Both the position numbers and the translations under genes were made by a program. A stretch of DNA of 64,000 nt, from positions 62,001 to 126,000 of the forward strand of contig CASFII010000006.1 of the NCBI GenBank assembly GCA_949294735.1, written 5' to 3'. Source of the DNA: an uncultured Coriobacteriaceae bacterium (lineage in GTDB: Bacteria; Actinomycetota; Coriobacteriia; Coriobacteriales; Eggerthellaceae). Below, piece after piece: positions 1 through 64,000 of this stretch (positions are counted from its first letter, which is position 1; every line of letters starts with the position of its first letter). The notes below the pieces were generated by a model. The model saw nothing but the letters and a program-made list of their open reading frames with translations. It ran no database searches and was not told the origin of the DNA.

Positions 1-86
1 CGACTATCGAAGAGCTTTCTGGAACCTTATTGCGAGTTCATATAGAAGAAGCTAAAACCTGGTATCTTTCGGGTTGCGTTTTATGA
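1..86 (+). CDS. miaB: MiaB C-terminal end (partial), tRNA 2-methylthio-N6-dimethylallyladenosine synthase
   Basis: Only the last 27 codons are present, read in the frame starting at base 3 and ending in TGA at 84-86. The peptide (for example LLRVHIEEAKTWYLSGCV) fits the TRAM domain that closes MiaB, a radical SAM enzyme that methylthiolates i6A37 in tRNA. The stop overlaps the ATG of miaA (ATGA at 83-86), and the next gene makes the i6A substrate, so family and context agree. The catalytic Fe-S part lies outside the window; assignment rests on this short tail plus neighbour logic. Confidence 0.7.
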   Translation, partial: TIEELSGTLLRVHIEEAKTWYLSGCVL

Positions 87-1060
87 TGGATCATTCCCTT
101 TATCAAGTTAAACAACCTGTTATTGCTGTAGTCGGTCCAACTGCCTCTGGAAAATCTAATCTCGCGCAAGAGCTTGCGCTTAAGCTTAACGGTGAAGTAC
201 TTAGTGCTGATTCTATGCAGGTGTATCGTGGGATGGAAATAGGTACGGCAAAGATTAAACCCGAAGAAAGAAAAGTTCCTCATTGGGGAATAGATCTCAT
301 TAATCCAGGTGAACCCTATTCGGCTGCGCTCTTTCAAGAATATGCTCGTCGGGTAATTTCTGCTTTAGACAAAGAAGGGAAACGAACCATTCTTGCTGGC
401 GGAACAGGTCTTTATGTACGAGCAGCTTTAGATGACTATGATTTTCCTGAAGGTGAACAGATAGATAATCCTATTCGGGACAAATACACTGCTTATGCAC
501 AAGAATTTGGGAATCAAGCTCTTTGGAATCTTCTCAATGAAATCGACGCAGAAAGCGCATCGGTAATTCACCCAAATAATGTCAGAAGAGTTGTGCGCGC
601 GTTTGAGCTTTTATCTGAAGGCAAAACTTATGCGCAGCAGAAGGAAAATCTTTCCTCTATCTCACAACTCATACCAGCGATTTTTATTGGTTTGAAAGTG
701 TCTCCTGATCTTTTGAATGAACGAATTAACAGACGTGTGGATTCTATGATTCGTGACGGATTAGTTGATGAGGTCAAATCTTTGCTTTCACAAGGCTTTC
801 GTGAGGGTGTAACTGCACCCCAAGCTATTGGCTATAAAGAAATAGTACAGGCATTGGAAGGGGAGTGTACGTTAGAGGAAGCCATCGATACAATTAAAAC
901 TGCAAGCAGAAGATATGCTAAACGACAACGTACCTGGTTTAATAAAGATAAACGAATTCAATGGATAGACATTGATAATACATCTTCTGAATCTTTACTA
1001 AATGAGGCTTTAGAAGTTATTAACGAGCATGATTCAGGAGCTTTCGGTGACCGAATATAA
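83..1060 (+). CDS. miaA: tRNA dimethylallyltransferase MiaA
   Basis: MiaA transfers a dimethylallyl group from DMAPP to N6 of A37 in tRNAs that read UNN codons, the step before MiaB. The protein has the P-loop GPTASGKS at about residues 18-25, the conserved LSADSMQVYRGM segment and GGTGLYVRA, and at about 325 residues it has the usual bacterial length. The ATG at 83 is preferred because it overlaps the miaB stop (ATGA), which implies translational coupling; a second ATG follows at 86 and an in-frame TTG lies at 74. The 3' end overlaps hflX by 14 bases. miaA next to hflX is a common bacterial pairing, here without hfq. Confidence 0.95.
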   Translation: MMDHSLYQVKQPVIAVVGPTASGKSNLAQELALKLNGEVLSADSMQVYRGMEIGTAKIKPEERKVPHWGIDLINPGEPYSAALFQEYARRVISALDKEGKRTILAGGTGLYVRAALDDYDFPEGEQIDNPIRDKYTAYAQEFGNQALWNLLNEIDAESASVIHPNNVRRVVRAFELLSEGKTYAQQKENLSSISQLIPAIFIGLKVSPDLLNERINRRVDSMIRDGLVDEVKSLLSQGFREGVTAPQAIGYKEIVQALEGECTLEEAIDTIKTASRRYAKRQRTWFNKDKRIQWIDIDNTSSESLLNEALEVINEHDSGAFGDRI

Positions 1061-2390
1061 TGGGATAATGGTAAAGGGAGGAGTCACGCTCTCTGAAAGA
1101 GAACGTGAAAAAGCAGTTTTGGTTGGTATTGAACGACCCTCAAGTCAGTGGTCGCTGTCCGCAACCTTAGCAGAGCTTGAACGCCTGGTTGACACTGCAG
1201 GTGCTGAAGTAGTAGCAACTACCTCACAAAAACTTGAAACCCCTAATCCACGAACGTTTATTGGCTCAGGAAAGGCTGAAGAGGTTGCCTCTCTTGCACG
1301 CAGTTTAAGTGCTGATCTTGTGGTCTTTGACGACGAATTAACACCCTCGCAACAAGCTAATCTTGAAAAGATTATGGGTAAAAACGTTAAGATAATTGAT
1401 AGAACGGCACTCATCCTTGATATTTTTGCTCTTCATGCAACGAGCAAGGAGGGACGCTTGCAGGTCCGTCTTGCTCAGAATCAGTATCTTTTACCTCGTC
1501 TGCGAGGCATGTGGGCGCATTTAGCCTCTAATCGAATGGGCGGTGGTGTTGGTTCTCGTTTTGGTGAGGGCGAAAGTCAGCTTGAAGTTGACCGTCGTAT
1601 GGTTCGAAAACGGATTACTTCAATTAAACGGGAACTCAAACATCTTTCAAAAGTACGCGCTGTTCAACGAGAGAGTCGTTATGAAGCGGGTATTTTTAAG
1701 GTTGCGCTAGCAGGTTATACCAATGTAGGGAAGTCGAGTCTCCTTAATTATCTTACCGACGCAAATGTCTTGAGCTACGACAAGCTGTTCGCGACGCTTG
1801 ATTCAACAACCAGAAAGTATACGCTCCCTGAAGGAAGAATAATTACCCTCACCGACACAGTTGGCTTTATACAAAAGCTTCCAACAACATTGGTCGAGGC
1901 GTTCCAGTCAACTCTTGATGAAATTCGAGGTGCTGATCTCATCCTTCACTTAATTGACGCTACCTCTCCTGAATACGAAAAGGAAATTGAAGCGGTTGAA
2001 GATGTGTTTGAGCAAATTGAAGCACAGAAGATTATTCGCATAGAGGTCTTCAATAAATGCGACATGCTCTCTGATGACCAACGTCTTGCTTTGCAATCAA
2101 GAAGGCCTCATGCAGTACTAATTTCTGCAAAAACAGGTAAAGGTATTGACACTCTCATTAATCGAATCGCGCATGCAGCATCAGCACAAGAACAGCACCT
2201 TGAAGTTCTTATACCTTATCATCGCGGAGATTTGGTATCTTTAGCACATAAGCGCTGCCATCTACTCAAGGAAGAGCATACAGAAAGAGGCACCCACCTT
2301 GTCATGAATGCCTCCGTAAGTTATGCCCCTTTGTTTAAGGAATTTCAGGTTAAAGACGACGGAATACTGCAACAACCTTACCAGCAATAG
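1047..2390 (+). CDS. hflX: GTPase HflX
   Basis: HflX is a ribosome-associated GTPase that splits stalled 70S ribosomes under stress. The N-terminal HflX domain carries the glycine-rich AHLASNRMGGGVGSRFGEGE region, followed by a coiled helix and the G domain: GYTNVGKS at about 223-230, DTVGF at about 270, NKCD at about 336 and SAKTG. The start chosen is GTG at 1047, since AGGAG sits at 1036-1040 with a 6-base spacer; an in-frame ATG at 1029 and another at 1068 are weaker. It overlaps miaA by 14 bases. At the 3' end it runs 41 bases into the convergent lexA gene, so the two messages are complementary at their ends. Confidence 0.94.
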   Translation: MTEYNGIMVKGGVTLSEREREKAVLVGIERPSSQWSLSATLAELERLVDTAGAEVVATTSQKLETPNPRTFIGSGKAEEVASLARSLSADLVVFDDELTPSQQANLEKIMGKNVKIIDRTALILDIFALHATSKEGRLQVRLAQNQYLLPRLRGMWAHLASNRMGGGVGSRFGEGESQLEVDRRMVRKRITSIKRELKHLSKVRAVQRESRYEAGIFKVALAGYTNVGKSSLLNYLTDANVLSYDKLFATLDSTTRKYTLPEGRIITLTDTVGFIQKLPTTLVEAFQSTLDEIRGADLILHLIDATSPEYEKEIEAVEDVFEQIEAQKIIRIEVFNKCDMLSDDQRLALQSRRPHAVLISAKTGKGIDTLINRIAHAASAQEQHLEVLIPYHRGDLVSLAHKRCHLLKEEHTERGTHLVMNASVSYAPLFKEFQVKDDGILQQPYQQ

Positions 2391-2997
2391 TACAGTCATT
2401 CGTAATGATAGGATCCATTGAAGAGTTTTCAGGTTGTAGGCGAATATAGCCGTTTTCTTTATAAAAACGCTTAACGGTTGCGCCTTCATCAATGAGAGCT
2501 ACAACAATGTCTCCATTATTTGCCACAGGCTGTTCTTTCACGACAACATAGTCGCCATCATTGATACCTGCTTCAATCATGCTTTCACCACGAACAGAAA
2601 GCATGAAGGATGGCGCATCACCCACAATATCGGTAGGAAGCGTAATAGTATCCGTTATGTTCTCTTCTGCCAAAATGGGTTCACCAGCAGCAACGTTGCC
2701 CACCAAAGGAACCGTCACCAACTTACTAAAAGAAGGAGAGAGGATATGGGCTCCTACTGAAACACTATCTTCTTCATCTAGAGGATAGGTAAGCGCAATG
2801 GAGCGTGATTTCAGAGGATCCCTTTTGATAAGACCTTTTTCTTCTAACGCCTTTAAGTGAACATGAACAGTGGATGGGGAAGAGAGGCCTAAGCTTTGGC
2901 AAACTTCCCGCACTGTTGGGCCATAGCCTTTTTCACGAATGCATTCTTCAATGCAATCAAGTACGGCCTGTTGGCGCTTCGTAACTTTTTCAGTCAT
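2350..2997 (-). CDS. lexA: SOS repressor LexA
   Basis: LexA represses DNA-damage genes until RecA-stimulated self-cleavage. The 215-residue product has an N-terminal winged HTH (recognition region SSPSTVHVHLKALEEKG, about 39-55), a cleavage bond Ala104-Gly105 within VAAGEP, and the S24 peptidase dyad Ser139 (in RGESM) and Lys176 (in ATVKRF). The start is the ATG at 2997, the standard MTEK-type beginning just before the HTH; the open frame extends upstream through the operator region but that part is not protein-like. Three GAAC-N4-GTTC boxes lie directly upstream, so autoregulation is expected. It is divergent from a small SOS peptide gene and convergent with hflX, overlapping it by 41 bases. 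Confidence 0.96.
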   Translation of the reverse strand: MTEKVTKRQQAVLDCIEECIREKGYGPTVREVCQSLGLSSPSTVHVHLKALEEKGLIKRDPLKSRSIALTYPLDEEDSVSVGAHILSPSFSKLVTVPLVGNVAAGEPILAEENITDTITLPTDIVGDAPSFMLSVRGESMIEAGINDGDYVVVKEQPVANNGDIVVALIDEGATVKRFYKENGYIRLQPENSSMDPIITNDCTIAGKVVAVFRRL

Positions 2998-3017
2998 TGT
3001 TCTACCTTTCAAAATTT

Positions 3018-3088
3018 CGAACAAATGTTTGAAATTTATATTGACAGGAACTTTTGTTCGATTTATTATAAACGCGAACAAAGGTTCT
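3018..3088. promoter_or_regulatory. Three LexA (Cheo-type) operators between lexA and the divergent SOS gene
   Basis: Three copies of the Gram-positive/actinobacterial LexA box are visible: CGAACAAATGTTTG (3018-3031), GGAACTTTTGTTCG (3047-3060) and CGAACAAAGGTTCT (3075-3088). Their centres are 29 and 28 bp apart, close to whole helical turns, which would put three repressor dimers on roughly one DNA face. The middle and right boxes have the intact GAAC-N4-GTTC core; the left one has GTTT in place of GTTC. They control lexA leftward and the 55-codon gene rightward. Confidence 0.88.
3041..3069 (+). promoter_or_regulatory. SOS promoter for the 55-codon membrane peptide (and possibly nrdR)
   Basis: A perfect -35 TTGACA at 3041-3046 and a -10 TATTAT at 3064-3069 are separated by 17 bp. 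LexA box 2 fills the spacer (3047-3060), and box 3 covers the expected start region, so the promoter should be tightly closed until LexA is cleaved. The layout is seen directly; regulation is inferred from known LexA sites. Confidence 0.75.
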
Positions 3089-3112
3089 ATGCAAGGTCTA
3101 GGGGGCAGAAAA

Positions 3113-3280
3113 ATGAAAAACTTTGAATCAAATCCAAACTACAAGATTTCGTTGCTCCATGATTTTCGTAAAGGAAGTTGTGCTGGCCAAAGCTTCAATG
3201 CTTTTAAACCTTGGCAAGCAGCCTTATCTGGTTTCTTTCTTACGGTATTTGCCTTTGGCACTGTTCTCATAGGAATGTAA
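3113..3280 (+). CDS. Small single-pass membrane protein under LexA control; candidate SOS cell-division inhibitor
   Basis: This 55-residue product has a polar, basic N-terminal part (1-32) and one hydrophobic helix from about 34 to the very C-terminus (PWQAALSGFFLTVFAFGT...). The ATG at 3113 follows AGGGGG at 3100-3105 with 7 bases between. Its position, divergent from lexA and upstream of nrdR, is where Gram-positives and actinobacteria carry SOS division inhibitors (YneA in Bacillus, DivS and the LysM protein Rv2719c in actinobacteria). Those relatives usually have an extracytoplasmic LysM or similar domain; here the protein ends as it leaves the membrane. No family could be recognised from sequence, so function is inferred from position, operators and topology. 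No continuation of a LysM domain was found downstream in another frame. Confidence 0.72.
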   Translation: MKNFESNPNYKISLLHDFRKGSCAGQSFNAFKPWQAALSGFFLTVFAFGTVLIGM

Positions 3281-3284
3281 GCAA

Positions 3285-3300
3285 ACACAATAACTTGTGG
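3285..3300. promoter_or_regulatory. Possible NrdR box upstream of nrdR
   Basis: ACACAATAACTTGTGG resembles the NrdR-box pattern ACACWATATATWGTGT, with 13 of 16 positions matching. A weaker half-box ACACTA starts at 3315, 30 bases downstream; genuine NrdR sites usually occur as pairs about three helical turns apart. It lies 35 bases before nrdR, so autoregulation is possible. The second box is poor, which keeps confidence low. Confidence 0.35.
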
Positions 3301-3334
3301 TAGGATAAGCGCATACACTAAACAAAGGAGATGT

Positions 3335-3784
3335 ATGCGCTGTCCTAAATGTGATTTTGCTGAATCTAAGGTAGTAGACTCTCGTCCATCAGAAGATGGT
3401 TACACCATTCGTCGTCGTCGTGAATGTCTTAGCTGTGGTTATCGGTTTACCACTTACGAAAGGCTTGGAGAAAGCGCCTTAATTGTTATTAAATCAGACG
3501 GTTCGTCTGAAGCGTTTGATCGTGACAAACTCCTCCGAGGTTTATTAATCGCTTGCGCTAAGCGTCCTATTCAGCCTTCCCAGGTAGAAGATGTCATCAA
3601 TGACATTGAAAAGGAACTTCACTCTTCTCAACGTAATCAAGTTCGCTCAAAAGAACTAGGTGAAATGGTCTTAAAACGCTTGGTTGATCTTGATGATGTG
3701 GCTTATGTTCGTTTTGCAAGCGTGTATAAAGATTTCCAAAACGTAGAAGAATTTGCAGCAGCGCTTGAAAACATCCATAAGTAA
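3335..3784 (+). CDS. nrdR: Transcriptional repressor NrdR of ribonucleotide reductase genes
   Basis: NrdR senses ATP/dATP through an ATP-cone and represses ribonucleotide reductase operons. The 149-residue protein has the N-terminal zinc ribbon (Cys3, Cys6, Cys31, Cys34, with RRRREC before the second pair) and an ATP-cone from about 49 to 139 (VIKSDGSSEAFDRDKL onward). Length is exactly typical. AAAGGAG at 3324-3330 precedes the ATG at 3335 by 4 bases. It lies between the SOS peptide gene and dut, a grouping around dNTP supply and DNA damage. Read-through from the LexA-controlled promoter could make it partly SOS-responsive; that is inference. Confidence 0.96.
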   Translation: MRCPKCDFAESKVVDSRPSEDGYTIRRRRECLSCGYRFTTYERLGESALIVIKSDGSSEAFDRDKLLRGLLIACAKRPIQPSQVEDVINDIEKELHSSQRNQVRSKELGEMVLKRLVDLDDVAYVRFASVYKDFQNVEEFAAALENIHK

Positions 3785-3801
3785 ATCAGTCTGTGCAAGC
3801 T

Positions 3802-3820
3802 ACTTAGAGTTACTCTAACT
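3802..3820. promoter_or_regulatory. MerR-type palindrome, site A (nrdR-dut gap)
   Basis: The 15-bp core TTAGAGTTACTCTAA at 3804-3818 is a perfect 7-1-7 palindrome, lying 34 bases before dut. It matches the core of sites near 4348, 4380 and 12093. Such TAGAGT/ACTCTA dyads are typical operators of MerR-family regulators, and a merR gene starts at 4441. No -35/-10 pair with the 19-bp MerR spacing is evident around this copy. Confidence 0.6.
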
Positions 3821-3851
3821 AACCCATGAACCCATTAGAGAGGGTAGTAGT

Positions 3852-4298
3852 GTGATTAATCCGTCTCTTAGTATTCCACTTAAAAGTATTGATCCAGAAC
3901 TGCCCATTCCTCAATATGCTCACGAAGGTGACGCAGGTCTCGATCTATATTCTGCTATAGACATTGAGCTCCAGCCGTTTCAAAGAGCGCTTGTACCGTG
4001 TGGATTCGCTTTAGCTATCCCTCAAGGTTACGCTGGATTCGTGATGCCACGAAGCGGCCTTGCTATTAAACATGGGATTTCTTTAGTAAACACTCCAGGA
4101 CTCATTGATAGCAACTATAGGGGTGAATTGAAGGTTATTCTCATTAATCACGACCCTCAAATCCCTTTTAGTATCAAACGGGGTGACCGCATTGCGCAGC
4201 TAGTCATTATGAAGGTAGCTGATGTTTCTTTTGCGGTCTCTGATTCACTTCCCGAAACTAGTAGAGGTGAAGGTGGTTTTGGAAGTAGCGGCGTTTAA
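3852..4298 (+). CDS. dut: Deoxyuridine 5'-triphosphate nucleotidohydrolase (dUTPase)
   Basis: dUTPase hydrolyses dUTP to dUMP, keeping uracil out of DNA and feeding dTMP synthesis. All five trimeric dUTPase motifs are present: AGLDLYS (about 28-34), PRSGLA (66-71), the NTPGLIDSNYRGE stretch (80-92) with catalytic Asp86, GDRIAQLV (111-118) and the glycine-rich C-terminal arm RGEGGFGSSG. The GTG at 3852 follows GAGAGGG. At 148 residues it has the normal length. It is flanked by MerR-type palindromes on both sides, so its transcription may respond to the adjacent MerR regulator. Confidence 0.95.
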   Translation: MINPSLSIPLKSIDPELPIPQYAHEGDAGLDLYSAIDIELQPFQRALVPCGFALAIPQGYAGFVMPRSGLAIKHGISLVNTPGLIDSNYRGELKVILINHDPQIPFSIKRGDRIAQLVIMKVADVSFAVSDSLPETSRGEGGFGSSGV

Positions 4299-4340
4299 AC
4301 TGACTACTTATAACTCTAAAACATTGAGCTCCTCCTAAAC

Positions 4341-4355
4341 TTAGAGTAACTCTAA
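4341..4355. promoter_or_regulatory. MerR-type palindrome, site B (dut-merR gap)
   Basis: TTAGAGTAACTCTAA is a perfect 7-1-7 palindrome identical to the other sites except for the central base (A in place of T). It lies 43 bases after dut and 85 bases before merR, 32 bp centre to centre from site C. The TAGAAT at 4357-4362 could serve as a -10. The short repeat suggests cooperative binding or autoregulation. Confidence 0.6.
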
Positions 4356-4372
4356 CTAGAATTCTTAACTAC

Positions 4373-4387
4373 TTAGAGTTACTCTAA
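4373..4387. promoter_or_regulatory. MerR-type palindrome, site C (directly upstream of merR)
   Basis: The core TTAGAGTTACTCTAA is preceded by AC and followed by C, 53 bases before the merR ATG, where an autoregulatory operator would be expected. An A-run and a T-run follow at 4388-4402. No convincing -35/-10 pair with 19-bp spacing could be drawn here, so the promoter itself is not called. Confidence 0.6.
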
Positions 4388-4440
4388 CAAAAAAACTTTT
4401 TTAAGTAATTTACGACGAGGTACCAAGTAAGGATTACGCT

Positions 4441-4806
4441 ATGTCATACAGCATCACAGACATCGAAGATATGACTGGCATATCAGCTTTTACGATTCGT
4501 TATTATGACAAATGTGGCTTTTTCCCAGATCTAAAAAGAAACTCTCGTGGTCGACGAGAATTTTCAGAAAAGGATTTAAATCAGCTTTACCTTATTGAGG
4601 CACTTCGAAAAAGTGGGCTCTCTATTGAGGGAATTCAATATTATGTGCGTCTAAGCAAAACCTACGGAACTGAACAAGAAAGGCTTGCTATTCTGCGCGC
4701 TCAGCAAGTAGCCTTAGAGTACCAAAGGGATTTAATCAATGAGAGTCTTAAACATATACAAGATGCTGAGGAGAAAATAACCTCAACGACTAATGACAAG
4801 GCTTAA
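4441..4806 (+). CDS. MerR-family transcriptional regulator
   Basis: The 121-residue protein starts with a typical MerR winged HTH (YSITDIEDMTGISAFTIRYY, about residues 3-22, then the wing with NSRGRREFSEKDL) and continues into the LYLIEALRKSGLSIEGIQ segment and a C-terminal coiled coil (about 75-115, EQERLAILRAQQVALEYQ). It has no C-terminal metal-binding cysteines; the only Cys is in YYDKCGFF. That resembles the AdhR/NmlR-like or stress-type MerR proteins rather than metal sensors. AAGGA precedes the ATG. Three matching palindromes lie within 650 bases upstream, so autoregulation is likely. The effector is unknown. Confidence 0.9.
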   Translation: MSYSITDIEDMTGISAFTIRYYDKCGFFPDLKRNSRGRREFSEKDLNQLYLIEALRKSGLSIEGIQYYVRLSKTYGTEQERLAILRAQQVALEYQRDLINESLKHIQDAEEKITSTTNDKA

Positions 4807-4900
4807 AACTTCGCTAAAATAAACAAGATGAAAATTTTGGCTTCGAAAAGCTTATTTTGACGACTAATTACTCATGGAAAGTCAAAACGGGGTCTTAGAA

Positions 4901-4922
4901 AGGCTCTCAAAGCCTCGTTTAC
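4901..4922 (+). terminator. Possible weak terminator or leader hairpin after merR
   Basis: AGGCT and AGCCT arms (4901-4905 and 4911-4915) enclose CTCAA, followed by CGTTTAC. It sits inside a wider imperfect pairing of AAACGGGG (near 4885) with CCTCGTTT. It could end merR transcription or form the leader of the next gene. The U-tract is poor. Confidence 0.35.
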
Positions 4923-4967
4923 AAAACCGCAGGTCAAACGGCATGTTTTTCAAGGAAGTTGGTAAAA

Positions 4968-5387
4968 ATGGCTGAAGAGAACAACAACTCGAGTCAAAAT
5001 GCACAAAATGTGCAGGCAGAGATAGTGGAAGATGGACAAAACGCAAACTCTGAAGGTGGTTTCCAGTTTACCCATCTTGAAATGACACCAGAGGAAAGGA
5101 AGCGTCTTAAGATTGCTCAGGTTTGCACCATGGTTGGTTGCATTGCCGCGCCTTTGTCCTTACTCGCGCGTTCTACCATAGTTTGCTTCTTGGGACTGTG
5201 TTGCGCAATCTATGCATTTTTTAGTCTGAGGAAGATGATCAATGAAGGTGACTTGTTGGGGTACTATGCCAATCAGGTAATTCGCACTGACCGCACCGGC
5301 ATCATTTTAAGTTCAGTCGTATTGGTAGTAATCATTGGATTAAACATTGCTGAGAGCAATGGTATCGAAACGTATAGTTTGTTCTAA
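4968..5387 (+). CDS. Conserved-type small membrane protein of unknown function
   Basis: I do not recognise this family. The 139-residue product has an acidic, Asn/Gln-rich cytoplasmic N-terminus (1-40), a short basic stretch (PEERKRLK), two close hydrophobic segments at about 46-78 with several cysteines, a polar loop (MINEGDLLGYYANQVIRTDRTG) and a last membrane helix near 110-128. The ATG at 4968 is preferred over an in-frame TTG at 4959 because AAGGAAG lies upstream at suitable distance. A GC-rich terminator follows, so it is the last gene of this cluster. A functional link with merR is possible but not shown. Confidence 0.7.
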   Translation: MAEENNNSSQNAQNVQAEIVEDGQNANSEGGFQFTHLEMTPEERKRLKIAQVCTMVGCIAAPLSLLARSTIVCFLGLCCAIYAFFSLRKMINEGDLLGYYANQVIRTDRTGIILSSVVLVVIIGLNIAESNGIETYSLF

Positions 5388-5435
5388 GAAATAAATACTA
5401 TCAGTTACGTAGAAATACCTGATCAACCTAAGAAT

Positions 5436-5460
5436 GGCGCCACCTGGCGCCTTCTTTGTG
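5436..5460 (+). terminator. Rho-independent terminator after the small membrane protein gene
   Basis: GGCGCC at 5436-5441 and 5446-5451 form a six-pair GC stem with loop ACCT, followed by TTCTTTGTG. It lies 48 bases after the stop codon. Confidence 0.8.
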
Positions 5461-5627
5461 TATATAAACTATATTGATAATATATGTTATGTAAAGCTAG
5501 AATTGAATTCAATCTTTAATGCTTAGACTGGTATTCCCCTTTACAATGCAAAGCTTCATCTCTCTAATCTCTTGCAAATCTAGTTCAATGTATTTCGTGT
5601 ATTCACCAATAGTGAAGATAATCATTT

Positions 5628-5646
5628 CTACCAAAACAGTTGGTAG
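5628..5646. promoter_or_regulatory. Operator-like dyad 1 upstream of dppA
   Basis: CTACCAA and TTGGTAG flank AACAG as a perfect 7-5-7 inverted repeat. Its inner part, TACCAA-N5-TTGGTA, is exactly the architecture of the second dyad 123 bp downstream. Two such copies in one intergenic region suggest a real binding site; the regulator is not known. Confidence 0.5.
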
Positions 5647-5750
5647 GTTTTATGTCGGTACAATTCTCCTCCAGCCTTAAGCTCAACTTGTGATTCTCAA
5701 CTTTCTCTTTATAAGAGTATTCTTAAATGGAGGATTTCCACCTCTCTTCT

Positions 5751-5769
5751 TTACCAAATTATTTGGTAA
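5751..5769. promoter_or_regulatory. Operator-like dyad 2 upstream of dppA
   Basis: TTACCAAATTATTTGGTAA is a perfect 19-bp palindrome (9-1-9). It contains the same TACCAA-N5-TTGGTA core as dyad 1. It lies about 140 bases upstream of the likely -10 element. Confidence 0.55.
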
Positions 5770-5876
5770 TTAAATCCTTTTCATTACATTTTGTTAGTTT
5801 TCCTGTCACAAATTTGAAGATTATGTATCGTTTGGCAGGATATTTCCCCCATTTAGAAAATTTCATAAGTAATTTC

Positions 5877-5894
5877 ACTTTAGTCTGCTAAAGT
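5877..5894. promoter_or_regulatory. Inverted repeat overlapping the putative dpp promoter -35 region
   Basis: ACTTTAG and CTAAAGT enclose TCTG as a perfect 7-4-7 repeat. A TATATA element starts 18 bases downstream (5912), so the repeat would cover the -35 position. It differs from the TACCAA dyads and may bind a second regulator. Confidence 0.4.
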
Positions 5895-5995
5895 ACTTAC
5901 ATTCGCATTCATATATAAAGGGTGTGTAGATGCGATTCCACAGTATGTGGACAAAACAAAGCCTCACATTGGTGGGGTTTGAGGGAAGGAGACTT

Positions 5996-7618
5996 ATGGA
6001 AAACAAAATGACTGTCAATCGCCGTCAGTTCGTTGAACTGCTTGGCGTAGGCGCAGCAAGCTTTGGCTTGGTAAGCCTGGCAGGCTGCTCCTCTTCTGAG
6101 GGAGAAGCACCTGCTGAAGGCGGTAGCGGTGAAGTTGCTGACAGCCTAGTGTATGGCCAGTCAGCTGACCCGCGTGCTTTGGACCCGGCATTCTTCGATG
6201 ACGGCGAATCTGCTAAGGTTTCAGGCAACATCTATGAAGGTCTGTATGCTTTTGGAGAAAAGGACACCACGGTTCATCCTTGCCTGGCAACTGATCTCCC
6301 AGAAATTTCAGAAGACGGCACCGTGTACACGATTAAGCTTCGTGAAGGCGTTAAGTTCCACGACGGCACCGACTTCAATGCTGCTGCTGTTGTAGCTTCT
6401 ATCGAACGTCAGCTCGAGCCTCAGCGTGTATCTGAAATGCCTTATGCCTCCTTCGTATTTGGCGAAGAAGCTGCTGGTACGGGCGTTTCTAAGATTGAAG
6501 CTCCCGATGACTACACAGTAGTTATCACTTTGCGTCATGCTTCTACCCCGTTCGTAAAGAATCTGGCAATGGCTCTGGCAGCTCCTATTGTTTCCCCGAC
6601 TGCTCTTGAAGCTAATGGCGGCAATCTGAGCGAAGCTCCGTGCGGCACTGGTCCTTACAAGTTTGTGTCTTGGACGAAGCAGTCCGACGTTAAGCTGGAA
6701 GCTTTTGAAGATTACTGGGACACCGAAAACGCTCCGAAAACCAAGAATGTTGTCTTCCGCATCATTCCGGAAAACAATACGCGTGTTACGTCCCTTATCA
6801 ACGGCGAATGCGACATTATTGACGGCGTAGACCTGAGCTCTGTTGAACAGATTACGGGCAATGGCTACACCCTGTTTGCTGAAGACGGCATGACTATTAA
6901 CTACATGGCATTCAACTGCGACAGTGGCGTTTGCACGGACAAGGAAGTTCGTAAAGCTATCGCTCAGGCTGTAAATGTTGAAGAACTGGTTTCCACCATT
7001 TACGGCGAATATGCTTCAGTAGCAACTTCTGTTATGCCGTTCTTTATGGCACCGAAGTCCGAAGAAGTTACTCAGACTGCCTATGATCCTGAGGCTGCTA
7101 AGGCAACCTTGGCCGCCAAGGGTGTTACCAAGCTTCAGTGCATGACCTACACCACTTCCCGTCCTTACAACACTAAGGGTGGTTCTGAACTGGCCAAGCT
7201 CATCCAAGGCTATCTGGCAGAAGTTGGCGTAGAAGTAGATATCCAGGAATATGACTGGACTACCTACAAGACCAAGTGCCAGACTGACCCTTATGACATC
7301 TGCTTCTATGGCTGGACTGGCGACAATGGTGACCCGGACAACTTCATGAACCTGCTTGCTGACTCTAACTGGTCTATTAATGTTGCTCGTTGGAACAACG
7401 AAGACTACAAGGCTCTCATTCAAGAAGGTTTGAAGCTTCCTGATGGCGAAGAACGCGAAAACGTTTATCTGGAATGCGAACAAATGGTTGCGGAAGAACA
7501 GCCGTGGCTGCTCATTTCACACTCCCAGAACCTGTGTGGCGTAAGCCCTGCTGTCCAGAACTTCTATTATCATCCCACCGGATGCGTATTCTTGAAGGGT
7601 ACGACGAAGACGGCTTAG
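5996..7618 (+). CDS. dppA: Peptide-type ABC transporter substrate-binding lipoprotein (SBP family 5), Tat-type signal
   Basis: This extracytoplasmic receptor delivers oligopeptides or a related ligand to the permease encoded downstream. The 540-residue protein begins with a twin-arginine motif (Arg9-Arg10 in NRRQF), a hydrophobic stretch and a lipobox LAGC with Cys31, then a Ser/Glu/Gly linker. The mature part is a family 5 solute-binding protein (YGQSADPRALDPAF near the start, LREGVKFHDGTDF, CGTGPYKF, FYGWTGDNGDPDNF). The start is the ATG at 5996, after AAGGAG at 5986-5991; the frame extends upstream but without signal features. A strong hairpin terminator follows, which usually keeps receptor levels above permease levels. 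The ligand cannot be read from the sequence. Confidence 0.93.
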   Translation: MENKMTVNRRQFVELLGVGAASFGLVSLAGCSSSEGEAPAEGGSGEVADSLVYGQSADPRALDPAFFDDGESAKVSGNIYEGLYAFGEKDTTVHPCLATDLPEISEDGTVYTIKLREGVKFHDGTDFNAAAVVASIERQLEPQRVSEMPYASFVFGEEAAGTGVSKIEAPDDYTVVITLRHASTPFVKNLAMALAAPIVSPTALEANGGNLSEAPCGTGPYKFVSWTKQSDVKLEAFEDYWDTENAPKTKNVVFRIIPENNTRVTSLINGECDIIDGVDLSSVEQITGNGYTLFAEDGMTINYMAFNCDSGVCTDKEVRKAIAQAVNVEELVSTIYGEYASVATSVMPFFMAPKSEEVTQTAYDPEAAKATLAAKGVTKLQCMTYTTSRPYNTKGGSELAKLIQGYLAEVGVEVDIQEYDWTTYKTKCQTDPYDICFYGWTGDNGDPDNFMNLLADSNWSINVARWNNEDYKALIQEGLKLPDGEERENVYLECEQMVAEEQPWLLISHSQNLCGVSPAVQNFYYHPTGCVFLKGTTKTA

Positions 7619-7658
7619 TGCACTGCACACCCTAAGCTTCTGGTCAGAGAGGTTTTCA

Positions 7659-7695
7659 GGGAGCGCTCGACTCAATTGCCGGGCGCTCCCCTTTT
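7659..7695 (+). terminator. Terminator/attenuator after dppA
   Basis: GGGAGCGC (7659-7666) pairs with GCGCTCCC (7683-7690), followed by CTTTT. It probably stops most transcripts after dppA and lets a fraction through to the permease genes. Confidence 0.8.
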
Positions 7696-7767
7696 CATAA
7701 GAAGCTTAGAGCGCGCTATTCCAGCGACAGTCAAGTTGAACTTACTTAATTGTCACTGCAATAGATA

Positions 7768-7788
7768 CAAGAAATTACTAATTTCTTG
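7768..7788. promoter_or_regulatory. 21-bp inverted repeat between dppA and dppB
   Basis: Arms CAAGAAATT (7768-7776) and AATTTCTTG (7780-7788) are perfect complements around ACT. The site is AT-rich, lacks a T-tract and lies about 200 bases before dppB, so it looks more like a protein-binding site than a terminator. Confidence 0.45.
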
Positions 7789-7925
7789 AGTTTTGTTACA
7801 AAAATCTTGGGAGAAAGCGTACTTTAAGAGCGTATTTCCTTTGTGTAAGACAGAACTTGCGCTAAACTGGTACTTTGGTTGTAATTGGTTATTTTTTGCT
7901 TAAAGCATACACATTGTTTTAAGTG

Positions 7926-7966
7926 GGAAACCGGGGGCAACAAGAAGGTCCCCGGTTCCTTTCCTG
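7926..7966 (+). terminator. Leader hairpin (attenuator-like) directly upstream of dppB
   Basis: GGAAACCGGGG (7926-7936) pairs with CCCCGGTTCC (7950-7959) with one bulged A, followed by TTTCCTGTTAT. It ends about 28 bases before the dppB GTG. Position in the leader suggests attenuation or mRNA protection; no alternative pairing strand was identified. Confidence 0.55.
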
Positions 7967-7993
7967 TTATCAGGGGAAATTGAAGGGGGCATC

Positions 7994-9013
7994 GTGCTCA
8001 AATACATCCTCAAACGAATCCTTTTAGTGATTCCTGTTTTGCTGGGTGTGACCATCATTATCTTCTTGATTACTCGCGTGTTGGCAGCAGACCCAGCACC
8101 AGTAGTTTTAGGGGAACACGCCACTGCGGCGCAGATGGAAGCATGGAGGCAAGACTTTGGACTGAATGATCCTATTTGGATTCAGTACATCAACTTTGTG
8201 TTGGCTGCCTTACAAGGAGATCTGGGAACTTCGTATTACACTCACACCTCAGTTGCGGGTGAAATTGCTGCGCGTTTCCCAGCTACTGCAGAACTCGCAA
8301 TCTGTGCAATCATTGTAGCCTCAGTTTGCGGCATCACCTTGGGTGTTATTTCTGCAGTTAAGAAAAATAAGATGGCTGACCATGTAAGCATGCTTATCGC
8401 TCTGATTGGTGTAAGTATGCCTATCTTCTGGTCAGGCATTTTGCTTATTTTGCTCTTCTCTGGCGTTCTTCACATCCTGCCTTCATCTGGTCGTATTGAC
8501 CCGCTTTTGGCTCCTACGGGTGGTACTGGGTTCTTTATTCTTGACACCATCATGCAGGGCGACATGGAAGCATTAGGCGACGCGCTTATTCACTTGCTCT
8601 TGCCTACGCTTGCACTTTCGCTTTACTCAATGGCAATTATTACCCGTATGACTCGTTCCTCCATGTTGGACACGTTAAGTGCAGACTATGTACGTACTGC
8701 TCGCGCTAAGGGTCTTTCTAAAAATGCTGTAAACATCAAGCATGCACTTCGTAACGCTATGCTTCCTGTTTCTACCGTTATCGGTCTGCAATTTGGTAGT
8801 TTGCTAGGAGGCGCGCTGCTGACAGAGACAGTGTTCTCGTGGCCTGGCATTGGTAAGTATGCGGTTGACTGCGTTCTGAAGTCAGACTTCCCTGTTGTTC
8901 AGGGTATTGTTCTTTTAATTGCAGTTATCTTTGTTGTTATGAACCTTTTGGTTGACATCATTTATGCCTACCTTGATCCACGTATCAAATATGGCACGAA
9001 GGAAGAGGGGTGA
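7994..9013 (+). CDS. dppB: Peptide ABC transporter permease, DppB type
   Basis: One of the two membrane subunits of the dipeptide/oligopeptide importer. The 339-residue protein starts with LKYILKRILLVIPVLLG, the usual first helix of DppB/OppB, followed by a periplasmic loop, the core BPD_transp_1 helices and the EAA-type cytoplasmic loop DYVRTARAKGLSKNAVNIKHALRN-like segment (about 232-255) that contacts the ATPases. The GTG at 7994 follows GAAGGGGGC. Its end overlaps or abuts the dppC start (GTGA at 9010-9013). Confidence 0.93.
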   Translation: MLKYILKRILLVIPVLLGVTIIIFLITRVLAADPAPVVLGEHATAAQMEAWRQDFGLNDPIWIQYINFVLAALQGDLGTSYYTHTSVAGEIAARFPATAELAICAIIVASVCGITLGVISAVKKNKMADHVSMLIALIGVSMPIFWSGILLILLFSGVLHILPSSGRIDPLLAPTGGTGFFILDTIMQGDMEALGDALIHLLLPTLALSLYSMAIITRMTRSSMLDTLSADYVRTARAKGLSKNAVNIKHALRNAMLPVSTVIGLQFGSLLGGALLTETVFSWPGIGKYAVDCVLKSDFPVVQGIVLLIAVIFVVMNLLVDIIYAYLDPRIKYGTKEEG

Positions 9014-9018
9014 TAAGC

Positions 9019-9939
9019 ATGAGTAAGGTACTCGCTACTGAACCCGCTTCTAATATGGAACAACCTAAGAAAAAGATCGAAGCACGCGAAGGCATCTGGG
9101 GAGATGTTATTGACGGCATCGTTTCCAATAGAGCTTCTTTAATTAGCGGCATCTTTATCCTGCTTTTAGTGGTTATTGCTGTTGTTACGAAGCTCTTCCC
9201 ACAGGTTCTTCCCTACGATCCCTATCAGCAAGATTTGGGTAGCTCACTTCTTCCCCCTTCTGCTGAACACTGGTTTGGTACCGACCTCCAAGGCCGCGAC
9301 ATCTTCTGCCGCGTTTTGGTAGGTACTCAGATTTCTTTGACGGTAGGCCTCATTGCTGTAGCCATTTCGCTTTCATTTGGTGTTTTGTTTGGCGCTTTGG
9401 CTGGCTATAAAGGTGGTAAATGGGACACGGTTATCATGCGTATTATGGACATGATGCTCTCTATCCCCTCCATCTTGTTGGCTATCGCTATTATGGCCGC
9501 TTTAGGACCTGGCATCGAAAAGGCAATTATTGCAATTGGTCTGGTAGCTATTCCTGAATATGCGCGTATCGTGCGTTCGGAGATTTTAGCTATTAAGGAA
9601 AATGACTACGTTGCTGCAGCTCACGTAATTGGTGACTCCAACTTTGCAATTGTTTTCCGCCATGTTCTTCCAAACGTTCTGCCGTCTATCATCGTTCGTG
9701 CAACGCTGGGTATTTCCTCTGCAATCCTCGACGCTGCCGCTCTGGGCTTCTTGGGTCTTGGCGTTCAGCCGCCAGACGCTGAATGGGGCGACATGCTCGG
9801 TCGTGGACGCAATGAACTCTTCCGCGCACCGTGGTTGATGATCTTCCCTGGTTTAGCAATTACCTTAGCTGTTCTTGCTTTCAACCTGTTGGGCGACGGC
9901 ATCCGCGACGGTTTAGACCCGAAAGCACGTAAGAGGTGA
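9019..9939 (+). CDS. dppC: Peptide ABC transporter permease, DppC type
   Basis: Second membrane subunit of the importer, 306 residues. After a cytoplasmic N-terminus (about 1-35) come a first helix (SLISGIFILLLVVIAVVTKLF), the conserved HWFGTDLQGRDIFCRVLVGT segment and the BPD_transp_1 core with the EAA-like loop ENDYVAAAHVIGDSN. The ATG at 9019 lies 9 bases after a GAGGGG ribosome site; an in-frame GTG at 9010 overlaps the dppB stop and is the alternative. Tight spacing to dppB and dppD supports one transcript. Confidence 0.93.
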   Translation: MSKVLATEPASNMEQPKKKIEAREGIWGDVIDGIVSNRASLISGIFILLLVVIAVVTKLFPQVLPYDPYQQDLGSSLLPPSAEHWFGTDLQGRDIFCRVLVGTQISLTVGLIAVAISLSFGVLFGALAGYKGGKWDTVIMRIMDMMLSIPSILLAIAIMAALGPGIEKAIIAIGLVAIPEYARIVRSEILAIKENDYVAAAHVIGDSNFAIVFRHVLPNVLPSIIVRATLGISSAILDAAALGFLGLGVQPPDAEWGDMLGRGRNELFRAPWLMIFPGLAITLAVLAFNLLGDGIRDGLDPKARKR

Positions 9940-9944
9940 TATAG

Positions 9945-11051
9945 ATGCTGTTATCAGTAAAGAACCTCGCCACGGAATTCCCTGTTAAGAAGGGTGTAGT
10001 ACGTGCTGTTGAGGGCGTAAGCTTTGAAATTGAAGAAGGCGAAATTCTAGCCATTGTTGGTGAGTCGGGTTCAGGTAAGTCTGTAACCAGCCTGTCTGTT
10101 ATGGGGCTTTTGGCTGAACCAGGCAGAATTGCAGAAGGCTCTATCAATTTTGATGGTAAAGAATTAGTTGGACTAGACGAAAAGGAATATCAGGCCTTAC
10201 GTGGTAACGACATGGCCATGATTTTCCAAGAACCTATGACCTCGTTAAATCCGGTATATCGTATTGGTAACCAGATTGTTGAAGCTATTCGCACGCATGA
10301 AAAAATTGGCAAGAAGGAAGCTATGGAACGAGCAATTGACCTGCTTCGTAAGGTTGGTATTCCTTCCCCAGAAAAACGCGTTCATGACTATCCTCATCAG
10401 ATGTCAGGCGGTATGCGTCAACGTGTTATGATTGCTATGGCGCTTGCCTGCAATCCGAAACTTTTAATTGCTGACGAACCCACAACAGCACTTGACGTTA
10501 CCATTCAGGCACAAATTCTTGACCTGCTTCGTCGTCTGCGTGATGACACGGGAATGGCCGTGCTATTGATTACACACGACCTTGGTGTTGTTTCGGAAAC
10601 AGCAGATCACGTGGTTGTTATGTATTGTGGCCAGGTAGTTGAAGAGGCTGAAGTTCGCTCCCTCTTCAATCACCCCATGCATCCCTACACGCTTGGTCTT
10701 TTGAAGTCTATCCCCCGCTTGGAAGAAGACGATACTAAGCGTCTCTACACGATTAAGGGTATGGTTCCAAATCCCCTAGAAATGCCTCCTGGGTGTCATT
10801 TCTCAGACCGCTGCGAACATTGCATGGATATTTGTCGCACTCACGAACCTCAATTGGTTCAAGCTGGCGACCACAAGGTTCGTTGCTTCCTCTACGAAAA
10901 CCAAGATGGTGTTGTGGCTGATGACGCTACTATTTCCATCGCTGAAGAGGCTGCTTCTGAGGCTGCGCACGAATCTGACCCCAATACCGATGAACTGAAC
11001 AAATTGGAAGAGATTGCTCAGCAGCAAGCGAGCAAAGGTGATGTCCAATGA
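9945..11051 (+). CDS. dppD: Peptide ABC transporter ATP-binding protein, DppD type
   Basis: Cytoplasmic ATPase of the importer. Walker A GESGSGKS (about 40-47), Q-loop in [10 protein letters not shown], signature MSGGMRQRV, Walker [13 protein letters not shown] and the H-loop LLITHD are intact. The oligopeptide C-terminal domain ([19 protein letters not shown]) follows, with the cysteines typical of the DppD/OppD [4Fe-4S] or Cys cluster region. At 368 residues it is about 35-45 longer than usual owing to an acidic Ala/Glu/Asp tail after about residue 325. AAGAGGTG precedes the ATG, and the end overlaps dppF (ATGA, 11048-11051). Confidence 0.94.
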
Positions 11052-12073
11052 GTGAAATTAAAGTTGTTGAACATGTAGAAGAACCCAAGTCTACTCCCCA
11101 GGCTGAGGGAGATGTCTTACTGGAAGTTCAGCACCTGACAAAGAGGTTCCCTGCCGATACCAATTTCTTCGGTAAAGCTACCTCGTATGTTCAGGCTGTT
11201 GATGACGTAAGTTTCTTCATCCGTAAGGGCGAGGCGTTCGGCTTGGTTGGTGAATCTGGATGCGGTAAAACGACCATTGGTAAGATGCTCGTTAACCTCA
11301 TCACGCCTACTTCAGGCAAGATTATCTTTGACGGCAATGACTTAACCGCCATGGATAAGAACGAACGTAAGAACTACTGCAAAGATATTCAACTTATCTT
11401 CCAGGATCCCTACGCTTCGTTAAATCCGCGTATGCGTGTTGGTGACATCATTGCCGAACCAATGATTACCAATAATGTAGTCCCTAAGGATCAGGTAGAA
11501 AAACGCGTAAACGAATTGCTTGAATGTGTTGGCCTGGCAAACTATATGCGTAATCGCTATCCGCATGAATTCTCTGGTGGTCAGCGTCAGCGTGTAGGTA
11601 TTGCACGTGCATTGGCAGTTAACCCGAAGCTTATTGTATGCGACGAACCAGTTTCAGCTCTTGACGTTTCTATTCAAGCTCAAGTATTAAATTTGCTTGA
11701 TGAGCTTAAGGAAGAATTCGGGCTTACCTATCTGTTCATTGCTCATGGTCTTAACGTGGTAAAGCATGTTTCTGACCGGGTGGGTGTTATGTACTTGGGC
11801 AAGATGATGGAAATTGCACCGAAGGGATCTTTGTATAACGACCCACTTTCCCCTTATACGCAAGCACTGCTTTCTGCTATTCCTTCTGTTGATCCGGCCT
11901 CTAAGCGTGACCGCATCATTTTGGAAGGTGATGTTCCCTCGCCTATTGATCCTCCTGCTGGTTGTAGGTTTGCAGGTCGTTGCTTTGCTAAGGTTGAAGG
12001 CTGCGACGAAAAGATGCCTGAGCTTAAAGAAGTGAAGGAAAATCACTGGTGCGCTTGCTACCGTTATAACTAA
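11048..12073 (+). CDS. dppF: Peptide ABC transporter ATP-binding protein, DppF type
   Basis: Second ATPase of the importer, forming a heterodimer with DppD. The 341-residue protein shows Walker [10 protein letters not shown]-loop [12 protein letters not shown], signature [15 protein letters not shown], Walker [13 protein letters not shown] and the C-terminal oligo_HPY part ([20 protein letters not shown]). It starts at an ATG overlapping the dppD stop, implying translational coupling. The operon ends here: a MerR-type palindrome lies 10 bases after the stop and a strong terminator follows. FIAHGLN replaces the common ISHDL at the H-loop; the essential His is kept. Confidence 0.94.
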
Positions 12074-12083
12074 GCGCTCTTGC

Positions 12084-12102
12084 ACTTAGAGTTACTCTAA
12101 GT
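12084..12102. promoter_or_regulatory. MerR-type palindrome, site D (between dppF and the PAP2 gene)
   Basis: ACTTAGAGTTACTCTAAGT is a perfect 9-1-9 palindrome, the longest of the four sites. Rightward, TTGCAC at 12080-12085 and TATCGG at 12105-12110 flank it with exactly 19 bp, the spacing typical of MerR-activated promoters, though the -10 is poor. Both neighbouring genes end here, so any transcript would run antisense to the PAP2 gene through the terminator at 12111. It might instead add to mRNA 3'-end structure. Confidence 0.5.
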
Positions 12103-12110
12103 AGTATCGG

Positions 12111-12145
12111 AAGGCGGTATTTATATACCGCCTTCTTTCTTTTGT
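12111..12145 (+). terminator. Terminator of the dpp operon
   Basis: AAGGCGGTAT (12111-12120) pairs with ATACCGCCTT (12125-12134) around TTAT, followed by CTTTCTTTTG. The stop codon of the convergent PAP2 gene lies in the loop, so the 3' ends are packed together. Confidence 0.85.
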
Positions 12146-12687
12146 TCTTTATTACCCTGGGAGTTTTTCGCCAGCAAAGAAAATGAAATATACCCAACAA
12201 CAAGCCCGAGGATACAACCTCCTAAAACATCGGTTGGATAGTGAACATAAAGATATAGGCGCGAAAATGCGACCAAACACGCAAAAATAACAGCAAGTAC
12301 TTTTCCAGCAGTTAACCACCTGTTCTTCTGTTCATTTGGTATGAGACAAAACACCATTGCCGGCGCGAAAGAAGTGCCAGAGTGTCCCGAAGGAAAAGAG
12401 AAACTGGTAGGAGCCTCAATTACTAGTGAGCCGTAATCATGCGCTATAAACGGACGCACGCGTTCCACAATTGGCTTGATAATGACATCACCAAGCAAAA
12501 ATACAGCCACAAGGGCAACAAGCATTGCTAACGCATACTGGCGTTTGGTTGGCATACAGGCCATAATGGCAATGCATGCAAACCAAACAATGGCATAGTC
12601 TCCCAAAAAGGTTATTGATTTCATAAAGGCATCCATACCAGGAGATCCAAGAAAATCCTGGATGGCATTTAAAATAGCAACCTCCAC
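12121..12687 (-). CDS. PAP2-superfamily membrane phosphatase
   Basis: A membrane acid phosphatase that probably dephosphorylates a lipid phosphate, such as undecaprenyl pyrophosphate or phosphatidate. The 188-residue protein has about five membrane helices and the three PAP2 motifs: KPIVERVRP (about 71-79), PSGHSG (about 99-104) and SRLYLYVHYPTDV (about 142-154), with the catalytic His residues in the last two. The polar tail NSQGNKEQKKEGG is cytoplasmic. The GTG at 12687 lies 30 bases after the thioesterase gene, so the two probably share a message. The substrate is not defined. Confidence 0.88.
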   Translation of the reverse strand: MEVAILNAIQDFLGSPGMDAFMKSITFLGDYAIVWFACIAIMACMPTKRQYALAMLVALVAVFLLGDVIIKPIVERVRPFIAHDYGSLVIEAPTSFSFPSGHSGTSFAPAMVFCLIPNEQKNRWLTAGKVLAVIFACLVAFSRLYLYVHYPTDVLGGCILGLVVGYISFSLLAKNSQGNKEQKKEGGI

Positions 12688-12717
12688 TGCAACCCCATAT
12701 AAAAGTCTAAGGTGAAA

Positions 12718-13158
12718 TTACGCTTCTTCAGGTTCTAGGATTTCTGAATAACGCTCGAACAAGCGCGGCATAACCTTTTTGATGCTAACTGGCTTAAAGG
12801 TAGTCGCCTCTACTAAACAATGCGTACTTTTTCCCGTACAGCAAGGCTTATCGTGGTCCATGTCTTGACCCTCTTTAAAAACTTCATACGCATATACGGT
12901 TTTCGTGGGCCTGTTAACGATTACACGCGTACGGACAATGGCTGCTTCTCCATAATGCAACGGAGTCCCATAGTTAATCTCCACATTAAAGACTGGGGAC
13001 AAGTACCCTGCCGCTTCTATTTCCTCATAGGGAACACCAATGTTTTTCAGAAAATCAGTTCGAGCGTCTTCAAAATACAGGAGATAGTTTGCATGATAGA
13101 CAATTCCCATCATGTCTGTTTCCGCATATCGAATATTGATTGGGGTGCAAACCTTCAT
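12718..13158 (-). CDS. Acyl-CoA thioesterase of the 4HBT hotdog family
   Basis: A 146-residue single hotdog domain. The N-terminal signature IRYAETDMMGIVYHANYLLYFE contains the catalytic Asp/Tyr-His region of YbgC/4-hydroxybenzoyl-CoA-type thioesterases. The ATG at 13158 is preferred, 8 bases after AAGG; an in-frame GTG lies at 13167. It is transcribed divergently from a MenA-like prenyltransferase across a 74-base gap, so hydrolysis of 1,4-dihydroxy-2-naphthoyl-CoA is a reasonable hypothesis. A general acyl-CoA role is equally possible from sequence alone. Confidence 0.88.
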   Translation of the reverse strand: MKVCTPINIRYAETDMMGIVYHANYLLYFEDARTDFLKNIGVPYEEIEAAGYLSPVFNVEINYGTPLHYGEAAIVRTRVIVNRPTKTVYAYEVFKEGQDMDHDKPCCTGKSTHCLVEATTFKPVSIKKVMPRLFERYSEILEPEEA

Positions 13159-13232
13159 TTTCGCCACCTTAACTTAACTCAGCTACAATATGCCTATATC
13201 CTATCGCAAATAGCTTAAGAAGGAAGGCATAC

Positions 13233-14180
13233 GTGTCGGCGAACGATGAATTTAAAGAATATGGTCACCTTACGGTTACCTTAGCACTTCAACTGGCAGC
13301 ACCTCATACCTGGGTAGCAGCCATTTTACCTGTTCTTATTGCTACATGTTGTGCATCAGTGACCTCCACTTCCCCTCTCTCGGTGGTAATGGTTTGCGTA
13401 TTGTTAGTCATTTGCATCCTTATGCAAAGTGCAGTGAACACGTTTAATGACTATTTTGATTACGTGAGCGGCTCGGACTCAGCCGACGACAACGTTGAAA
13501 TTACCGACGCTACCCTGGTCTATAACAACATTAATCCTAAGTCTGCCCTTGCCTTAGCTATTGCTTTTTTGGTAGCTGCCTTTACGCTGGGCCTCTACGT
13601 TATCTATTGCGCTGGTTGGATTCCTTTGGCTCTTGGACTTATTGGCGCTTGCGTAGTAGTCCTCTATTCAGCTGGAAAAACACCTATATCCTATCTACCC
13701 ATTGGTGAATTAGTAAGTGGTTTTGTTATGGGAGGTCTCATTCCTCTTGCATGTTACCAAGCACTCACGGGTGAACTTAATTGGTTTATGCTTCTCTGGG
13801 CGCTTCCTACTATTTTTAGTGTAGGTTTAGTTATGCTTACCAACAATACCTGCGATATCGAAAAAGATGTCGAAAGTGGCCGTCATACGCTTTCTGTTTT
13901 CCTCAAGCGTGAAAAGGCGCGGAAGCTGTATCACGGTATTCTGCTAGTTTGGATAGTTACTATTGTAGTGCTTGTAGGATTATTCTTTACTGAGGGTCTT
14001 ATTGTAATCCCGTTCATGTTACTTGCTTCTTATCCCCTGCTCAAAGCCCTTATTTCTAATCCTTTAGCTCCTAAATCAAGGGTTGGAGCCATGGCACAAA
14101 TATGTAGTGTTAATATTGCTCTCGGTTCGTTTTACGCTGCTGCTATACTAGCAAGCTCAGCCTGTACGTTATTAATGTAG
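13233..14180 (+). CDS. menA: UbiA-family prenyltransferase, likely 1,4-dihydroxy-2-naphthoate polyprenyltransferase (MenA)
   Basis: A membrane prenyltransferase that attaches an isoprenoid chain to an aromatic acceptor. The 315-residue protein has eight to nine predicted helices and both Asp-rich motifs: NDYFDYVSGSD (about 72-82) and DIEKDVESGRHT (about 210), which bind the Mg-diphosphate of the prenyl donor. The sequence around both motifs resembles MenA more than UbiA or heme O synthase. The GTG at 13233 follows AAGAAGGAAGG. A divergent thioesterase and the cydAB genes elsewhere in the window fit menaquinone synthesis, but no other men gene is in view. Confidence 0.85.
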   Translation: MSANDEFKEYGHLTVTLALQLAAPHTWVAAILPVLIATCCASVTSTSPLSVVMVCVLLVICILMQSAVNTFNDYFDYVSGSDSADDNVEITDATLVYNNINPKSALALAIAFLVAAFTLGLYVIYCAGWIPLALGLIGACVVVLYSAGKTPISYLPIGELVSGFVMGGLIPLACYQALTGELNWFMLLWALPTIFSVGLVMLTNNTCDIEKDVESGRHTLSVFLKREKARKLYHGILLVWIVTIVVLVGLFFTEGLIVIPFMLLASYPLLKALISNPLAPKSRVGAMAQICSVNIALGSFYAAAILASSACTLLM

Positions 14181-14192
14181 AAAAGGAATTCC

Positions 14193-14699
14193 ATGCAAGC
14201 CGTAGCTATCGCCGCTATTGTGGTATCTGTCTTTATTGCAGGGCTTTTTGCCTTGTTAGCCTGGAAGTTTAATCAAAGTTCTTGGATGTTTCTCCTCATG
14301 GGCAGACTTGCTGACACGGGTGACCATAAAGCAATGGAGAAGCAGGATAAACTCGGAAAACGCATGGCATTGGTGCTCGCTGTTTCAGTAGTTTTAATCC
14401 TCACGCTCGTCTTCTACGATATTGCTAGGCTTGCAAATCAGCCTGATCTTGCTTGGGGCTTGGGTTTGCTCAACAACGTAGTATTTTTAGCGGAAGTAGC
14501 AGTCATTATCTGGTTCTTCATAGCTCAGAGGTTCCAAGACGAATGGAAGAACTGGGACGAGCGAAAAGAACGCACTCCACAACAGAAATATCGCGAACGA
14601 ATTGCGCGTATCAATCACCTCAGTACCCCAACTATTCTATTTATAACCATTGTGGTGCTCGTGCTCTTTGGAGTTGGATATATTCTTTCTGCCTTCTAA
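14193..14699 (+). CDS. Membrane protein of unknown function downstream of menA
   Basis: I do not recognise this 168-residue protein. It has about four hydrophobic segments (2-25, 52-72, 88-112, 142-167) and a basic, Gln/Glu/Arg-rich cytoplasmic loop (about 112-140, DEWKNWDERKERTPQQKYRE). The segment SWMFLLMGRLADTGDHKAMEK vaguely resembles small DUF3784-like membrane proteins, but this is weak. It starts 12 bases after menA and is probably cotranscribed. Only 7 bases separate it from the convergent gluQ end, with no terminator in between. Confidence 0.75.
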   Translation: MQAVAIAAIVVSVFIAGLFALLAWKFNQSSWMFLLMGRLADTGDHKAMEKQDKLGKRMALVLAVSVVLILTLVFYDIARLANQPDLAWGLGLLNNVVFLAEVAVIIWFFIAQRFQDEWKNWDERKERTPQQKYRERIARINHLSTPTILFITIVVLVLFGVGYILSAF

Positions 14700-14706
14700 G
14701 GGAGCT

Positions 14707-15666
14707 CTATTCCCATACTATTTCTTTCACCTTATTAAGAACTGAAAGATTGGTACTCGAAGTACAGTTCAAAAGAATCTCATCAGGGCTTATAGGCTCA
14801 TCTAAAGGTTGGATTCCGCAAAGATAAGCTAAGTGCCCAATAATTCCTTCTGGTGTCTTAAAACGCCTAATAAGAGCTTCTAAAGATGCATCGTGATTGC
14901 GTTTTGACAGTCTCCTACCCGATTCATCAACCAAAAGAGGCGTATGGGAATACTTCGGAGTTGCAAGCCCAAGGATTTCCTGAAGATATATCTGTTGCGG
15001 CGTGGAAGAAAGCAAGTCGAAACCACGCGTAACTGAGGTAATTCCCTGAGCAGCATCATCAACAACAACGGCTAACTGATAGGCAAACGTTCCATCAACT
15101 CGCCGAACAATAAAGTCACCACAATCTCGCAAGAGGTTTTCTTCGTAATGCCCTTGAAAATAATCTTCGAAGCCAAAGATGGTATCTGGTACTTTAACCC
15201 GATAGGTAGGAGGCTTATATTGTGCACGGCTAGCCTGTTCTTCAAGCGACAGGCCTCTGCATGTTCCTGAATATATATACTTTTCACCCACATGAGGCGC
15301 TGAGGCGGCATGCAAATCTGCACGTGAACAAAAACAGGGATAGAGCAAGTTTTGGTCTTTTAATATTTGAAACGCCTCGGAATATGCCTCAGTCCGATCA
15401 TGCTGATAATACGGGCCTTTATCCCATGTCAACCCAAGCATTTCTAAGTCACGCATGAGACTATCTGTATAGCACTGCTTAGAGCGTTCCCTATCTAAAT
15501 CTTCAATACGAAGTACTATGGAACCCTTGTAAGACTTTACTAGAAGCCAAGCAATCAGAGCAGCAAAGATATTCCCAGCATGCATTCTCCCCGTAGGAGA
15601 AGGAGCAAAACGCCCAACTGGAGCGTCGGGGAAACTGCTTTGAATTCTCGGTTCGTTACTTTGCAC
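14707..15666 (-). CDS. gluQ: Glutamyl-Q tRNA(Asp) synthetase-like enzyme
   Basis: This 319-residue protein is a truncated GluRS with the class I catalytic domain but no anticodon-binding domain, as in GluQRS, which glutamylates queuosine in tRNA-Asp. The signature APSPTGRMHAGN (about 21-32, HIGH equivalent), a zinc-type cluster (PCFCSRADL and YSGTCRG, about 105-135) and the KMSKS equivalent RRLSKRNHD (about 247-255) are present. The GTG start overlaps the end of the upstream paaK1 gene by 11 bases. It ends a long leftward gene train. Full-length GluRS is excluded by size. Confidence 0.9.
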   Translation of the reverse strand: MQSNEPRIQSSFPDAPVGRFAPSPTGRMHAGNIFAALIAWLLVKSYKGSIVLRIEDLDRERSKQCYTDSLMRDLEMLGLTWDKGPYYQHDRTEAYSEAFQILKDQNLLYPCFCSRADLHAASAPHVGEKYIYSGTCRGLSLEEQASRAQYKPPTYRVKVPDTIFGFEDYFQGHYEENLLRDCGDFIVRRVDGTFAYQLAVVVDDAAQGITSVTRGFDLLSSTPQQIYLQEILGLATPKYSHTPLLVDESGRRLSKRNHDASLEALIRRFKTPEGIIGHLAYLCGIQPLDEPISPDEILLNCTSSTNLSVLNKVKEIVWE

Positions 15667-17023
15667 GACGGTCTTCTACGTGTTTTGACTTACCCGTGGT
15701 ACGCTCAATTCCACCAGGTTCAACCAATTTCACCTTAGCGCTGACCTGCAAGACCGAACGAAGCTTATCCTCCACATTGGAGCGGAACTTGTTCATTTCG
15801 TCAAAAGAATCACTAAACGCCTCGGGTTTAAGCTCAGTCAAAACCGTCATCTTATCCATACCGTTTTGTGTTTCAACCAAAATCTTATAGTGAGTCGTAA
15901 CGCCTTCAATACCAGAAAGCACATCTTCCACCTGAGACGGGAATACATTAGTTCCGCGAATGATGAGCATATCGTCGCTTCTCGAACGAACCTTTTGCAT
16001 ACGCGCAAGCGTTCTCCCACAAGCGCAAGGCTCAGTAACAACACGCGTTAAGTCATGCGTACGATAACGCAGAACGGGAATCGCCTGCTTATCCAAAGGA
16101 GTTAAGACGAGTTCCCCTTCTTCACCAGCTGGAAGTTGTTCACCTGTTTCTGGGTCAATGATTTCCCATAAATAGTGATCTTCGGCAATATGCTGCATAT
16201 CTCTCGAAGCAAGACACTCGCCAGAAACCCCTGGTCCATTTACTTCAGTCAAACCATAGTTATCAGTGCAAACTATATGCATACGGCTTTCAATTTCGGC
16301 TTTAAGCGCAGGAGGGCAAGGCTCCCCACCAAAAAGACCAACGCGAAGTGTTGAGGACTCCCAATCAAATCCCAACTGTTCACCCACCTCGCAGATGTGC
16401 ATCGCATAACTGGGGGTAGCCACCAAAACGGTAGTCCCATAGTCATGAATCATATCAATATGACGTTCGGTATTTCCCGAGCCAGCAGGAATCATCATGC
16501 AGCCAAGTCGCTGCAAACCATAATGAAGACCAAAACCGCCGGTAAACATACCATACCCAAACGCCATCTGAGCTCGATCACCAGGAACAACGCCAGCCAT
16601 CTGAGCAAGGCGCATAATGCAATCAGCCCAAGTATCCATGTCCTGCTTAGTGTAGCCAACAACAATCGGCTTGCCAGTAGTACCTGAGGAAGCATGCAGT
16701 TCTTCCACCTCTTCTAAGGGGACTGCAAATAATCCAAAAGGAAAGGTATCGCGAAGGGCAGTCTTATCCGTAAATGGAAGCTTCGTGACATCTCTTAGCG
16801 TTTTAATATCTGAAGGAGATACGCCAGCATCATCCATTTTTTTCTGATACCAGGGAACACGGTTATATGCCCAGGCAACCTGGGCTTGAAGTTTTTCAAG
16901 CTGAATACGCTCAATAGTCAATCGATCGGCACATTCGATTTCTGGACGGAAAATGGGCAGAGAGGAGAAATCTCCTCGAGCTGCAGCTTGCAACGCTGCT
17001 CCCTTAACTTTTGGATCAAACAT
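15656..17023 (-). CDS. paaK: Phenylacetate-CoA ligase family protein (copy 1)
   Basis: An AMP-forming ligase of the PaaK family, linking aryl-acids to CoA (or the reverse). The 455-residue protein has the N-terminal VPWYQKKMDDAGVSP region, the AMP loop HASSGTTGKPIVVGY (about 110-124), the FTGGFGLHYG stretch, the adenylation core DNYGLTEVNGPGVSGEC and YRTHDLTRV, and a C-terminal lid with IRGTNVFPSQVEDVL. It lies after iorAB and an ACT-domain gene; this set is known for aromatic amino acid or arylpyruvate metabolism in anaerobes. It has an N-terminal extension of about 20 residues compared with copy 2 (22172-23488). Direction of the reaction in vivo is not determined. Confidence 0.92.
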   Translation of the reverse strand: MFDPKVKGAALQAAARGDFSSLPIFRPEIECADRLTIERIQLEKLQAQVAWAYNRVPWYQKKMDDAGVSPSDIKTLRDVTKLPFTDKTALRDTFPFGLFAVPLEEVEELHASSGTTGKPIVVGYTKQDMDTWADCIMRLAQMAGVVPGDRAQMAFGYGMFTGGFGLHYGLQRLGCMMIPAGSGNTERHIDMIHDYGTTVLVATPSYAMHICEVGEQLGFDWESSTLRVGLFGGEPCPPALKAEIESRMHIVCTDNYGLTEVNGPGVSGECLASRDMQHIAEDHYLWEIIDPETGEQLPAGEEGELVLTPLDKQAIPVLRYRTHDLTRVVTEPCACGRTLARMQKVRSRSDDMLIIRGTNVFPSQVEDVLSGIEGVTTHYKILVETQNGMDKMTVLTELKPEAFSDSFDEMNKFRSNVEDKLRSVLQVSAKVKLVEPGGIERTTGKSKHVEDRRAK

Positions 17024-17056
17024 AATGCATAACTCTCAAAGACAAACGGTTAGCCA

Positions 17057-17485
17057 TTAGACGGTATAGGAGTATTGTTCTAAATCTTCTTGAGAAACCA
17101 ACTCAACTGGTTCGCCCTTAAGAATGGTTTCAGCAGATTCAACATCCGAAACAGAAAGAGCAATATAGGTAGAAATCAGAGAGTAGCTGTAGACAACATT
17201 AATAGCATGCTCTGCAAAAATTGCCATAACACGCGCAAGTTCACCAGGCTTATCTACCATGCGAAGGCAAAGTACATTGCTCATTTTCGCAGCACATCCA
17301 GAATTCTGCAGAAGCTTCAGAGCGACTTCAGGCTTATCAACCACAAAGCGAACAATTCCATAGTCGCCCGTGTCAGCCGCACAATACCCTCTTACACTAA
17401 CATTTCCATCTTCAAACATATCTAAAATCCGATGGAGATGTCCTGGTTCACTTTCTAAAAAAACAGATATTTGCGAAACGCTCAT
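17057..17485 (-). CDS. Tandem ACT-domain protein (copy 1)
   Basis: The 142-residue protein consists of two ACT folds: residues 1-68 (SVSQISVFLESEPGHLHRIL...) and 70-135 (LCLRMVDKPGELARVMAIF...). Such stand-alone tandem ACT proteins are usually found next to PaaK and IOR genes and probably sense an aromatic amino acid. It has no catalytic or DNA-binding part, so it likely acts as an allosteric partner of the neighbouring enzymes. It lies 33 bases before paaK1 and 41 after iorB. A diverged paralogue is at 21744-22172. Confidence 0.88.
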   Translation of the reverse strand: MSVSQISVFLESEPGHLHRILDMFEDGNVSVRGYCAADTGDYGIVRFVVDKPEVALKLLQNSGCAAKMSNVLCLRMVDKPGELARVMAIFAEHAINVVYSYSLISTYIALSVSDVESAETILKGEPVELVSQEDLEQYSYTV

Positions 17486-17526
17486 AGGACAGCACCCTTT
17501 ACAAACCCTCTTAGAATAATTTGCCT

Positions 17527-18099
17527 TTAAACAGCTGAATAGCCCAATCTGAAAGCGTTTATGTTTGCATCAACAAATTTGACAGGAACACGCTCAGAAA
17601 TTACCTTTTCCCAAACAGTGGTTTCGAATGGAAGCGCCTGTGCAAGCGCACCTAATAAGACAATGTTCGAAGCTTTGGCAGTACCCGCCTGAACAGCAAG
17701 CTGGTGTGCAGGAACCAAAACAGCACCGATGTCTTCAAGCCTCTTCTGAGCAAACGCGGGCATTTGGGCATTACCGGTAGCCACTGGCAAGGGCTTTATT
17801 TGTTCGTCACTAACTATGAGTTTACCTTCCTTTGAAAGAAAAGGAAGATTACGAAGAGCTTCAGTCGTTTCAAACGAAACGATAACGTCAGAAGAGCCCG
17901 TGCCGGTGACCATGGAACGTACCTCTTCGCCAAAACGTACAACAGTCGTTACGGCGCCACCTCGCTGTGCCATCCCGTGAATTTCAGAAATTTTTACCTG
18001 CAGACCCGATTCCATAGCAACACGAGCTAACACGTCCGCGGCAAGAATGGTCCCCTGACCTCCTACACCGCAAAGCAATACTGTCGTAGTTTTAGGCAT
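17527..18099 (-). CDS. iorB: Indolepyruvate:ferredoxin oxidoreductase, beta subunit
   Basis: IorB is the gamma-domain (CoA-binding) subunit of the enzyme that oxidatively decarboxylates indolepyruvate, phenylpyruvate or hydroxyphenylpyruvate to the aryl-acetyl-CoA. The 190-residue protein starts with TVLLCGVGGQGTILAADVLA and has ISEIHGMAQRGGAVTTVVRFG, both diagnostic of POR gamma domains. The ATG at 18099 is chosen because it begins directly before this fold and overlaps the iorA end by 8 bases; the frame continues upstream without homology. Confidence 0.94.
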   Translation of the reverse strand: MPKTTTVLLCGVGGQGTILAADVLARVAMESGLQVKISEIHGMAQRGGAVTTVVRFGEEVRSMVTGTGSSDVIVSFETTEALRNLPFLSKEGKLIVSDEQIKPLPVATGNAQMPAFAQKRLEDIGAVLVPAHQLAVQAGTAKASNIVLLGALAQALPFETTVWEKVISERVPVKFVDANINAFRLGYSAV

Positions 18100-19831
18100 G
18101 GGAACCTCCTTCGCAAATTGCATTAAAGCTGCAGTATTGCGCACATTGTCCGCAACCAATACACAGCGAAGAATCAATGCTTGCAATCCCCGTTTCTCTA
18201 TCTTTAGAAATGGCAGGGCATCCTAAGGTAGCGCAGACTCCACAAGCTCTGCAATCAGGCGTAACTACAAAAGGAGTATTTCTTACTCGTTCAAGCAAAA
18301 CACACGGACGTCTGAACACCAAAACCGATAAGTCTTCTGAAGAAGTTGCTGACTTGAGGTTTTCGCGCACAGCTTGTACGTCATAAGGATCTACTGTACG
18401 TACATCTTCTACACCCAACGCGCGAACAACACCTTCAAGATCAAGTTCACGAGATGGTCTCTTTTGGAGAGTTTCACCATTAAAAGGATTGCCTTGACGA
18501 CCAGTCATTGCGGTTGTTCGGTTATCTAGCACACATACAGTGCCCGTGCCTTTGTTGTAGACTGTTGAAATGAGTGAGCTTAAACCAGAATGAGCAAACG
18601 TAGAATCTCCAATAACAGCCACTACTGGGGCGTGATCGGTATTCTTAAGCACGAGTTCAAACCCGTGCGCCATAGATACCGAAGCCCCCATATCAACGCA
18701 GGTATGCATTGCTGACAGAGGAGGAAGCGCTCCAAGGGTATAGCATCCAATATCGCCCGTCACAATGGCTTTAAGACGACTGAGCTCTTTAAATACGACA
18801 CGATGAGGACAACCAGGACAGAGAGCTGGAGGACGACCAGGCACGTCGTTTTGAGCGTCAAAGGATTCAGGTTGCGGTAGCCCAAAAGCCGTACGTATTA
18901 AGCCAGGTGACAATTCGCCGTCACGAGGTAATGGCAGCGAAAAGTCTGCCACATCAATACCCAAGGCTTTAACACTATCGCTTAGATAGTTTGAAGCTTC
19001 CTCTACGACAAACAGGGTATCCACTTGCGAGGCAAATGATTTCAAAGCTTCTTTCGGCAAGGGGTAGGTAACGCCAAGCTTAAACACTGAGGCATTAGGA
19101 AGTGCCTCAGAAACATGCTGATAAACTGCCCCTGCACACACAACACCAATTTTCGTATCTTGCAGAAAAACCTTGTTGAAAGGACAGGTTTCTACCCATT
19201 CTTTCAAACGCGAAAGCCTTTCAAGCTGAACTTTTCTTCTTGGTTTTGCAAAGGCAGGCATCATGACCCACTTGGAAGGGTCTTTCTTGTATTCTTTAGG
19301 AGTATAGAGATTCTTTTCGCCAAGCGTAACGGGAGTTTTCGTATGGGAAACGCGCACCGAAGAACGAATAAAAACCGGGACATCAAACTCTTCAGATACG
19401 TCATAGGCTGCTCGCGTAAACTCAAGGGCCTCTTGTGAATCCGCAGGATCAAGCATAGGAATTGCCGCAGCCTTTGCGTAAAAATGACTGTCCTGCTCAT
19501 TCTGAGATGAATACATACCAGGATCATCAGCTGCCAACACAACCAAGCCACCATTTACGCCGGTATAAGCAGCAGTAAATAAGGGGTCAGCTGCAACATT
19601 AACACCTACGTGTTTCATAGTTGCTAATACTCGCGCGCCCGCAGCTGAAGCACCAATACCTACCTCAACAGCAACTTTTTCGTTTACGCACCACTCCGCA
19701 TAAACGCCTTCCATAGTGGCAAATTGCTCCATTGTTTCTGTCGAAGGAGTTCCTGGGTAGGCAACGCCTACGGTTGCACCTGCTTCCCACGCCCCTCTTG
19801 CAATAGCCTCATTTCCTGACAGTAGCTCCAT
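18092..19831 (-). CDS. iorA: Indolepyruvate:ferredoxin oxidoreductase, alpha subunit
   Basis: The 579-residue subunit holds the pyrimidine-binding and TPP-binding domains and the Fe-S clusters that pass electrons to ferredoxin. The N-terminus (LSGNEAIARGAWEAGATVGVAYPGTPSTE) matches IorA; the TPP motif GDIGCYTLGALPPL (about 356-369) with GDSTFAHSG and NRTTAMTGRQGNP follows. The C-terminus carries CRACGVCATLGCP and CIGCGQCAQYC (about 530-570), a 2[4Fe-4S] ferredoxin-type domain. It forms a unit with iorB (8-base overlap). The reduced ferredoxin could feed the Ech hydrogenase encoded at 26985-32571. Confidence 0.95.
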   Translation of the reverse strand: MELLSGNEAIARGAWEAGATVGVAYPGTPSTETMEQFATMEGVYAEWCVNEKVAVEVGIGASAAGARVLATMKHVGVNVAADPLFTAAYTGVNGGLVVLAADDPGMYSSQNEQDSHFYAKAAAIPMLDPADSQEALEFTRAAYDVSEEFDVPVFIRSSVRVSHTKTPVTLGEKNLYTPKEYKKDPSKWVMMPAFAKPRRKVQLERLSRLKEWVETCPFNKVFLQDTKIGVVCAGAVYQHVSEALPNASVFKLGVTYPLPKEALKSFASQVDTLFVVEEASNYLSDSVKALGIDVADFSLPLPRDGELSPGLIRTAFGLPQPESFDAQNDVPGRPPALCPGCPHRVVFKELSRLKAIVTGDIGCYTLGALPPLSAMHTCVDMGASVSMAHGFELVLKNTDHAPVVAVIGDSTFAHSGLSSLISTVYNKGTGTVCVLDNRTTAMTGRQGNPFNGETLQKRPSRELDLEGVVRALGVEDVRTVDPYDVQAVRENLKSATSSEDLSVLVFRRPCVLLERVRNTPFVVTPDCRACGVCATLGCPAISKDRETGIASIDSSLCIGCGQCAQYCSFNAICEGGSHA

Positions 19832-19853
19832 GGGAATTCCTTACCAGTAAGTT

Positions 19854-20294
19854 CTATTCTTCACGAAAAACTAGGCAAAACGTACCGATTTGCAAAATGT
19901 CACCAGGTTTCAAAACATGGCTCTCGACATTCTTATTATTTACCCACACCCCATTAAACGAATTCTTGTCAGAAATGAGGTATCCATTAGGCGTAGGAGT
20001 AAGTTCTGCATGAGCGCGTGATACTGTCATGTCATTCAAAAAGATGTCGCAATTAGGATCACGGCCTATAGAAAGCGTATCCTGACCAAGTTTAAAAACA
20101 ACACCTACCTGAGGACCACGCACAACATGAAGCGAAGCCTTGGATTCTTTTTCTGGAACAACCACTGGCTGTTCTTCAGGCAGCGTAATCGGCTGAAACT
20201 GCTGAGTTGACCCCAGAAGTTTAAAACCGCAGGCCGGACAAATGCTATCTTGTGGTTGAACAGTGTTTCCACATACCGGGCATGTATCGTTCAT
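19854..20294 (-). CDS. Zinc-ribbon plus FHA-domain protein
   Basis: The 146-residue protein has an N-terminal zinc ribbon (Cys5, Cys8, Cys19, Cys22), a Pro/Glu/Gln linker and an FHA domain from about 60 to the end (LSIGRDPNCDIFLND, VSRAHAELT, DKNSFNGVWVNNK), which should bind phosphothreonine peptides. The overall layout resembles actinobacterial GarA-type proteins controlled by Ser/Thr kinases, though without the N-terminal phospho-Thr motif being recognised. It sits between a D-Ala-D-Ala carboxypeptidase and iorA. A kinase gene is not in this window. Confidence 0.88.
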   Translation of the reverse strand: MNDTCPVCGNTVQPQDSICPACGFKLLGSTQQFQPITLPEEQPVVVPEKESKASLHVVRGPQVGVVFKLGQDTLSIGRDPNCDIFLNDMTVSRAHAELTPTPNGYLISDKNSFNGVWVNNKNVESHVLKPGDILQIGTFCLVFREE

Positions 20295-20319
20295 ACTGTT
20301 TCCTTCCCTACGAGAAACG

Positions 20320-21741
20320 TTATATATCCATGATATTCGATTTATCGTTTATTAAAGGAGTTTTATTCAAAATAACCGTCTCGGCCTGTTGTTGGGCGCC
20401 CGAGAAGCTCCTGAAGAAACGATCCCACCATACTCCAATACCTTCAAAAAGATTAGGAGCGCGGCAGTCTTCTGCGGCAACAACATCTAAGGTTGCAATT
20501 TCATTGTTTCGTTGCTTAAACGTTACTGTCCCAAGCTTATCGCCCGCCTTGACGTCCCAATCAGGTTCCTGGATATCAAAAGTTTGGCTTATATTCCCAT
20601 TTAAATCGAAAATAATCTGACTCTGCTCTGGATCCGCAAAGGTTGCTTTAAACGTAGAATCAATCCATCCCGCGTGAGCAACTTCTGCAACCACAGGAAC
20701 CTCTTGTGATGCACCATCGATTTCCATAGTAGTGCTCTCATCGGAGTTCGCAAACACATAGTTAATACGGTGTTCGTATACCCAGTCGAAAAGCGTCGTA
20801 GCATCAGTAAAGCGTTGATCTTCAGAAGAAGAATTCAAAACTATGGCAAACAGATAAAAACCATCACGATTGCTTGCACCGGCAAAGCATTCACCAGCTA
20901 GTGCGGTGAAACCAGTTTTAATACCGCAAGCACCTTCGTATACCCCAATTAGCTTATCAGTAGATTCAATTTCGACTGCTTCAGCAGTTCCATCAGCATG
21001 GGTAACATTAATCGTGGTATCCCCTGAAGCAGATATTTTCTGGAAGGTCTCATTTTCCATGGCATATTGAGCCATTATTGCAACGTCTTCAGCAGAGCTG
21101 TACATTTCTGCAGCATAAGTATCAAAGTCAAGTCCGTGCGTATTGGCGAACAAGGTATTCTTCATGCCCAGCTCTTTTGCCTTTGCGTTCATAGCATCAA
21201 CAAACGTCTGCTGAGGGTTATTCGAAGAAGGGTCAATAAGAGCACCTACAGCGTCTCCAATAGCTATGGCTGCATCGTTTCCTGAGGGAATAAGCAGTGC
21301 ATATAATGCATTCTCAAGGGTAAGTGTATCCCCTGCCTTTAGTTCAGCAGAGCTTTCGCCAACCTGAGCTGCCTCTTCGCTCACTGTGATAGGGGTATCG
21401 AGTTCTGCATTTTCAAGGGCAACAATTGCTGTCATGATTTTGGTAATGGAAGCTATTTGCGTTTGCGTCTGAGCGTCTCGCTCAAAATACACCGTTCCAT
21501 CTTCGTCCATTACATAAGCATATTGAGCGTCAATACTTGGACACTGTGCAACTGAAAGACCTCTTCCTTCGACGGTTTCTCCCATAATTCGATCAGTTTT
21601 GCGAACCTCCGCAAAAGCGCTGTCTGGGGACCAACAAAGAAAAGAAATGGCCAGGAAAAAGCAAAGTACCAGCGCGCTCAATGCGCGCTGGCTATTACCT
21701 GAAGAAACTCTTAATTTAATCTTGCTGCTGTTCAAAGGCAT
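20320..21741 (-). CDS. dacA: D-alanyl-D-alanine carboxypeptidase (penicillin-binding protein 5/DacA family)
   Basis: A secreted, probably membrane-anchored serine peptidase that trims peptidoglycan stem peptides. The 473-residue protein has a signal segment (about 18-45, ALSALVLCFFLAISFL, then AFA), and the three S11 active-site motifs: Ser98-Ile-Thr-Lys101, Ser153-Gly-Asn155 and Lys275-Thr-Gly277. A C-terminal beta domain (about 335-430) follows. The ATG at 21741 lies 2 bases after the stop of the upstream ACT gene, suggesting coupling. Its place inside an arylpyruvate gene train is unusual. Confidence 0.92.
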   Translation of the reverse strand: MPLNSSKIKLRVSSGNSQRALSALVLCFFLAISFLCWSPDSAFAEVRKTDRIMGETVEGRGLSVAQCPSIDAQYAYVMDEDGTVYFERDAQTQTQIASITKIMTAIVALENAELDTPITVSEEAAQVGESSAELKAGDTLTLENALYALLIPSGNDAAIAIGDAVGALIDPSSNNPQQTFVDAMNAKAKELGMKNTLFANTHGLDFDTYAAEMYSSAEDVAIMAQYAMENETFQKISASGDTTINVTHADGTAEAVEIESTDKLIGVYEGACGIKTGFTALAGECFAGASNRDGFYLFAIVLNSSSEDQRFTDATTLFDWVYEHRINYVFANSDESTTMEIDGASQEVPVVAEVAHAGWIDSTFKATFADPEQSQIIFDLNGNISQTFDIQEPDWDVKAGDKLGTVTFKQRNNEIATLDVVAAEDCRAPNLFEGIGVWWDRFFRSFSGAQQQAETVILNKTPLINDKSNIMDI

Positions 21742-21743
21742 TC

Positions 21744-22172
21744 CTAATCTGCTTGATAGATTTCTTCTGGTCGTACCAAATTGAAGTGAGCTTCAAGAAG
21801 TGTTTTTTCTACGTCTAGTTCTGATGAAACCTTTAAGACATCAATAGCAGTTTGCTTGCCGACAGAAAAACAATACCCATATTCAATATTGATATTTTTG
21901 CTGTCACAAAATTCAAGTAAGTCAGCCAAACCACCAACGCGATTAGGCACATGAACAGCTACAACAGGTGTAACCGAAGCTCGATAACCCGCATCACGAA
22001 GAGCATCAGCTGCTTTACGCGGGGTGTCGCAAAAGATTCTTGCAACACCAAATTCAGTCGTGTCTGCAACAAAGAGGGCATGCATATCGATACCTGAATC
22101 TGCAATGGTACGGCACGCTGCAGCTAAACGTCCTTTTTCATTTTCCAAAAACACTGTTAACTGATCAATCAT
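21744..22172 (-). CDS. Tandem ACT-domain protein (copy 2)
   Basis: Another 142-residue tandem ACT protein (IDQLTVFLENEKGRLAAACRTI, then VVAVHVPNRVGGLADLLEF). It overlaps the stop of paaK2 by one base (TAATG), so the pair is translationally coupled. It has the same length and fold as copy 1 but is clearly diverged, suggesting that each PaaK has its own ACT partner with distinct ligand preference. The ligand is unknown. Confidence 0.88.
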   Translation of the reverse strand: MIDQLTVFLENEKGRLAAACRTIADSGIDMHALFVADTTEFGVARIFCDTPRKAADALRDAGYRASVTPVVAVHVPNRVGGLADLLEFCDSKNINIEYGYCFSVGKQTAIDVLKVSSELDVEKTLLEAHFNLVRPEEIYQAD

Positions 22173-23488
22173 TAGTGCCTCCCTTCACGCAAGTCAATAA
22201 TGCGTTTCGCCTTGCCTTCACTCCGTTCGATGGTCTTCGGTTCAACAATCTTAATTTCTACTGAAATCTGAAGATTGCTCTTTAATTCCGCAGCCAGTCG
22301 TCGCTTTAGGTCTTGCAACTTTCTGATTTCGTCAAAGGGGAAATCGGGAACTGTTTCAACATTAAGTTCAACTCGGTCGAGCGGTCCTTTATTTGTTAAA
22401 ACAATTTGATACTGAGCTGCAATTTCAGGGAACTCAACAATCACTTGTTCAATTTGCGAGGGAAAAACGTTCACGCCTCGGATAATGAGCATATCGTCAG
22501 TACGACCCACAATGCGGTCAATCTTTCGATGTGTTCGACCACAAGCGCATTCTTCACTAATGATGCGGGTCATATCACGTGTACGATAGCGAACTAAGGG
22601 TGAACAACGACGCGTCAGTGTAGTAAAGACGAGTTCGCCGTATTCTCCATCAGGAACAGGTTTCAATGTTTGAGGATCGACGATTTCTGCATAGAAGTGA
22701 TCTTCGGCCAAGTGCAGGCCATGACCGACAGAACACTCCATAGCAACACCAGGACCCATCACTTCAGACAAACCATACACATCGCAATACGTAACGCCAA
22801 GCTTTTCGCGAATGTCCTGACGCATAGCCTCGCTCGCCGGCTCAGCACCAAGAATAACACCTGAAATCTTAAAATCTTTTGCAGGGTTGTAACCCATTTC
22901 AATAGCTGTGTCGGCAATCAAGAGGGCATATGAAGGCGTACAGGCAAGAATATCAGTACCTAAATCCTTCATCATCTGAATTTGACGCTTAGTGTTGCCT
23001 GATGAGGTAGGAATAACCGTGCAGCCAACTGCTTCGCCTCCAGCATGAGCACCAAGGCCACCTGTAAAGAGCCCATACCCATAGGAAACCTGAATAGTGC
23101 TTTCTGCACTACCCCCTACCATATAGATGCCACGAGCAAAACAGTCTCCCCAATTTTTCAAGTCTTCAGCGGTATGTCCAACTACGGTAGCCTGCCCAGT
23201 TGTACCTGATGAGGCATGAATACGTGCAACCTCTTTTTGTGGAACGGCAAAAAGACCAAAGGGATACGCATCGCGCATATCTTGCTTTACCACGAAGGGA
23301 AACTTTACCAAGTCATCAAGAGTTTTCAAATCTCCTGGCTCAACGCCAGCAGCCTTGAAACTGTCTTGGTAAAATTTCACATTGTCGTAAGCATGCTTAA
23401 CGGATTCCTGCACGCGTTTTAGTTGAAGTTCGCGCAGTTGTTCGCGAGGCATAGTTTCAATTTCAGGTTGATAATACGTCTGTTCCAT
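22172..23488 (-). CDS. paaK: Phenylacetate-CoA ligase family protein (copy 2)
   Basis: The 438-residue protein has the PaaK family motifs: HASSGTTGQATVVGH, GLFTGGLGAHAGGEA, DVYGLSEVMGPGVAMEC, YRTRDMTRI and the lid segment IRGVNVFPSQIEQV. It starts MEQTYYQPEIETMPREQLREL, typical of canonical PaaK. Together with ACT2 and the iorAB-ACT1-paaK1 block it gives a duplicated ligase/ACT pairing in one gene train. Differences in the lid (copy 1 has RGTNVFPSQVEDV) and throughout suggest different aryl substrates. Gap to the upstream vanW gene is 32 bases. Confidence 0.92.
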   Translation of the reverse strand: MEQTYYQPEIETMPREQLRELQLKRVQESVKHAYDNVKFYQDSFKAAGVEPGDLKTLDDLVKFPFVVKQDMRDAYPFGLFAVPQKEVARIHASSGTTGQATVVGHTAEDLKNWGDCFARGIYMVGGSAESTIQVSYGYGLFTGGLGAHAGGEAVGCTVIPTSSGNTKRQIQMMKDLGTDILACTPSYALLIADTAIEMGYNPAKDFKISGVILGAEPASEAMRQDIREKLGVTYCDVYGLSEVMGPGVAMECSVGHGLHLAEDHFYAEIVDPQTLKPVPDGEYGELVFTTLTRRCSPLVRYRTRDMTRIISEECACGRTHRKIDRIVGRTDDMLIIRGVNVFPSQIEQVIVEFPEIAAQYQIVLTNKGPLDRVELNVETVPDFPFDEIRKLQDLKRRLAAELKSNLQISVEIKIVEPKTIERSEGKAKRIIDLREGRH

Positions 23489-23520
23489 AAGACCTCTTTC
23501 TGTTCAAACTGCTAGCTCAT

Positions 23521-25938
23521 TTAACTTTTTGCAGTGCTAAAAACCGTTTCTCCTGCTGTGGCAACTAAAACTTCGTCACCGACTTCAATTTTCGTTCCAG
23601 GACCAGCAACTATGACGCAGTTTTCTGGATCATAGTGAGATTCGAAAATATCTTCGTGAAGGATATTTCCGTCTGCGTCTTTAACGGTACGATAGACTTC
23701 AATACTACTACCATCGATACCTGGGGTTTCGGTATACCACGCATCCTTGGCCATTTCCTCATTGCAAACAACCTTGGTTCGATACGGTTCGCCTTCATGC
23801 CAATCGCTCGTAACCGTACTTACCTGATAATGGGGATTCACGCCATATAGTGATGCCGTAATACTGTCTTCAGTGTACGTCATTCGAAGCAAAACATCTG
23901 AGGTTGTGTCGTTTTCCCATCGTAAATCTAAATCTGGCCAACTAACCGCAGCATCACGACCGTCGGGATAATTAAACATACGAAGGGTATGGTTATGGCG
24001 CGTTTTGACTGGATAACCAGCGTCGTAAACCGCATTGAAGACGGTAGTAGCTACCTGACAAATGCCGCCACCAATCGCATCATCGTGTTCACCTTCAACA
24101 ATAACACCAGCACCCAAGAACCCTTTTTCTTCGTTGCACTCTCCCGCCGTATCATGGAAAGACCACACACCCTCATTGGCAGACACGATTGAATTATTTA
24201 AAAGATCAGCAGCTAAATGAATGTTGTGACGGCGGTTTTTGGTGCTTTCATCATTGATATAGGTTGTTTTATAACTTGAAATCTTTTCAATAATGCCCAT
24301 CGAAAGCGCTTCATCAAAGGTACACGTCTTAGGCGTTTGCTTTGTTTGCACCTCAATGAGTGGGTTAGTTGAAGCATCTTTGCCGAAGAGCGCGACCTCG
24401 AGTGAGTCAGCGGCTTCGGCAGGCATAGGTACGATACCCTTTCCCGTTGTGTGAACCACAATGTCATCCCCAGACTTTTCGAAAGTAACCGTATCATCTT
24501 TCGTACGGGTAAAGGTTACTGCCTTAGCAAGAATGTCTGGGTCTGCTGATTCATGGTCAATGTGGGGCGTTAAAGTATAGCCATCTGAGGTTTCATCGAT
24601 GGAAGTAGTAATCCAAGAGCCTAAATCTGTTGCGGATACTTCCCAACCTTCAGAGCCCACAACGAATTGGGCACCTTCTGAAATAGCAGCATTCACCTCA
24701 TCACAGGTTTCCTGAGCCATTTCTTGAGTAATACGGAGCGGAGCGTATTCGGGTTCAGCTACAAAAGATTCATCTTCCAAGCCCAACAAAGACGCAGAAA
24801 CCCGAGTCGCAAAGGAAGAACGTTCGAGCATATTTCCGTCATGTCCTTCAGTGACATACGCAACACCGTCTGCAACCTCAATATTAAAATCAACTCGGGG
24901 TTCACCAACAACCTTGTCGATACCTAACGCAAACTTTTCAAGTGCTTCTTCATCATAGGTTAAGCGCGGAGTGATTTCCCATCCAGAAAAGAGCGCAGAT
25001 ATTCTTCCTAAAAGACCGCCCTCATCACGTCCTACTTGGAAAGCTTCTTTCGCAAGGCCTTCGCTATCAAGTTTTGCATTAAGCGAAGCTGCATCAGTGC
25101 GCCAAGCAAGCTTGTTTTCAATTGCGCTATTTAGAGCCGAAGAAGCTGCTAACGAAGGTGCAGACCCTTCATCAGTTTCTTCTGAAGCAGCTTCTGCTTG
25201 GACTGACTCCATGGTTGCAGAATCTGAAAATACTATTGCTGAGTTTTCATCAATAGAGGGAAAGTTTTCTTCAAGGTAAGATTGGGCTTCTTCAACTGTT
25301 TTGCCTGATAAGTCGTAATCGAGCACTTTCACGCCAGAATAAATCTTATTGCCATTTATTAACATGTCTCCAAGAGCGCCAACACCTATGATAATCGCCA
25401 ATAAAACTACCACGAAGGCAGGCTTACTTTTTTGTGCAAGAGAACCGAGCGCATGAAAAAGCAGGCCAAATAGTGCTCCAATTCCTTGGAAAATACCGCC
25501 AATAACTCTTAGAAAAATATTGCCGTTTTGCTTTTGTTCTTTTGTCCAGAGGTAATCTTGTGAAGCTACCGAACCCTTCGACTGAGACTTTCCCTCCTTA
25601 GAAGTCAAGGTAGATTTAGCAGTTCTTTTGGTAGAGTACGTTTGAAGCCCCTGCTTTTTTTCTCCTTTAAGGGCAGTAGAACGTGTCGAAGGAGCGCTCG
25701 AAGTGCGCGAATTGGCAGCAGGATGCGAAGTGGCAGAGCTACGCCCTTGGCTTGGTCTACGACGGGAAGAAGGTGTAGATTGACCAGAGCTGACGCTATA
25801 CCCAGAGGAGCGCACACTACGAGTTGAAGTACGTTTTCCCTGAGAAGAAACACTTTTAGCGTTTTTGTATGCACTTTGATGAGCCGCACGTTTGCGTGGC
25901 GTTGGCTTTTTTGGTTGATTTGAATCCGTTTGTGCCAT
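23521..25938 (-). CDS. VanW-family membrane protein with long disordered N-terminus
   Basis: The 805-residue protein has a Ser/Arg/Lys/Thr-rich, presumably disordered cytoplasmic region (1-140), one membrane helix (about 174-193), then extracytoplasmic domains: a PG_binding_4-type segment (VKVLDYDLSGKTVEEAQSYL), a second such repeat, and a VanW domain (about 590-720; GGGICQVATTVFNAVYDAGY, HNHTLRMFNYPDGRDAAVSW). The family is linked to cell-wall processes, and VanW accompanies some vancomycin resistance clusters, but its activity is unknown. It lies between pgsA and paaK2 with gaps of 40 and 32 bases. The Asp/Glu-rich insert near 235-260 is peculiar to this protein. Confidence 0.87.
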   Translation of the reverse strand: MAQTDSNQPKKPTPRKRAAHQSAYKNAKSVSSQGKRTSTRSVRSSGYSVSSGQSTPSSRRRPSQGRSSATSHPAANSRTSSAPSTRSTALKGEKKQGLQTYSTKRTAKSTLTSKEGKSQSKGSVASQDYLWTKEQKQNGNIFLRVIGGIFQGIGALFGLLFHALGSLAQKSKPAFVVVLLAIIIGVGALGDMLINGNKIYSGVKVLDYDLSGKTVEEAQSYLEENFPSIDENSAIVFSDSATMESVQAEAASEETDEGSAPSLAASSALNSAIENKLAWRTDAASLNAKLDSEGLAKEAFQVGRDEGGLLGRISALFSGWEITPRLTYDEEALEKFALGIDKVVGEPRVDFNIEVADGVAYVTEGHDGNMLERSSFATRVSASLLGLEDESFVAEPEYAPLRITQEMAQETCDEVNAAISEGAQFVVGSEGWEVSATDLGSWITTSIDETSDGYTLTPHIDHESADPDILAKAVTFTRTKDDTVTFEKSGDDIVVHTTGKGIVPMPAEAADSLEVALFGKDASTNPLIEVQTKQTPKTCTFDEALSMGIIEKISSYKTTYINDESTKNRRHNIHLAADLLNNSIVSANEGVWSFHDTAGECNEEKGFLGAGVIVEGEHDDAIGGGICQVATTVFNAVYDAGYPVKTRHNHTLRMFNYPDGRDAAVSWPDLDLRWENDTTSDVLLRMTYTEDSITASLYGVNPHYQVSTVTSDWHEGEPYRTKVVCNEEMAKDAWYTETPGIDGSSIEVYRTVKDADGNILHEDIFESHYDPENCVIVAGPGTKIEVGDEVLVATAGETVFSTAKS

Positions 25939-25978
25939 ACCTCAGTACAAAAACCCTCATTTACCGAACTCTAGATAA

Positions 25979-26749
25979 TTAATTTTTCTTCATGTTCATA
26001 TTATCATTTTCGTCAGAATTCTGGTAAAGAGATTCAGGTATAGCAACTTCCATTTGAGCGTCCTGAACAGGTTCAATACTATCAGTAGAAACGTCTGTAT
26101 GAAGTTGCATGTTTTGCTCATCAATAGCCTTATGCACTCTATGAAGAGCCGTAGCTATATAGTAGGTCGTCGTAATAACACCTAAGACTAAACCAAGATA
26201 GACAAACCAGATACCCCAAGAACAAGGATCTGCGTTAAAACCAGGAAGCCAAGACACCTCAACTAGGCCAAGACCAGACAAAAGTGGCATATTCAACAAG
26301 AGACCCGCAAAGCCAACAAAGAGAAGTGTTGTGGTTACTTTGCCGAGATAAATTACTGGAACACGTACCTTATACAGTCGAAGGATGATAGCTCCACCAA
26401 TTAAAAGAACTAAATCACGAACAAGAACAAGCAAAATAATCCACAAAGGTAGACGAGAAACAAGAAAAAGTCCCAATACGCCCGTAATCATCAAGATTCT
26501 ATCAACTGCAGGATCCAGAAGTTGTCCTAGCTTAGAAACGGAGTTTGTTCGACGCGCTATCTGCCCATCAACCCAATCGGTGCCAGCCGCAAGCGCAAAC
26601 AAAAAAGTGGCTACGAGATCGTATCCATGCATTAGGAGAACCAGAAAGACTGGAACTAAACAGAGACGTATAAACGAAATAAGATTTGGAAGGGTAAAAA
26701 TCTTATTGCTTGGTTCTAATTGTGAGTTTTTGCTCATAGGTACTGCCAC
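25979..26749 (-). CDS. pgsA: CDP-alcohol phosphatidyltransferase, likely CDP-diacylglycerol-glycerol-3-phosphate 3-phosphatidyltransferase
   Basis: A membrane enzyme of phospholipid synthesis. The CDP-alcohol phosphotransferase motif is complete: Asp58, Asp61-Gly62, Ala65-Arg66, Gly75, Asp79 and Asp83 with exact spacing. The N-terminal NLISFIRLCLVPVFL is typical of PgsA. At 256 residues it exceeds PgsA by about 60, due to a polar, acidic C-terminal tail (after about residue 200) ending MNMKKN. The GTG at 26749 has AAGGA close upstream; the ATG at 26737 is an alternative. Cardiolipin-type synthase of the same superfamily is another option. Confidence 0.85.
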   Translation of the reverse strand: MAVPMSKNSQLEPSNKIFTLPNLISFIRLCLVPVFLVLLMHGYDLVATFLFALAAGTDWVDGQIARRTNSVSKLGQLLDPAVDRILMITGVLGLFLVSRLPLWIILLVLVRDLVLLIGGAIILRLYKVRVPVIYLGKVTTTLLFVGFAGLLLNMPLLSGLGLVEVSWLPGFNADPCSWGIWFVYLGLVLGVITTTYYIATALHRVHKAIDEQNMQLHTDVSTDSIEPVQDAQMEVAIPESLYQNSDENDNMNMKKN

Positions 26750-26853
26750 TATTCCTTATTGCTACTTTTCCTACCTATTTACAAACGTTGTAATTGTAGC
26801 AGTTTAGCGCTTCTCACCTTGTTATATTTGAAATTTCATCAACACATTTCTCT

Positions 26854-26875
26854 ATTGTTACAAAAGCGTAACAAT
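26854..26875. promoter_or_regulatory. 22-bp inverted repeat upstream of pgsA
   Basis: ATTGTTAC (26854-26861) and GTAACAAT (26868-26875) are perfect arms around AAAAGC. The site lies about 105 bases upstream of pgsA and borders the terminator of the hydrogenase operon. The half-sites resemble Rex (TTGTTA...TAACAA), but the spacing is 2 bases longer than the Rex consensus, so no regulator is assigned. Confidence 0.4.
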
Positions 26876-26902
26876 CAAAAGAGCCCTACGCAGGTAGGGC
26901 TC
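26871..26902 (-). terminator. Terminator of the ech operon
   Basis: GAGCCCTAC (26881-26889) and GTAGGGCTC (26894-26902) form a nine-pair stem with loop GCAG. Read leftward it is followed by TTTTGATTG. It lies about 80 bases after echF. Confidence 0.85.
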
Positions 26903-26984
26903 AAATCTTGAATTGGTTAGACTAGTTTTCTTGCATCACCTGGAAACAAAACCACAAATGCAAGAAAAGCTTCTCCAGGTGTCC

Positions 26985-27428
26985 TTAAGCTTCAGAGGGT
27001 TTCTCGGCTTGAAATTCTTCTGGCTTAGGATCCTCCTTCTTTTCAGCCGCCGGAGCAGCTGGCTTGGTAGCAGGAGTAGGCTTTTTACGCGGCGGAACAC
27101 GATATGCCGAAACAAACTTCTTCTCTGACGGGAAGTGGTATTCAGGCTCCATCGACAAGCAATGGCGAGGACATTCGCGCACACAGCTATAACACTGAAT
27201 ACAATGGAAACGATCGATAGACCAGATGTCTTCAGCGCGATCTACCGTCAAAGCCCCCGTAGGACAACGACGCATACAAATGCCGCACAAAATGCAATCG
27301 TCAATGTGGTTAACAACATGACCCTTCAGTCCCGGAGGCGGGGTCTTCTTTTCAATGGGGTACAGCGTGGTCTCAGGCTTCTTAAAAAGCCCGCCAAGCG
27401 TCATTTTCCCAAGTTTAAAGCTTCCCAT
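26985..27428 (-). CDS. echF: Ech hydrogenase subunit F: 2[4Fe-4S] ferredoxin-like electron-entry subunit
   Basis: NuoI/HycF-like subunit passing electrons between ferredoxin and the hydrogenase small subunit. Two [4Fe-4S] motifs are visible: Cys45, 48, 51, 55 and Cys76, 79, 82, 86. The 147-residue protein ends with a Pro/Lys/Ala/Glu-rich tail of about 35 residues (from 112, PPRKKPTPATKPAAPAAEKK) that is not part of the ferredoxin fold. It is the last gene of the operon, 6 bases after echE, and precedes a strong terminator. Confidence 0.92.
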   Translation of the reverse strand: MGSFKLGKMTLGGLFKKPETTLYPIEKKTPPPGLKGHVVNHIDDCILCGICMRRCPTGALTVDRAEDIWSIDRFHCIQCYSCVRECPRHCLSMEPEYHFPSEKKFVSAYRVPPRKKPTPATKPAAPAAEKKEDPKPEEFQAEKPSEA

Positions 27429-27434
27429 ATCCGC

Positions 27435-28520
27435 CTACCTTTCCATGCAGCTAATGCAGGGGTCAATGGTAAGTACAATCATATTGACGTCTGCAAGGTC
27501 GCAGCCCTTCAGAGCTACCGTCATGCCAGCAACGTTAGCAGCGGTTGGCGTACGCATACGCATGCGTTCAAGATTCTTAGTGCCATTACCCTTTGCGTAA
27601 TAGAAGCATTCACCACGAGGCTGTTCAAGCACATTACATGCTTCTGCACCATCTTCAGGATTATGCTTAACGGGAACAATTACGTCGCCATCAGGAATGG
27701 TTGCGATAGCCTGTTCAATCATTTCAATAGATTGAACAACTTCAAGTGCACGAACCTTAACGCGAGCATAGCAGTCGCCGTCGTTGCTAATAATTGGCTC
27801 ATAGTCAAGTTTGCCGTACGCACCATTACCAAGAATACGGCAGTCATAGTTAACACCGGAAGCACGGAGGAACGGACCTACCATACCCATAGCGTGGGCA
27901 TCTTCTTTACTAATATAGCCAATGCCGACAAGACGATTCTTTACCGAAGTATCCTCAAGGAAAGCCTTGCAAAGCTGATTGTATTCATCCTTGATACCAT
28001 CAAGAACGTCTTTGATATGAGCCAGCTCGGACGCTTCGATATCGCGCGCAACGCCACCTACACGGCAGACGGAAAGAATAACGCGACCACCTGTCGTGCG
28101 CTCAAAAATATCCAAAACGCGTTCACGGAGACGCCAGCAATGCATAAATAAGCTTTCAAAGCCAAAGGCGTCTGCAGCTAAGCCCATCCAAAGAATATGT
28201 GAATGAATACGAGAAAGTTCGTGCCAAATTACGCGTAGATACTGAGCTCGCTCAGGTACTTCTACCTTCAAGAGCTTTTCAATGGTCTCAGCGTAGCCAT
28301 AAGAATGACCAAAAGCGCAAATACCGCAGATACGTTCCGCAACATAGATAAACTGGTGATAGTCACGAGTTTCTACGAGCCTTTCCAAACCACGATGCAC
28401 ATAGCCAATCTGAGGAATGGCTTCAACAACCGTCTCATCTTGCACAACAAGGTCAAGGTGAAGCGGTTCAGGCAATACCGGGTGCTGAGGACCGAAAGGA
28501 ATGACAGTTGCATTACTCAT
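27435..28520 (-). CDS. echE: Ech hydrogenase subunit E: [NiFe] catalytic large subunit
   Basis: The catalytic subunit that reduces protons with ferredoxin electrons. Both nickel-binding motifs are intact: RICGIC (Cys65, Cys68, followed by AFGHS) near the N-terminus and DPCISC (Cys355, Cys358) at the C-terminus, so this is a hydrogenase and not a NuoD homologue. The protein (361 residues) ends three residues after the last Cys, leaving no C-terminal extension for a maturation protease. The ATG at 28520 (MSNATVIPFGPQHP) is preferred over an overlapping GTG at 28529. Large-subunit size, the preserved Cys residues and gene order fit group 4 Ech/energy-converting hydrogenases. No hyp maturation genes are in the window. 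Confidence 0.95.
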   Translation of the reverse strand: MSNATVIPFGPQHPVLPEPLHLDLVVQDETVVEAIPQIGYVHRGLERLVETRDYHQFIYVAERICGICAFGHSYGYAETIEKLLKVEVPERAQYLRVIWHELSRIHSHILWMGLAADAFGFESLFMHCWRLRERVLDIFERTTGGRVILSVCRVGGVARDIEASELAHIKDVLDGIKDEYNQLCKAFLEDTSVKNRLVGIGYISKEDAHAMGMVGPFLRASGVNYDCRILGNGAYGKLDYEPIISNDGDCYARVKVRALEVVQSIEMIEQAIATIPDGDVIVPVKHNPEDGAEACNVLEQPRGECFYYAKGNGTKNLERMRMRTPTAANVAGMTVALKGCDLADVNMIVLTIDPCISCMER

Positions 28521-28521
28521 T

Positions 28522-29112
28522 CTATTCACCTGCCTTTCCAGCCTCAGCGGCTTCTCGTTTTGCTTTAGCTTCCATTGCTGCGCGTACTTTAGCAGCAGCC
28601 TCTGGAGGCATGTTCTTAATCTTTTCTTCTAATGCTGCACGCTCAGCTTCAGGATCTTTCGGGGCGCTAGCAGCAGCTGCCTTCTTAGCGGCTGCAGCCT
28701 TGGCAGCGGCTTCTGCAGCGGCTTTAGCCTTAGCGGCCTTTTCGCGAGCAGCTTTTTGTTCAGGCGAAATGATGGTAAACGGTTTATCCATCGACTTACG
28801 ATACAGTTTGCCACCGAAGTCAATTGCAATGTTTTGAATGCTAAGACCAAACAATTCGTTGATTTCATTTTCGAAAACAAATGCAACAAGAAAGTCACCT
28901 GTAACCGAAGGAATGGGATCTTCAGGCTTAACAGAAGGGATGCAGAAGTTTTCGATAACGTTATCCTTCATAAAGGAATACGTTAGATCAACTCCGTTTT
29001 CTGTGTTGGTTCCTAAAATTTGAACCAAACGCCAACCATCCTTGCAGCGCTGCGCAGAAAGTTCAAGAAGCTTGTCTGCTTCTAAGGGGTGAAATTCAGT
29101 AATTAATGCCAT
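28522..29112 (-). CDS. echD: Ech hydrogenase subunit D (NuoC/HycE-N-like) with Ala/Lys/Glu tail
   Basis: The first ~115 residues form the NuoC-like domain (WRLVQILGTNTENGVDLTYS, then FENEINELFGLSIQ), which in complex I and group 4 hydrogenases scaffolds the catalytic subunit. After residue 118 comes a tail of about 78 residues, almost wholly Ala, Lys and Glu with some Pro, likely a long helix or coiled coil. The compact EchD is normally about 110-130 residues, so the tail is extra. The ATG follows the echC stop without a gap, and echE starts at its end. Confidence 0.9.
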   Translation of the reverse strand: MALITEFHPLEADKLLELSAQRCKDGWRLVQILGTNTENGVDLTYSFMKDNVIENFCIPSVKPEDPIPSVTGDFLVAFVFENEINELFGLSIQNIAIDFGGKLYRKSMDKPFTIISPEQKAAREKAAKAKAAAEAAAKAAAAKKAAAASAPKDPEAERAALEEKIKNMPPEAAAKVRAAMEAKAKREAAEAGKAGE

Positions 29113-29742
29113 TTATGCCCCCTCAACTTCTTTCGTGTCATTGTTCTCACCAGTAGCTTCAGCTACCTCTTCGGGATCCTGTTTGATTTCTGGATGAGCT
29201 TTGATGTATTCAACCAGAACACGACGTTTAATTTCAGGCGTGTAGTCGTCTGAAGTATGACCATCCTTGCGATGTAGTTGCTTTTCAACGACACTCTTAG
29301 AAGGATCGAGCTTGCCTTCTTCCATGAGCTTGCGCTTCTTGTCCAAAATACCAATACCTTGCACAACGGCGTCAATAATGGCTTCAGGACGAACTGCGCA
29401 ACCGGGAGCATATACGTCAACCGGAATAGCCTTATCCACGCCACCAATGATGTTATAGCAGTCATGGAAAATACCTGCTGAACAAGCACATACACCGCAA
29501 GCTATAACAACCTTAGGCTCAACCATCTGGTTGTAAATTTCCTGGACCACTTCAATGTTTTGTTCATTAACACTACCCGTAACCAAGAAGATGTCGGCAT
29601 GTTTGGGGTTGCCCGTATTGATAATGCCAAAACGTTCAACGTCATAACCTGGCGTCAAGGCTGCAAGAACCTCAATATCACATCCATTGCAGCTAGAGCC
29701 GTCGTAGTGGATGACCCAGGGAGATTTAGATGCAAAAGACAT
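29113..29742 (-). CDS. echC: Ech hydrogenase subunit C: [NiFe] hydrogenase small subunit (NuoB-like)
   Basis: Small subunit with the proximal [4Fe-4S] cluster. Cys18 and Cys21 (SSCNGCDIE), Cys85 region (ACGVCACSAG) and Cys115 (APGCAVRPE) give the NuoB/EchC cluster motif. The canonical fold ends near residue 135; a charged extension of about 70 residues follows (KKRKLMEEGKLDPSKS, later HPEIKQDPEEVAE). Length is 209 residues against about 150 for compact EchC. It is 9 bases after echB. Confidence 0.94.
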   Translation of the reverse strand: MSFASKSPWVIHYDGSSCNGCDIEVLAALTPGYDVERFGIINTGNPKHADIFLVTGSVNEQNIEVVQEIYNQMVEPKVVIACGVCACSAGIFHDCYNIIGGVDKAIPVDVYAPGCAVRPEAIIDAVVQGIGILDKKRKLMEEGKLDPSKSVVEKQLHRKDGHTSDDYTPEIKRRVLVEYIKAHPEIKQDPEEVAEATGENNDTKEVEGA

Positions 29743-29751
29743 AAGTACCCC

Positions 29752-30621
29752 CTACAGAAAAGCAAGAATAGCGATGTTAATGCCACCAGCAACAAGAGCA
29801 ACTGCCCACGCTGACTTCAACATAGCTTGCCACTTCACACGTGCGAAGTTGTTGTCAATCCAAATTTCCAAGAAATAAACCGCGAGCACAACCACAATGG
29901 CAAGAATAATGCTTAAGGGGTTGTCCCATACGAAGAACATACCAATCCAACCAAGGAAGAGCACGTTTTCAACCCAGTGCATTATTTCTACCTTGGCCAG
30001 TGTTGGACCGCTCATTTCAGTCGTAATACCCTTAACCAGTTCCTGATGAGCATGGTGGCTATAGGAAAGGTCAAAAGGAGATTTGCGAAGCTTGATAGTC
30101 AAGATGAACAGCAAACCAAGGAATGCAAGCCATCCCCACACGATAACAGGAATCTCTTGACCGAAGATTGCACTTACATCAAAAGACCCAGCAATCATGA
30201 AGAAGACAACAGCCATAAACAGAACCATTGGTTCATAGGCCATGACTTGCAGCGTTTCCCTGTTAGCACCCTGCTCTGCATAGGGCGAACGTGAAGAATA
30301 CGCAGCCACAATGAAGAACAAAGAAGATAGCGTGATGATAAACACACAGAACAAAAGGTTTCCACCACTATAGAAAATACCACCTGCTAACAGAGCAAAA
30401 ATGAGCGCACAAGTAATGTAGATAGATTCCGAAGAGTTAACTGAAACGTTTTCCTTTTCAAAAAGCTTGCGCACGTCATAGTATGGCTGTAACAGCGGAG
30501 GTCCAACACGACCCTGCATGCGTGCTGAAATCTTTCGATCAAGACCAGCTAAGAAGCAGCCAATGATAGGACCAAGTACCGTAAATGCGAGGGTTCCCAG
30601 CAGCATTGAAATAAATGACAT
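29752..30621 (-). CDS. echB: Ech hydrogenase subunit B: membrane subunit (NuoH/HycD-like)
   Basis: A 289-residue integral membrane protein with about eight helices, homologous to NuoH/HyfC/EchB, which joins the hydrogenase module to the ion-translocating part. Conserved cues include LDRKISARMQGRVGPPLLQPYYDVRKL (the Q-site-like loop near residues 27-53) and SPFDLSYSHHAHQELVKGI (about 170-200). It lies between echA (12-base gap) and echC. The acidic residues needed for ion transfer are likely in the loop and helices near EMSGP. Confidence 0.93.
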   Translation of the reverse strand: MSFISMLLGTLAFTVLGPIIGCFLAGLDRKISARMQGRVGPPLLQPYYDVRKLFEKENVSVNSSESIYITCALIFALLAGGIFYSGGNLLFCVFIITLSSLFFIVAAYSSRSPYAEQGANRETLQVMAYEPMVLFMAVVFFMIAGSFDVSAIFGQEIPVIVWGWLAFLGLLFILTIKLRKSPFDLSYSHHAHQELVKGITTEMSGPTLAKVEIMHWVENVLFLGWIGMFFVWDNPLSIILAIVVVLAVYFLEIWIDNNFARVKWQAMLKSAWAVALVAGGINIAILAFL

Positions 30622-30633
30622 AGTGCCTACCCC

Positions 30634-32571
30634 CTACAGAATTCCAACCAGCGCAACGCATGCAACCGCAAACGCAGCGATGATAATCAACGAACAAACT
30701 ACCACACCAATAGGTGCAACACGCTTTTCGCCAAAGACGTTTTCCATGTACCAGTTGCGAGAAGTGGCTTCACGCGGTTCAGAGAAAGAGCTTTGGAAGA
30801 GACGTGAATCGTTGTCACGACTAACACCTGCCAAATAAATGGGAACCTGGCGACCCTTGCCCGTTCGAGCCAATGGGAAGAGCGCAATGATAACCAAAAT
30901 TGTGCAGAGTGCAGAAAGCATAATGTTGTCTGAGCTCAAGTCGCGACCACCAGAGGTGTAAACGCTGTGAACATATGGTTCCACCATATACTGGCTGATT
31001 GCGCCTAAGGCTACACAGCAGATGATGACCAGGAGCACCATCAACAGCATTGACATCCATTCGCTTAAGTGAACAGACTTTTCAACGTTCTTTGGTTGAC
31101 CGGCAATACCAGCAAGTTTGCCAAGCCATTTGCCCCAGAACATAAACGTAGCTGCTGAACCAAAGCCAAGAATAATGATTAAAGCAACCTGGTTTGTTTC
31201 CGTGAAGGATACGAGCGTAGCCCATTTTGCAAGCAACATACCGAACGGAGCAATGAACATGCACATAATGCCCAGCATCATAAAGCGGGCCAAGATGGGC
31301 ATACGATCAAACAGAAGATCCATGTCTTCGATGTTGCGGCTGCCGATGTGATGTTCGGCGGTACCAACGCAAAGGAAGAGCAAGCTCTTGGCAACAGCAT
31401 GGAAGAGGATGAGCAGACATGCAGCCCAAACAGCTTCAGCAGTACCAACGCCTGCACAGGCAGTAATCAAACCGAGGTTTGCGATGGTTGAATATGCAAG
31501 AACACGCTTTGCGTTCGTCTGTGAAATAGCCAGGAAAGAGCAAAGCATAAACGTGATGCCACCAACAAGAATAACCATCGTAGCTGGGATTGGGCAAACA
31601 AGCAGAACAGGAGCAAGTTTTACCAGCATAAATACGCCAGCTTTAACCATGGTCGAAGAGTGGAGCAAAGCACTGGTAGGCGTGGGAGCAACCATAGCGC
31701 CCAATAACCACGTATGGAAAGGCATCTGAGCGGCCTTGGTAATGCCCGCAAACGCAAGTGCCGTAACAGGCAGTACCACCAAGGTAGGAGCAGTAACGCC
31801 AAGTGCTAAGAACTCGAGGAAGTCAAGGGTTCCCAGATTGATGGCACATACATATAAGGCAACCAGAAAACCAATGCCACCTGCCAGGTTCATAATAATC
31901 TGACGGAACGCGTTGTTAATGGCTTCGTCTGTTTTCGTGTACCCAATCAGCAGGAACGAGCACAAGGTGGTTACTTCCCAACCAGTGAAGAGCCACAACA
32001 GATTATTCGAGAACACGATTACATACATGGCTGAAAGGAAGATGAACATCAGCGCGAAGAAGGTAGGACGACGATCCTTAGCTCCCTCGGGCTCATGTGC
32101 TTGGAAATCTTCCATGTAGCCCAATGCATATACGCAGATACCAGAACCCACCACACCAATAATGAGGGTCATCAAAAGTGAAAGCGAGTCGAAGTACAAG
32201 CCGTATTCAACATGAATACCATGGGCAAACATGAACTCGAATATCAGCGAACCAACTACTTGAACAATAGCAAGTAGTGTAGCTAATACGTTCTTATAGC
32301 GAATGCCATAAGCCAGAATAACAGCTGCAACAATGATGCTGACCACCGTGCATACGCCATCTACAATGGTTGAGGAAAATTCCTGCAACACCCAAGGCGC
32401 ACCCATGTTTGTCATCGCGAACACCACGCTGACAAGGCCAATGATAACCGCCGAAGCAATCACCACCACATTGCGCACCATGTTGTTCCGAGCTACCGCT
32501 AAGACTAAAGCAGCCACAAGCGGGAACACGATGAGAAAGCCCATCATTGACAAAGGCTCGAATATAGCCAC
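30634..32571 (-). CDS. echA: Ech hydrogenase subunit A: Mrp/NuoL-type ion-translocating membrane subunit
   Basis: The 645-residue antiporter-like subunit has about 16 helices, with the Proton_antipo_M core (FFALMFIFLSAMYVIVFSNN, WLFTGWEVTTLCSFLLIGY, TKAAQMPFHTWLLGAM, TSALLHSSTMVKAGV). The Lys of PFHTWL and the Glu of GWEVTT are the expected ion-path residues. The start is the GTG at 32571, 7 bases after AAAGGAG; the frame upstream (to 32631) covers a palindromic leader and is not protein-like. It is the first gene of echABCDEF, the same order as the classic archaeal ech operon. Confidence 0.94.
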   Translation of the reverse strand: MAIFEPLSMMGFLIVFPLVAALVLAVARNNMVRNVVVIASAVIIGLVSVVFAMTNMGAPWVLQEFSSTIVDGVCTVVSIIVAAVILAYGIRYKNVLATLLAIVQVVGSLIFEFMFAHGIHVEYGLYFDSLSLLMTLIIGVVGSGICVYALGYMEDFQAHEPEGAKDRRPTFFALMFIFLSAMYVIVFSNNLLWLFTGWEVTTLCSFLLIGYTKTDEAINNAFRQIIMNLAGGIGFLVALYVCAINLGTLDFLEFLALGVTAPTLVVLPVTALAFAGITKAAQMPFHTWLLGAMVAPTPTSALLHSSTMVKAGVFMLVKLAPVLLVCPIPATMVILVGGITFMLCSFLAISQTNAKRVLAYSTIANLGLITACAGVGTAEAVWAACLLILFHAVAKSLLFLCVGTAEHHIGSRNIEDMDLLFDRMPILARFMMLGIMCMFIAPFGMLLAKWATLVSFTETNQVALIIILGFGSAATFMFWGKWLGKLAGIAGQPKNVEKSVHLSEWMSMLLMVLLVIICCVALGAISQYMVEPYVHSVYTSGGRDLSSDNIMLSALCTILVIIALFPLARTGKGRQVPIYLAGVSRDNDSRLFQSSFSEPREATSRNWYMENVFGEKRVAPIGVVVCSLIIIAAFAVACVALVGIL

Positions 32572-32596
32572 AGAGCTTCTCCTTTCAAACAGAACG

Positions 32597-32613
32597 AGGC
32601 GGACCGTCCGCCT
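32597..32613. promoter_or_regulatory. 17-bp GC-rich palindrome in the echA leader
   Basis: AGGCGGACCGTCCGCCT is perfectly palindromic (8-1-8). It lies 12 bases upstream of the AAAGGAG ribosome site of echA. It could be a repressor site or a leader hairpin affecting translation. No T-tract follows. Confidence 0.5.
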
Positions 32614-32668
32614 TCTGGAGTACTTTACCAAACTGAACCACTAGGGCTTGTATGGCTCTGTGTGACGG

Positions 32669-32737
32669 GTCAATATTTCGATAAACGGTACTAAAAGACT
32701 AACAAACCAAAGATATTGACGCCCGAATCACCGTTTA
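32669..32737. promoter_or_regulatory. Two interleaved perfect 8-bp inverted repeats upstream of ech
   Basis: GTCAATAT (32669-32676), TAAACGGT (32682-32689), ATATTGAC (32713-32720) and ACCGTTTA (32730-32737) occur in the order A-B-A'-B', where A pairs with A' and B with B'. This is pseudoknot topology if transcribed, or two sets of operator half-sites if it acts as DNA. It is about 100-165 bases upstream of echA. Confidence 0.45.
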
Positions 32738-32786
32738 CCGTCAAATTATGCCAAAAAGAAATCTATGCGCAAGGGTATAAATTCTT

Positions 32787-32816
32787 CAAAAAAAGCCCTT
32801 GAACAGGGCTTTTTAA
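32787..32816 (-). terminator. Terminator of ackA (bidirectional form)
   Basis: AAAGCCCT (from 32792) and AGGGCTTT (to about 32813) flank a short loop, with T-tracts in both directions. It lies about 70 bases after the ackA stop read leftward and separates ackA from the ech operon. Confidence 0.85.
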
Positions 32817-32886
32817 TAAACAGCTTCTATTTTGCTAAAGGATATATCTATCGCTAGCAATAAATAAGGCTAATTACTAGTATGTC

Positions 32887-34083
32887 CTAATCGCAATGAA
32901 TAAGGTCATAGGTATCTTTAGCAATAGCATATTCTTCGTCAGTAGGAATCATTAAGACTTCAACACGGGACGCATCTGAAGAAATGATTGATTCACCGTG
33001 AGCTTCCTCATTTAATGTGGGATCAATTTCGACACCGAGTGCTTCCCAACCCTTAAACACGTCTTCACGGAGATTAGTTTGGTGCTCCCCTACGCCTGCT
33101 GTAAAGACAATTACGTCAACACCGCCCATGACTCCCATGTACTGACCAATATACTTTCGTACAGAATAGACCAACATGTCATAGGCAAGTTGAGCACGCT
33201 CATCTCCGGCATTCATAGCTTCAGTGATGTCACGCATGTCTCCGCTAATACCTGATATACCCAAAAGTCCAGACTGCTTGTTGAGAAAATTATTCATTTC
33301 CTGAGGAGTAACACCATCGTGTTGCATCCAGTACGTAAGAATCGAAGGGTCGATACCGCCACAACGAGTAGCCATCATAAGACCATCCAGAGGCGTTAAA
33401 CCCATTGAGGTGTCGACAGCAATTCCACCTTGAATGGCGCTCATGGAACAACCACCACCCAAATGGCAGGTGATAATTTTAAGATTCTCTATTGGCTTAC
33501 CTAAAAAGTCCGCAGCTCGCTGAGCAACGTAACGGTGCGATGTGCCGTGAGCACCATATTTACGAATAGCATGCTTTTCGTAAATGTCATATGGAATAGG
33601 ATAGAGATAAGCCTTCGGAGGCAACGTATAAAAATAAGCACTGTCAAAAACCGTCACCATAGGCTTTCCAGGCATGCCCTTTTGACAAGCACGAATGCCC
33701 ATAATGGCCGCTTTATTATGTAAAGGAGCTAGTTCGGCTAGTTCATCAATTTTTCGAATAACTTCTTCGTCAACTATAACCGAACGGTCGAAGTATTTAC
33801 CACCCTGCACGACACGATGTCCAACGGCATCAATTTCATCCAGCGAATCAACCGCTTTCGTAGGACCAGAGGTGAGAGATTTGAGAACTTCGCGCATAGC
33901 GAAATCATGATTTGGCATTTCCACCTTATCGATGTAGGTGTTATCACCTAAACCATATTTATGAAAGGATTCCGACGTGCCAACACGTTCGCAATTCCCT
34001 TTTGCTAAGACTTTGTGTTCCTCGACCGCAATAAGCTGATATTTAAGCGACGAAGAACCTGCATTAATAACTAAGACGTTCAT
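32887..34083 (-). CDS. ackA: Acetate kinase
   Basis: AckA makes ATP from acetyl phosphate (or the reverse). The 398-residue protein has the ASKHA signatures: NAGSSSLKYQL at the N-terminus (residues 6-16), GHRVVQGG, AHGTSHRYV, HLGGGCSM and the FTAGVGEH segment. The ATG at 34083 follows AAAGGGA; the frame extends upstream but the fold begins here. No pta gene is adjacent, so its acetyl phosphate source is elsewhere. It lies 43 bases after the HIT gene and has its own terminator. Confidence 0.96.
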   Translation of the reverse strand: MNVLVINAGSSSLKYQLIAVEEHKVLAKGNCERVGTSESFHKYGLGDNTYIDKVEMPNHDFAMREVLKSLTSGPTKAVDSLDEIDAVGHRVVQGGKYFDRSVIVDEEVIRKIDELAELAPLHNKAAIMGIRACQKGMPGKPMVTVFDSAYFYTLPPKAYLYPIPYDIYEKHAIRKYGAHGTSHRYVAQRAADFLGKPIENLKIITCHLGGGCSMSAIQGGIAVDTSMGLTPLDGLMMATRCGGIDPSILTYWMQHDGVTPQEMNNFLNKQSGLLGISGISGDMRDITEAMNAGDERAQLAYDMLVYSVRKYIGQYMGVMGGVDVIVFTAGVGEHQTNLREDVFKGWEALGVEIDPTLNEEAHGESIISSDASRVEVLMIPTDEEYAIAKDTYDLIHCD

Positions 34084-34126
34084 GATGTATCCCTTTCTAG
34101 TAGACGTATCAAGGGATTTTAACAAA

Positions 34127-34477
34127 TTACAAAGCGGGACTACCGTCGTTCATCTGACCTCCACCCAATACGTGGACGTGAAGATGATGAACACTCTGGC
34201 AAGCGTCGTCGTTTGTATTAACGATTACACGGAAGCCGGATTCAGAGATGCCTTTAATATCTGCAACCTTCTTAACGGTGTTAAAAAGCTTTCCCAGTTC
34301 TTCATCAGGAACGTCGTCAGCAATGTTGTCGTAATGATTCTTAGGAACAATAAGCGTATGAACAGGCATTTGAGGGTTAACATCTTCAAATGCAAGAAAA
34401 TTTTCGTCTTCAAAAACCTTGGTAGAAGGAATGTCTCCAGCAATAATCTTGCAGAACAAGCAATCCTCTTTATGCAT
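34127..34477 (-). CDS. HIT-family nucleotide hydrolase (HinT-like)
   Basis: A 116-residue histidine-triad protein. The catalytic triad His98-Leu-His100-Val-His102 followed by LGGGQM is intact, with the N-terminal CLFCKIIAGDIPSTKVFEDE typical of HinT, which hydrolyses AMP-lysine and other purine phosphoramidates. The cysteine pair Cys6/Cys9 may bind zinc. It is upstream of ackA by 43 bases and probably cotranscribed. Confidence 0.93.
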   Translation of the reverse strand: MHKEDCLFCKIIAGDIPSTKVFEDENFLAFEDVNPQMPVHTLIVPKNHYDNIADDVPDEELGKLFNTVKKVADIKGISESGFRVIVNTNDDACQSVHHLHVHVLGGGQMNDGSPAL

Positions 34478-34564
34478 TATGTCCCCTTTCAGTTCTTAAC
34501 CTAGAACATGATACAAAGCAATTAGAGATGTCCGCTCTAAATACTGCTGAGCTTAACAAATAGT

Positions 34565-34822
34565 TTACGAAAGAGTCGCGTCGCGTACCCTATCTTCAGG
34601 TTCAGCGGTTAATTCACCCATCAAAACCTCAACCTTTTGTTGCGCATCGTTAAGACGCCCCTGCAAGGCAGAAAGCAAAGCAACACCACGTTCGTAGCTC
34701 TTCAAGCTCTCTTCAAGTTCCAAGGTGTTGCTCTCAAGCACCGCAACAATACTGTCAAGCTCTGACATAGCTTCGCGAAAAGACAACTCTTCAATTGGCT
34801 TTAAGGTATCTACGTTAACCAT
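34565..34822 (-). CDS. xseB: Exodeoxyribonuclease VII small subunit
   Basis: An 85-residue helical hairpin protein (FREAMSELDSIVAVLESNTLELEESLKSYERGVALL), the XseB family signature. With XseA it degrades single-stranded DNA from both ends. ATG at 34822 has AAAGGAG 5 bases upstream; a GTG at 34828 overlaps the xseA stop but has no ribosome spacing. The short C-terminal tail (GELTAEPEDRVRDATLS) is slightly acidic. Confidence 0.93.
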   Translation of the reverse strand: MVNVDTLKPIEELSFREAMSELDSIVAVLESNTLELEESLKSYERGVALLSALQGRLNDAQQKVEVLMGELTAEPEDRVRDATLS

Positions 34823-34824
34823 AA

Positions 34825-36198
34825 TCACTCCTTTAACGTTTCTAAGGAAGTACTAATCTCGCGAACGGTATCAACGGTGCAGTCAAGTTCACCGTCCGAA
34901 AGAGAAACTTGAATAGTTGAACCAACAAAAACATTGTGGACACTCTTCACAATGCTACCCGTTTCGTTACGGGCAATAGCATAACCACGACTTAGTACCG
35001 TTAGCGGCGAAAGGTCGTGTAATCTTGATGCGCCCAAAGAAACCTCAGATCCAAAACGAGGGATTAAGTTCTTTCCTAACCCAAGAAGTTTCGTCCGAGA
35101 AATCTGAACGCTCTGAGCATCCCTAGACAAAGCAGCAGGAAATGCTTGAGTAAACCTATCTTTAAGAGCAGCAAGCTTCAAAGAGTCTGCATGTAAGCAA
35201 TTAGGCAAGGCCTTGCTAAGTCGCTCAGCATTCCAGTCAAGTCCTTGAAATTCAGAGGCAAACAAGTAGCTCGAATCAGCAAACAAGGGTCGCTGAACAA
35301 CAGCGCGTAGATGAAGCGAGTTCTGATCTAAGACGCGACGTGCGGCGAGTTGCATAGTGCGGGCTTTTCTTGAAAGCGCTTCTTTTACCTCTTGCCAAGC
35401 AGGACTCACTGCCATAGCAGCATGCGTGGGCGTTGAGGCTCGTACATCTGCAACCATATCTGCAATACAGGTATCAGGTTCATGCCCAATGCCGGTAACA
35501 ACGGGAACTGGTGCTGCAGCAATAGCTCGAGCCAAGGTTTCGTCATTAAAAGGCATTAAATCTTCGTAAGAACCACCACCACGGACAAGAAGCAGCACTT
35601 CTACCCCTGCAGAAAAAACAGCATCCATAGCCCGAATCATTTCAGTGGGAGCGGTCTTGCCTTCTACCGTTACGCCCGCAAATACAATTTGTGCAGCAGG
35701 AAATCTTCTGCGCATAGTACGTAAAACGTCATGAACAGCGTCACCGCGAGGTGAGGTCACCAAACCAACACGCTCTGGATATAAAGGAAGCGGACGTTTC
35801 CTGGTAGGATCCATTAAGCCTTCAGCTTGAAGCTTCCGGGCTAAGTTCGCTACTTGAAGCCTCAGGTTACCTTCACCAGCAAGCGACAAAGAAAATACGT
35901 CGAAATTCATTCGACCTTTTGCCGCGTAGAGCGTAAACCTACCCGTAAGCTCAACAAGGTTTCCCACTTCCAAACGAACTCCAGAAGCAGTATAGCGATT
36001 ATTCCACATCATACAGGGCAAAGCAGACTGCTTGTCTTTTACTGTGAAATATACTGCCTTATAACCTGGCTTATTCGAAAGCTCTGAAACTTCACCAATC
36101 AGTCGAACCGTTACGCCTTCCAAGGCACCTTTGGCAAGAGCCAAAGCTGCCGTAACGGATAAGGCTTCTTGTTTTTCTTGTTCAACAGCTACTGTCAT
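34825..36198 (-). CDS. xseA: Exodeoxyribonuclease VII large subunit
   Basis: The 457-residue catalytic subunit. The N-terminal OB fold (residues about 15-120, VTVRLIGEVSELSNKPGYKAVYFTVKD) is followed by the exonuclease VII domain with VGLVTSPRGDAVHDVLRTMRRR-type sequence (about 144-165), LLVRGGGSYEDLMPFNDE and GIGHEPDTCIADMVADVRASTPTHAA. Its stop lies within the xseB start region, giving the usual xseAB pair. Next upstream is the YugP-like peptidase gene, 26 bases away. Confidence 0.95.
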   Translation of the reverse strand: MTVAVEQEKQEALSVTAALALAKGALEGVTVRLIGEVSELSNKPGYKAVYFTVKDKQSALPCMMWNNRYTASGVRLEVGNLVELTGRFTLYAAKGRMNFDVFSLSLAGEGNLRLQVANLARKLQAEGLMDPTRKRPLPLYPERVGLVTSPRGDAVHDVLRTMRRRFPAAQIVFAGVTVEGKTAPTEMIRAMDAVFSAGVEVLLLVRGGGSYEDLMPFNDETLARAIAAAPVPVVTGIGHEPDTCIADMVADVRASTPTHAAMAVSPAWQEVKEALSRKARTMQLAARRVLDQNSLHLRAVVQRPLFADSSYLFASEFQGLDWNAERLSKALPNCLHADSLKLAALKDRFTQAFPAALSRDAQSVQISRTKLLGLGKNLIPRFGSEVSLGASRLHDLSPLTVLSRGYAIARNETGSIVKSVHNVFVGSTIQVSLSDGELDCTVDTVREISTSLETLKE

Positions 36199-36224
36199 TA
36201 GGTACCACTTAGCGTGAAAAGCTC

Positions 36225-36890
36225 TTAGTCACGTTGCTGACCCAACAGCCATAAAAGCTGAAGAATAGAAGTAAGAGCAGCCGCTACATACGTAAGGGCG
36301 CACGCTCGCAGTACCGAAAAAGCACCCTTTTGCTCTTCTTGCGGCAAAGCAATAGTGTCCATATAGGTCATAGCGCGACGACTAGCATTGAATTCAACCG
36401 GAAGCGTAACAACCTGGAACAGAACTACACAGGCATACATAATGATTGCAAGGGTTTGTAGCTGCATCAACTGCATTGCAATACCTATAAGAAGCAAAAA
36501 CATCCAGGCATTGGAAGCAAAATTAACGACAGGAACTAACGACCCGCGAATCTTCATTGGTTCATATCCCTCTGCATACTGACATGCATGACCAACCTCA
36601 TGACATGCAGTAGCTGTTGCAGTGATGCTGGAGCCATGATAGGCCTCTGGAGAAAGCGTAATTGAATTCGTGCGAGGATCGAAGAAATCTTGTCCCTTAC
36701 CACCGCACTGTACTGCAACGTTCGAAATGCCGTAATATGCCAGCATTTGGCGCGCTGCTTCAGCGCCAGTCAAGCCATTCGATACGCCCCTTCGAGAGTA
36801 TTTCGAAAGCTGTGAATTAACGTAACCAGTTGCACCCATGCCAATAATGAGTGTCACAATGATAAGCATGAGGTAACTACCACTAATCAT
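36225..36890 (-). CDS. Zinc metallopeptidase of the YugP family (Zn_peptidase_2)
   Basis: A 221-residue membrane protein with a first helix (residues 5-22), the zinc motif His97-Glu98-x-x-His101 in CHEVGHACQ, and two or three helices after residue 118. The segment NSITLSPEAYHGSSITATATA before the HExxH is typical of YugP proteins. The role is unknown; family members are assumed to degrade membrane or misfolded proteins. A -10 TATAAT (leftward) and a LexA-like box lie about 50-70 bases upstream, so DNA damage might induce it together with xseAB. Confidence 0.88.
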   Translation of the reverse strand: MISGSYLMLIIVTLIIGMGATGYVNSQLSKYSRRGVSNGLTGAEAARQMLAYYGISNVAVQCGGKGQDFFDPRTNSITLSPEAYHGSSITATATACHEVGHACQYAEGYEPMKIRGSLVPVVNFASNAWMFLLLIGIAMQLMQLQTLAIIMYACVVLFQVVTLPVEFNASRRAMTYMDTIALPQEEQKGAFSVLRACALTYVAAALTSILQLLWLLGQQRD

Positions 36891-36936
36891 GTATGTCTCC
36901 TTGTTTCTTGTTTCATCTAAGAATTCTAACTCTCTT

Positions 36937-36959
36937 ATTATACAACGAACAAATGTGCG
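36937..36959 (-). promoter_or_regulatory. Promoter with LexA-like box upstream of the YugP-like gene
   Basis: Leftward TATAAT occupies 36937-36942. Immediately upstream lies CGAACAAATGTGCG (plus strand, 36946-36959), which matches the left half of the LexA box and has one mismatch in the core (GAAC-N4-GTGC for GAAC-N4-GTTC). Like the site by lexA, it would sit in the -10/-35 spacer. A clear -35 was not found. Confidence 0.4.
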
Positions 36960-37041
36960 AAATTAATATATTCAATAATCTGTAAGAGAATCGTTGCTCA
37001 AGCTCAATCTACCTTCAAATGCAGGGGACAACATAGCACTC

Positions 37042-38193
37042 TTAACAAACAGAATGGGAAACTACCCTCACTTCCCCGTTTTGAATTACTAAAACAATCT
37101 CACCCATAAGAAGTTGAAGCAATTCCTTACCTACTAGGGCATATCTCCAACCCTTCAAGACATCTATGTCTTCCAAATGTCCGCGCGCAACCGCCACTAA
37201 ATCATTAGTATTAGCAAGAGTTTGCCAGGCAACGTTGTTTTCCTTAGCTCTTAATTTCAAAAGCGCCATCATAAGATCTACCTGCGCGTCAACATTAGGT
37301 TCACTCTTCGAATATCCATTGAGATTAGGATAGTTTTCGGGAGAAACACCAAGACCCTTACCTATTGCCGCTAAAACACTACGAGCATCCTTCGTTGAAA
37401 GATGTTCCTTGATGCCTCGAATCATAAATAGATCATCGAGAGAGGAGGGTTCACGTTTACAAGCTTCAACAATTTGTTCGTCGGAAAGTATCCATTTTCG
37501 TGGTATATCCCTCTTTTGCGCCTCGATTTCACGCCAGGCTGTCACTTCCCTTGCTGCAGAAAGTTGCTTTCTATTAAGCGAAGAAGCGCGCTTCAGTTTT
37601 CTAAACCGCTCGTATACATCGATGTGATAGCGCTTAGGGTCTATAAGCTCTTCGAAATCAGGCGTAAGCCAGGCAAGTCTCCCCTGTTCAAGGAGTTTTT
37701 GGTACATATTGGCGTATAACCGCGGCAGATATAAAACGTCATCAGCCGCATAGGAGAGCTGGGAATTGGAGAGCGGCCTTTTTGACCAATCGGTATAGGA
37801 ATCAGCCTTCTTTAAGGTAAAACCAAGCTCAGAATGGACCAAAGCAGCATAACCAACTTGTTGCGTATACCCCAAAAGTGACGCTGCTATCTGAGTATCA
37901 AAGAGAGGTTTCGGCAAAGAGCCAACTGTTCGATAAAGAATCTCTAAATCCTGACCACCTGCATGAAAAAGTTTTACGATGTTTTCGTTATTTAGCAAAG
38001 GTGCAAGCACCCGTAAATCATCAACAGCGAAGGGGTCTATTAGCGCAACTTCATCTTCCGTTGCCATTTGAATTAGACAAAGTTTTGCGTAATACGTCTT
38101 TTCTCGCAAAAATTCAGTATCGATTGCCAAAACTGGAGAAGAAGAAGCGCGCTTTACGAAAGCACAAAGATCCTCTTGGTTCGCAATATACAC
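37042..38193 (-). CDS. rnd: Ribonuclease D
   Basis: A 3'-5' exoribonuclease in tRNA and stable-RNA maturation. The DEDD exonuclease residues are visible: DTEFLREKTYY (N-terminal Asp, Glu), the Asp in HAGGQDLEIL, and YAADDVLYL. Two HRDC domains follow (about 200-280 and 290-370). The GTG at 38193 lies 5 bases after GGTAGGG; the frame extends upstream as a Phe-rich stretch that is not conserved. The product is about 383 residues, normal for RNase D. Confidence 0.9.
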   Translation of the reverse strand: MYIANQEDLCAFVKRASSSPVLAIDTEFLREKTYYAKLCLIQMATEDEVALIDPFAVDDLRVLAPLLNNENIVKLFHAGGQDLEILYRTVGSLPKPLFDTQIAASLLGYTQQVGYAALVHSELGFTLKKADSYTDWSKRPLSNSQLSYAADDVLYLPRLYANMYQKLLEQGRLAWLTPDFEELIDPKRYHIDVYERFRKLKRASSLNRKQLSAAREVTAWREIEAQKRDIPRKWILSDEQIVEACKREPSSLDDLFMIRGIKEHLSTKDARSVLAAIGKGLGVSPENYPNLNGYSKSEPNVDAQVDLMMALLKLRAKENNVAWQTLANTNDLVAVARGHLEDIDVLKGWRYALVGKELLQLLMGEIVLVIQNGEVRVVSHSVC

Positions 38194-38229
38194 GTAAGCC
38201 CTACCTAAAAAGAAGAAAAGAAAAGCTTT

Positions 38230-38248
38230 CGTGCGCAATTAACGCACG
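38230..38248. promoter_or_regulatory. Inverted repeat between rnd and the diacylglycerol kinase gene
   Basis: CGTGCG and CGCACG enclose CAATTAA as a perfect 6-7-6 repeat in the 119-base divergent gap. It could regulate either direction. The short arms keep confidence low. Confidence 0.3.
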
Positions 38249-38312
38249 TTGTTGTACCATGCCATGATAACAACGAAAACCTCAGCGTTGCAAGAAACCC
38301 AAGGGAGCGTAC

Positions 38313-39218
38313 GTGAGATTACTCATTATCAATAATTTATCTTCAGGCTACGGAGAAGGCGCCATTTACGATTTCGTTCGCAATTTTGTAAGCGACGGAG
38401 ATGAGATCTGCATTCGTTCCTCCGATGGCACCACTGACTTAGGATCTTTCTTACACGACGCAACCGAATTTGACGCGGTAGTGGCGAGCGGCGGCGATGG
38501 AACCGTTGCAACCGTAAGCTATCTTTTAGCTGGTTCTGGTATTCCCATTTTGCCCTTCCCTGCTGGTACCGCCAACCTGCTAACCCTTAACTTGGCTTCA
38601 CCGTCTGAGCCTCACGCCTTAGCGAAAATGGTTCGTGAAGGTCAAACTCTCGACTTTGATTTGGGTGAAATTGAAGTTGAAGGCCATAAGTTTGGTTTTG
38701 GCATCATGGCGGGTGCAGGATATGACGCCATCATCATGCGCGAAGCCTCAGCAGCAAAACGTCTTTGGGGTCCTCTTGCCTACTTTGGCGCAGCTGTTGC
38801 TAATCCTATGCCGCAAAAGTCTCATTTCACCATTGAGCTTGATGGTCAGACTATCGAAAGCGATGGCCTGGGTATTTTGATGGTGAACTTTTCTAAGATT
38901 CAATTTGACATTTCAGTTACCCACAAAAACTCACCACGGGATGGATTCCTTAACGTCGTAGTACTAAAGGGAGAAAATGCATTCCAGCTGATTCCGGCAG
39001 CACTCGCTGGTATTCTTGACCGCGGCGGGGATCATCCAGACAGAGCATCGCTTGAAATCTATGAAGGCAAAGAAGTACGCGTTACCGCCGACCCTCCCAT
39101 GGAAGTTCAATATGACGGCGAACCAACGCTTCTTAACACACCTTTCAGCGCGCGTATCCTTCCTGGAGTAGCCAGATTCTTTGTCTCTGAAGAAGGTATG
39201 GAAGCTTTCGGGGATTAA
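38313..39218 (+). CDS. Diacylglycerol kinase family lipid kinase
   Basis: A 301-residue cytoplasmic lipid kinase of the DagK/YegS fold. The nucleotide loop ASGGDGTVATVSY (about residues 52-64) and PFPAGTANLLTLNL are conserved, and the C-terminal half has the beta-sandwich ending DPPMEVQYDGE. The start is the GTG at 38313, with AAGGGAGCG upstream. Members phosphorylate diacylglycerol or related lipids; the exact substrate is not clear. It is divergent from rnd and convergent with terC. Confidence 0.9.
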   Translation: MRLLIINNLSSGYGEGAIYDFVRNFVSDGDEICIRSSDGTTDLGSFLHDATEFDAVVASGGDGTVATVSYLLAGSGIPILPFPAGTANLLTLNLASPSEPHALAKMVREGQTLDFDLGEIEVEGHKFGFGIMAGAGYDAIIMREASAAKRLWGPLAYFGAAVANPMPQKSHFTIELDGQTIESDGLGILMVNFSKIQFDISVTHKNSPRDGFLNVVVLKGENAFQLIPAALAGILDRGGDHPDRASLEIYEGKEVRVTADPPMEVQYDGEPTLLNTPFSARILPGVARFFVSEEGMEAFGD

Positions 39219-39238
39219 TAACCCCCTGAAAGCTTCCC
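39200..39238 (+). terminator. Long hairpin over the end of the diacylglycerol kinase gene
   Basis: GGAAGCTTTCGGGG (from 39200) pairs with CCCCCTGAAAGCTTCC (to 39237) across the stop codon, with a loop ATTAATAA. A poor T-tract follows, so it may work mainly by structure and serve both converging messages. Confidence 0.65.
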
Positions 39239-39256
39239 TTCGTAAAGGTATTCCTC

Positions 39257-40411
39257 CTAGGAATTCATTTTTTCTTCGTTTGAATTTTCGTATTCTTTGC
39301 TAGTCTGAACCTCAGAGCTAGAAGCCTCTGGGTTCCCCACTTCCAGCACCTCAGCTTCTAATTCAATAGGTACATCAAGTTCTTCGTGAGCGCGTGGTGC
39401 ATTTTCGAGCATCCTCTTGAACGAACCTGCATCTTCGCCAGGAACCGACATCATCACATAAACATTTTGCCCAACGATTACTGGTTGAGCACGCTTGAAT
39501 CCCGAAACGCTATCAGTTACTAAACCTTCTTGACGTTTGGCACGTTCCTGATTGATGAAGTCTTGCATTTCTGAACGTACTTCTGCAATTTGCTGCGCCA
39601 CATTGGATTCCCACTGCTCATCATAGTAAGCCTTAAGATTTTTGTTGTAGCGCATTTGAATAACCTCGAGCACGATGCAAAAGACCATGGCGAAGTACAC
39701 AATGAGTTTTTCGAGGGGCATATGGAACAATTCAATACCAGTATGAACGCCAATACTGTCAATAACCAACAAGGCACCAATTGCAACAATGAAGGTTAAA
39801 GCGAGCATCTTCATTTCAGGATGCTTGTTAATGAAATCTGAAATAGTATCAATGAAAATCATCATCATGAATACAGCGAGCATAACCGCAATAATCATGA
39901 TAATAAGGTGTTCTGCCATTCCTACAGCAGTAATAACTGAGTCTATTGAAAACACGATATCCATAACCATGATGGTTCCAACCGCTTGAGGTAGACCAAG
40001 GGCATGTAATTTGGCGTGTTCCTCACTGGTTTGAGCTTTTACTTCTGTCAAACGAAGCATGTCAATAAGTTCAGAAATACCCTTGTAGATAAGGTAGGCA
40101 CCACCCAACAGTAACACGATGTCTCGAACCGAGAAGCCATGACTAAACGCACCTAGGTTCACTTCGAAGATTGGATTTGTCATATGAACCAAATAGGACG
40201 CAAAACACAAAAAGACAATGCGCATAATTAAGGCACCAGCTAGACCTAGTTTGCGACCTATGTGTTGCTTTTCTTCAGGCAGCCTGTTAGTAGTAATGGA
40301 AATAAATACGAGATTATCAATACCTAATACAATCTCTAAGAAGATAAGCGTGATGAGGCTTACCCACGCTTCAGGCGTCGTAATAATAGACAGATCAAAA
40401 ATATCCACCAT
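39257..40411 (-). CDS. TerC-family membrane protein, likely Mn2+ exporter
   Basis: A 384-residue integral membrane protein with about eight helices. The TerC motifs LEIVLGIDNLVFIS (about 25-38) and DIVFSIDSVITAVGM (about 151-165) supply conserved membrane Asp residues. The C-terminal part (from about 250) is cytoplasmic, with charged KLKAYYDEQWESNVAQ, an unusual tail rich in Glu/Val/Pro/Ser and the ending NEEKMNS. TerC relatives (Alx, MeeY, YkoY) export manganese or load metal onto secreted enzymes. ATG at 40411 follows AAAGGAG. A yybP-ykoY riboswitch lies just upstream, which supports Mn2+ responsiveness. The usual length is 220-330, so the tail is extra. Confidence 0.93.
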   Translation of the reverse strand: MVDIFDLSIITTPEAWVSLITLIFLEIVLGIDNLVFISITTNRLPEEKQHIGRKLGLAGALIMRIVFLCFASYLVHMTNPIFEVNLGAFSHGFSVRDIVLLLGGAYLIYKGISELIDMLRLTEVKAQTSEEHAKLHALGLPQAVGTIMVMDIVFSIDSVITAVGMAEHLIIMIIAVMLAVFMMMIFIDTISDFINKHPEMKMLALTFIVAIGALLVIDSIGVHTGIELFHMPLEKLIVYFAMVFCIVLEVIQMRYNKNLKAYYDEQWESNVAQQIAEVRSEMQDFINQERAKRQEGLVTDSVSGFKRAQPVIVGQNVYVMMSVPGEDAGSFKRMLENAPRAHEELDVPIELEAEVLEVGNPEASSSEVQTSKEYENSNEEKMNS

Positions 40412-40456
40412 TACTCCTTTAGTTCTGTTTGGTGTACCTACGTCTTTTCTGCGCCA

Positions 40457-40499
40457 TAAAAAAACTCACGGCGCAAGGTTTAAACCCTACGCCGTGAGT
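40457..40499 (-). terminator. Riboswitch-linked terminator upstream of terC
   Basis: Leftward, ACTCACGGCG (complement of 40490-40499) pairs with CGCCGTGAGT (complement of 40464-40473), followed by seven Ts. The loop holds GGTTTAAACC. Its 5' strand contains the CTCACGG also needed to close P1 of the riboswitch, so the two folds exclude one another. It lies 46 bases before terC. Confidence 0.9.
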
Positions 40500-40587
40500 C
40501 TTGCTACTTAAGGTATTCCAGATGCGCTTGTGCGCACCACGATGTTGAAAGTACCACGCTATATGCGCCAGCTACTCCCCCACGGGC
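40491..40587 (-). promoter_or_regulatory. yybP-ykoY (manganese-sensing) riboswitch of terC
   Basis: Read on the minus strand, the element starts with CCCGTGGGGGAGTAGC and ends with AGCAAGACTCACGG, with TTTCAACAT in the middle. The GGGGAGUAGC, UCAACA and AGCAAGAC segments are the hallmarks of yybP-ykoY aptamers, and CCGTG/CACGG close P1. It precedes a terC gene, the most common target of this riboswitch. Mn2+ binding would stabilise P1, block the terminator at 40457-40499 and switch terC on. The identity rests on conserved blocks seen by eye. Confidence 0.85.
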
Positions 40588-40626
40588 AATGTGCATGCTA
40601 ACAAATTCGAGAACTTGCGGCAATGC

Positions 40627-40632
40627 TATAAT
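40627..40632 (+). promoter_or_regulatory. Probable -10 element of the 40706 gene, next to the riboswitch promoter
   Basis: A consensus TATAAT lies 73 bases before the ATG at 40706. No strong -35 occurs at 17 bp. The complementary strand of this site, TATAGC/ATTATA, could provide the -10 for the leftward terC riboswitch transcript, making a compact divergent promoter. Confidence 0.4.
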
Positions 40633-40654
40633 GGCTGATGCATAAAAAGTGCAT

Positions 40655-40681
40655 CTCTGAGGCTTTTTGACAGCTTCAGAG
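40655..40681 (+). other. Leader hairpin upstream of the 40706 gene
   Basis: CTCTGAGGC (40655-40663) pairs with GCTTCAGAG (40673-40681), allowing one G-U, around TTTTTGACA. It ends about 24 bases before the start codon. GATGCA and TGCATC just before it can form another small stem. Function unknown. Confidence 0.4.
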
Positions 40682-40705
40682 TTCTGAGTAGAGAAACGAG
40701 GATAT

Positions 40706-41542
40706 ATGCCTAAGGGAAGGCCACAGACAAAGTCAGGTAACCTAGACAAGGTTCAAAGCTTTCTCCCCGATATAAAGCCAGCTGAGTACACCAAAACCGA
40801 TGGTAATGTTCGCTACCTGGATGGCGAAGAGCTCGCGCGCCCCTTTGATTTTCCGAATACATCGCGAAAAGCTCTTTTGATCTTTTTGGTGGTGGCTGCC
40901 CTCATTGGTGCCTTCTTCGTATTTCAAGTCTTCGACAAAGTGTTCGGAGAACCTGCACGCGCTCAGGCAGATGCAGAGGCTAACCTCGCCCGTGAAGTTT
41001 CATACGACTGGCCAACCTTAAGTGCGCTCATGGCGCTCGATGATGTCACCATACTTGATGATTTCGAAAACAGTGGGTTTACCATGTATGACCGCACCGA
41101 CGAGGCCGAACACGCTGCTGGTGGCTTCGACGTCATAAAGCTTCCCGGTGACGTAAGCCTAGCTGATGCGGGCGCTATGTACCTTGAAGGAGTTAATAAC
41201 CTTTCTGCTGCCAATGCCGCTAAACTCTTAAAGGGTTCTTGGACATTGACCGTTAACCGTAACGACTACGTTGACATGAACCTAAAGTATGCTGATTTTG
41301 ATTCTGGGAGCGTTGAGGCAGCTATTCAAACAGCCCTCAATGAACAGGGCTTAGCAAACAGTATCTTAGATGATAGCGGGGTCGACGATGCAGGTAACAC
41401 ATTCCAAAGCGGTGCAGTAGAAACAGAAGACGGCACCTACAACTGGCGCATATCAGCTATTTCACTCAGTTCGGTCTACGATATCGATGGTCTTCCCGAC
41501 ACGGCAGTCTATATCGGCATTCGTATGACAGAACAGGCTTAG
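40706..41542 (+). CDS. Single-pass membrane protein of unknown function, probably lineage-specific
   Basis: I do not recognise this 278-residue protein. It has a basic N-terminus (PKGRPQTKSGNLDKVQSFL), one membrane helix (about 55-73, ALLIFLVVAALIGAFFVFQVF) and an acidic extracytoplasmic domain rich in Asp/Ala with AREVSYDWPTLSALMALDD near its start. No signal for lipidation or catalysis was seen. The ATG lies 7 bases after GAAACGAGG. It is followed by tRNA-Cys on the other strand with a shared terminator. Its divergent neighbour is the Mn2+ riboswitch and terC. Confidence 0.75.
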   Translation: MPKGRPQTKSGNLDKVQSFLPDIKPAEYTKTDGNVRYLDGEELARPFDFPNTSRKALLIFLVVAALIGAFFVFQVFDKVFGEPARAQADAEANLAREVSYDWPTLSALMALDDVTILDDFENSGFTMYDRTDEAEHAAGGFDVIKLPGDVSLADAGAMYLEGVNNLSAANAAKLLKGSWTLTVNRNDYVDMNLKYADFDSGSVEAAIQTALNEQGLANSILDDSGVDDAGNTFQSGAVETEDGTYNWRISAISLSSVYDIDGLPDTAVYIGIRMTEQA

Positions 41543-41560
41543 CAACAACCCCCTTGCAAA

Positions 41561-41592
41561 GCAAAAGCCCCGTGGAATCCACGGGGCTTTAA
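41561..41592. terminator. Bidirectional terminator between the 40706 gene and tRNA-Cys
   Basis: AAAGCCCCGTGG and CCACGGGGCTTT flank AAT, followed by AATTTTT rightward and preceded by an A-rich stretch leftward. It serves the gene ending at 41542 and probably the tRNA transcript coming from the right. Confidence 0.85.
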
Positions 41593-41598
41593 TTTTTG

Positions 41599-41672
41599 TG
41601 GAGGCGACGCCCGGATTCGAACCGGGGGTAAAGGCTTTGCAGGCCTCTGCCTTACCACTTGGCCACGTCGCC
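41599..41672 (-). tRNA. tRNA-Cys (GCA)
   Basis: The minus strand folds as a full cloverleaf: acceptor GGCGACG/CGTCGCC, D arm, anticodon loop with GCA (CTGCAAA), and T arm CCGGTTCGAATCCGG with discriminator T and encoded CCA. It follows tRNA-Gly on the same strand with a terminator between them. Confidence 0.93.
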
Positions 41673-41681
41673 ATTCGTCTG

Positions 41682-41720
41682 AAAAAAAGACCGGTCAAGG
41701 TATGTACTATGACCGGTCTT
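41682..41720 (-). terminator. Terminator between tRNA-Gly and tRNA-Cys
   Basis: Leftward, AGACCGGTC (complement of 41711-41719) pairs with GACCGGTCT (complement of 41688-41696), followed by seven Ts. It leaves only 10 bases before the 5' end of tRNA-Cys, so tRNA-Cys must be reached by read-through or by a promoter overlapping the hairpin. Confidence 0.8.
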
Positions 41721-41729
41721 AGCTGACGA

Positions 41730-41805
41730 TGGAGCGGACAACGGGGCTCGAACCCGCGACCCCAACCTTGGCAAGGTTGTGCTCTACCAACTGAGCCATG
41801 TCCGC
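41730..41805 (-). tRNA. tRNA-Gly (GCC)
   Basis: The minus strand gives acceptor GCGGACA/TGTCCGC, D arm GCTCAGTTGGTAGAGC, anticodon loop with GCC (TTGCCAA), T arm with GGTTCGAGCC and encoded CCA. A promoter lies directly upstream (41818-41846). Confidence 0.93.
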
Positions 41806-41817
41806 GTGCGAGAGAGA

Positions 41818-41846
41818 ATATTACCTGAACCTTATACCTCATGCAA
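41818..41846 (-). promoter_or_regulatory. Promoter of tRNA-Gly/tRNA-Cys
   Basis: Leftward -35 TTGCAT (41841-41846) and -10 TAATAT (41818-41823) are 17 bp apart, 12 bases before the tRNA-Gly 5' end. Confidence 0.7.
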
Positions 41847-41970
41847 GCACTTTTTTAAGATTTTTCTGCCTTTTCAAATTTCACTCCCTTAAGGAGAGAA
41901 ATTAGAATGGTTCTCACCCAGAGAAAACTAGGTACAAGAAGTTCTCCACCCACCCCGATAGAAAAAAGTT

Positions 41971-41998
41971 TTGACAGCCTGTAATTATCTGTTAGACT
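41971..41998 (+). promoter_or_regulatory. Promoter of tRNA-Val
   Basis: TTGACA at 41971-41976 and TAGACT at 41993-41998 are separated by 16 bp, about 35 bases before the tRNA 5' end. Confidence 0.7.
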
Positions 41999-42033
41999 AT
42001 CACACTGCTGACCCGCAAGGGTACGGTTATTTT

Positions 42034-42108
<75 letters not shown>

Positions 42109-42116
42109 TCAACACT

Positions 42117-42147
42117 ACGCCGGTTCATATGAACCGGCGTTTTTTTA
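42117..42147 (+). terminator. Terminator of tRNA-Val
   Basis: ACGCCGGTTC (42117-42126) and GAACCGGCGT (42131-42140) form a ten-pair stem with loop ATAT, followed by a run of Ts. It lies 8 bases after the tRNA. Confidence 0.9.
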
Positions 42148-42150
42148 CTA

Positions 42151-42843
42151 CTAAAGATGTAAAAGAAGGTCAGTTAACGTTGAAATTTGCGTATAACTTT
42201 TCACGCGTTGGTTTGACCTTCTGTCAATAATATAAGGGGTTATCCCGGCAGCCCTTGCACCTACCCCATCAGTTTCAGGTAGATCACCCACATAAAGCAC
42301 TTCTTCAGGCTTGAGCGAAAGGTTGTGTAGCGCATAGCGAAAGATTTCAGGCTGTGGTTTATGAAATCCAATTTCTGCAGAAGCAAAGACTTCGTCTAAA
42401 TATACCGCGATCCCCAGCTCCTCAAGCAAGGACCTAAGATTAACATCCCAGTTAGAAATTACTGAAAGCCTTATATCCCTCTTTTGTAGCTCTCTAAACA
42501 AAGGAATGACATCAGAATATACTTCCCAGTGATCCGCTCTGGTATAGGCGCTATGCACTGCTTGAGCAAGCTCAGACAAGCGTTCAGTAATTCCCAGTTG
42601 CTTACCCATAAACTCATACATTGAATGCCAAGCAGCAACAACGGTTTCATGGTCGCACCAAAGACAAGGGTGGGTCTTACAAAGAACATCGAAATGATTA
42701 TCAGCTAAAGGCATAATGCGACGCACGGTCTCAAGCTGCAAAGAAATATCGAAGGTCTGTGCAGTAGAAACGAAGGTTTCTGGAACAGAAGGGCGAGGAT
42801 GAATAAGCGTACCGCCAACATCGAATAGCGCGGCTTTTATCAT
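42151..42843 (-). CDS. HAD-superfamily hydrolase (subfamily IA), second Asp of motif I replaced
   Basis: A 230-residue HAD protein with cap domain. Motif I is FDVGGTLIH: nucleophile Asp8 is present, but the second Asp (usually DxD) is Gly10, as in some HAD-IA proteins with uncertain phosphatase activity. Motif II (SVISNWDVNLR), Lys of motif III (EIGFHKPQPEIF) and motif IV (VGDLPETDGVGA) are present. The ATG at 42843 follows GGAGGGG. Substrate unknown. It lies alone between tRNA-Val and tRNA-Leu. Confidence 0.88.
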   Translation of the reverse strand: MIKAALFDVGGTLIHPRPSVPETFVSTAQTFDISLQLETVRRIMPLADNHFDVLCKTHPCLWCDHETVVAAWHSMYEFMGKQLGITERLSELAQAVHSAYTRADHWEVYSDVIPLFRELQKRDIRLSVISNWDVNLRSLLEELGIAVYLDEVFASAEIGFHKPQPEIFRYALHNLSLKPEEVLYVGDLPETDGVGARAAGITPYIIDRRSNQRVKSYTQISTLTDLLLHL

Positions 42844-42907
42844 GAACTTCCCCTCCTCTTCCATAGCGAAGTTCGCTTACAAAGCTTTCGGTAAGCACCT
42901 CAACAAA

Positions 42908-42932
42908 AAAAGGTCGCCGAAGCGACCTTTGA
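42908..42932 (-). terminator. Terminator of tRNA-Leu
   Basis: AAAGGTCGC and GCGACCTTT enclose CGAA; leftward it is followed by a T-run. It lies just after the tRNA 3' end. Confidence 0.85.
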
Positions 42933-42938
42933 ATTACC

Positions 42939-43025
42939 TGGTGTCGGAGGCGGGATTTGAACCCGCATACCCGTTGCGGGCACTAGCACCTCAAGCTAGC
43001 GTGTCTGCCGTTCCACCACTCCGAC
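42939..43025 (-). tRNA. tRNA-Leu (GAG)
   Basis: The minus strand gives acceptor GTCGGAG/CTCCGAC, a class II cloverleaf with a long variable arm (TGCCCGCAACGGGTA), anticodon loop CTTGAGG (anticodon GAG), T arm CGGGTTCAAATCCCG and encoded ACCA. It follows secG on the same strand; TAGAAT about 25 bases upstream could be its own -10. Confidence 0.92.
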
Positions 43026-43090
43026 AAGCCAAAATGCAGCGCGTTGAATTCTATCAGAAGTTTTCTGCGCTGAAAAGAGAAATTTAAAGC

Positions 43091-43345
43091 TTACGCTCCA
43101 ATAGTTCCCTGAGGATAAATAATCATCAATACAACCAGCGAAACTAAGAATATAACCGCACAAATAATGGTGATGCGGTCAAGGTTCTTTTCTACAATAC
43201 TGGTGCCAGTGCGCTGTGAATAAACAGACGCAGCAATCATGTCTGCAATGCCGGTACCTTTACCAGAATGCAGAAGAATGAAAATAACCATACCGATGCC
43301 AGAAAGAATCAGTAAAGCAATAAATAAAATCAGCAAGGGGCTCAA
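43091..43345 (-). CDS. secG: Preprotein translocase subunit SecG
   Basis: SecG stabilises the SecYE channel. The product has two membrane helices around HSGKGTGIADM (the conserved cytoplasmic loop): about residues 2-25 and 58-80. The TTG at 43345 gives an 84-residue protein of usual length; the frame continues to an ATG at 43393, which would add 16 polar residues. Its ribosome site is weak (AAAGGA 12 bases before TTG), so the start is uncertain. Position after the glycolytic genes is a common Gram-positive and actinobacterial order. Confidence 0.85.
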   Translation of the reverse strand: MSPLLILFIALLILSGIGMVIFILLHSGKGTGIADMIAASVYSQRTGTSIVEKNLDRITIICAVIFLVSLVVLMIIYPQGTIGA

Positions 43346-43438
43346 AATCTCACGTTTCCTTTGCACATGCTGCAACACAAATGATGCAGTCAAAACTTTC
43401 CTTTACGCAAGTAGTTAAGTATACCGAACAGACACCTA

Positions 43439-45019
43439 TCAAGCAAGAAGGTTTTTACCAGTCATTTCACTTGGTGGGTTTATTCCAATACCGCTCAAAA
43501 GCGTCGGAGCAATATCGCACAGTGCTCCGTTTTCTCCACATAATGAGAGATTCTTTCCTGAATAATCTACCAGTATGAAAGGAACGGGTGCAGTAGTATG
43601 AGCCGTATGCGGACTACCGTCTTCGGCAATCATTTTGTCTGCATTCCCGTGATCTGCAGTAACAAGAGCAAATCCATGCTTTTCTTTAAGCGCTGATAGA
43701 ATTTCTGAAAGTCCTTTATCAACCGCCTCGACCGCAGATTGAGCAGCAGAAATGATTCCTGTGTGCCCTACCATATCGCAATTTGCAAAGTTTACGATAT
43801 AGACATCAGCTTCCTCGTTACGAATAGCCTTAGCCAGCGTGCTCGCAACACCTGGTTCACTCATTTCAGGTTGTAGGTCATACGTAGCAACTTTAGGACT
43901 TGGAATCAGTACACGTTCTTCGTTTTCTTTTGGTTCTTCTTTACCACCGTTTAAAAAGAATGTAACGTGCGCATACTTCTCTGTCTCGGCAATGTGATAC
44001 TGTTTCAGGACAGCTTGTGCTAACACATCAGCTAGCACGTTTTCAGGGAACTCCTTTGCAAAGGCAATAGGCGCCTTAATGTCTGGGTCATATTCAGTCA
44101 AACACACGAAATGAACCTTTGGGGCGTCTCCCCTGTCGAAGAACTCGAACTCTTCTTCAGTAAGTGCGCGCGTCATTTCTCGAGCGCGGTCAGGTCTGAA
44201 ATTAAAAAAGACTACTGAATCACCAGTCTTTATGCCACGATTATTTAAAGCAACAGGAATAACAAATTCGTCGGTTATTCCATTGTCGTATGAACTCTGC
44301 ATAACTTCGGACGGAGTCATCGTGGAATAAGGCTCGGCGTGCACAAGCGTTTGGTAACCCTGCGATACGCGCTCCCATCGTTTATCGCGATCCATTGAAT
44401 AGTATCTGCCAGCGATGCTTCCAATACGGACAGAACAACTAGGATCATTGGTTGCTGCTTCCATGGAAGCACATTCAGATTCCAGTTCTTTAATATAGTC
44501 AATACCACTGGTAGGGGGAACGTCACGTCCGTCCATAAAACAATGAACCAAAATATGTCGAACTCCTGCTTTAAGAGCGGACTTCATTAGCGCGTAAAGA
44601 TGAGAATTCATCGAATGAACGCCGCCGTCGGACATAAGCCCCATAAAATGAAGAACTGCTCCCGGTTGTGCCGCATTTTTAAAGGCATCCTGAAGAACCT
44701 GATTAGAATCTAAATCGCCGTGATTACAGGCGCGTGTAATGCGCGTCAATTCTTGATACACAACTCGTCCAGCACCTATATTCAAATGACCGACTTCCGA
44801 ATTGCCCATCTGGCCTTCTGGTAGACCAACGGCTTCGCCGCTAGCTTCTAACTGAACATGGGGACACGTTGCATAAAGAGTATCTAAGCAAGGCGTATCG
44901 GCAAGTGAAATTGCATTTCCTTCACCAGGATCAGAGAGCCCATAGCCATCCATTATGACGAGCAACGCAGGAAGAGTAAGGTTCTCTTTCTGAAGTTCGG
45001 TCTTGTTTTCTAACGACAT
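43439..45019 (-). CDS. gpmI: 2,3-bisphosphoglycerate-independent phosphoglycerate mutase
   Basis: GpmI interconverts 3- and 2-phosphoglycerate using two Mn2+ ions. The 526-residue protein has the alkaline-phosphatase-like metal sites (LPALLVIMDGYGLS, residues 15-28, and TADHGNADKM near 440), the catalytic Ser in MGNSEVGHLNIGAGR, and the phosphotransferase insert (HCFMDGRDVPPTSG). Manganese dependence links it to the terC riboswitch theme. It follows tpiA by 31 bases. Confidence 0.95.
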   Translation of the reverse strand: MSLENKTELQKENLTLPALLVIMDGYGLSDPGEGNAISLADTPCLDTLYATCPHVQLEASGEAVGLPEGQMGNSEVGHLNIGAGRVVYQELTRITRACNHGDLDSNQVLQDAFKNAAQPGAVLHFMGLMSDGGVHSMNSHLYALMKSALKAGVRHILVHCFMDGRDVPPTSGIDYIKELESECASMEAATNDPSCSVRIGSIAGRYYSMDRDKRWERVSQGYQTLVHAEPYSTMTPSEVMQSSYDNGITDEFVIPVALNNRGIKTGDSVVFFNFRPDRAREMTRALTEEEFEFFDRGDAPKVHFVCLTEYDPDIKAPIAFAKEFPENVLADVLAQAVLKQYHIAETEKYAHVTFFLNGGKEEPKENEERVLIPSPKVATYDLQPEMSEPGVASTLAKAIRNEEADVYIVNFANCDMVGHTGIISAAQSAVEAVDKGLSEILSALKEKHGFALVTADHGNADKMIAEDGSPHTAHTTAPVPFILVDYSGKNLSLCGENGALCDIAPTLLSGIGINPPSEMTGKNLLA

Positions 45020-45050
45020 TACCTATCACCAGTATCTATAGAAATGATTC

Positions 45051-45821
45051 CTACATACAAGCCTCAATCAGTGCCGTAAAGGAGGCAGCATTAAGACTAG
45101 CGCCTCCAACTAAGCCACCATCGATATTAGGCTGCTCAATAAGACCGGCTACGTTTCCTACATTCATGGAACCGCCGTACAGGATACGCATACCCTCTGC
45201 TGTATCTTCACCAAACATCTCGGCAAGCGTTGCACGAATAGCAGCACAAACCTCTTCAGCTTGTTCGGGAGTGGCAGTTCTGCCAGTGCCAATAGCCCAA
45301 ATAGGCTCATAGGCAACAACAGCTTCTTTGACTTCTTGTGCGCTGAGCCCCGCAAAAGCAGCGCGTACTTGAGCGCAAACGAATTCATCGGTGGTGCCCT
45401 CATCGCGAACGGACAACGATTCGCCTACGCACACAATGGGCTGAATACCTCCAGCAAGCAAAGCTTTAATCTTCTTGTTGACCTCTTCGTTCGTTTCACC
45501 AAACAAACCACGACGTTCTGAATGACCAACAATACAGAAGGTGCATCCACAGTCTTTAAGCATAGGAACGGATATTTCTCCCGTATAGGCACCTTTTTCT
45601 TCCCAGAACACATCTTGCGCGCCAACAAAGTAGTTTGTCTTATCGAATTCAAGAACTGTACGTACTGGTTTGATATCCACAAAAGGTGGGCACAAAACAA
45701 CGTCAACCTTGTCAGGCCAATCCTTTTCGTATTGATTAGAAATCTCTTGAGCAAGCACCACCGCTTCGGCAATGTTGTTGTTCATTTTCCAATTACCTGC
45801 CATTAATGGTTTACGGGACAT
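45051..45821 (-). CDS. tpiA: Triosephosphate isomerase
   Basis: TpiA interconverts dihydroxyacetone phosphate and glyceraldehyde 3-phosphate. The 256-residue protein has AGNWKMNNN (catalytic Lys), IVGHSERRGLFGET (catalytic His) and AYEPIWAIGTGRTATPEQ (catalytic Glu). The ATG at 45821 follows GAAAGGGGAG; the frame extends upstream but the fold begins here. It sits between pgk and gpmI. Confidence 0.96.
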   Translation of the reverse strand: MSRKPLMAGNWKMNNNIAEAVVLAQEISNQYEKDWPDKVDVVLCPPFVDIKPVRTVLEFDKTNYFVGAQDVFWEEKGAYTGEISVPMLKDCGCTFCIVGHSERRGLFGETNEEVNKKIKALLAGGIQPIVCVGESLSVRDEGTTDEFVCAQVRAAFAGLSAQEVKEAVVAYEPIWAIGTGRTATPEQAEEVCAAIRATLAEMFGEDTAEGMRILYGGSMNVGNVAGLIEQPNIDGGLVGGASLNAASFTALIEACM

Positions 45822-45889
45822 ATGCTCCCCTTTCGTTTGTACTTTTATGTGCTTTGACAAACTGGTTCATTCCTACGAAAATTGCTTAT

Positions 45890-47086
45890 TTACTTCCGTA
45901 GGGCTTCTACGCCAGGCAGTGCTTCGCCTTGTACCAATTCCATGGAAGCGCCACCACCCGTAGAAATAAACGTCATCTTATCCGCGAGGCCAAACTTATT
46001 GACAGCCGCTACACTATCGCCGCCTCCAATGACCGTATCAGCCTCTTCGTTAGCTGCTACCTCTTCAGCAACCACCTTGGTGCCTGCCTCGAAGGCTTTC
46101 ATTTCGAAGACGCCCATAGGACCGTTCCAGAACACAGTTTGCGCACCCTTGATTTCAGAGGCATACAAAGCAGCAGTTTCTGGACCTATGTCGAGACCCA
46201 TCTTGTCTTCAGGAATTTCATCAGCTGAAACAACCTTTGTTGCCGCATCTTCAGCAAACTTATCGGCGACTACCACATCAACCGGCAAAAGCAGCTTAAC
46301 GCCGCGCTCTTCTGCCTTCTTAATCATGTCTTTCGCAGGTTCCACCCACTCTTCTTCCTTTAGAGAAGTACCAACCTGCTTACCTTGAGCTAAAAGGAAG
46401 GTGAAACACATACCACCGCCAATAATGAGGCTGTCGCATTTGTCCATCAAAGCATCAATTACTTTGATTTTGTCACTCACCTTAGACCCACCCAAAATAG
46501 CTACGAAAGGACGGCGTGGGTTTTCAAGCATATCGGTGAGGGTTTTAACCTCATTTGCAAGCAAATACCCCGCATAAGCTGGAAGAAGCGAAGCGATGCC
46601 TGCCGTTGAAGCATGGGCGCGATGTGCTGTACCGAATGCATCATTAACATACACCTCTGCCAGTTCAGCGAGTTCTTTACAAAACTCAGGATCGTTCTTC
46701 TTTTCACGCTTATCGAAGCGAAGATTTTCAAGAAGCAGAATCTCTCCTGGTTGCAAGGCATCAGCTAAGTTATGAGCGCTTTCACCAACGGTATCATGAG
46801 CAAAATGCACTTTGGTTCCACGATATGCAAGAAGTTCTTCGAGGCGCTTTGCAACAGGAGCAAGCGAATAAGCTTCTTCGTATCCCGTTCCCGAGGGACG
46901 TCCCAGGTGACTCATAAGAATTAAACGAGCACCTTGGTCAAGCAAGTATTGAATACTGGGAAGAGCAGCCGCTAAACGAGTATCGTCAGTAACCTTACCT
47001 TCTTTAATGGGCGCATTAAAGTCAACGCGCATAATGACACGCTTGCCGTGAGCATCAAGTTCATCGATGGTTTTAATATCTGCCAT
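45890..47086 (-). CDS. pgk: Phosphoglycerate kinase
   Basis: The ATP-producing kinase of lower glycolysis, 398 residues. RVDFNAPIKEGKVTDDTRL, LMSHLGRPSGTGYEE and the C-terminal FISTGGGASMELVQG are signature regions; the nucleotide loop FWNGPMGVFE is intact. It is 172 bases after gap, with a large folded element in between, and 68 bases before tpiA. Confidence 0.96.
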   Translation of the reverse strand: MADIKTIDELDAHGKRVIMRVDFNAPIKEGKVTDDTRLAAALPSIQYLLDQGARLILMSHLGRPSGTGYEEAYSLAPVAKRLEELLAYRGTKVHFAHDTVGESAHNLADALQPGEILLLENLRFDKREKKNDPEFCKELAELAEVYVNDAFGTAHRAHASTAGIASLLPAYAGYLLANEVKTLTDMLENPRRPFVAILGGSKVSDKIKVIDALMDKCDSLIIGGGMCFTFLLAQGKQVGTSLKEEEWVEPAKDMIKKAEERGVKLLLPVDVVVADKFAEDAATKVVSADEIPEDKMGLDIGPETAALYASEIKGAQTVFWNGPMGVFEMKAFEAGTKVVAEEVAANEEADTVIGGGDSVAAVNKFGLADKMTFISTGGGASMELVQGEALPGVEALRK

Positions 47087-47130
47087 TGCGTTCCGTCCTA
47101 ATCAGAAACAAGATACCTTACTCAACAACA

Positions 47131-47205
47131 AAGCCCTGAAGCCCCTCCTTGATAGTAGTTCTTGCTTCGAACCTTCTTCCCTATCAGGTGGATGCCTCAG
47201 GGCTT
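47131..47205 (-). other. Large RNA hairpin between gap and pgk
   Basis: Outer arms AAGCCCTGAAGC (47131-47142) and GCCTCAGGGCTT (47194-47205) pair over 12 positions with one wobble. An inner stem pairs CCTTGATAG (47147-47155) with CTATCAGG (47181-47188) with one bulge. A poor T-tract follows leftward. It may weaken read-through into pgk or mark an RNA processing point that sets gap above pgk levels. Confidence 0.6.
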
Positions 47206-47258
47206 CTCAATTAAATTCAGCTCATATTCATTTCAAAGAAAGAATATTAGCTTGTTTG

Positions 47259-48272
<1,014 letters not shown>

Positions 48273-48385
48273 TCAAAAAGGCAGAAAATAACCTTGGTAT
48301 CAGTATATACGCACTTTAAGTTTTTGGGGGAATGAAGGCCTTTATAAAGTAGAAATTTAGGGTTATAAGGCGTAACAAATACCGT

Positions 48386-49327
48386 CTAGGAACGCTTATG
48401 ACGAGCTTTGCGCGCAAGTTCTTCAATACGTCTTACTCTATGGTAAACAGCTGACTTTGAAAGAGGAGGTTGAGCCATTTCGCCGAGTTCTTTTAAGCTT
48501 GCGTCGGGATGCCTAACGCGTAGACGAATTAGTTCTTGCAGAGCAGGAGGAATTTCATCAGCAGAGTACGATTCAAGAACTGTACGAATCGCAAAAAGCT
48601 GGTCGACTGCAGCATTAGCGCTTTTCGCCTGATTAGCAACCTCAGCATTGGTAATACGATTTACCTCATTGCGGACGCTTTTTACAACGCGTTCATTTTC
48701 CAATTCAAGTGCGCATTGATGAGCACCCGCGTAGGCCAAAAACTGCAGAATGGCGCTCCCACTTTTTAGATACACCATATAGGAGCTTCTTCTTTGCATA
48801 ATGCGAGCATGAATCTCTTTTTGAGCCAAAAGCTCAACTAAGCCTTCCGCAAGCTCCCTTGATTCAACCGTTATTTCAAAATGGAAATCGCCGCGCGGGC
48901 TTGCAATAAAGCCACTCCCTAAAAAAGCACCTCGCAAATAGGCAGCAGCACAACACTGCTTTTCAACCAGCTGTTGTTTAATGCCAAGCTCTAAACCTCC
49001 CTCTGAGGAAAGAACACCCATGTCTATCAAGGCTTCCATCAAATGTGGCTGGGTAGGTATTTCAATCAAATAATTAGGAGTCTTGTGAAGGACGCTTCTA
49101 CGAACAGTGAGCTCCGTCTTTAAATGATACAAACCGTGCAAAAGCTTAATAGCAAGTCGAGCAACGCTCGGAACATCCGTAGCAATTTCAACGCGATACC
49201 TGCCTTTTCCAGCAAAAAACAACGTACCTTCAATGCGAATGAGTACTGCAAGGGTTGCCTTTTCGCAGTGTGAGCAAACGGGAGGAACACGCGTCAGCTC
49301 ATCTTTTACTTCTGACGAGAACGACAC
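48386..49327 (-). CDS. whiA: Sporulation/cell-division regulator-like protein WhiA
   Basis: WhiA combines a LAGLIDADG-like fold with a C-terminal HTH. The 313-residue protein has SFSSEVKDELTRVPP at the start, GSGFIASPRGDFHFEI in the homing-endonuclease-like part and the DNA-binding end LKELGEMAQPPLSKSAVYHRVRRIEEL. The GTG start overlaps the yvcK end by 22 bases. In non-sporulating actinobacteria it is linked to division and chromosome segregation. Confidence 0.95.
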   Translation of the reverse strand: MSFSSEVKDELTRVPPVCSHCEKATLAVLIRIEGTLFFAGKGRYRVEIATDVPSVARLAIKLLHGLYHLKTELTVRRSVLHKTPNYLIEIPTQPHLMEALIDMGVLSSEGGLELGIKQQLVEKQCCAAAYLRGAFLGSGFIASPRGDFHFEITVESRELAEGLVELLAQKEIHARIMQRRSSYMVYLKSGSAILQFLAYAGAHQCALELENERVVKSVRNEVNRITNAEVANQAKSANAAVDQLFAIRTVLESYSADEIPPALQELIRLRVRHPDASLKELGEMAQPPLSKSAVYHRVRRIEELARKARHKRS

Positions 49328-50451
49328 AGCTTTAACACCCCCGAAAATGCGTCATATAAGGCCTTAGGATCATGCCAGGTAGGTCTGAGTGGGTCTTTAA
49401 GGTTGCGCGCAATAACCACCGTACCCTGCTCTTGGATACTCAAAACATCAGCATAGGTAATGGGTACCGGTCGAATACGAGCCGACAATTGAACATCACC
49501 ATAATCAGAAATAGACGAATACTGAGGATCTTCACCAAACGCCGAGGCAAATACCTCAGTAGCAGGACTTTCAGCGCGTAAGGGATGGGGCGTATGCACC
49601 AACATATAGTCAATTAAACCAGCCATGCCATGACGAATTAAAGCCTGATAATGCTCAAGAGCTGTTAAGCCCCAGGTTTCTCCTTGTGAATCCGCTAAGG
49701 AGCATACAAACAATACATTGCCTTTGCTCTGACGTATAGCGTCAATGATTCCAGGAACTAAGAGGTTAGGAATAATGGAAGTAAAAAGTGACCCAGGACC
49801 TAAAACAATAAGGTCGGCATGCCTGATAGCTTCAAGAGCTGGCATATAGGGTTGCACCATTTCTTCGTTGGTAAGCCAGACCCTTTCGAGCGCCGTCCTT
49901 GACTTACACGCCGCAGCTTGACCTTCAATCATGTGTCCATCACAGGTGAAGGCGTTCAGGGTAATATGATCAAGCGTAGAGGGATACACATGTCCCTGCG
50001 CATTAAGTAGTTTTTCGCAAATATGAATTGCCTCAGGAAATGAGCCTGTTGCATCTTCAAGTGCCGCAAGCATAAGATTGCCAAGCGTATGGTTACGCGC
50101 CACTTCAAACCGATACTTAAAAGCTCTGGTTAGAGGATCATCGGGGTTCTTAGCGAAGGCTGCAATACATTTGCGAACATCTCCAGGAGGGGTGACATCT
50201 GCTTCTGTACGCAAAATACCGGTAGATCCGCCGTCGTCTGCCATGGCCACTACTGCACTCGTTTCAACACCCATGGAAAGAAGGGTACGAATAGACACAG
50301 GTGCTCCCGTACCTCCCCCAATGACAACCGCGCGAACAGGACGACGCCAGCCATACGTCACTGAGGTACGGCGCTGGACAACCGTTTCCTTTAAAGCTCG
50401 GAATGCAGCAGTCTGAGACGGATCATGAGTAAAAGGACGAGCACTAGCCAC
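49306..50451 (-). CDS. yvcK: Gluconeogenesis/morphogenesis factor YvcK (GluM)
   Basis: A 381-residue protein of the YvcK/CofD-like family (UDP-GlcNAc-binding in Bacillus). VVIGGGTGAPVSIRTLL, ADDGGSTGILRTEADVTPPGDVRKC and ALEDATGSFPEAIHICEKLL are conserved. The GTG at 50451 follows AAAGGGA by 6 bases and overlaps rapZ by 8 bases; the frame extends to 50469. The region before about residue 40 is a polar extension not seen in Bacillus. It is in the usual order rapZ-yvcK-whiA. Confidence 0.93.
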   Translation of the reverse strand: MASARPFTHDPSQTAAFRALKETVVQRRTSVTYGWRRPVRAVVIGGGTGAPVSIRTLLSMGVETSAVVAMADDGGSTGILRTEADVTPPGDVRKCIAAFAKNPDDPLTRAFKYRFEVARNHTLGNLMLAALEDATGSFPEAIHICEKLLNAQGHVYPSTLDHITLNAFTCDGHMIEGQAAACKSRTALERVWLTNEEMVQPYMPALEAIRHADLIVLGPGSLFTSIIPNLLVPGIIDAIRQSKGNVLFVCSLADSQGETWGLTALEHYQALIRHGMAGLIDYMLVHTPHPLRAESPATEVFASAFGEDPQYSSISDYGDVQLSARIRPVPITYADVLSIQEQGTVVIARNLKDPLRPTWHDPKALYDAFSGVLKLCRSRQK

Positions 50452-51370
50452 AATAATTCCCTTTAACAAGGCTCAAATCTCGGTGTGCCACGCTTACACG
50501 ATAGCCCAAGAGTTTGAGGTGCTCACCTGTTGCCTCAGCTATAGCAACGCTTCGATGTTGACCACCCGTACAGCCAATGGATATAGCGAGTTGTTGTTTC
50601 CCTTCCTTGATGTATCCAGGAATAACGGTTTCGAGCAAAGCATACCAACGCTTCAAAAACTCAATCGTTTCCGGACGACACATGACATAGTCACGAACTG
50701 CCTCATCAAGACCAGTTAAAGATCGCAGTTCAGGAACCCAATAAGGGTTCGGTAAAAAGCGCACATCCATCACAAGGTCAGCGTCATCAGCCATTTTGTT
50801 TTTAAAGCCAAACGAATAGACCGTGATGGAGAGACCCCTTCGTTCTTCATCAACCGTAAAAAGTTGACGGATATGAGATCTCAGCTGCTGAGGAAGCATT
50901 TCGGTCGTGTTGATAACAAAATGAGCTCTTGCGCGAACATCAGCTAACAGTTCACGTTCTCGTTCAATACCCTGTCCTATAGTCACCCCGTCCTCGCAGA
51001 GCGGATGACGGCGACGACTTGATTTGTAGCGTGCAATAAGTTTGTCATCATCAGCGTCCAAAAAGATAATGCGATAATTGACACCCAGTTCATCTATTTT
51101 GTCTAATTCCAACATAATAGATTTAAAGAAAACCCTATTACGAGCATCGCATACTACTGCCAATTTGCGCTCATCGGGGTTTTGACCTGGTACTTCTGTA
51201 ACCTCAAGTAAGTCGTCAATCAAACTGGACGGAAGATTATCGACACAAAAGTATCCAAGGTCTTCGAAGACGTGCATAGCCTCGGTACGACCAGCACCAC
51301 TCATGCCGGTGATAATAACCAGCTCTGGCATTTCCACTACAATGTTTTCACTTGCTTTCGTGTCTGCCAT
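50444..51370 (-). CDS. rapZ: RNase adapter/nucleotide-binding protein RapZ
   Basis: The 308-residue protein has the P-loop GMSGAGRT (about 22-29; Arg replaces the usual Lys, as in many actinobacterial RapZ proteins), FCVDNLPSSLI, DARNRVFF and the C-terminal ISIGCTGGQHRSVAIAE. RapZ in E. coli governs glucosamine-6-phosphate synthase RNA; in actinobacteria it is less understood. The ATG at 51370 lies 8 bases after GTAGG; an in-frame GTG is at 51379. It follows uvrC by 39 bases. Confidence 0.93.
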   Translation of the reverse strand: MADTKASENIVVEMPELVIITGMSGAGRTEAMHVFEDLGYFCVDNLPSSLIDDLLEVTEVPGQNPDERKLAVVCDARNRVFFKSIMLELDKIDELGVNYRIIFLDADDDKLIARYKSSRRRHPLCEDGVTIGQGIERERELLADVRARAHFVINTTEMLPQQLRSHIRQLFTVDEERRGLSITVYSFGFKNKMADDADLVMDVRFLPNPYWVPELRSLTGLDEAVRDYVMCRPETIEFLKRWYALLETVIPGYIKEGKQQLAISIGCTGGQHRSVAIAEATGEHLKLLGYRVSVAHRDLSLVKGNYCG

Positions 51371-51409
51371 GGACTTCACCCTACCTACTAAGCATCATTT
51401 TCAAGCGAA

Positions 51410-53338
51410 TTATCGCTTGCTACGCCGTTCTTCCCTATTGTACTGCTGAAGAACCTTGTAAAGCTCTTCAGCAACCTCGTTTGGTAAAACCTTCGCAGCT
51501 TTTATATCTTCTAAACTTGCATGCTTAAGATTCCTAAAAGACTTAAAGTGTTTAAGGATGGCCTTTTTTCTTACAGGACCCATGCCTGCCACTTCATCAA
51601 GCAAAGAAGCTGTCATACCCTTTCCACGAAGTTCACGGTGGAACGTAATTGCAAACCTATGGGCTTCATCGCGGACCTGTTTTACTAAATAGAGCGAAGC
51701 GGAACCGCTTGGAAGAACCACTGGTCCTGAATCTTGCCACGGCACAAATAGCTCTTCATCGCGTTTTGCAAGACCGCAGAGAGCAATATCATTAATACCC
51801 ATCTCTTGAAACATAGCCAAAGCAGCGTTGAGCTGGGGTTTGCCCCCGTCAAGAATAATTAAATCAGGCTTGCTTCCAAAACGCTCATCAGCCATACGCT
51901 GCGGATTATAGCGGCGTCGCATGACTTCTTGCATACTTAAAAAGTCGTTCGCCTCAGTGAGTGGAGTCTTAATTTTGAACCGCCGATACTGGTTCTTGTC
52001 TGGCTTGCCGTTAGTAAATACCACCATTGAAGCAACCGTATACGAACCATGAATAGTAGAGATGTCGAAACACTCAATCCTCATAGGAGGCGTATCGAGG
52101 GCAAGAGCACTTTCTAACTGAAGTAGCGCATCATTTATGCGCTTGTCTTCGTAGTTTGTGCGAACTTTATAGCGTAATAGCGTATGTTTCGCGTTGTTTT
52201 CGGCCAAAGTAAGTAAATCCGCCTTCTCACCCTTTTTTGGTTCGGTGAAGCGAACCTTAGCACCATGAACACTATCAAGCTTTTCAGTAAGCCATTCCTG
52301 CATAGCTTCTACGTCTTCAGGAGACTCTCGGACAATAATTTCGTGAGGAATAGAGGTCGTTGCGTCATAATAGCGAAGCAGAAACATATGGAGAAGATCA
52401 TCATCAGGAACGTCTTTCCCGCGGTTCAAAATAAACTCATTTGAATTTATGATTCTTCCTTCACGAACCATAAAGACATGAACCCCAGCTACCGTTTCTT
52501 CGCGATAAAACCCCACGACATCAGCATCTAAATTCCTTGTGGAAACTGCATGCTGCTTATCGGTTAGAGAGTTGATTGTGTCTATACGAGCCTTAATGCG
52601 GCCAGCTCGTTCAAAATCGAGTTCTTGAGCTGCTTCCTGCATTTCAGACTGAAGTTCTTCCAAAAACTCTTGATGATGCCCCGACAAAAACCGCTCAATA
52701 CGACGTACATTTTCTTGATATGCCTCAGGCGTAATAGCACCACAGCAGGCACCAGGAGCTAAACCCACATGTGCATCGAAGCAAGGACGTGCGTCATGCT
52801 TTAGAAGAGCTAGATTATCCTTTTCAAGACGACGCGTAAGTTGACGCCAATCAGAACAGGTAGCTGCGCACAGCGGAACAACGCGGCGCGCAATATCGAC
52901 CATATTACGCGCTGCGCGACTATCGGTGTAAGGCCCAAAATACTTCGTATCGGGTGTGTGCTTTTCACGAGTATATATTATAGCTGGAAATACATCACCT
53001 TTGGTCAGCGCAATAAAAGGATAGCTTTTGTCGTCTTTGAAATCCGCATTAAAAAAGGGGCTGTACTGGTTGATGAGGTTTTTTTCAAGAACCAAACTTT
53101 CGTGCTCATTTTCAACCACGATATAGTCAAAACTCTCAATTTGATCAACCAATAGCGGAATCTTGGCGCGTTCATCTTGGAAGTTGACGTACTGACGCAT
53201 TCTGGCGCGTAGCTGCTTTGCCTTGCCAACATAAATTACCTGACCTTCTGCGTTTTTCCACAAATATACCCCAGGTAAGGTTGGCACTTCGTTAAGCTCG
53301 CGCTTAATACGTGCAAGTTTTTCGTTCGTTGTTCCCAT
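51410..53338 (-). CDS. uvrC: Excinuclease ABC subunit UvrC
   Basis: Nucleotide excision repair nuclease, 642 residues. The N-terminal GIY-YIG domain (LPGVYLWKNAEGQVIYVGKAK, about 18-38), a UVR motif near 200-240 (QSEMQEAAQELDFERAGRIK), the RNase H-like nuclease with IECFDISTIHGSYTVASMV and LIILDGGKPQLNAAL, and the C-terminal HhH (SLLDEVAGMGPVRKKAILKHF) are in order. It is 3 bases after cydC and shares its transcript direction. Confidence 0.95.
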   Translation of the reverse strand: MGTTNEKLARIKRELNEVPTLPGVYLWKNAEGQVIYVGKAKQLRARMRQYVNFQDERAKIPLLVDQIESFDYIVVENEHESLVLEKNLINQYSPFFNADFKDDKSYPFIALTKGDVFPAIIYTREKHTPDTKYFGPYTDSRAARNMVDIARRVVPLCAATCSDWRQLTRRLEKDNLALLKHDARPCFDAHVGLAPGACCGAITPEAYQENVRRIERFLSGHHQEFLEELQSEMQEAAQELDFERAGRIKARIDTINSLTDKQHAVSTRNLDADVVGFYREETVAGVHVFMVREGRIINSNEFILNRGKDVPDDDLLHMFLLRYYDATTSIPHEIIVRESPEDVEAMQEWLTEKLDSVHGAKVRFTEPKKGEKADLLTLAENNAKHTLLRYKVRTNYEDKRINDALLQLESALALDTPPMRIECFDISTIHGSYTVASMVVFTNGKPDKNQYRRFKIKTPLTEANDFLSMQEVMRRRYNPQRMADERFGSKPDLIILDGGKPQLNAALAMFQEMGINDIALCGLAKRDEELFVPWQDSGPVVLPSGSASLYLVKQVRDEAHRFAITFHRELRGKGMTASLLDEVAGMGPVRKKAILKHFKSFRNLKHASLEDIKAAKVLPNEVAEELYKVLQQYNREERRSKR

Positions 53339-53341
53339 GCG

Positions 53342-55105
53342 TTAAGTATAGTCAAACTTTAAAAGTTCCTGGAATTTTGCACTGGATTTCCGTAGGTCTT
53401 CTGGCTTTCCTTCGAGCGATATTTCTCCCTTTTCCAAGAACAAAACGCGATCCATGTAGTGAATTCCTGACAAATGGTGCGTAACCATAATCACGGTTTT
53501 GTCTCGCAAAAGCGTAAATATCGTTTCAAGAAGGGCGCGCTCTGTAACTGGGTCAAGACCAACAGTTGGTTCATCCAATAGTACAAAAGGAACATCACTA
53601 AGCAGAATGCGCGCTAAAGCGAGACGATGACGTTCTCCTCCTGAGAATATGCCACCATCTTCCTCAACAAAGGTATCTAAACCCTGTGGCAACCTCTGCA
53701 TAACCTCATTAAGCCCTACAGCTTCTATAACTTCTACTAGTTCTTTATCGGTAGCTTGTGGATTTCCTATGAGAAGGTTTTCTCTCAACGAGCTCGCAAA
53801 GATATGAGTTTGCTGCTGGATAACACCAATTAATTTTGGACGTTGATCACCAAGTTCAAAAACCTCAACTCCCCCGAGTCTTACTGAACCAACTTGAGGA
53901 GCAAGATCACCTCGTATAAGCGACAAAAGCGTTGACTTTCCTACGCCGCTTCTTCCCAAAAGAGCAATTTTTTCGTGAGGCCCTACCTTAAAAGAAACAT
54001 TTTTAATAACAGGTGCATGGTCTTCGTAGCTAAAAGCAACGTTCTCAACCTCAAGCGTCCTATCAAGTGAAGCAGCAGACAAGCTGGACACCCTTGCAAC
54101 ATTAGATGCGCTATCAGCAATTTCTGCTTCATTGGGAGGAGCTGGAATTTCGTTCAAGCGAACAATGCTGTCTTTGTGCGCAGATGCTTCCACAAGTGAG
54201 TCTGAAAGCGGCGCAAAAGCTTCAATAAGTGGGAAAAACACAAGCACAAATGCTGCAATCCAGTGTGAGCTTTCCCCTGTTTGGCCTGGAAGAGCGAAGG
54301 TTGAAGCAGCCCAAAGGCACATAAGAAGGACAATAGAACAAAAGATGACTTCAATTAGTAAGTTTCTGCGACGTGCTATTGCTCGCATTCTTCTTTTCAA
54401 ATCAGATAGTTCGCTCTGATGCTTTTCGTGACGCGTTACATAGTCCCTACCTCGCTGGGCACAAATCCAGTCTCCTAAACCCAATACATTATCGGTTAAT
54501 TCGCTATAGAGATCATTTCTAAGCTGTTTAATCTGTTGTTGATAAAAACCTTGCCACGAAACCGAAAGCAAAGGCACGACAAAAACAACCACGCCAAGAA
54601 CTACCGCCATCAATAGTGCAAGATAGATAGAAAAAATACCCAAGAACACGAGAAAGAGCGCATACAGTGCATAGGCTATTACCAGAGGAAATATGGTACG
54701 CAAATACAGGTTTTGAATATGGGCAATGTCTTGCGAAAGGAGCCCTAAGATGTCTCCCAAACGCCGTTGGCTGCGACCAGGTATAGAAGCGCGCTCCAAG
54801 GCCGTATAGAGCTTTACTCTAAGCCCCGATGTCATTCTCAAAACCCAGTCATGACTTGCGAGGCGTTCCAAATACTGAAGAACTGGCTTTCCAACACCAA
54901 ACACCCGCACCAAAATTAACGGGATATGAAGCATAAAGATAGTTTCTGCTACTGCAGATGCACTCACTAAATAGCCTGAAGTGAACATTAAAGCCGCAGC
55001 AAACGTAAAACTCAAAAGCCCAAGCCCTAAAGCTAAAGCAAGCGGCTTTTTGTATTGCTTGAAGAAGGGCTTGACCCAGGTATCGTTTGTAAAGAGGCGT
55101 ATCAT
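53342..55105 (-). CDS. cydC: ABC exporter CydC, cytochrome bd assembly (glutathione/cysteine exporter-type)
   Basis: The 587-residue half-transporter combines six membrane helices (1-320) with an ATPase domain: Walker A LLGRSGVGKST (about 382-392), signature FSGGERHRLALARI, Walker B PFVLLDEPTVGLD, and MVTHHLSGI. With CydD it exports reductants needed for bd-type oxidase maturation. The ATG overlaps the cydD stop (4 bases). It lies directly downstream of cydABD. Confidence 0.93.
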   Translation of the reverse strand: MIRLFTNDTWVKPFFKQYKKPLALALGLGLLSFTFAAALMFTSGYLVSASAVAETIFMLHIPLILVRVFGVGKPVLQYLERLASHDWVLRMTSGLRVKLYTALERASIPGRSQRRLGDILGLLSQDIAHIQNLYLRTIFPLVIAYALYALFLVFLGIFSIYLALLMAVVLGVVVFVVPLLSVSWQGFYQQQIKQLRNDLYSELTDNVLGLGDWICAQRGRDYVTRHEKHQSELSDLKRRMRAIARRRNLLIEVIFCSIVLLMCLWAASTFALPGQTGESSHWIAAFVLVFFPLIEAFAPLSDSLVEASAHKDSIVRLNEIPAPPNEAEIADSASNVARVSSLSAASLDRTLEVENVAFSYEDHAPVIKNVSFKVGPHEKIALLGRSGVGKSTLLSLIRGDLAPQVGSVRLGGVEVFELGDQRPKLIGVIQQQTHIFASSLRENLLIGNPQATDKELVEVIEAVGLNEVMQRLPQGLDTFVEEDGGIFSGGERHRLALARILLSDVPFVLLDEPTVGLDPVTERALLETIFTLLRDKTVIMVTHHLSGIHYMDRVLFLEKGEISLEGKPEDLRKSSAKFQELLKFDYT

Positions 55106-56832
55106 GAGAACACCTCCTCGGGAATTTCTAGCTTCGCTAAAGTGCGCGAAGCCCTCACTTCTTCGGGTGTTCCAAAAGCTACTACCTTGCCGTGATGGAG
55201 AAGAAGAACTTTATCCATAGAATCAAGCCAGTGAAGCCTATGGGTAGCAAAGAAAACAAGCCTATTTTCCATGAGCGGCACCATACGCTTTTTCAGCTCA
55301 AGTTCGGTTTCGATATCAAGATGAGCGGTCGGCTCATCAAACAAAAGAATCCGGCGAGTTTTATCCAGGAATAGTCGTGCGAGAGCCACTCTTTGAGCCT
55401 GCCCACCCGAAAGCTGTCTACCACCTTCGCCAATAATGGTGTCTAATCCGTTATCAAGAGAATCAACAAAGTCCTTTAACCCAACCACACTTAACGCCTC
55501 CTGAAGCGTTAATTCGTCGGTGTTTGGAGTATAAAAACAAAGATTTTCGCGAAGCGTGCCGTGGAAAAGGTAGGGATTTTGCGGTATGTACATAAGCTGC
55601 CTTTGCCAGGCAGGTTGAGCAAGTGTGGTAGCTAAACTTCCCTGAAGTTGAATGATCCCTTGATGCGGATCTTCAAAGCCCCCCAGTATGTTTAAGAGCG
55701 TAGACTTCCCAGAACCCGAATATCCGACGACCGCAATCTTTTCGAATCCCAATGTCTGAAACGAAACGCCTTTAAGAGCTGGGTGATTTTCATAGGAAAA
55801 CCGTAGGTCAGAGACACAAAGCTTGGAACCGCTATTCCATGTTTCAAGAGAAAAGTCTGGTTGTAAAAGCCTTTCCTGCGTGGACTTTTGTGACGCATCA
55901 ATAATGTCCACAATGGAGCGCAAAGCGTTCTTGCCGTCTAATGAGGCATGATAATCTGATGCAAACTCGCGGAGTGGTTTAAAGTACTCGGGCACCAATA
56001 CCAGAACTAACAAAGCAGGAAAGAGTGCAAGGGATCCATCCACCAAGCGAAAACCCAGCATAATTGCCACTGCAGCCAAAGAAAAGGTTGAGAATAAATC
56101 GAGAACCATCCCCGTTAACGTAGCGATTCGAAGGGTTGCCATAGTAGTTCTTCTAAAGCGTTCGCTCGTTTCAAATACTTCCTTTGCCTTAGCTTTAGAT
56201 CGACCAAAAAACTTAAGCGTATCTAAACCGCGCAACGTATCAATAAAATGACTCGAAAGTTGGTAAAACTCTTCGTGCTTTTTAGTGGCATTTGCCTTCG
56301 CAAGACGCCCAAGAACAACTAAATACATAATCACACAGGGAAACACGAGCAGCATGATAAGACCGCTTACCCAGTCAAAGGGGAATACAGCAATAAGAAT
56401 GACCAAAGGTATCAAAAACATTGAGACCATCTTGGGAAGTATCAAGGCAAGGTACGTTTCAACCTGTTCAATTCCCTCTAAAACTAAGGTAGAAACGCTC
56501 CCACTTCCCTGTTTCGAAACGAGCGATTTCCCTTGCTCAAAAAGTGAATGCAAAAGGCTTTTACGCAAGGTGGTGGCAGTTTGAGCTGCAAAAGATTCCA
56601 GCAAAGCATCTTGAGCGTACAAAATTAACTGACGCCCCAGATATGAAGCAAAAAATAGAGCAAGCCAAGAAAGCTCATTAAGGAAGTAAGCGCCTTCCCA
56701 GCAATGAACCACAAATGAAGCTAGAGCAAAGGCTTGAAGAAAAACAAGTGCTGCATACAGCAGAGAGATACAAGCCAAAAGAATCAAAATACGTTTAACA
56801 CCTGGCAAAGAAAAGAGGGTGCGATCAAACAT
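55102..56832 (-). CDS. cydD: ABC exporter CydD, cytochrome bd assembly
   Basis: The 576-residue partner of CydC has the same architecture: membrane domain, then Walker A VVGYSGSGKST (about 372-382), signature LSGGQAQRVALARL and Walker B RILLFDEPTAHLD. The start is the ATG at 56832 after GGAGG; the frame extends upstream to 56850. It is 102 bases after cydB, with a conventional ribosome site, so it may be less expressed than the oxidase. Confidence 0.93.
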   Translation of the reverse strand: MFDRTLFSLPGVKRILILLACISLLYAALVFLQAFALASFVVHCWEGAYFLNELSWLALFFASYLGRQLILYAQDALLESFAAQTATTLRKSLLHSLFEQGKSLVSKQGSGSVSTLVLEGIEQVETYLALILPKMVSMFLIPLVILIAVFPFDWVSGLIMLLVFPCVIMYLVVLGRLAKANATKKHEEFYQLSSHFIDTLRGLDTLKFFGRSKAKAKEVFETSERFRRTTMATLRIATLTGMVLDLFSTFSLAAVAIMLGFRLVDGSLALFPALLVLVLVPEYFKPLREFASDYHASLDGKNALRSIVDIIDASQKSTQERLLQPDFSLETWNSGSKLCVSDLRFSYENHPALKGVSFQTLGFEKIAVVGYSGSGKSTLLNILGGFEDPHQGIIQLQGSLATTLAQPAWQRQLMYIPQNPYLFHGTLRENLCFYTPNTDELTLQEALSVVGLKDFVDSLDNGLDTIIGEGGRQLSGGQAQRVALARLFLDKTRRILLFDEPTAHLDIETELELKKRMVPLMENRLVFFATHRLHWLDSMDKVLLLHHGKVVAFGTPEEVRASRTLAKLEIPEEVFS

Positions 56833-56934
56833 GGTGCACCCTCCTTTCAATCAAACTGTCTTAAACGTCCCGTTAATCCAGGGCTTTAGTTCGCTAGAAC
56901 CAGGTTTTCGATACTACACACGCCTTAGAATTGT

Positions 56935-57978
56935 TTAGTCTTGCTGCTCAACACGACCACGGAAAACGCGGTAGCTAATGACATGGTAAATCAAGACTAA
57001 CGGCATGCCAACGCAGGTAATGCCAAGCATCCAAGCAAGCGTTAAATCGCTTGAAGCTGCAGTAGCAATGGTGATGTTTTCACCTGAAGCTGCAGTAGCA
57101 AACAGCGAAAGTGGGTCACCCGCGCCAGCAACAACGAAGTTGGGGAACATACTTGCTGCCCACAAGCCAACAAGACTTACCGCAGCAGCGCACGCTAAGA
57201 GAAACGTAAGCAAGTCTTGCTTCCTTGAATCTGACCATACGGCCACCAAAAGAGCAGCTACAAACGCCCCAGCAAAAATCCAACGAAGAATATTCAATGC
57301 AGGATCCATTTCAGGCTGAATAATGAAGTGGCCATATGCAGAAACCGCAAAGAACAGCAGCAGGGAAATTACCACAAACGCCAGGCGAATATCTGAAGCG
57401 CGCTTTTGCATAGCCAAGCCAACAGGACTCTTTAAAGCGAGCCATGAAGCGCCCAAGAGCAAGAAGAGCGAAAGACCTAAAAGACCCGTCAGGAGCGTAA
57501 AGGGTGTAACCAGGCCAATAAGGGGAATACCAATATAGTCACCGTTAGCATCCATAGGAATTCCCGCATAGACATTGCCTACCGCCACACCAAACAACAG
57601 TGCTGGAAGAAGGCTACCCACAAAGAACAGAATACGCCAAGTTTTCTTCCAAGCTGGATCATGCGCGCCAAATTCTAAGGATATAGCACGAATGATTAAG
57701 CCAATTAGAACCAGCATAATCGCCAGGTAAAAACCGGAAAACGTGGTGGCATAGGCGGCACCAAATGCTGCAAAGAGAGCTCCACCAGCCGTCAGAAGCC
57801 AAACCTCATTGCCGTCCCACACTGGACCAATGCTTCGGTGTAAGATGGCGTGTTCTTCATCAGTTTTGGCAACAAACGGAGAAAGAACGCCTGCACCAAG
57901 GTCAAAACCATCTAACACAAAATAACCTGCAATAAGAACAAAGATGAGGCAGAACCAAATAATACCTAATACTGTCAT
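56935..57978 (-). CDS. cydB: Cytochrome bd ubiquinol/menaquinol oxidase, subunit II
   Basis: The 347-residue membrane subunit has eight to nine helices and the CydB signatures: FVLDGFDLGAGVLSPF (about 22-37), RSIGPVWDGNEVWLLTAGGALFAAF (48-72) and the conserved FLGPA-equivalent LLFVGSLLPALLFG. It pairs with CydA, contributing to the oxygen-reducing site. Two bases separate it from cydA. Confidence 0.95.
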   Translation of the reverse strand: MTVLGIIWFCLIFVLIAGYFVLDGFDLGAGVLSPFVAKTDEEHAILHRSIGPVWDGNEVWLLTAGGALFAAFGAAYATTFSGFYLAIMLVLIGLIIRAISLEFGAHDPAWKKTWRILFFVGSLLPALLFGVAVGNVYAGIPMDANGDYIGIPLIGLVTPFTLLTGLLGLSLFLLLGASWLALKSPVGLAMQKRASDIRLAFVVISLLLFFAVSAYGHFIIQPEMDPALNILRWIFAGAFVAALLVAVWSDSRKQDLLTFLLACAAAVSLVGLWAASMFPNFVVAGAGDPLSLFATAASGENITIATAASSDLTLAWMLGITCVGMPLVLIYHVISYRVFRGRVEQQD

Positions 57979-57980
57979 GG

Positions 57981-59480
57981 TTATTCACCCTGCCTTTCTT
58001 CAGTAGTAGCTGCACTATTCTGGGAACCTTCGAGAACTGCAACATCGCCAGTAGCTTCAACTACAGTCTCTGCAGCTTCATTAACAGTTACCTCTTCCTC
58101 AGGCTCAGAAACTTCTTCTGGACCTTCTTTTACAAAACGTCGAATGAGACGGGCGTAGGCAAACACTATGAACACATACACAACTGCGAAAAGAAGCAGG
58201 GTCAAAATCAGCTCAGCTGGTGTTACTGACTGAGAAATAGCGTTATTGGTAAGAAGCTCGATGCCTTCCCCAGCAGAGGTCGAAGGATACACTACATACG
58301 GCTGACGTCCAAGTTCAGCAGTAAGCCAACCCGCCATAATGGCAAGCATGGGGAATAGTGGAGAAATCATAAGAAGACGTTGCGCCCACTTATTCTTTCG
58401 TGCCCCACCCTTCTTTCCAAACGCAGCAAAGAGAGCTACCAGAAGCACTACACAAATAAGACCAAACATAGCAACCATCAAGTGGTAGTTCTGGAAAACC
58501 GCTTGAACGGGCAATTCCTCAACCACTATGTCTGAGTTTTCTTCAGCTATGTCGTTCAAGCCAGGATATTCGGCTTCGAAATCCCCTGTTGCTAAAAAGC
58601 TGGTAAAGCCAGGAAGCGAAAGCGGAGCTATAACCTCTTCTTCTTCAGTATCAACCCAACCAACGGCATACAGAGGCAACGTACCCTCTTCATAGTGGCC
58701 TTCCATCATTGCTAGCTTAGCTGGTTGCTGTTCAGCAACGACCACCGCAGAAGAATGGGCAGAAACTAACAGACAGCAGGTTGAAACAAGTGCTACGACG
58801 GTACCTGTCTTAATCATTTTTTCAACAAAGTGATTGTGCTTGTCTTTACGCAGATAGTAGGCCGCAATTGCGATAGCCGTAAATCCACCAACCACAAGCA
58901 CAGCTAAAACGGTGTGTGAATAACGCGCAAGTGTTGAGGGGTTAAAAGCGGCAGCCAAAAAGTCCGTCATTACCGCTTTGGTTCCATCTGCAGAAAGCTC
59001 AGCACCAGCAGGCGTTTGCATCCAAGAATTTGCAATAAGAATCCAGAGTGCTGACAGACACGAACCAAACCAGACGAGCCACGTTGAAACCAGATAAAAC
59101 TTAGGTGAAACCTTGTTGCGTCCCAAAAGAACAATTCCCAAGAAAACAGATTCCAGGAAAAACGCCAGTAAGGCTTCCGCTGCCAGTGGAGCACCGAAGA
59201 TATCTGCCACGAAACGTGAATAGTCAGCCCAGTTTGTACCGAAGCTGAATTCCATGGTGATACCCGTGGCTACGCCAATTGCAAACGTAGTGGTAAAAAT
59301 CTTTGCCCAAAACTTCGTAATGGCGGCATCTTTAGGATCACGTGATTTGTAGTAACGCGTTTCGTTGATAGCCATGATAAGACCCATGCCAATCGAAAGC
59401 GGAACAAAGATGAAGTGAACAATTACTACAAACGTAAACTGAAGACGAGCTAGAAAAGCCGCATCGGCAAAAAGTTCCAC
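57981..59480 (-). CDS. cydA: Cytochrome bd ubiquinol/menaquinol oxidase, subunit I
   Basis: The 499-residue catalytic subunit reduces O2 to water with quinol. His22 (in VIVHFIFVPLSIG) is the b595 ligand equivalent; GRNKVSPKFYLVSTWLVWFGS, MEFSFGTNWADYSRFVADIFGAPLAAE and ELGRQPYVVYPSTSAGEGI match the family. The Q-loop between helices 6 and 7 is of the short type. It has a long acidic C-terminal tail (after about 440). The GTG lies after GAGAGGGG. In an anaerobe this would mainly scavenge oxygen. Confidence 0.95.
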   Translation of the reverse strand: MELFADAAFLARLQFTFVVIVHFIFVPLSIGMGLIMAINETRYYKSRDPKDAAITKFWAKIFTTTFAIGVATGITMEFSFGTNWADYSRFVADIFGAPLAAEALLAFFLESVFLGIVLLGRNKVSPKFYLVSTWLVWFGSCLSALWILIANSWMQTPAGAELSADGTKAVMTDFLAAAFNPSTLARYSHTVLAVLVVGGFTAIAIAAYYLRKDKHNHFVEKMIKTGTVVALVSTCCLLVSAHSSAVVVAEQQPAKLAMMEGHYEEGTLPLYAVGWVDTEEEEVIAPLSLPGFTSFLATGDFEAEYPGLNDIAEENSDIVVEELPVQAVFQNYHLMVAMFGLICVVLLVALFAAFGKKGGARKNKWAQRLLMISPLFPMLAIMAGWLTAELGRQPYVVYPSTSAGEGIELLTNNAISQSVTPAELILTLLLFAVVYVFIVFAYARLIRRFVKEGPEEVSEPEEEVTVNEAAETVVEATGDVAVLEGSQNSAATTEERQGE

Positions 59481-59512
59481 GATACACCCCTCTCCTCTCT
59501 ATAAACCCTATT

Positions 59513-59531
59513 TGCTACTATTTTTGTAGCA
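59513..59531. promoter_or_regulatory. Inverted repeat upstream of cydA
   Basis: TGCTAC and GTAGCA (59513-59518, 59526-59531) enclose TATTTTT, about 33 bases before cydA. A leftward TAGAAT lies just beyond it. It may be an operator, with no known match. Confidence 0.3.
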
Positions 59532-59653
59532 CTTTTTCATTCTAACACGCACTAATTATTTCGGGCATGAGAATGACTGAATATTTCTGGGTATTGAAAA
59601 TCAAAATGACTGAACGTGAAATCGGAAGCATCTTCCAGAAGTATCATCATGCA

Positions 59654-61144
59654 CTACGAAATTCGATTAAGAACAACCGCGAAGTGCGCATCGCTCGAGC
59701 CAGGTGAAAGCCTTGTCTCAAAAAAGCGGCTATCTTGAGAGGGACGTTCAGCGAATTTCCTCAGTGGAGCATCGCTTAAGGAAACACCGTTTGAGAAGAC
59801 CAGAGGCATAAGCTCAAAACCCTTCCCTTCTTTGCTTTCAAGAAAAGCCTTAATTACTTGACGGTTTTCACAATGCGTGACGGTACACGTGGCATAGGCA
59901 AGCGTACCACCAACTACAACATGAGAAGCAGCACTTTTGAGCATGTCCAAGCCCGTCTGGGCAAGTTCGTCTATAGCTTCAAGCTTTAGACGCCATCGAA
60001 TTTCAGGGTGTCTGCGCAGTGTTCCCAAACCAGAACAGGGCGCATCAATAAAAACAACGTCAAAGAGTTCATTTGGGATAACGGCATTGAGGTTCGTTGC
60101 GTCACCCGTCACTGTTCTTTCGACTTGTATCCCGTAGGCTGTTGCCCTTTGCCTTAGAAGATTCGACTTAAAAGCATGATTGTCGAGCGTAACGTACTGT
60201 TCTATCTGAGAACCCCAACGCAATAGAGCGTTATTCTGCAACAGAATGGTTTTCGTACCTCTACCAGCACCAATCTCTAAGAACGTAGCGGGTTTTTCTT
60301 CAGGTAAAACAAGTTGCGCTACCGCTTGTGCAGCAGCATCTGAAACTAATAACTTCCCCTCAGTAAAAAGTTCTTGAACTGCCCCATAGGCCAAAGGCCT
60401 TTCGCCTGAAAGTTTCCAGCAGTTAGGAAGCTTCAATCCAGCAATATCAACCTCAGAAGGTTCAGAACCGCATTCTTGCAATACACTCAGCACGTCTTTT
60501 TGTGTAGCCCGAGCTACGTTCGCAGAAACATAGATAGGCGCAGGTTCATTTGAAGCAACCATAAAATCACGTGCATTCTCTGGACCCATGTCAGCAACTA
60601 AAAGCTTTGTGAGCCACAAAGGGAAAGCATACGAACGGGCAAAAGCAGCCAAGTCAGTGCGCGGATTACCAAAGGGAAATTCTTTCACCTGCGCAACAAC
60701 TTTTCTTAACACCGCATTTGCAAGGCGTGAGGCTTTTGGCTGTACATAGCGAACCAACTCGACACCTTGATCCACCACCGCATAGGGTTCTTTACGAAGC
60801 ATTAAGAGCTCATAGGTGCTAATACGTAATGCATCCCGAACATCAGTCTTAATATCATCTGGGTCATGAAGCGCACGATTCAATACTTCATCAAGCGTAC
60901 CTTCGGTGCTTACCACACCAAGCACTAAAAGAGTTGCAAACGCTCGATCCTCTTTTGAAAGGTTTGAGGTATCAATATAAGAGGTAATGAGTTCTTGGGC
61001 ATAGGCATTTCTCTTACGAACCTCAGCCAAAACCTCCAGTGCTTTCACGCGCGCTGGCGAAAGATTTCGAGGTTTCAAATGTTTGGTTTGACCCTTCTGT
61101 CTTTGTTGCGTCTGAGTTTTTACGCCTTGAATTCGCTTAGGCAT
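59654..61144 (-). CDS. rsmB: 16S rRNA (cytosine(967)-C(5))-methyltransferase RsmB
   Basis: A 496-residue SAM-dependent methyltransferase with an N-terminal NusB-like domain (about 30-160) and a Fmu domain. FLEIGAGRGTKTILLQ (SAM loop), the catalytic Cys in DAPCSGLGTLRRH and the second Cys in YATCTVTHCEN are present. The ATG at 61144 overlaps the fmt stop by 8 bases; the frame extends upstream. The basic N-terminal stretch (TQTQQRQKGQTKHLKPRNLSPARVKALE, in parts) is an addition. Confidence 0.92.
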   Translation of the reverse strand: MPKRIQGVKTQTQQRQKGQTKHLKPRNLSPARVKALEVLAEVRKRNAYAQELITSYIDTSNLSKEDRAFATLLVLGVVSTEGTLDEVLNRALHDPDDIKTDVRDALRISTYELLMLRKEPYAVVDQGVELVRYVQPKASRLANAVLRKVVAQVKEFPFGNPRTDLAAFARSYAFPLWLTKLLVADMGPENARDFMVASNEPAPIYVSANVARATQKDVLSVLQECGSEPSEVDIAGLKLPNCWKLSGERPLAYGAVQELFTEGKLLVSDAAAQAVAQLVLPEEKPATFLEIGAGRGTKTILLQNNALLRWGSQIEQYVTLDNHAFKSNLLRQRATAYGIQVERTVTGDATNLNAVIPNELFDVVFIDAPCSGLGTLRRHPEIRWRLKLEAIDELAQTGLDMLKSAASHVVVGGTLAYATCTVTHCENRQVIKAFLESKEGKGFELMPLVFSNGVSLSDAPLRKFAERPSQDSRFFETRLSPGSSDAHFAVVLNRIS

Positions 61145-62138
61145 GCTTAGCAGTCCAATCAACCTCGCCTGAGCGAAGAGCCTGAAGTCCAGCGGCAAAC
61201 GCTTTCGCATCCATAGCTTGCTTTCCGTCAGGTTTCACCTGAAGCACCTCAACAGCACCATCCGAGCATCCAAGAAATAGGCGCTTATTAATAAAACGCA
61301 CCTTACCAGGTGCAATACCTTCCGAAACAATATGGAGCATGCATTGACCAGCAGCTTCGTTGCTGTCTAATACATCTTTACCTTCACCAATTTCATTAGA
61401 GTGAAGTTCTAAAAGCGTGACTCCTCGACCACCTATGACACAGCGGGAAGGATGAGCATCGCTTGAAGCTTGAACCTTTCGAAGGAGCATTTCAGCAGAA
61501 TCGGTTGGATGAGGATCAAGTTGACCTTTTTCGATTTTCGGAGCGAAGGTTACCCTGCTTTCATCTTGTTCAGTCCACTGCGCAGTACCTGCTTCAACAT
61601 GGGCAAGACCCGTCAGAAGCGACTGAGCACCTAAATTAGCAAGTTCATCAGTTAAATCACTGGCACATTTTTGTTCAATATTTACGGTTCGGCAGACACA
61701 ATACGCGCCGGTATCCATACCTTCTTCCATGCGCATGATGCAAACGCCTGTTTCTTTATCCCCCGCTAAAATAGCGTGCTCAATGGGAGCCGCACCACGC
61801 CAGCGAGGGAGCAATGATGCGTGCACATTCAGACAACCTAAGGGAGGTAGGTGTAATACCTCTTTTGGCAGGATGTACCCATAGGCAGCAACACAGATTA
61901 CCTCGGGCTGCAGTTCTGCCAACTTCTGCTGTTCTTCGGGATCGCGTAAAGAACGAGGTGTAAACACAGGAATACCAGCCGCCTCTGCTACCTCTTTAAC
62001 GGGAGAAGGTTGAAGTTTCTTTCCCCGACCGCGCACTGCGTCCGGTCGGGTATATACACCAACAATTTCATGGTGATAAATCAATTCTTCAAGAATAGTA
62101 GCCGCAAACGTAGGCGTTCCCATAAAAACAATGCGCAT
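61137..62138 (-). CDS. fmt: Methionyl-tRNA formyltransferase
   Basis: Formylates initiator Met-tRNA. The 333-residue protein has MRIVFMGTPTFAATILEEL, the catalytic region CLNVHASLLPRWRGAAPIEHA and the C-terminal Fmt_C domain (about 210-310). It is between def and rsmB, the usual order. Gaps: 22 bases to def; 8-base overlap with rsmB. Confidence 0.95.
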   Translation of the reverse strand: MRIVFMGTPTFAATILEELIYHHEIVGVYTRPDAVRGRGKKLQPSPVKEVAEAAGIPVFTPRSLRDPEEQQKLAELQPEVICVAAYGYILPKEVLHLPPLGCLNVHASLLPRWRGAAPIEHAILAGDKETGVCIMRMEEGMDTGAYCVCRTVNIEQKCASDLTDELANLGAQSLLTGLAHVEAGTAQWTEQDESRVTFAPKIEKGQLDPHPTDSAEMLLRKVQASSDAHPSRCVIGGRGVTLLELHSNEIGEGKDVLDSNEAAGQCMLHIVSEGIAPGKVRFINKRLFLGCSDGAVEVLQVKPDGKQAMDAKAFAAGLQALRSGEVDWTAKHA

Positions 62139-62160
62139 ACTACATCAACCTTGTCTCGCG

Positions 62161-62685
62161 TTATCCAACTTCACCCGGTTTTGCACCACGCTTCTTAGCT
62201 TCTTCGTAGTCCTTTAAAGCTTCAATTCTTGCAATTGGATCACAAGCTTCAAACAGCGTCTTTCCGTCAAGATGGTCTATTTCATGCTGCAGACAACGAC
62301 CAAGCAAGCCATCGCCTTCGATTTCCCATTCTTCACCATCAAGGTCAAAGTAACGAACACGAGCCCAAGGCTGGCGAGCAACAGGAACTGTAATACCAGG
62401 ACAGGAAAGACACCCTTCGCCCTCAGTTACGGGGTCACCCTTAAGCTCCATAATCCGCGGATTGACCATTACGATTGGATCCTTTTTTCCGTCCTCTTGG
62501 TCACAGTCGACCACAATAAGACGTTTTCCAACACCAACCTGAGGAGCCGCCAGACCGCAACCGTGATTTTTGTACATGGTGTGAGCCATTTGCGTTGCCA
62601 AACGCTTCAGGCTTTTGTCTGACAAATCGCACTCCTCGCTCACCTGGTTAAGAAAAGGATCAGGAGACAACACAACTTTTAGCAT
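62161..62685 (-). CDS. def: Peptide deformylase
   Basis: Removes the N-formyl group from nascent proteins. The 174-residue protein has all three metal motifs: GCGLAAPQ (42-49), EGCLS (90-94, Cys ligand) and HEIDH (134-138). Length is normal for type I/II bacterial enzymes. It follows dnaG by 14 bases and precedes fmt, its pathway partner. Confidence 0.96.
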   Translation of the reverse strand: MLKVVLSPDPFLNQVSEECDLSDKSLKRLATQMAHTMYKNHGCGLAAPQVGVGKRLIVVDCDQEDGKKDPIVMVNPRIMELKGDPVTEGEGCLSCPGITVPVARQPWARVRYFDLDGEEWEIEGDGLLGRCLQHEIDHLDGKTLFEACDPIARIEALKDYEEAKKRGAKPGEVG

Positions 62686-62699
62686 GGTTCACCTTTCTT

Positions 62700-64000
62700 C
62701 TACAGCACTGGCTTATGTGCTGCACGTCGAGCTGTTAAAGTTTTCTGCATAGCAACAACACTTTCGAAAAGCGTTTCGTATTCTTCATTACTCATAGTAT
62801 CAGAGCTTGCAAGCTGTTCACGGAGTGCCACAATAGCATCTTCCGCATCACTAATCCCCAATTCTTCAGCCAGAAATACACCTAAGGAAGTGAAATCTTC
62901 AGAAGACTGACGCACACCAGAGGTTAGAACACTGGCGGCAGATGGATGAGCCCTGCTGGCTTCAGAAACAATTTGAGCAGCAGAGGCATGCGGATCTTTA
63001 GAAAGAGTCTCCAGGACACTCTGAGCCAAAAGGGCATGTAAGCCGTCGTGCCACTGCGTTTGGGCAAGCGCCTCAGCCTGTTGAAGTGCTACCTCTGGAT
63101 GCTGGGCACAGAGGCATAAAAACTCACGCTCAAACTTCCTCCGATTAAGTTCACTCTGAGTGAGTTGGTCATGAAAGCGAACGCTTGACGGGTTGCTCTT
63201 ATCTGCAACAAAAGGCTGAGAATTATCTCGTGCCGCTTGGTGAGCATACGTATTCTGCTGTTGGAGCGACAAGCCACTTTCTTCTCTTACGCGAACAGGT
63301 TTAAGTCGTTTGAGTTGGTCAATGACGTCTTGTTCACGCGCTCGGACCTTACCAGCTATCTGTATCGCATAGTCTTTTGCAAGCAAGGAATCTTTGATAG
63401 GAGCTAAGATACTCAGTGCGTCTGCAAGCGCTGCACTTCTACCTTCTGCTGAGCGCAAATCATAGTGCGCCAACCTTCGTTCAATTCCATACTGCAAAAG
63501 AGGCTTTGCCTCTTCTATAAGACTTTCCAGCGCATGAGCACCACGAGCTTCTACGAAATCTGCTGGATCAAGGTTATCGGGAAGGGTGACGGCACACAGT
63601 TCAATCTTGGTACGACCCGCTTCTGGTGTCATGCTTTCGTCAATGAAAGAAAGAGCCCGGTCAGCGGCTCGTTGACCCGCCTCATCGCCATCAAAAAGAT
63701 ACACGATTCGCTTTTGAGCATGCCTTGAAAGTATGCGAATGTGGCGCAGGGTTAAAGCCGTACCCAGCGTGGCTACTACGTTTTTTACGCCAGCCTCAGA
63801 AAGCGCAATTACGTCAGTGTAGCCTTCAACAACAATTGCTGTCCCGCTAGACGCCAAGGCTGCTTTCGCATGATCGAGTCCGTAAAGAACTTCAGACTTG
63901 TGAAAAACAGGAGTCTCCTGGGAATTAAGATACTTAGGTTCACCCTTTCCCACAACTCTTCCGCCAAACGCTATACAGTCTCCCTGTACATCATTAATGG
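62700..64000 (-). CDS. dnaG: DNA primase DnaG (5' part outside the window)
   Basis: Synthesises RNA primers for replication. Only the C-terminal part is present; the reading frame continues without a break from 63953 to the window edge (INDVQGDCIAFGGRVVG, then KPKYLNSQETPVFHKSEVLYGL-type sequence). The TOPRIM domain shows VYLFDGDEAGQRAADRAL with the metal-binding DGD, followed by the DnaB-binding helical region to the C-terminus (about 417 residues in view). The zinc-finger N-terminus is missing. It is the first gene of dnaG-def-fmt-rsmB here. Confidence 0.93.
   Translation of the reverse strand, partial: INDVQGDCIAFGGRVVGKGEPKYLNSQETPVFHKSEVLYGLDHAKAALASSGTAIVVEGYTDVIALSEAGVKNVVATLGTALTLRHIRILSRHAQKRIVYLFDGDEAGQRAADRALSFIDESMTPEAGRTKIELCAVTLPDNLDPADFVEARGAHALESLIEEAKPLLQYGIERRLAHYDLRSAEGRSAALADALSILAPIKDSLLAKDYAIQIAGKVRAREQDVIDQLKRLKPVRVREESGLSLQQQNTYAHQAARDNSQPFVADKSNPSSVRFHDQLTQSELNRRKFEREFLCLCAQHPEVALQQAEALAQTQWHDGLHALLAQSVLETLSKDPHASAAQIVSEASRAHPSAASVLTSGVRQSSEDFTSLGVFLAEELGISDAEDAIVALREQLASSDTMSNEEYETLFESVVAMQKTLTARRAAHKPVL

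Follow-up and report, generated by a model that had tools for sequence, protein, structure and literature searches.

The window, meaning the whole stretch of 64,000 nucleotides analysed here, comes from a gut bacterium of the Eggerthellaceae whose genome (1.34 Mb in 8 contigs, completeness 86%) is small. Near its beginning, a short gene, here called X, lies between lexA and nrdR. The following features make up the locus:

2350 to 2997, minus strand: lexA, 215 aa with LexA_DNA_bind and Peptidase_S24 domains, divergent from X, start at 2997
3019 to 3030: LexA box 1, GAACAAATGTTT, one mismatch, the box closest to lexA
3041 to 3069, plus strand: sigma-70-type promoter, TTGACA at 3041 to 3046, 17-bp spacer, TATTAT at 3064 to 3069
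3048 to 3059: LexA box 2, GAACTTTTGTTC, within the promoter spacer
3076 to 3087: LexA box 3, GAACAAAGGTTC, downstream of the −10 element
3100 to 3105, plus strand: Shine-Dalgarno sequence AGGGGG, 7 nt 5′ of the ATG of X
3113 to 3280, plus strand: X, ATG at 3113 and stop ending at 3280, predicted 55-aa single-pass membrane peptide MKNFESNPNYKISLLHDFRKGSCAGQSFNAFKPWQAALSGFFLTVFAFGTVLIGM, cytoplasmic residues 1 to 32, helix 33 to 54
3335 to 3784, plus strand: nrdR, downstream of X, a neighbour conserved among relatives
From 3852: dut, after nrdR

A preliminary description of this DNA had reported a 55-residue ORF divergent from lexA with one N-in helix and no ectodomain, and the coordinates, an AlphaFold2 model and a Pfam scan bear it out. 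In the model, built on a 27-sequence alignment, a confident helix spans residues 33 to 54 (pLDDT of the block 87 to 97) and is followed by one residue, while a second helix at residues 9 to 19 has low confidence. The topology of X is predicted to be N-in, C-out. Among the 78 Eggerthellaceae X proteins, 56 have a net positive charge in the 20 residues preceding the helix, and none of the 78 has lysine or arginine after it.

The promoter of X is the sole site found in a promoter scan of this stretch, with 11 of 12 matches, where 0.8 such sites are expected in shuffled sequence. A lone site of this quality is not beyond chance; its arrangement, however, is conserved in the family. A promoter-like site stands upstream of all 77 Eggerthellaceae X genes analysed, with a 17-bp spacer in 75 of them and a LexA-type box inside the spacer in 66. 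At least one perfect LexA box is present in 77/77 and at least two in 68/77, mostly spaced by 28 or 29 bp, and the distance from the start of lexA to the start of X stays within 102 to 133 nt. The earlier statement that a perfect TTGACA is followed by a LexA box filling the 17-bp spacer was right in substance, the box occupying 12 of the 17 bp. The motif GAACN4GTTC occurs at only 20 places in the 1.34-Mb genome, two of which fall in the lexA–X intergenic region; on inspection the remaining places look mostly incidental. One GAACTAATGTTC box stands where a gene begins that was judged by eye to be Y-family polymerase-like (L186, same genome, G000:C2:100902), as an SOS box would, which is consistent with LexA using the motif elsewhere in the genome.

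When 60 relatives were searched with the peptide, the matches were weak, and the better ones fell mostly at an ORF between lexA and nrdR. The lexA–nrdR intergenic regions were taken from the same family, from other families of the order and from 80 named GTDB loci. The preliminary description had proposed a comparison with lexA-adjacent genes by HMM and synteny. Against a profile made from the C-terminal 45 residues of the relatives' proteins, from which the window's own X was left out, the window's X scores 45.7 bits, and the homologues in relatives likewise sit between lexA and nrdR. The best shuffled controls reached 8.2 bits (2000 full shuffles) and 14.9 bits (2000 shuffles keeping the helix block separate), and none of the 4000 attained 45.7. 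Because the true score compares with at most 14.9 bits in these controls, X is a homologue of the genes at the same place in relatives and not a chance ORF.

The order lexA–X–nrdR is the rule in Eggerthellaceae, and the gene is present in nearly all relatives. Its common form encodes 71 to 188 aa and begins with a MKNFE..YPV.GTSAL.P-like start, followed by a IIxFP motif, a variable stretch, LRYGxxxG and a helix that ends the protein. No Pfam or NCBIfam model matches any of the 27 X proteins scanned. A phylum-wide survey of nrdR loci added one further Eggerthellaceae form (L155, 73 aa) and, outside the order, no clear case of lexA–X–nrdR. A literature search that lay mostly outside subscription journals turned up no publication on the SOS genes of Eggerthella.

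All 78 Eggerthellaceae X proteins end within 0 to 6 residues of the 17-residue helix core, the tail of the window's X being 2 residues long. None of the 27 scanned proteins matches the Pfam LysM model, nor does anything in the window's genome at its present completeness. As all 78 proteins end at the membrane exit and none of the 27 matches LysM, the missing ectodomain is a family-wide trait of Eggerthellaceae X and no peculiarity of the window's peptide. The preliminary description, which had presented the peptide as standing in place of the usual LysM-type inhibitor, was misleading on this point. A LysM domain after the helix is found only in X-position proteins from three other families of the order, where six of seven pass the Pfam cut-off and the seventh carries a 76-residue tail without a match. 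Five of these seven share with the LysM-less forms an N-terminal GxxAL motif, extended as GxxAL...VI, which is weak in each protein (0 to 1 of 300 shuffles score as high). By its sequence, X is a shortened representative of a still unnamed family of membrane proteins encoded divergently from lexA.

The window's X has in common with this family its place divergent from lexA and upstream of nrdR, an SOS promoter whose 17-bp spacer holds a LexA box, and a C-terminal block of LRYGxxxG plus helix that ends at the membrane exit. It retains MKNFE, an FRKGSCAGQSF stretch resembling LRYGxxxG, and the helix. The block from GTSAL to IIxFP is a gap for this protein in the family alignment. A GTSAL-like motif is present in 64 of 67 long forms and in no part of the window's X; a loose IIxFP pattern did match it, yet the alignment shows no such block. 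Peculiar to the window's X is that most of the cytoplasmic part has been lost. The preliminary description had held that lack of conservation in close relatives would count against the small ORF. On this point the answer is partial: the gene is kept across the family, but it is longer in most relatives, and the 55-aa form is known from a single genome.

Shortening is not confined to the window. At one locus and behind one promoter, X forms a length series of 71 to 188, 58, 55, 34 and 23 residues, and none. The 58-aa form comes from a roe deer gut MAG (L116) and the 34-aa form from L030. In one Adlercreutzia clade X has 23 residues and is essentially one helix, for example MARYEFPIAFALSTIASFVIFFA in A. 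equolifaciens. Peptides of this length are carried by L097, L098, L100, L024/L102, L090, L091, L108 and L110, as well as by L192 to L200 (Adlercreutzia, between lexA and nrdR); the form is present, with the SOS promoter just upstream, in all nine Adlercreutzia genomes examined. The peptide of the window, once described as minimal, is therefore not the minimum. A further candidate for the series, a 41-aa X at L065 (G009), was rejected because its GTSALKP...IIPFP...helix sequence lies in an open frame different from that of the ATG that follows the Shine-Dalgarno sequence; this probably reflects a frameshift or start-codon problem, or a non-standard start.

The 23-residue form behaves as a gene. 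Eight sequences keep all 23 codons and a nearly equal Shine-Dalgarno sequence and start distance, and their variable sites at codon positions 1, 2 and 3 number 12, 5 and 20. Pairwise dN/dS lies between 0 and 0.38, and one pair of genomes, differing by 9 synonymous changes and 0 non-synonymous ones, encodes an identical peptide. This strong synonymous bias marks the ORF as coding and, on the comparative evidence, shows a peptide that is translated and under purifying selection. For most members, sequence homology between the 23-aa helix and the helix of the long forms is not significant; the case for descent of the 23-mer from longer forms is made by position, promoter, start distance and neighbours. 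When helical periodicity was used to look for a conserved face on the 23-aa helix, none emerged (permutation p = 0.35). In a LexA+NrdR tree, a quick tree with some forks open, the 23-aa clade is separated from the rest by a branch of SH-aLRT 98, the three short forms are placed apart from one another, and the fork uniting L001 with its neighbours has SH-aLRT 93. Comparison of these forms shows that the inner, cytoplasmic part has been trimmed independently in several Eggerthellaceae lineages, down to a 23-residue helix. Ten Eggerthellaceae loci (L022, L026, L048, L111, L128, L130, L133, L135, L141 and L144) have no X-like ORF between lexA and nrdR, although lexA is still divergent from nrdR, and most of them retain LexA-box-like sequences. 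For this state without X, starred branches force at least 4 changes over the whole LexA+NrdR tree. Given these ten loci, X is not essential.

Single-pass proteins encoded divergently from lexA inhibit cell division in several Gram-positive bacteria (PMC6851548). The nearest in kind are YneA of Bacillus subtilis, SosA of Staphylococcus, and the actinobacterial SOS inhibitors ChiZ of Mycobacterium and DivS of Corynebacterium, and the kinship that the preliminary description saw with YneA/DivS-type genes is supported. Like X, to judge X by sequence and prediction, YneA lies beside lexA, is controlled by LexA and has a single N-in helix. In YneA this helix binds TM7 of FtsW, but the extracellular LysM domain, which X lacks, is essential for inhibition, and YneA without LysM localises and does not inhibit (PMC13396833). 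ChiZ and DivS likewise resemble X in their features, namely one helix and a position near lexA (PMC3989709; PMC6851548). Unlike X, ChiZ carries a LysM domain, which is reported to be dispensable for function (review PMC3989709), and DivS, while free of LysM, is predicted to extend its C terminus outside the cell (PMC6851548), where X has no ectodomain. SosA is divergent from lexA, small (77 aa) and free of LysM, with one helix, but it depends on an extracellular C-terminal part that X does not have, and SosA variants with major C-terminal truncations are inactive (PMC6851548). Since LysM-less YneA and C-terminally truncated SosA do not inhibit, a helix by itself does not suffice in general.

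In design, X would be akin to SidA of Caulobacter, an SOS-induced inner-membrane peptide of only 29 aa without a cell-wall domain, which inhibits division through FtsW (PMC4211646). SidA is proteobacterial and presumably unrelated to X by descent; X, unlike SidA, has relatives with a longer cytoplasmic part and, in other families of the order, relatives with LysM. AF3 models from the YneA study, of low confidence, place SidA on the opposite side of FtsW TM7 (PMC13396833). As YneA and SosA need their outer parts and SidA does not, X would have to act in the manner of SidA, via its inner part, or be no division inhibitor. X may function in the way of a YneA/ChiZ-type protein, yet the LysM criterion excludes it from that type.

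Because X lies beside lexA and resembles this known class of inhibitors (YneA, SosA, DivS and ChiZ; PMC6851548; PMC3989709), the reading with slightly better than an even chance is that X is an SOS-controlled membrane inhibitor of division, the local form of the Eggerthellaceae lexA–nrdR gene, acting on a septal synthase. LexA bound to the three boxes would cover the promoter and repress both lexA and X. Upon DNA damage, LexA would cleave itself and X would be made; the orientation predicted for it in the membrane has the N terminus in the cytoplasm and leaves the C terminus bare on the outside. The helix, together with the short LRYGxxxG-like stretch before it, would then bind a partner in the membrane, most plausibly FtsW/FtsI, the septal peptidoglycan synthase, by analogy with SidA and YneA, and hold it inactive without any binding to the cell wall. 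Division would resume once LexA re-accumulates and X is degraded. The window's genome encodes three SEDS (FtsW/RodA) proteins as possible targets, at G000:C6:279099, 553444 and 182839.

The known LexA-controlled single-helix peptides of like size also include toxins. DinQ and TisB of Escherichia coli, both below 30 aa, are type I toxins with an antisense RNA that depolarise the membrane, and DinQ (27 aa) does so while leaving filamentation unchanged (PMC3567139). An X of this kind would slow metabolism without touching the divisome, and the 23-aa Adlercreutzia form much resembles such peptides. Unlike DinQ and TisB, X adjoins lexA throughout and is homologous to proteins of 70 to 190 aa with conserved cytoplasmic motifs, and the LysM-bearing forms that other families have in this place favour a role at the cell wall or in division. 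No sign of an antisense antitoxin RNA was seen, either as a credible Rfam match in this stretch or as a minus-strand promoter-like site in 2950 to 3400. A toxin of this type is accordingly considered unlikely.

It is more doubtful still that X is a decaying remnant on its way out of a small genome, with most of its cytoplasmic part already gone. The confinement of this form to a single incomplete genome would fit decay, as would the LexA-like boxes left in several relatives without such an ORF. Nonetheless, the promoter, boxes, Shine-Dalgarno sequence, MKNFE start and C-terminal 40 residues are intact and in frame, and the independent shortenings elsewhere kept the helix, the shortest being under purifying selection. 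Equally improbable is an SOS-induced X that acts on another membrane target, such as a transporter, protease or sensor, to which the lack of any Pfam/NCBIfam match leaves room, but against which stands that the characterised lexA-adjacent single-pass Gram-positive proteins compared in the SosA paper are division inhibitors (PMC6851548).

If X is a division inhibitor, the Eggerthellaceae would possess one that dispenses with an outer domain and has been trimmed repeatedly. The bolder proposal that even the 23-residue end point still arrests division, by intramembrane pairing with the septal synthase, falls somewhat short of an even chance. If true, binding by a helix alone can switch FtsW/FtsI off. 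At issue is how a single-pass peptide stops septal wall synthesis, given that the YneA helix needs LysM and SidA manages in 29 residues. The Eggerthellaceae offer a natural deletion series whose shortest form is under purifying selection, so whether a helix is enough becomes directly testable in culturable gut species. These natural minimal forms make the test a sharp one because the YneA helix alone does not block division.

Two further motifs were observed in the window. Between X and nrdR, at 3285 to 3299, ACACAATAACTTGTG is similar to an NrdR box (expected number of matches in the window, 0.07); nrdR is probably under its own control. The dyad CTTAGAGTNACTCTAA is present in four copies, at 3803 to 3818, 4340 to 4355, 4372 to 4387 and 12085 to 12100 (counting both strands, 8 matches against 0.2 expected). 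Copies surround dut and precede a merR-type gene (4441 to 4806), and one stands just past the end of an ABC-transporter ATPase gene; they are possible operators of a MerR-family regulator.

Follow-up and report, generated by a model that had tools for sequence, protein, structure and literature searches.

A manganese riboswitch whose mechanism has been worked out is found in L. lactis, where Mn2+ is described as stabilising the P1.1 helix, whose 3' segment otherwise joins a terminator (PMC11087558). In X. oryzae, P1.1 is likewise described as stabilised by Mn2+, with residues G8, G9, A10, G93 and A94 in L1, residues A45, A46, C47 and A48 in L3, and Mn2+ specificity arising from the N7 of A48 (PMC6754395). 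The E. coli mntP leader is described as a proven Mn2+ riboswitch (PMC9603457). A four-way junction with a P4 helix, as in the crystal structures, is typical of the yybP-ykoY class and is not counted as defining, and a three-way member has been reported (PMC9495176). TerC proteins, which are among the products of genes controlled in this way, are elsewhere described as having minor Mn2+ efflux activity and as metalating exported enzymes (PMC10550928), and those of Vibrio are reported to act as Mn exporters (PMC13274385). No drop in coverage was reported at the predicted riboswitch in Vibrio (PMC13274385), a reminder that expression platforms need to be judged case by case.

Here, a further example is described upstream of terC on the minus strand of the window (the whole 64-kb stretch of DNA that was analysed), which belongs to a genome of 1.34 Mb (8 contigs, 86% complete) with one terC gene, and in which the closest named relatives of TerC are Eggerthellaceae. 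The element is a genuine riboswitch for Mn2+ that known biology, including the mechanism established for L. lactis, explains well, and it very probably belongs to the yybP-ykoY (manganese) class and acts as an ON switch for the transcription of terC. What is new is its wide presence in the order, in a P4-less form that falls below the current Rfam threshold. Like the L. lactis Mn2+ riboswitch (RF00080), the element has the L1 and L3 motifs, a P1.1 3' strand that is also a terminator arm, and a proposed ON logic (PMC11087558; PMC6754395). It departs from L. lactis in having a 5-nt linker where that riboswitch has P4 and a four-way junction, and in an L3 that, by the numbering given in PMC6754395, is of the X. 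oryzae type (ACAU) and not UCAAU. The E. coli mntP riboswitch has the same L1 and UCAACAUACU loop and is matched by both of our covariance models, but by eye it differs in having a hairpin at the place of P4 and in lacking a U-tailed terminator attached directly to P1. From the published descriptions, the locus is also like B. subtilis ykoY (meeY), where a TerC-family gene is placed under a Mn-responsive riboswitch (PMC10550928), although in a distant lineage, and like the Streptococcus mgtA aptamer, a reported three-way-junction yybP-ykoY member (PMC9495176), which differs in controlling a Mn2+/Ca2+ P-type ATPase.

All features of the leader are read on the minus strand, where every sequence block named in the original prediction is present, including UCAACA and, by direct reading, the words GGGGAGTAGC (40580-40571) and AGCAAGAC (40505-40498). 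A probable promoter (40623-40595) consists of a -35 element TTGCCG (40623-40618), a 17-nt spacer and a TG-preceded -10 element TAGCAT (40600-40595); the automatic promoter scan, which needed at least 9 of 12 matches, found none, since this pair matches just 8 of the 12 consensus positions. In most of 33 related leaders, pairs like TTGCNN and TAGGAT recur with much the same spacing to the aptamer. The aptamer (40588-40490) comprises P1.1, L1, P1.2, P2, P3.1, L3 and P3.2, and is followed by a predicted intrinsic terminator hairpin with a 7-U tail (40500-40458; -30.3 kcal/mol, with a z of -3.58 for the fold of the whole leader), whose 3' arm ends in TTTTTTT at 40464-40458, 46 nt from terC. A simple terminator scan of the leader reported none, perhaps as some of the U run is taken up into the stem. 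A Shine-Dalgarno-like AAAGGAG (40420-40414) precedes terC (40411-39257, with the ATG at 40411), whose 384-aa product scores 153.4 bits against Pfam TerC (PF03741; cut-off 27.8) and thus belongs to this family. On the other side of the leader from terC lies a divergent gene on the plus strand (40706-41542) for which there was no Pfam match. In the region 40621-40632 (plus strand), TGCTATAAT at 40624-40632, before the divergent gene, adjoins the -35-like TTGCCG of terC, and the ATTATAGCATTG stretch is found again in many relatives.

The conservation of the element was followed in the 500 nt upstream of terC at 47 loci (30 taken from a list of 44 TerC matches and 17 from a second set, with some genomes represented in both). 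The element precedes terC at 37 of these, 36 of them found by motif search and one, L023 (TGCAAGAC), by eye; at the remaining 10 it was not found within 500 nt upstream, so the link between the riboswitch and terC is not universal. The gene context agrees with the original prediction in naming terC as the target gene. An alignment of 33 distinct terC leaders (A2), the window included, was used to read the structure, in which standard pairs occupy 94.4% of cells and 13 of 25 pairs show double changes. The covariation score of this alignment is 0.432; shuffled alignments give 0.261 +/- 0.012, with none of 500 as high, and slid controls give 0.04-0.11. RNAalifold yields an almost identical fold. 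Since the structure was read from A2 itself, it was re-checked on 26 other leaders (A4), where the score is 0.529 against 0.223 shuffled (again 0 of 500), in an alignment that was made by our first model, R1, and by construction leans towards the structure. Helices P1, P2 and P3 have covariation support in both sets.

In the window, all 7 pairs of P1.1 (40585-40579 with 40498-40492) are standard, and 90.9% of P1.1 cells are paired over the 33 leaders. P3.1 contains one C-A mismatch, next to which a pair is compensated (U-A for G-C). Between P1.1 and P1.2 lies the L1 internal loop, in which GGGGAGUAG faces C(R)AGAC; its GGGAGUAG and AGAC are invariant in 33 of 33 terC leaders. P4 is absent, and P3.1 is joined to P1.2 by a linker of 5 nt (UGAAA, UUAAA, UUAAU and similar) in all 33 terC leaders, with one additional base in a single leader, and likewise throughout the 26 of A4; we do not claim the resulting three-way junction as new. 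Folding by free energy, under models that ignore the non-canonical L1/L3 contacts, speaks against the aptamer: the unconstrained minimum of the aptamer segment is -31.9 kcal/mol, compared with -15.5 kcal/mol when the segment takes the consensus fold, and the minimum for the whole leader retains the terminator and other stems and not the aptamer.

The residues that form the metal site in X. oryzae have counterparts here (GGA and GA in L1, AACA in L3) that are invariant in 33 of 33 terC leaders, as is the CAACA of the L3 block UCAACA (40548-40543). The last A of this block, at 40543, is the sensing A, equivalent to A48 of X. oryzae and A41 of L. lactis in a mapping based on the numbering given in PMC6754395 and on our alignment rather than on a structure. 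The L3 variants CCACCA and CCAUCA, found in L130, L131 and L146, were considered as changes of the sensing A and rejected, as the last A is kept when the X. oryzae numbering is applied.

An Rfam search had been proposed as the check on the original prediction, with the lack of a significant covariance-model match counting against it. RF00080 has no match in the window at its gathering score, none at E<=10 on 40300-40800 and none anywhere in the genome, whereas models built from related leaders do find the element. R1, built from the 33 terC leaders with the window included, scores 81.4 bits (E 1.5e-19), and R2, whose training set of 25 mntP leaders and one ATPase leader excludes the window and all terC leaders, reaches 67.3 bits (E 6.9e-16), with nothing else in the 64 kb matching it at E<=10. 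Assignment to the yybP-ykoY class, as originally proposed, is supported by the R2 match, by covariation and by gene context. The proven E. coli K-12 mntP riboswitch is matched by both R1 (E 0.0088) and R2 (E 9e-5); the E. coli alx leader is matched neither by R1 at E<=1 nor by R2 at E<=10.

The RF00080 miss is a sensitivity problem, and its gathering score is a detection threshold rather than a definition of the class. In the structure line of RF00080, P1 is unpaired and there is a P4-like stem with a long loop, and this probably accounts for the poor sensitivity of the model here. Over 297 genomes of the order it gives 31 genomes with a match at E<=1 and none at the 45-bit cut-off; the best match scores 39.1 bits and is found in G006, immediately ahead of the terC of that genome. 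At E<=0.001, its matches in the order coincide with R1 elements in 6 of 6 cases, and 9 of the 35 places listed do so. R1, at E<=0.01, finds the element in 83 of the 138 genomes in the family and in 105 of the 297 in the order, which marks an annotation gap, given that RF00080 has none above its cut-off. Of these 105 genomes, 41 lie outside f1 and f2, the two families that supplied the unnamed training loci of R1. In 396 genomes of the phylum, 17 match R1 at E<=0.001; two of these lie beyond the order, and RF00080 matches both of those places. Several R1 matches were judged false: one in G266 (E 0.0028), outside f1 and f2; the weakest in the order, L152, which appears to sit inside a gene; and the antisense partial matches L144 and L145.

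Gene context was examined in 40 regions that were selected rather than drawn at random, comprising second copies in the family and matches in other families. These gave 41 R1 matches once E. coli and two antisense partials were excluded, and 40 were scored, one having too short a downstream sequence. Downstream are 28 MntP genes (at least 50% identity to a reference), one MntP-like gene (35%), 4 TerC, 4 Castor/Pollux-type channels and one P-type cation ATPase, while 2 matches, one of them L152, have none of these behind them; Pfam was run on one representative per kind. The riboswitch sits in the leaders of manganese-transport genes, terC here and those for MntP, TerC and a P-type ATPase elsewhere. 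The window genome has one mntP (G000:C6:169738-170223), upstream of which no riboswitch is detectable. It appears about evenly balanced whether the order (Eggerthellaceae and relatives) holds a distinct P4-less three-way branch of Mn2+ riboswitches, largely invisible to Rfam, that acts on mntP, terC, a P-type ATPase and, in some genera, a Castor/Pollux-type channel. The elements found by R1 give Eggerthellaceae and their relatives a testable Mn2+ regulon. In literature that was mostly non-subscription and searched by titles and abstracts, we found no earlier report of yybP-ykoY in Coriobacteria or of a manganese riboswitch in Eggerthella.

The 3' strand of P1.1, CUCACGG (40498-40492), lies wholly within the predicted terminator, in which 7 of its 7 positions are paired as part of the 5' arm. 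Sharing of this strand between P1 and a strong terminator, as the original prediction had it, extends to the related leaders: a script places at least 5 of 7 positions of the P1 3' strand in the terminator for 32 of the 33, and inspection by eye does so for the last, L023, whose terminator the script had cut at a T run inside its loop. A U run follows the terminator in 31 of the 33, L069 and L072 being without one. In the mechanism that we propose, the transcript would begin a short way before P1.1, with the promoter at 40623-40595 as its probable source. At high Mn2+, the ion would dock L1 (GGGGAGUA/AGA) onto L3 (UCAACA), stabilising P1.1 (CCGUGGG at 40585-40579 with CUCACGG), which would retain the strand that the terminator needs and let polymerase continue into terC. 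At low Mn2+, CUCACGG would instead pair with the downstream CCGUGAG arm, form the U-tailed hairpin and stop transcription. TerC, whose substrate we infer to be Mn2+, may then lower or redistribute cytosolic Mn2+. Of the earlier claim that Mn2+ turns terC on, the ON polarity is supported by the shared strand and the published mechanism; the Mn2+ response itself is presumed.

Other readings of the element must be set against this one. Were it simply a conserved terminator, or an attenuator of transcription arriving from upstream, and its aptamer-like words a product of chance, the very stable hairpin and the silence of RF00080 would both be expected, but covariation extends through P1.2, P2, P3.1 and P3.2, all of which lie outside the terminator, the independent R2 model matches at E 6.9e-16, and the same aptamer stands before other metal-transport genes. 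Barring an alignment artefact, the covariation already refutes this reading, and its probability is negligible. It is also highly improbable that a genuine riboswitch has lost its function in the window genome, for instance through the C-A mismatch of P3.1: this one non-standard pair and an assembly that is 86% complete speak for such a loss, as opposed to which the neighbouring pair is compensated, P1.1 keeps all 7 of its pairs, the terminator is undamaged, and R1 still gives 81.4 bits.

Somewhat less remote, yet still improbable, is a riboswitch of the same class that answers to another or a combined signal, either Ca2+ together with Mn2+ or alkaline pH with Mn2+. The Streptococcus mgtA aptamer, described as likewise having a three-way junction, is said in a review to bind Ca2+ tighter than Mn2+ (PMC9495176), and full activation of the E. 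coli alx and mntP riboswitches is described as requiring alkaline pH as well as Mn2+ (PMC9603457). Against this, the A that discriminates Mn2+ is present, and the context is dominated by MntP, a manganese exporter family (29 of 40, including the one MntP-like gene). Control of terC by a manganese riboswitch remains the preferred reading.

The original prediction also took an unusually long cytoplasmic tail of TerC as a hint of Mn2+ export. TerC proteins at the loci examined range from about 260 to 394 aa, and those of about 363-394 aa occur at 20 other loci (two pairs among them being identical records) and have in common a tail module, P-[IV]-x-I-G-x-N-V-Y-V-M-M-P..GEDA.SFK. The tail is thus not unusual in the lineage, and it is no evidence for export. 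An AlphaFold2 model of TerC has a mean pLDDT of 60, too poor for reading the tail, and a PDB sequence search with TerC gave no meaningful match. In the window, the C-terminal tail (39257-39600, minus strand) contains a conserved module common to a clade of long TerC proteins.

Several leaders elsewhere differ in what they precede or in their layout. In L140, L141, L131 and L130, the riboswitch lies directly before a gene of about 620 aa, of which the L140 representative matches Castor_Poll_mid (part of the Castor/Pollux ion channel) and the other three are 70-95% identical to it; L3 in these leaders reads CCAACAG or CCACCAG. We found no earlier report of a link between the riboswitch and Castor/Pollux in the literature searched, with subscription papers mostly outside it, and such control, if true, would link this channel family to manganese. 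Outside the order, L165 (G452:C292) is matched by both R1 and RF00080 and has a P1-sharing terminator with an ORF downstream, the start of which resembles, by eye, what we take to be UPF0016-type transporters. In L116, L126 and other mntP leaders of Eggerthellaceae, two hairpins are seen by eye in succession after P1, and pairing between the 3' arm of the leading hairpin and the 5' arm of the next looks feasible, which suggests a possible antiterminator layout unlike that of terC.
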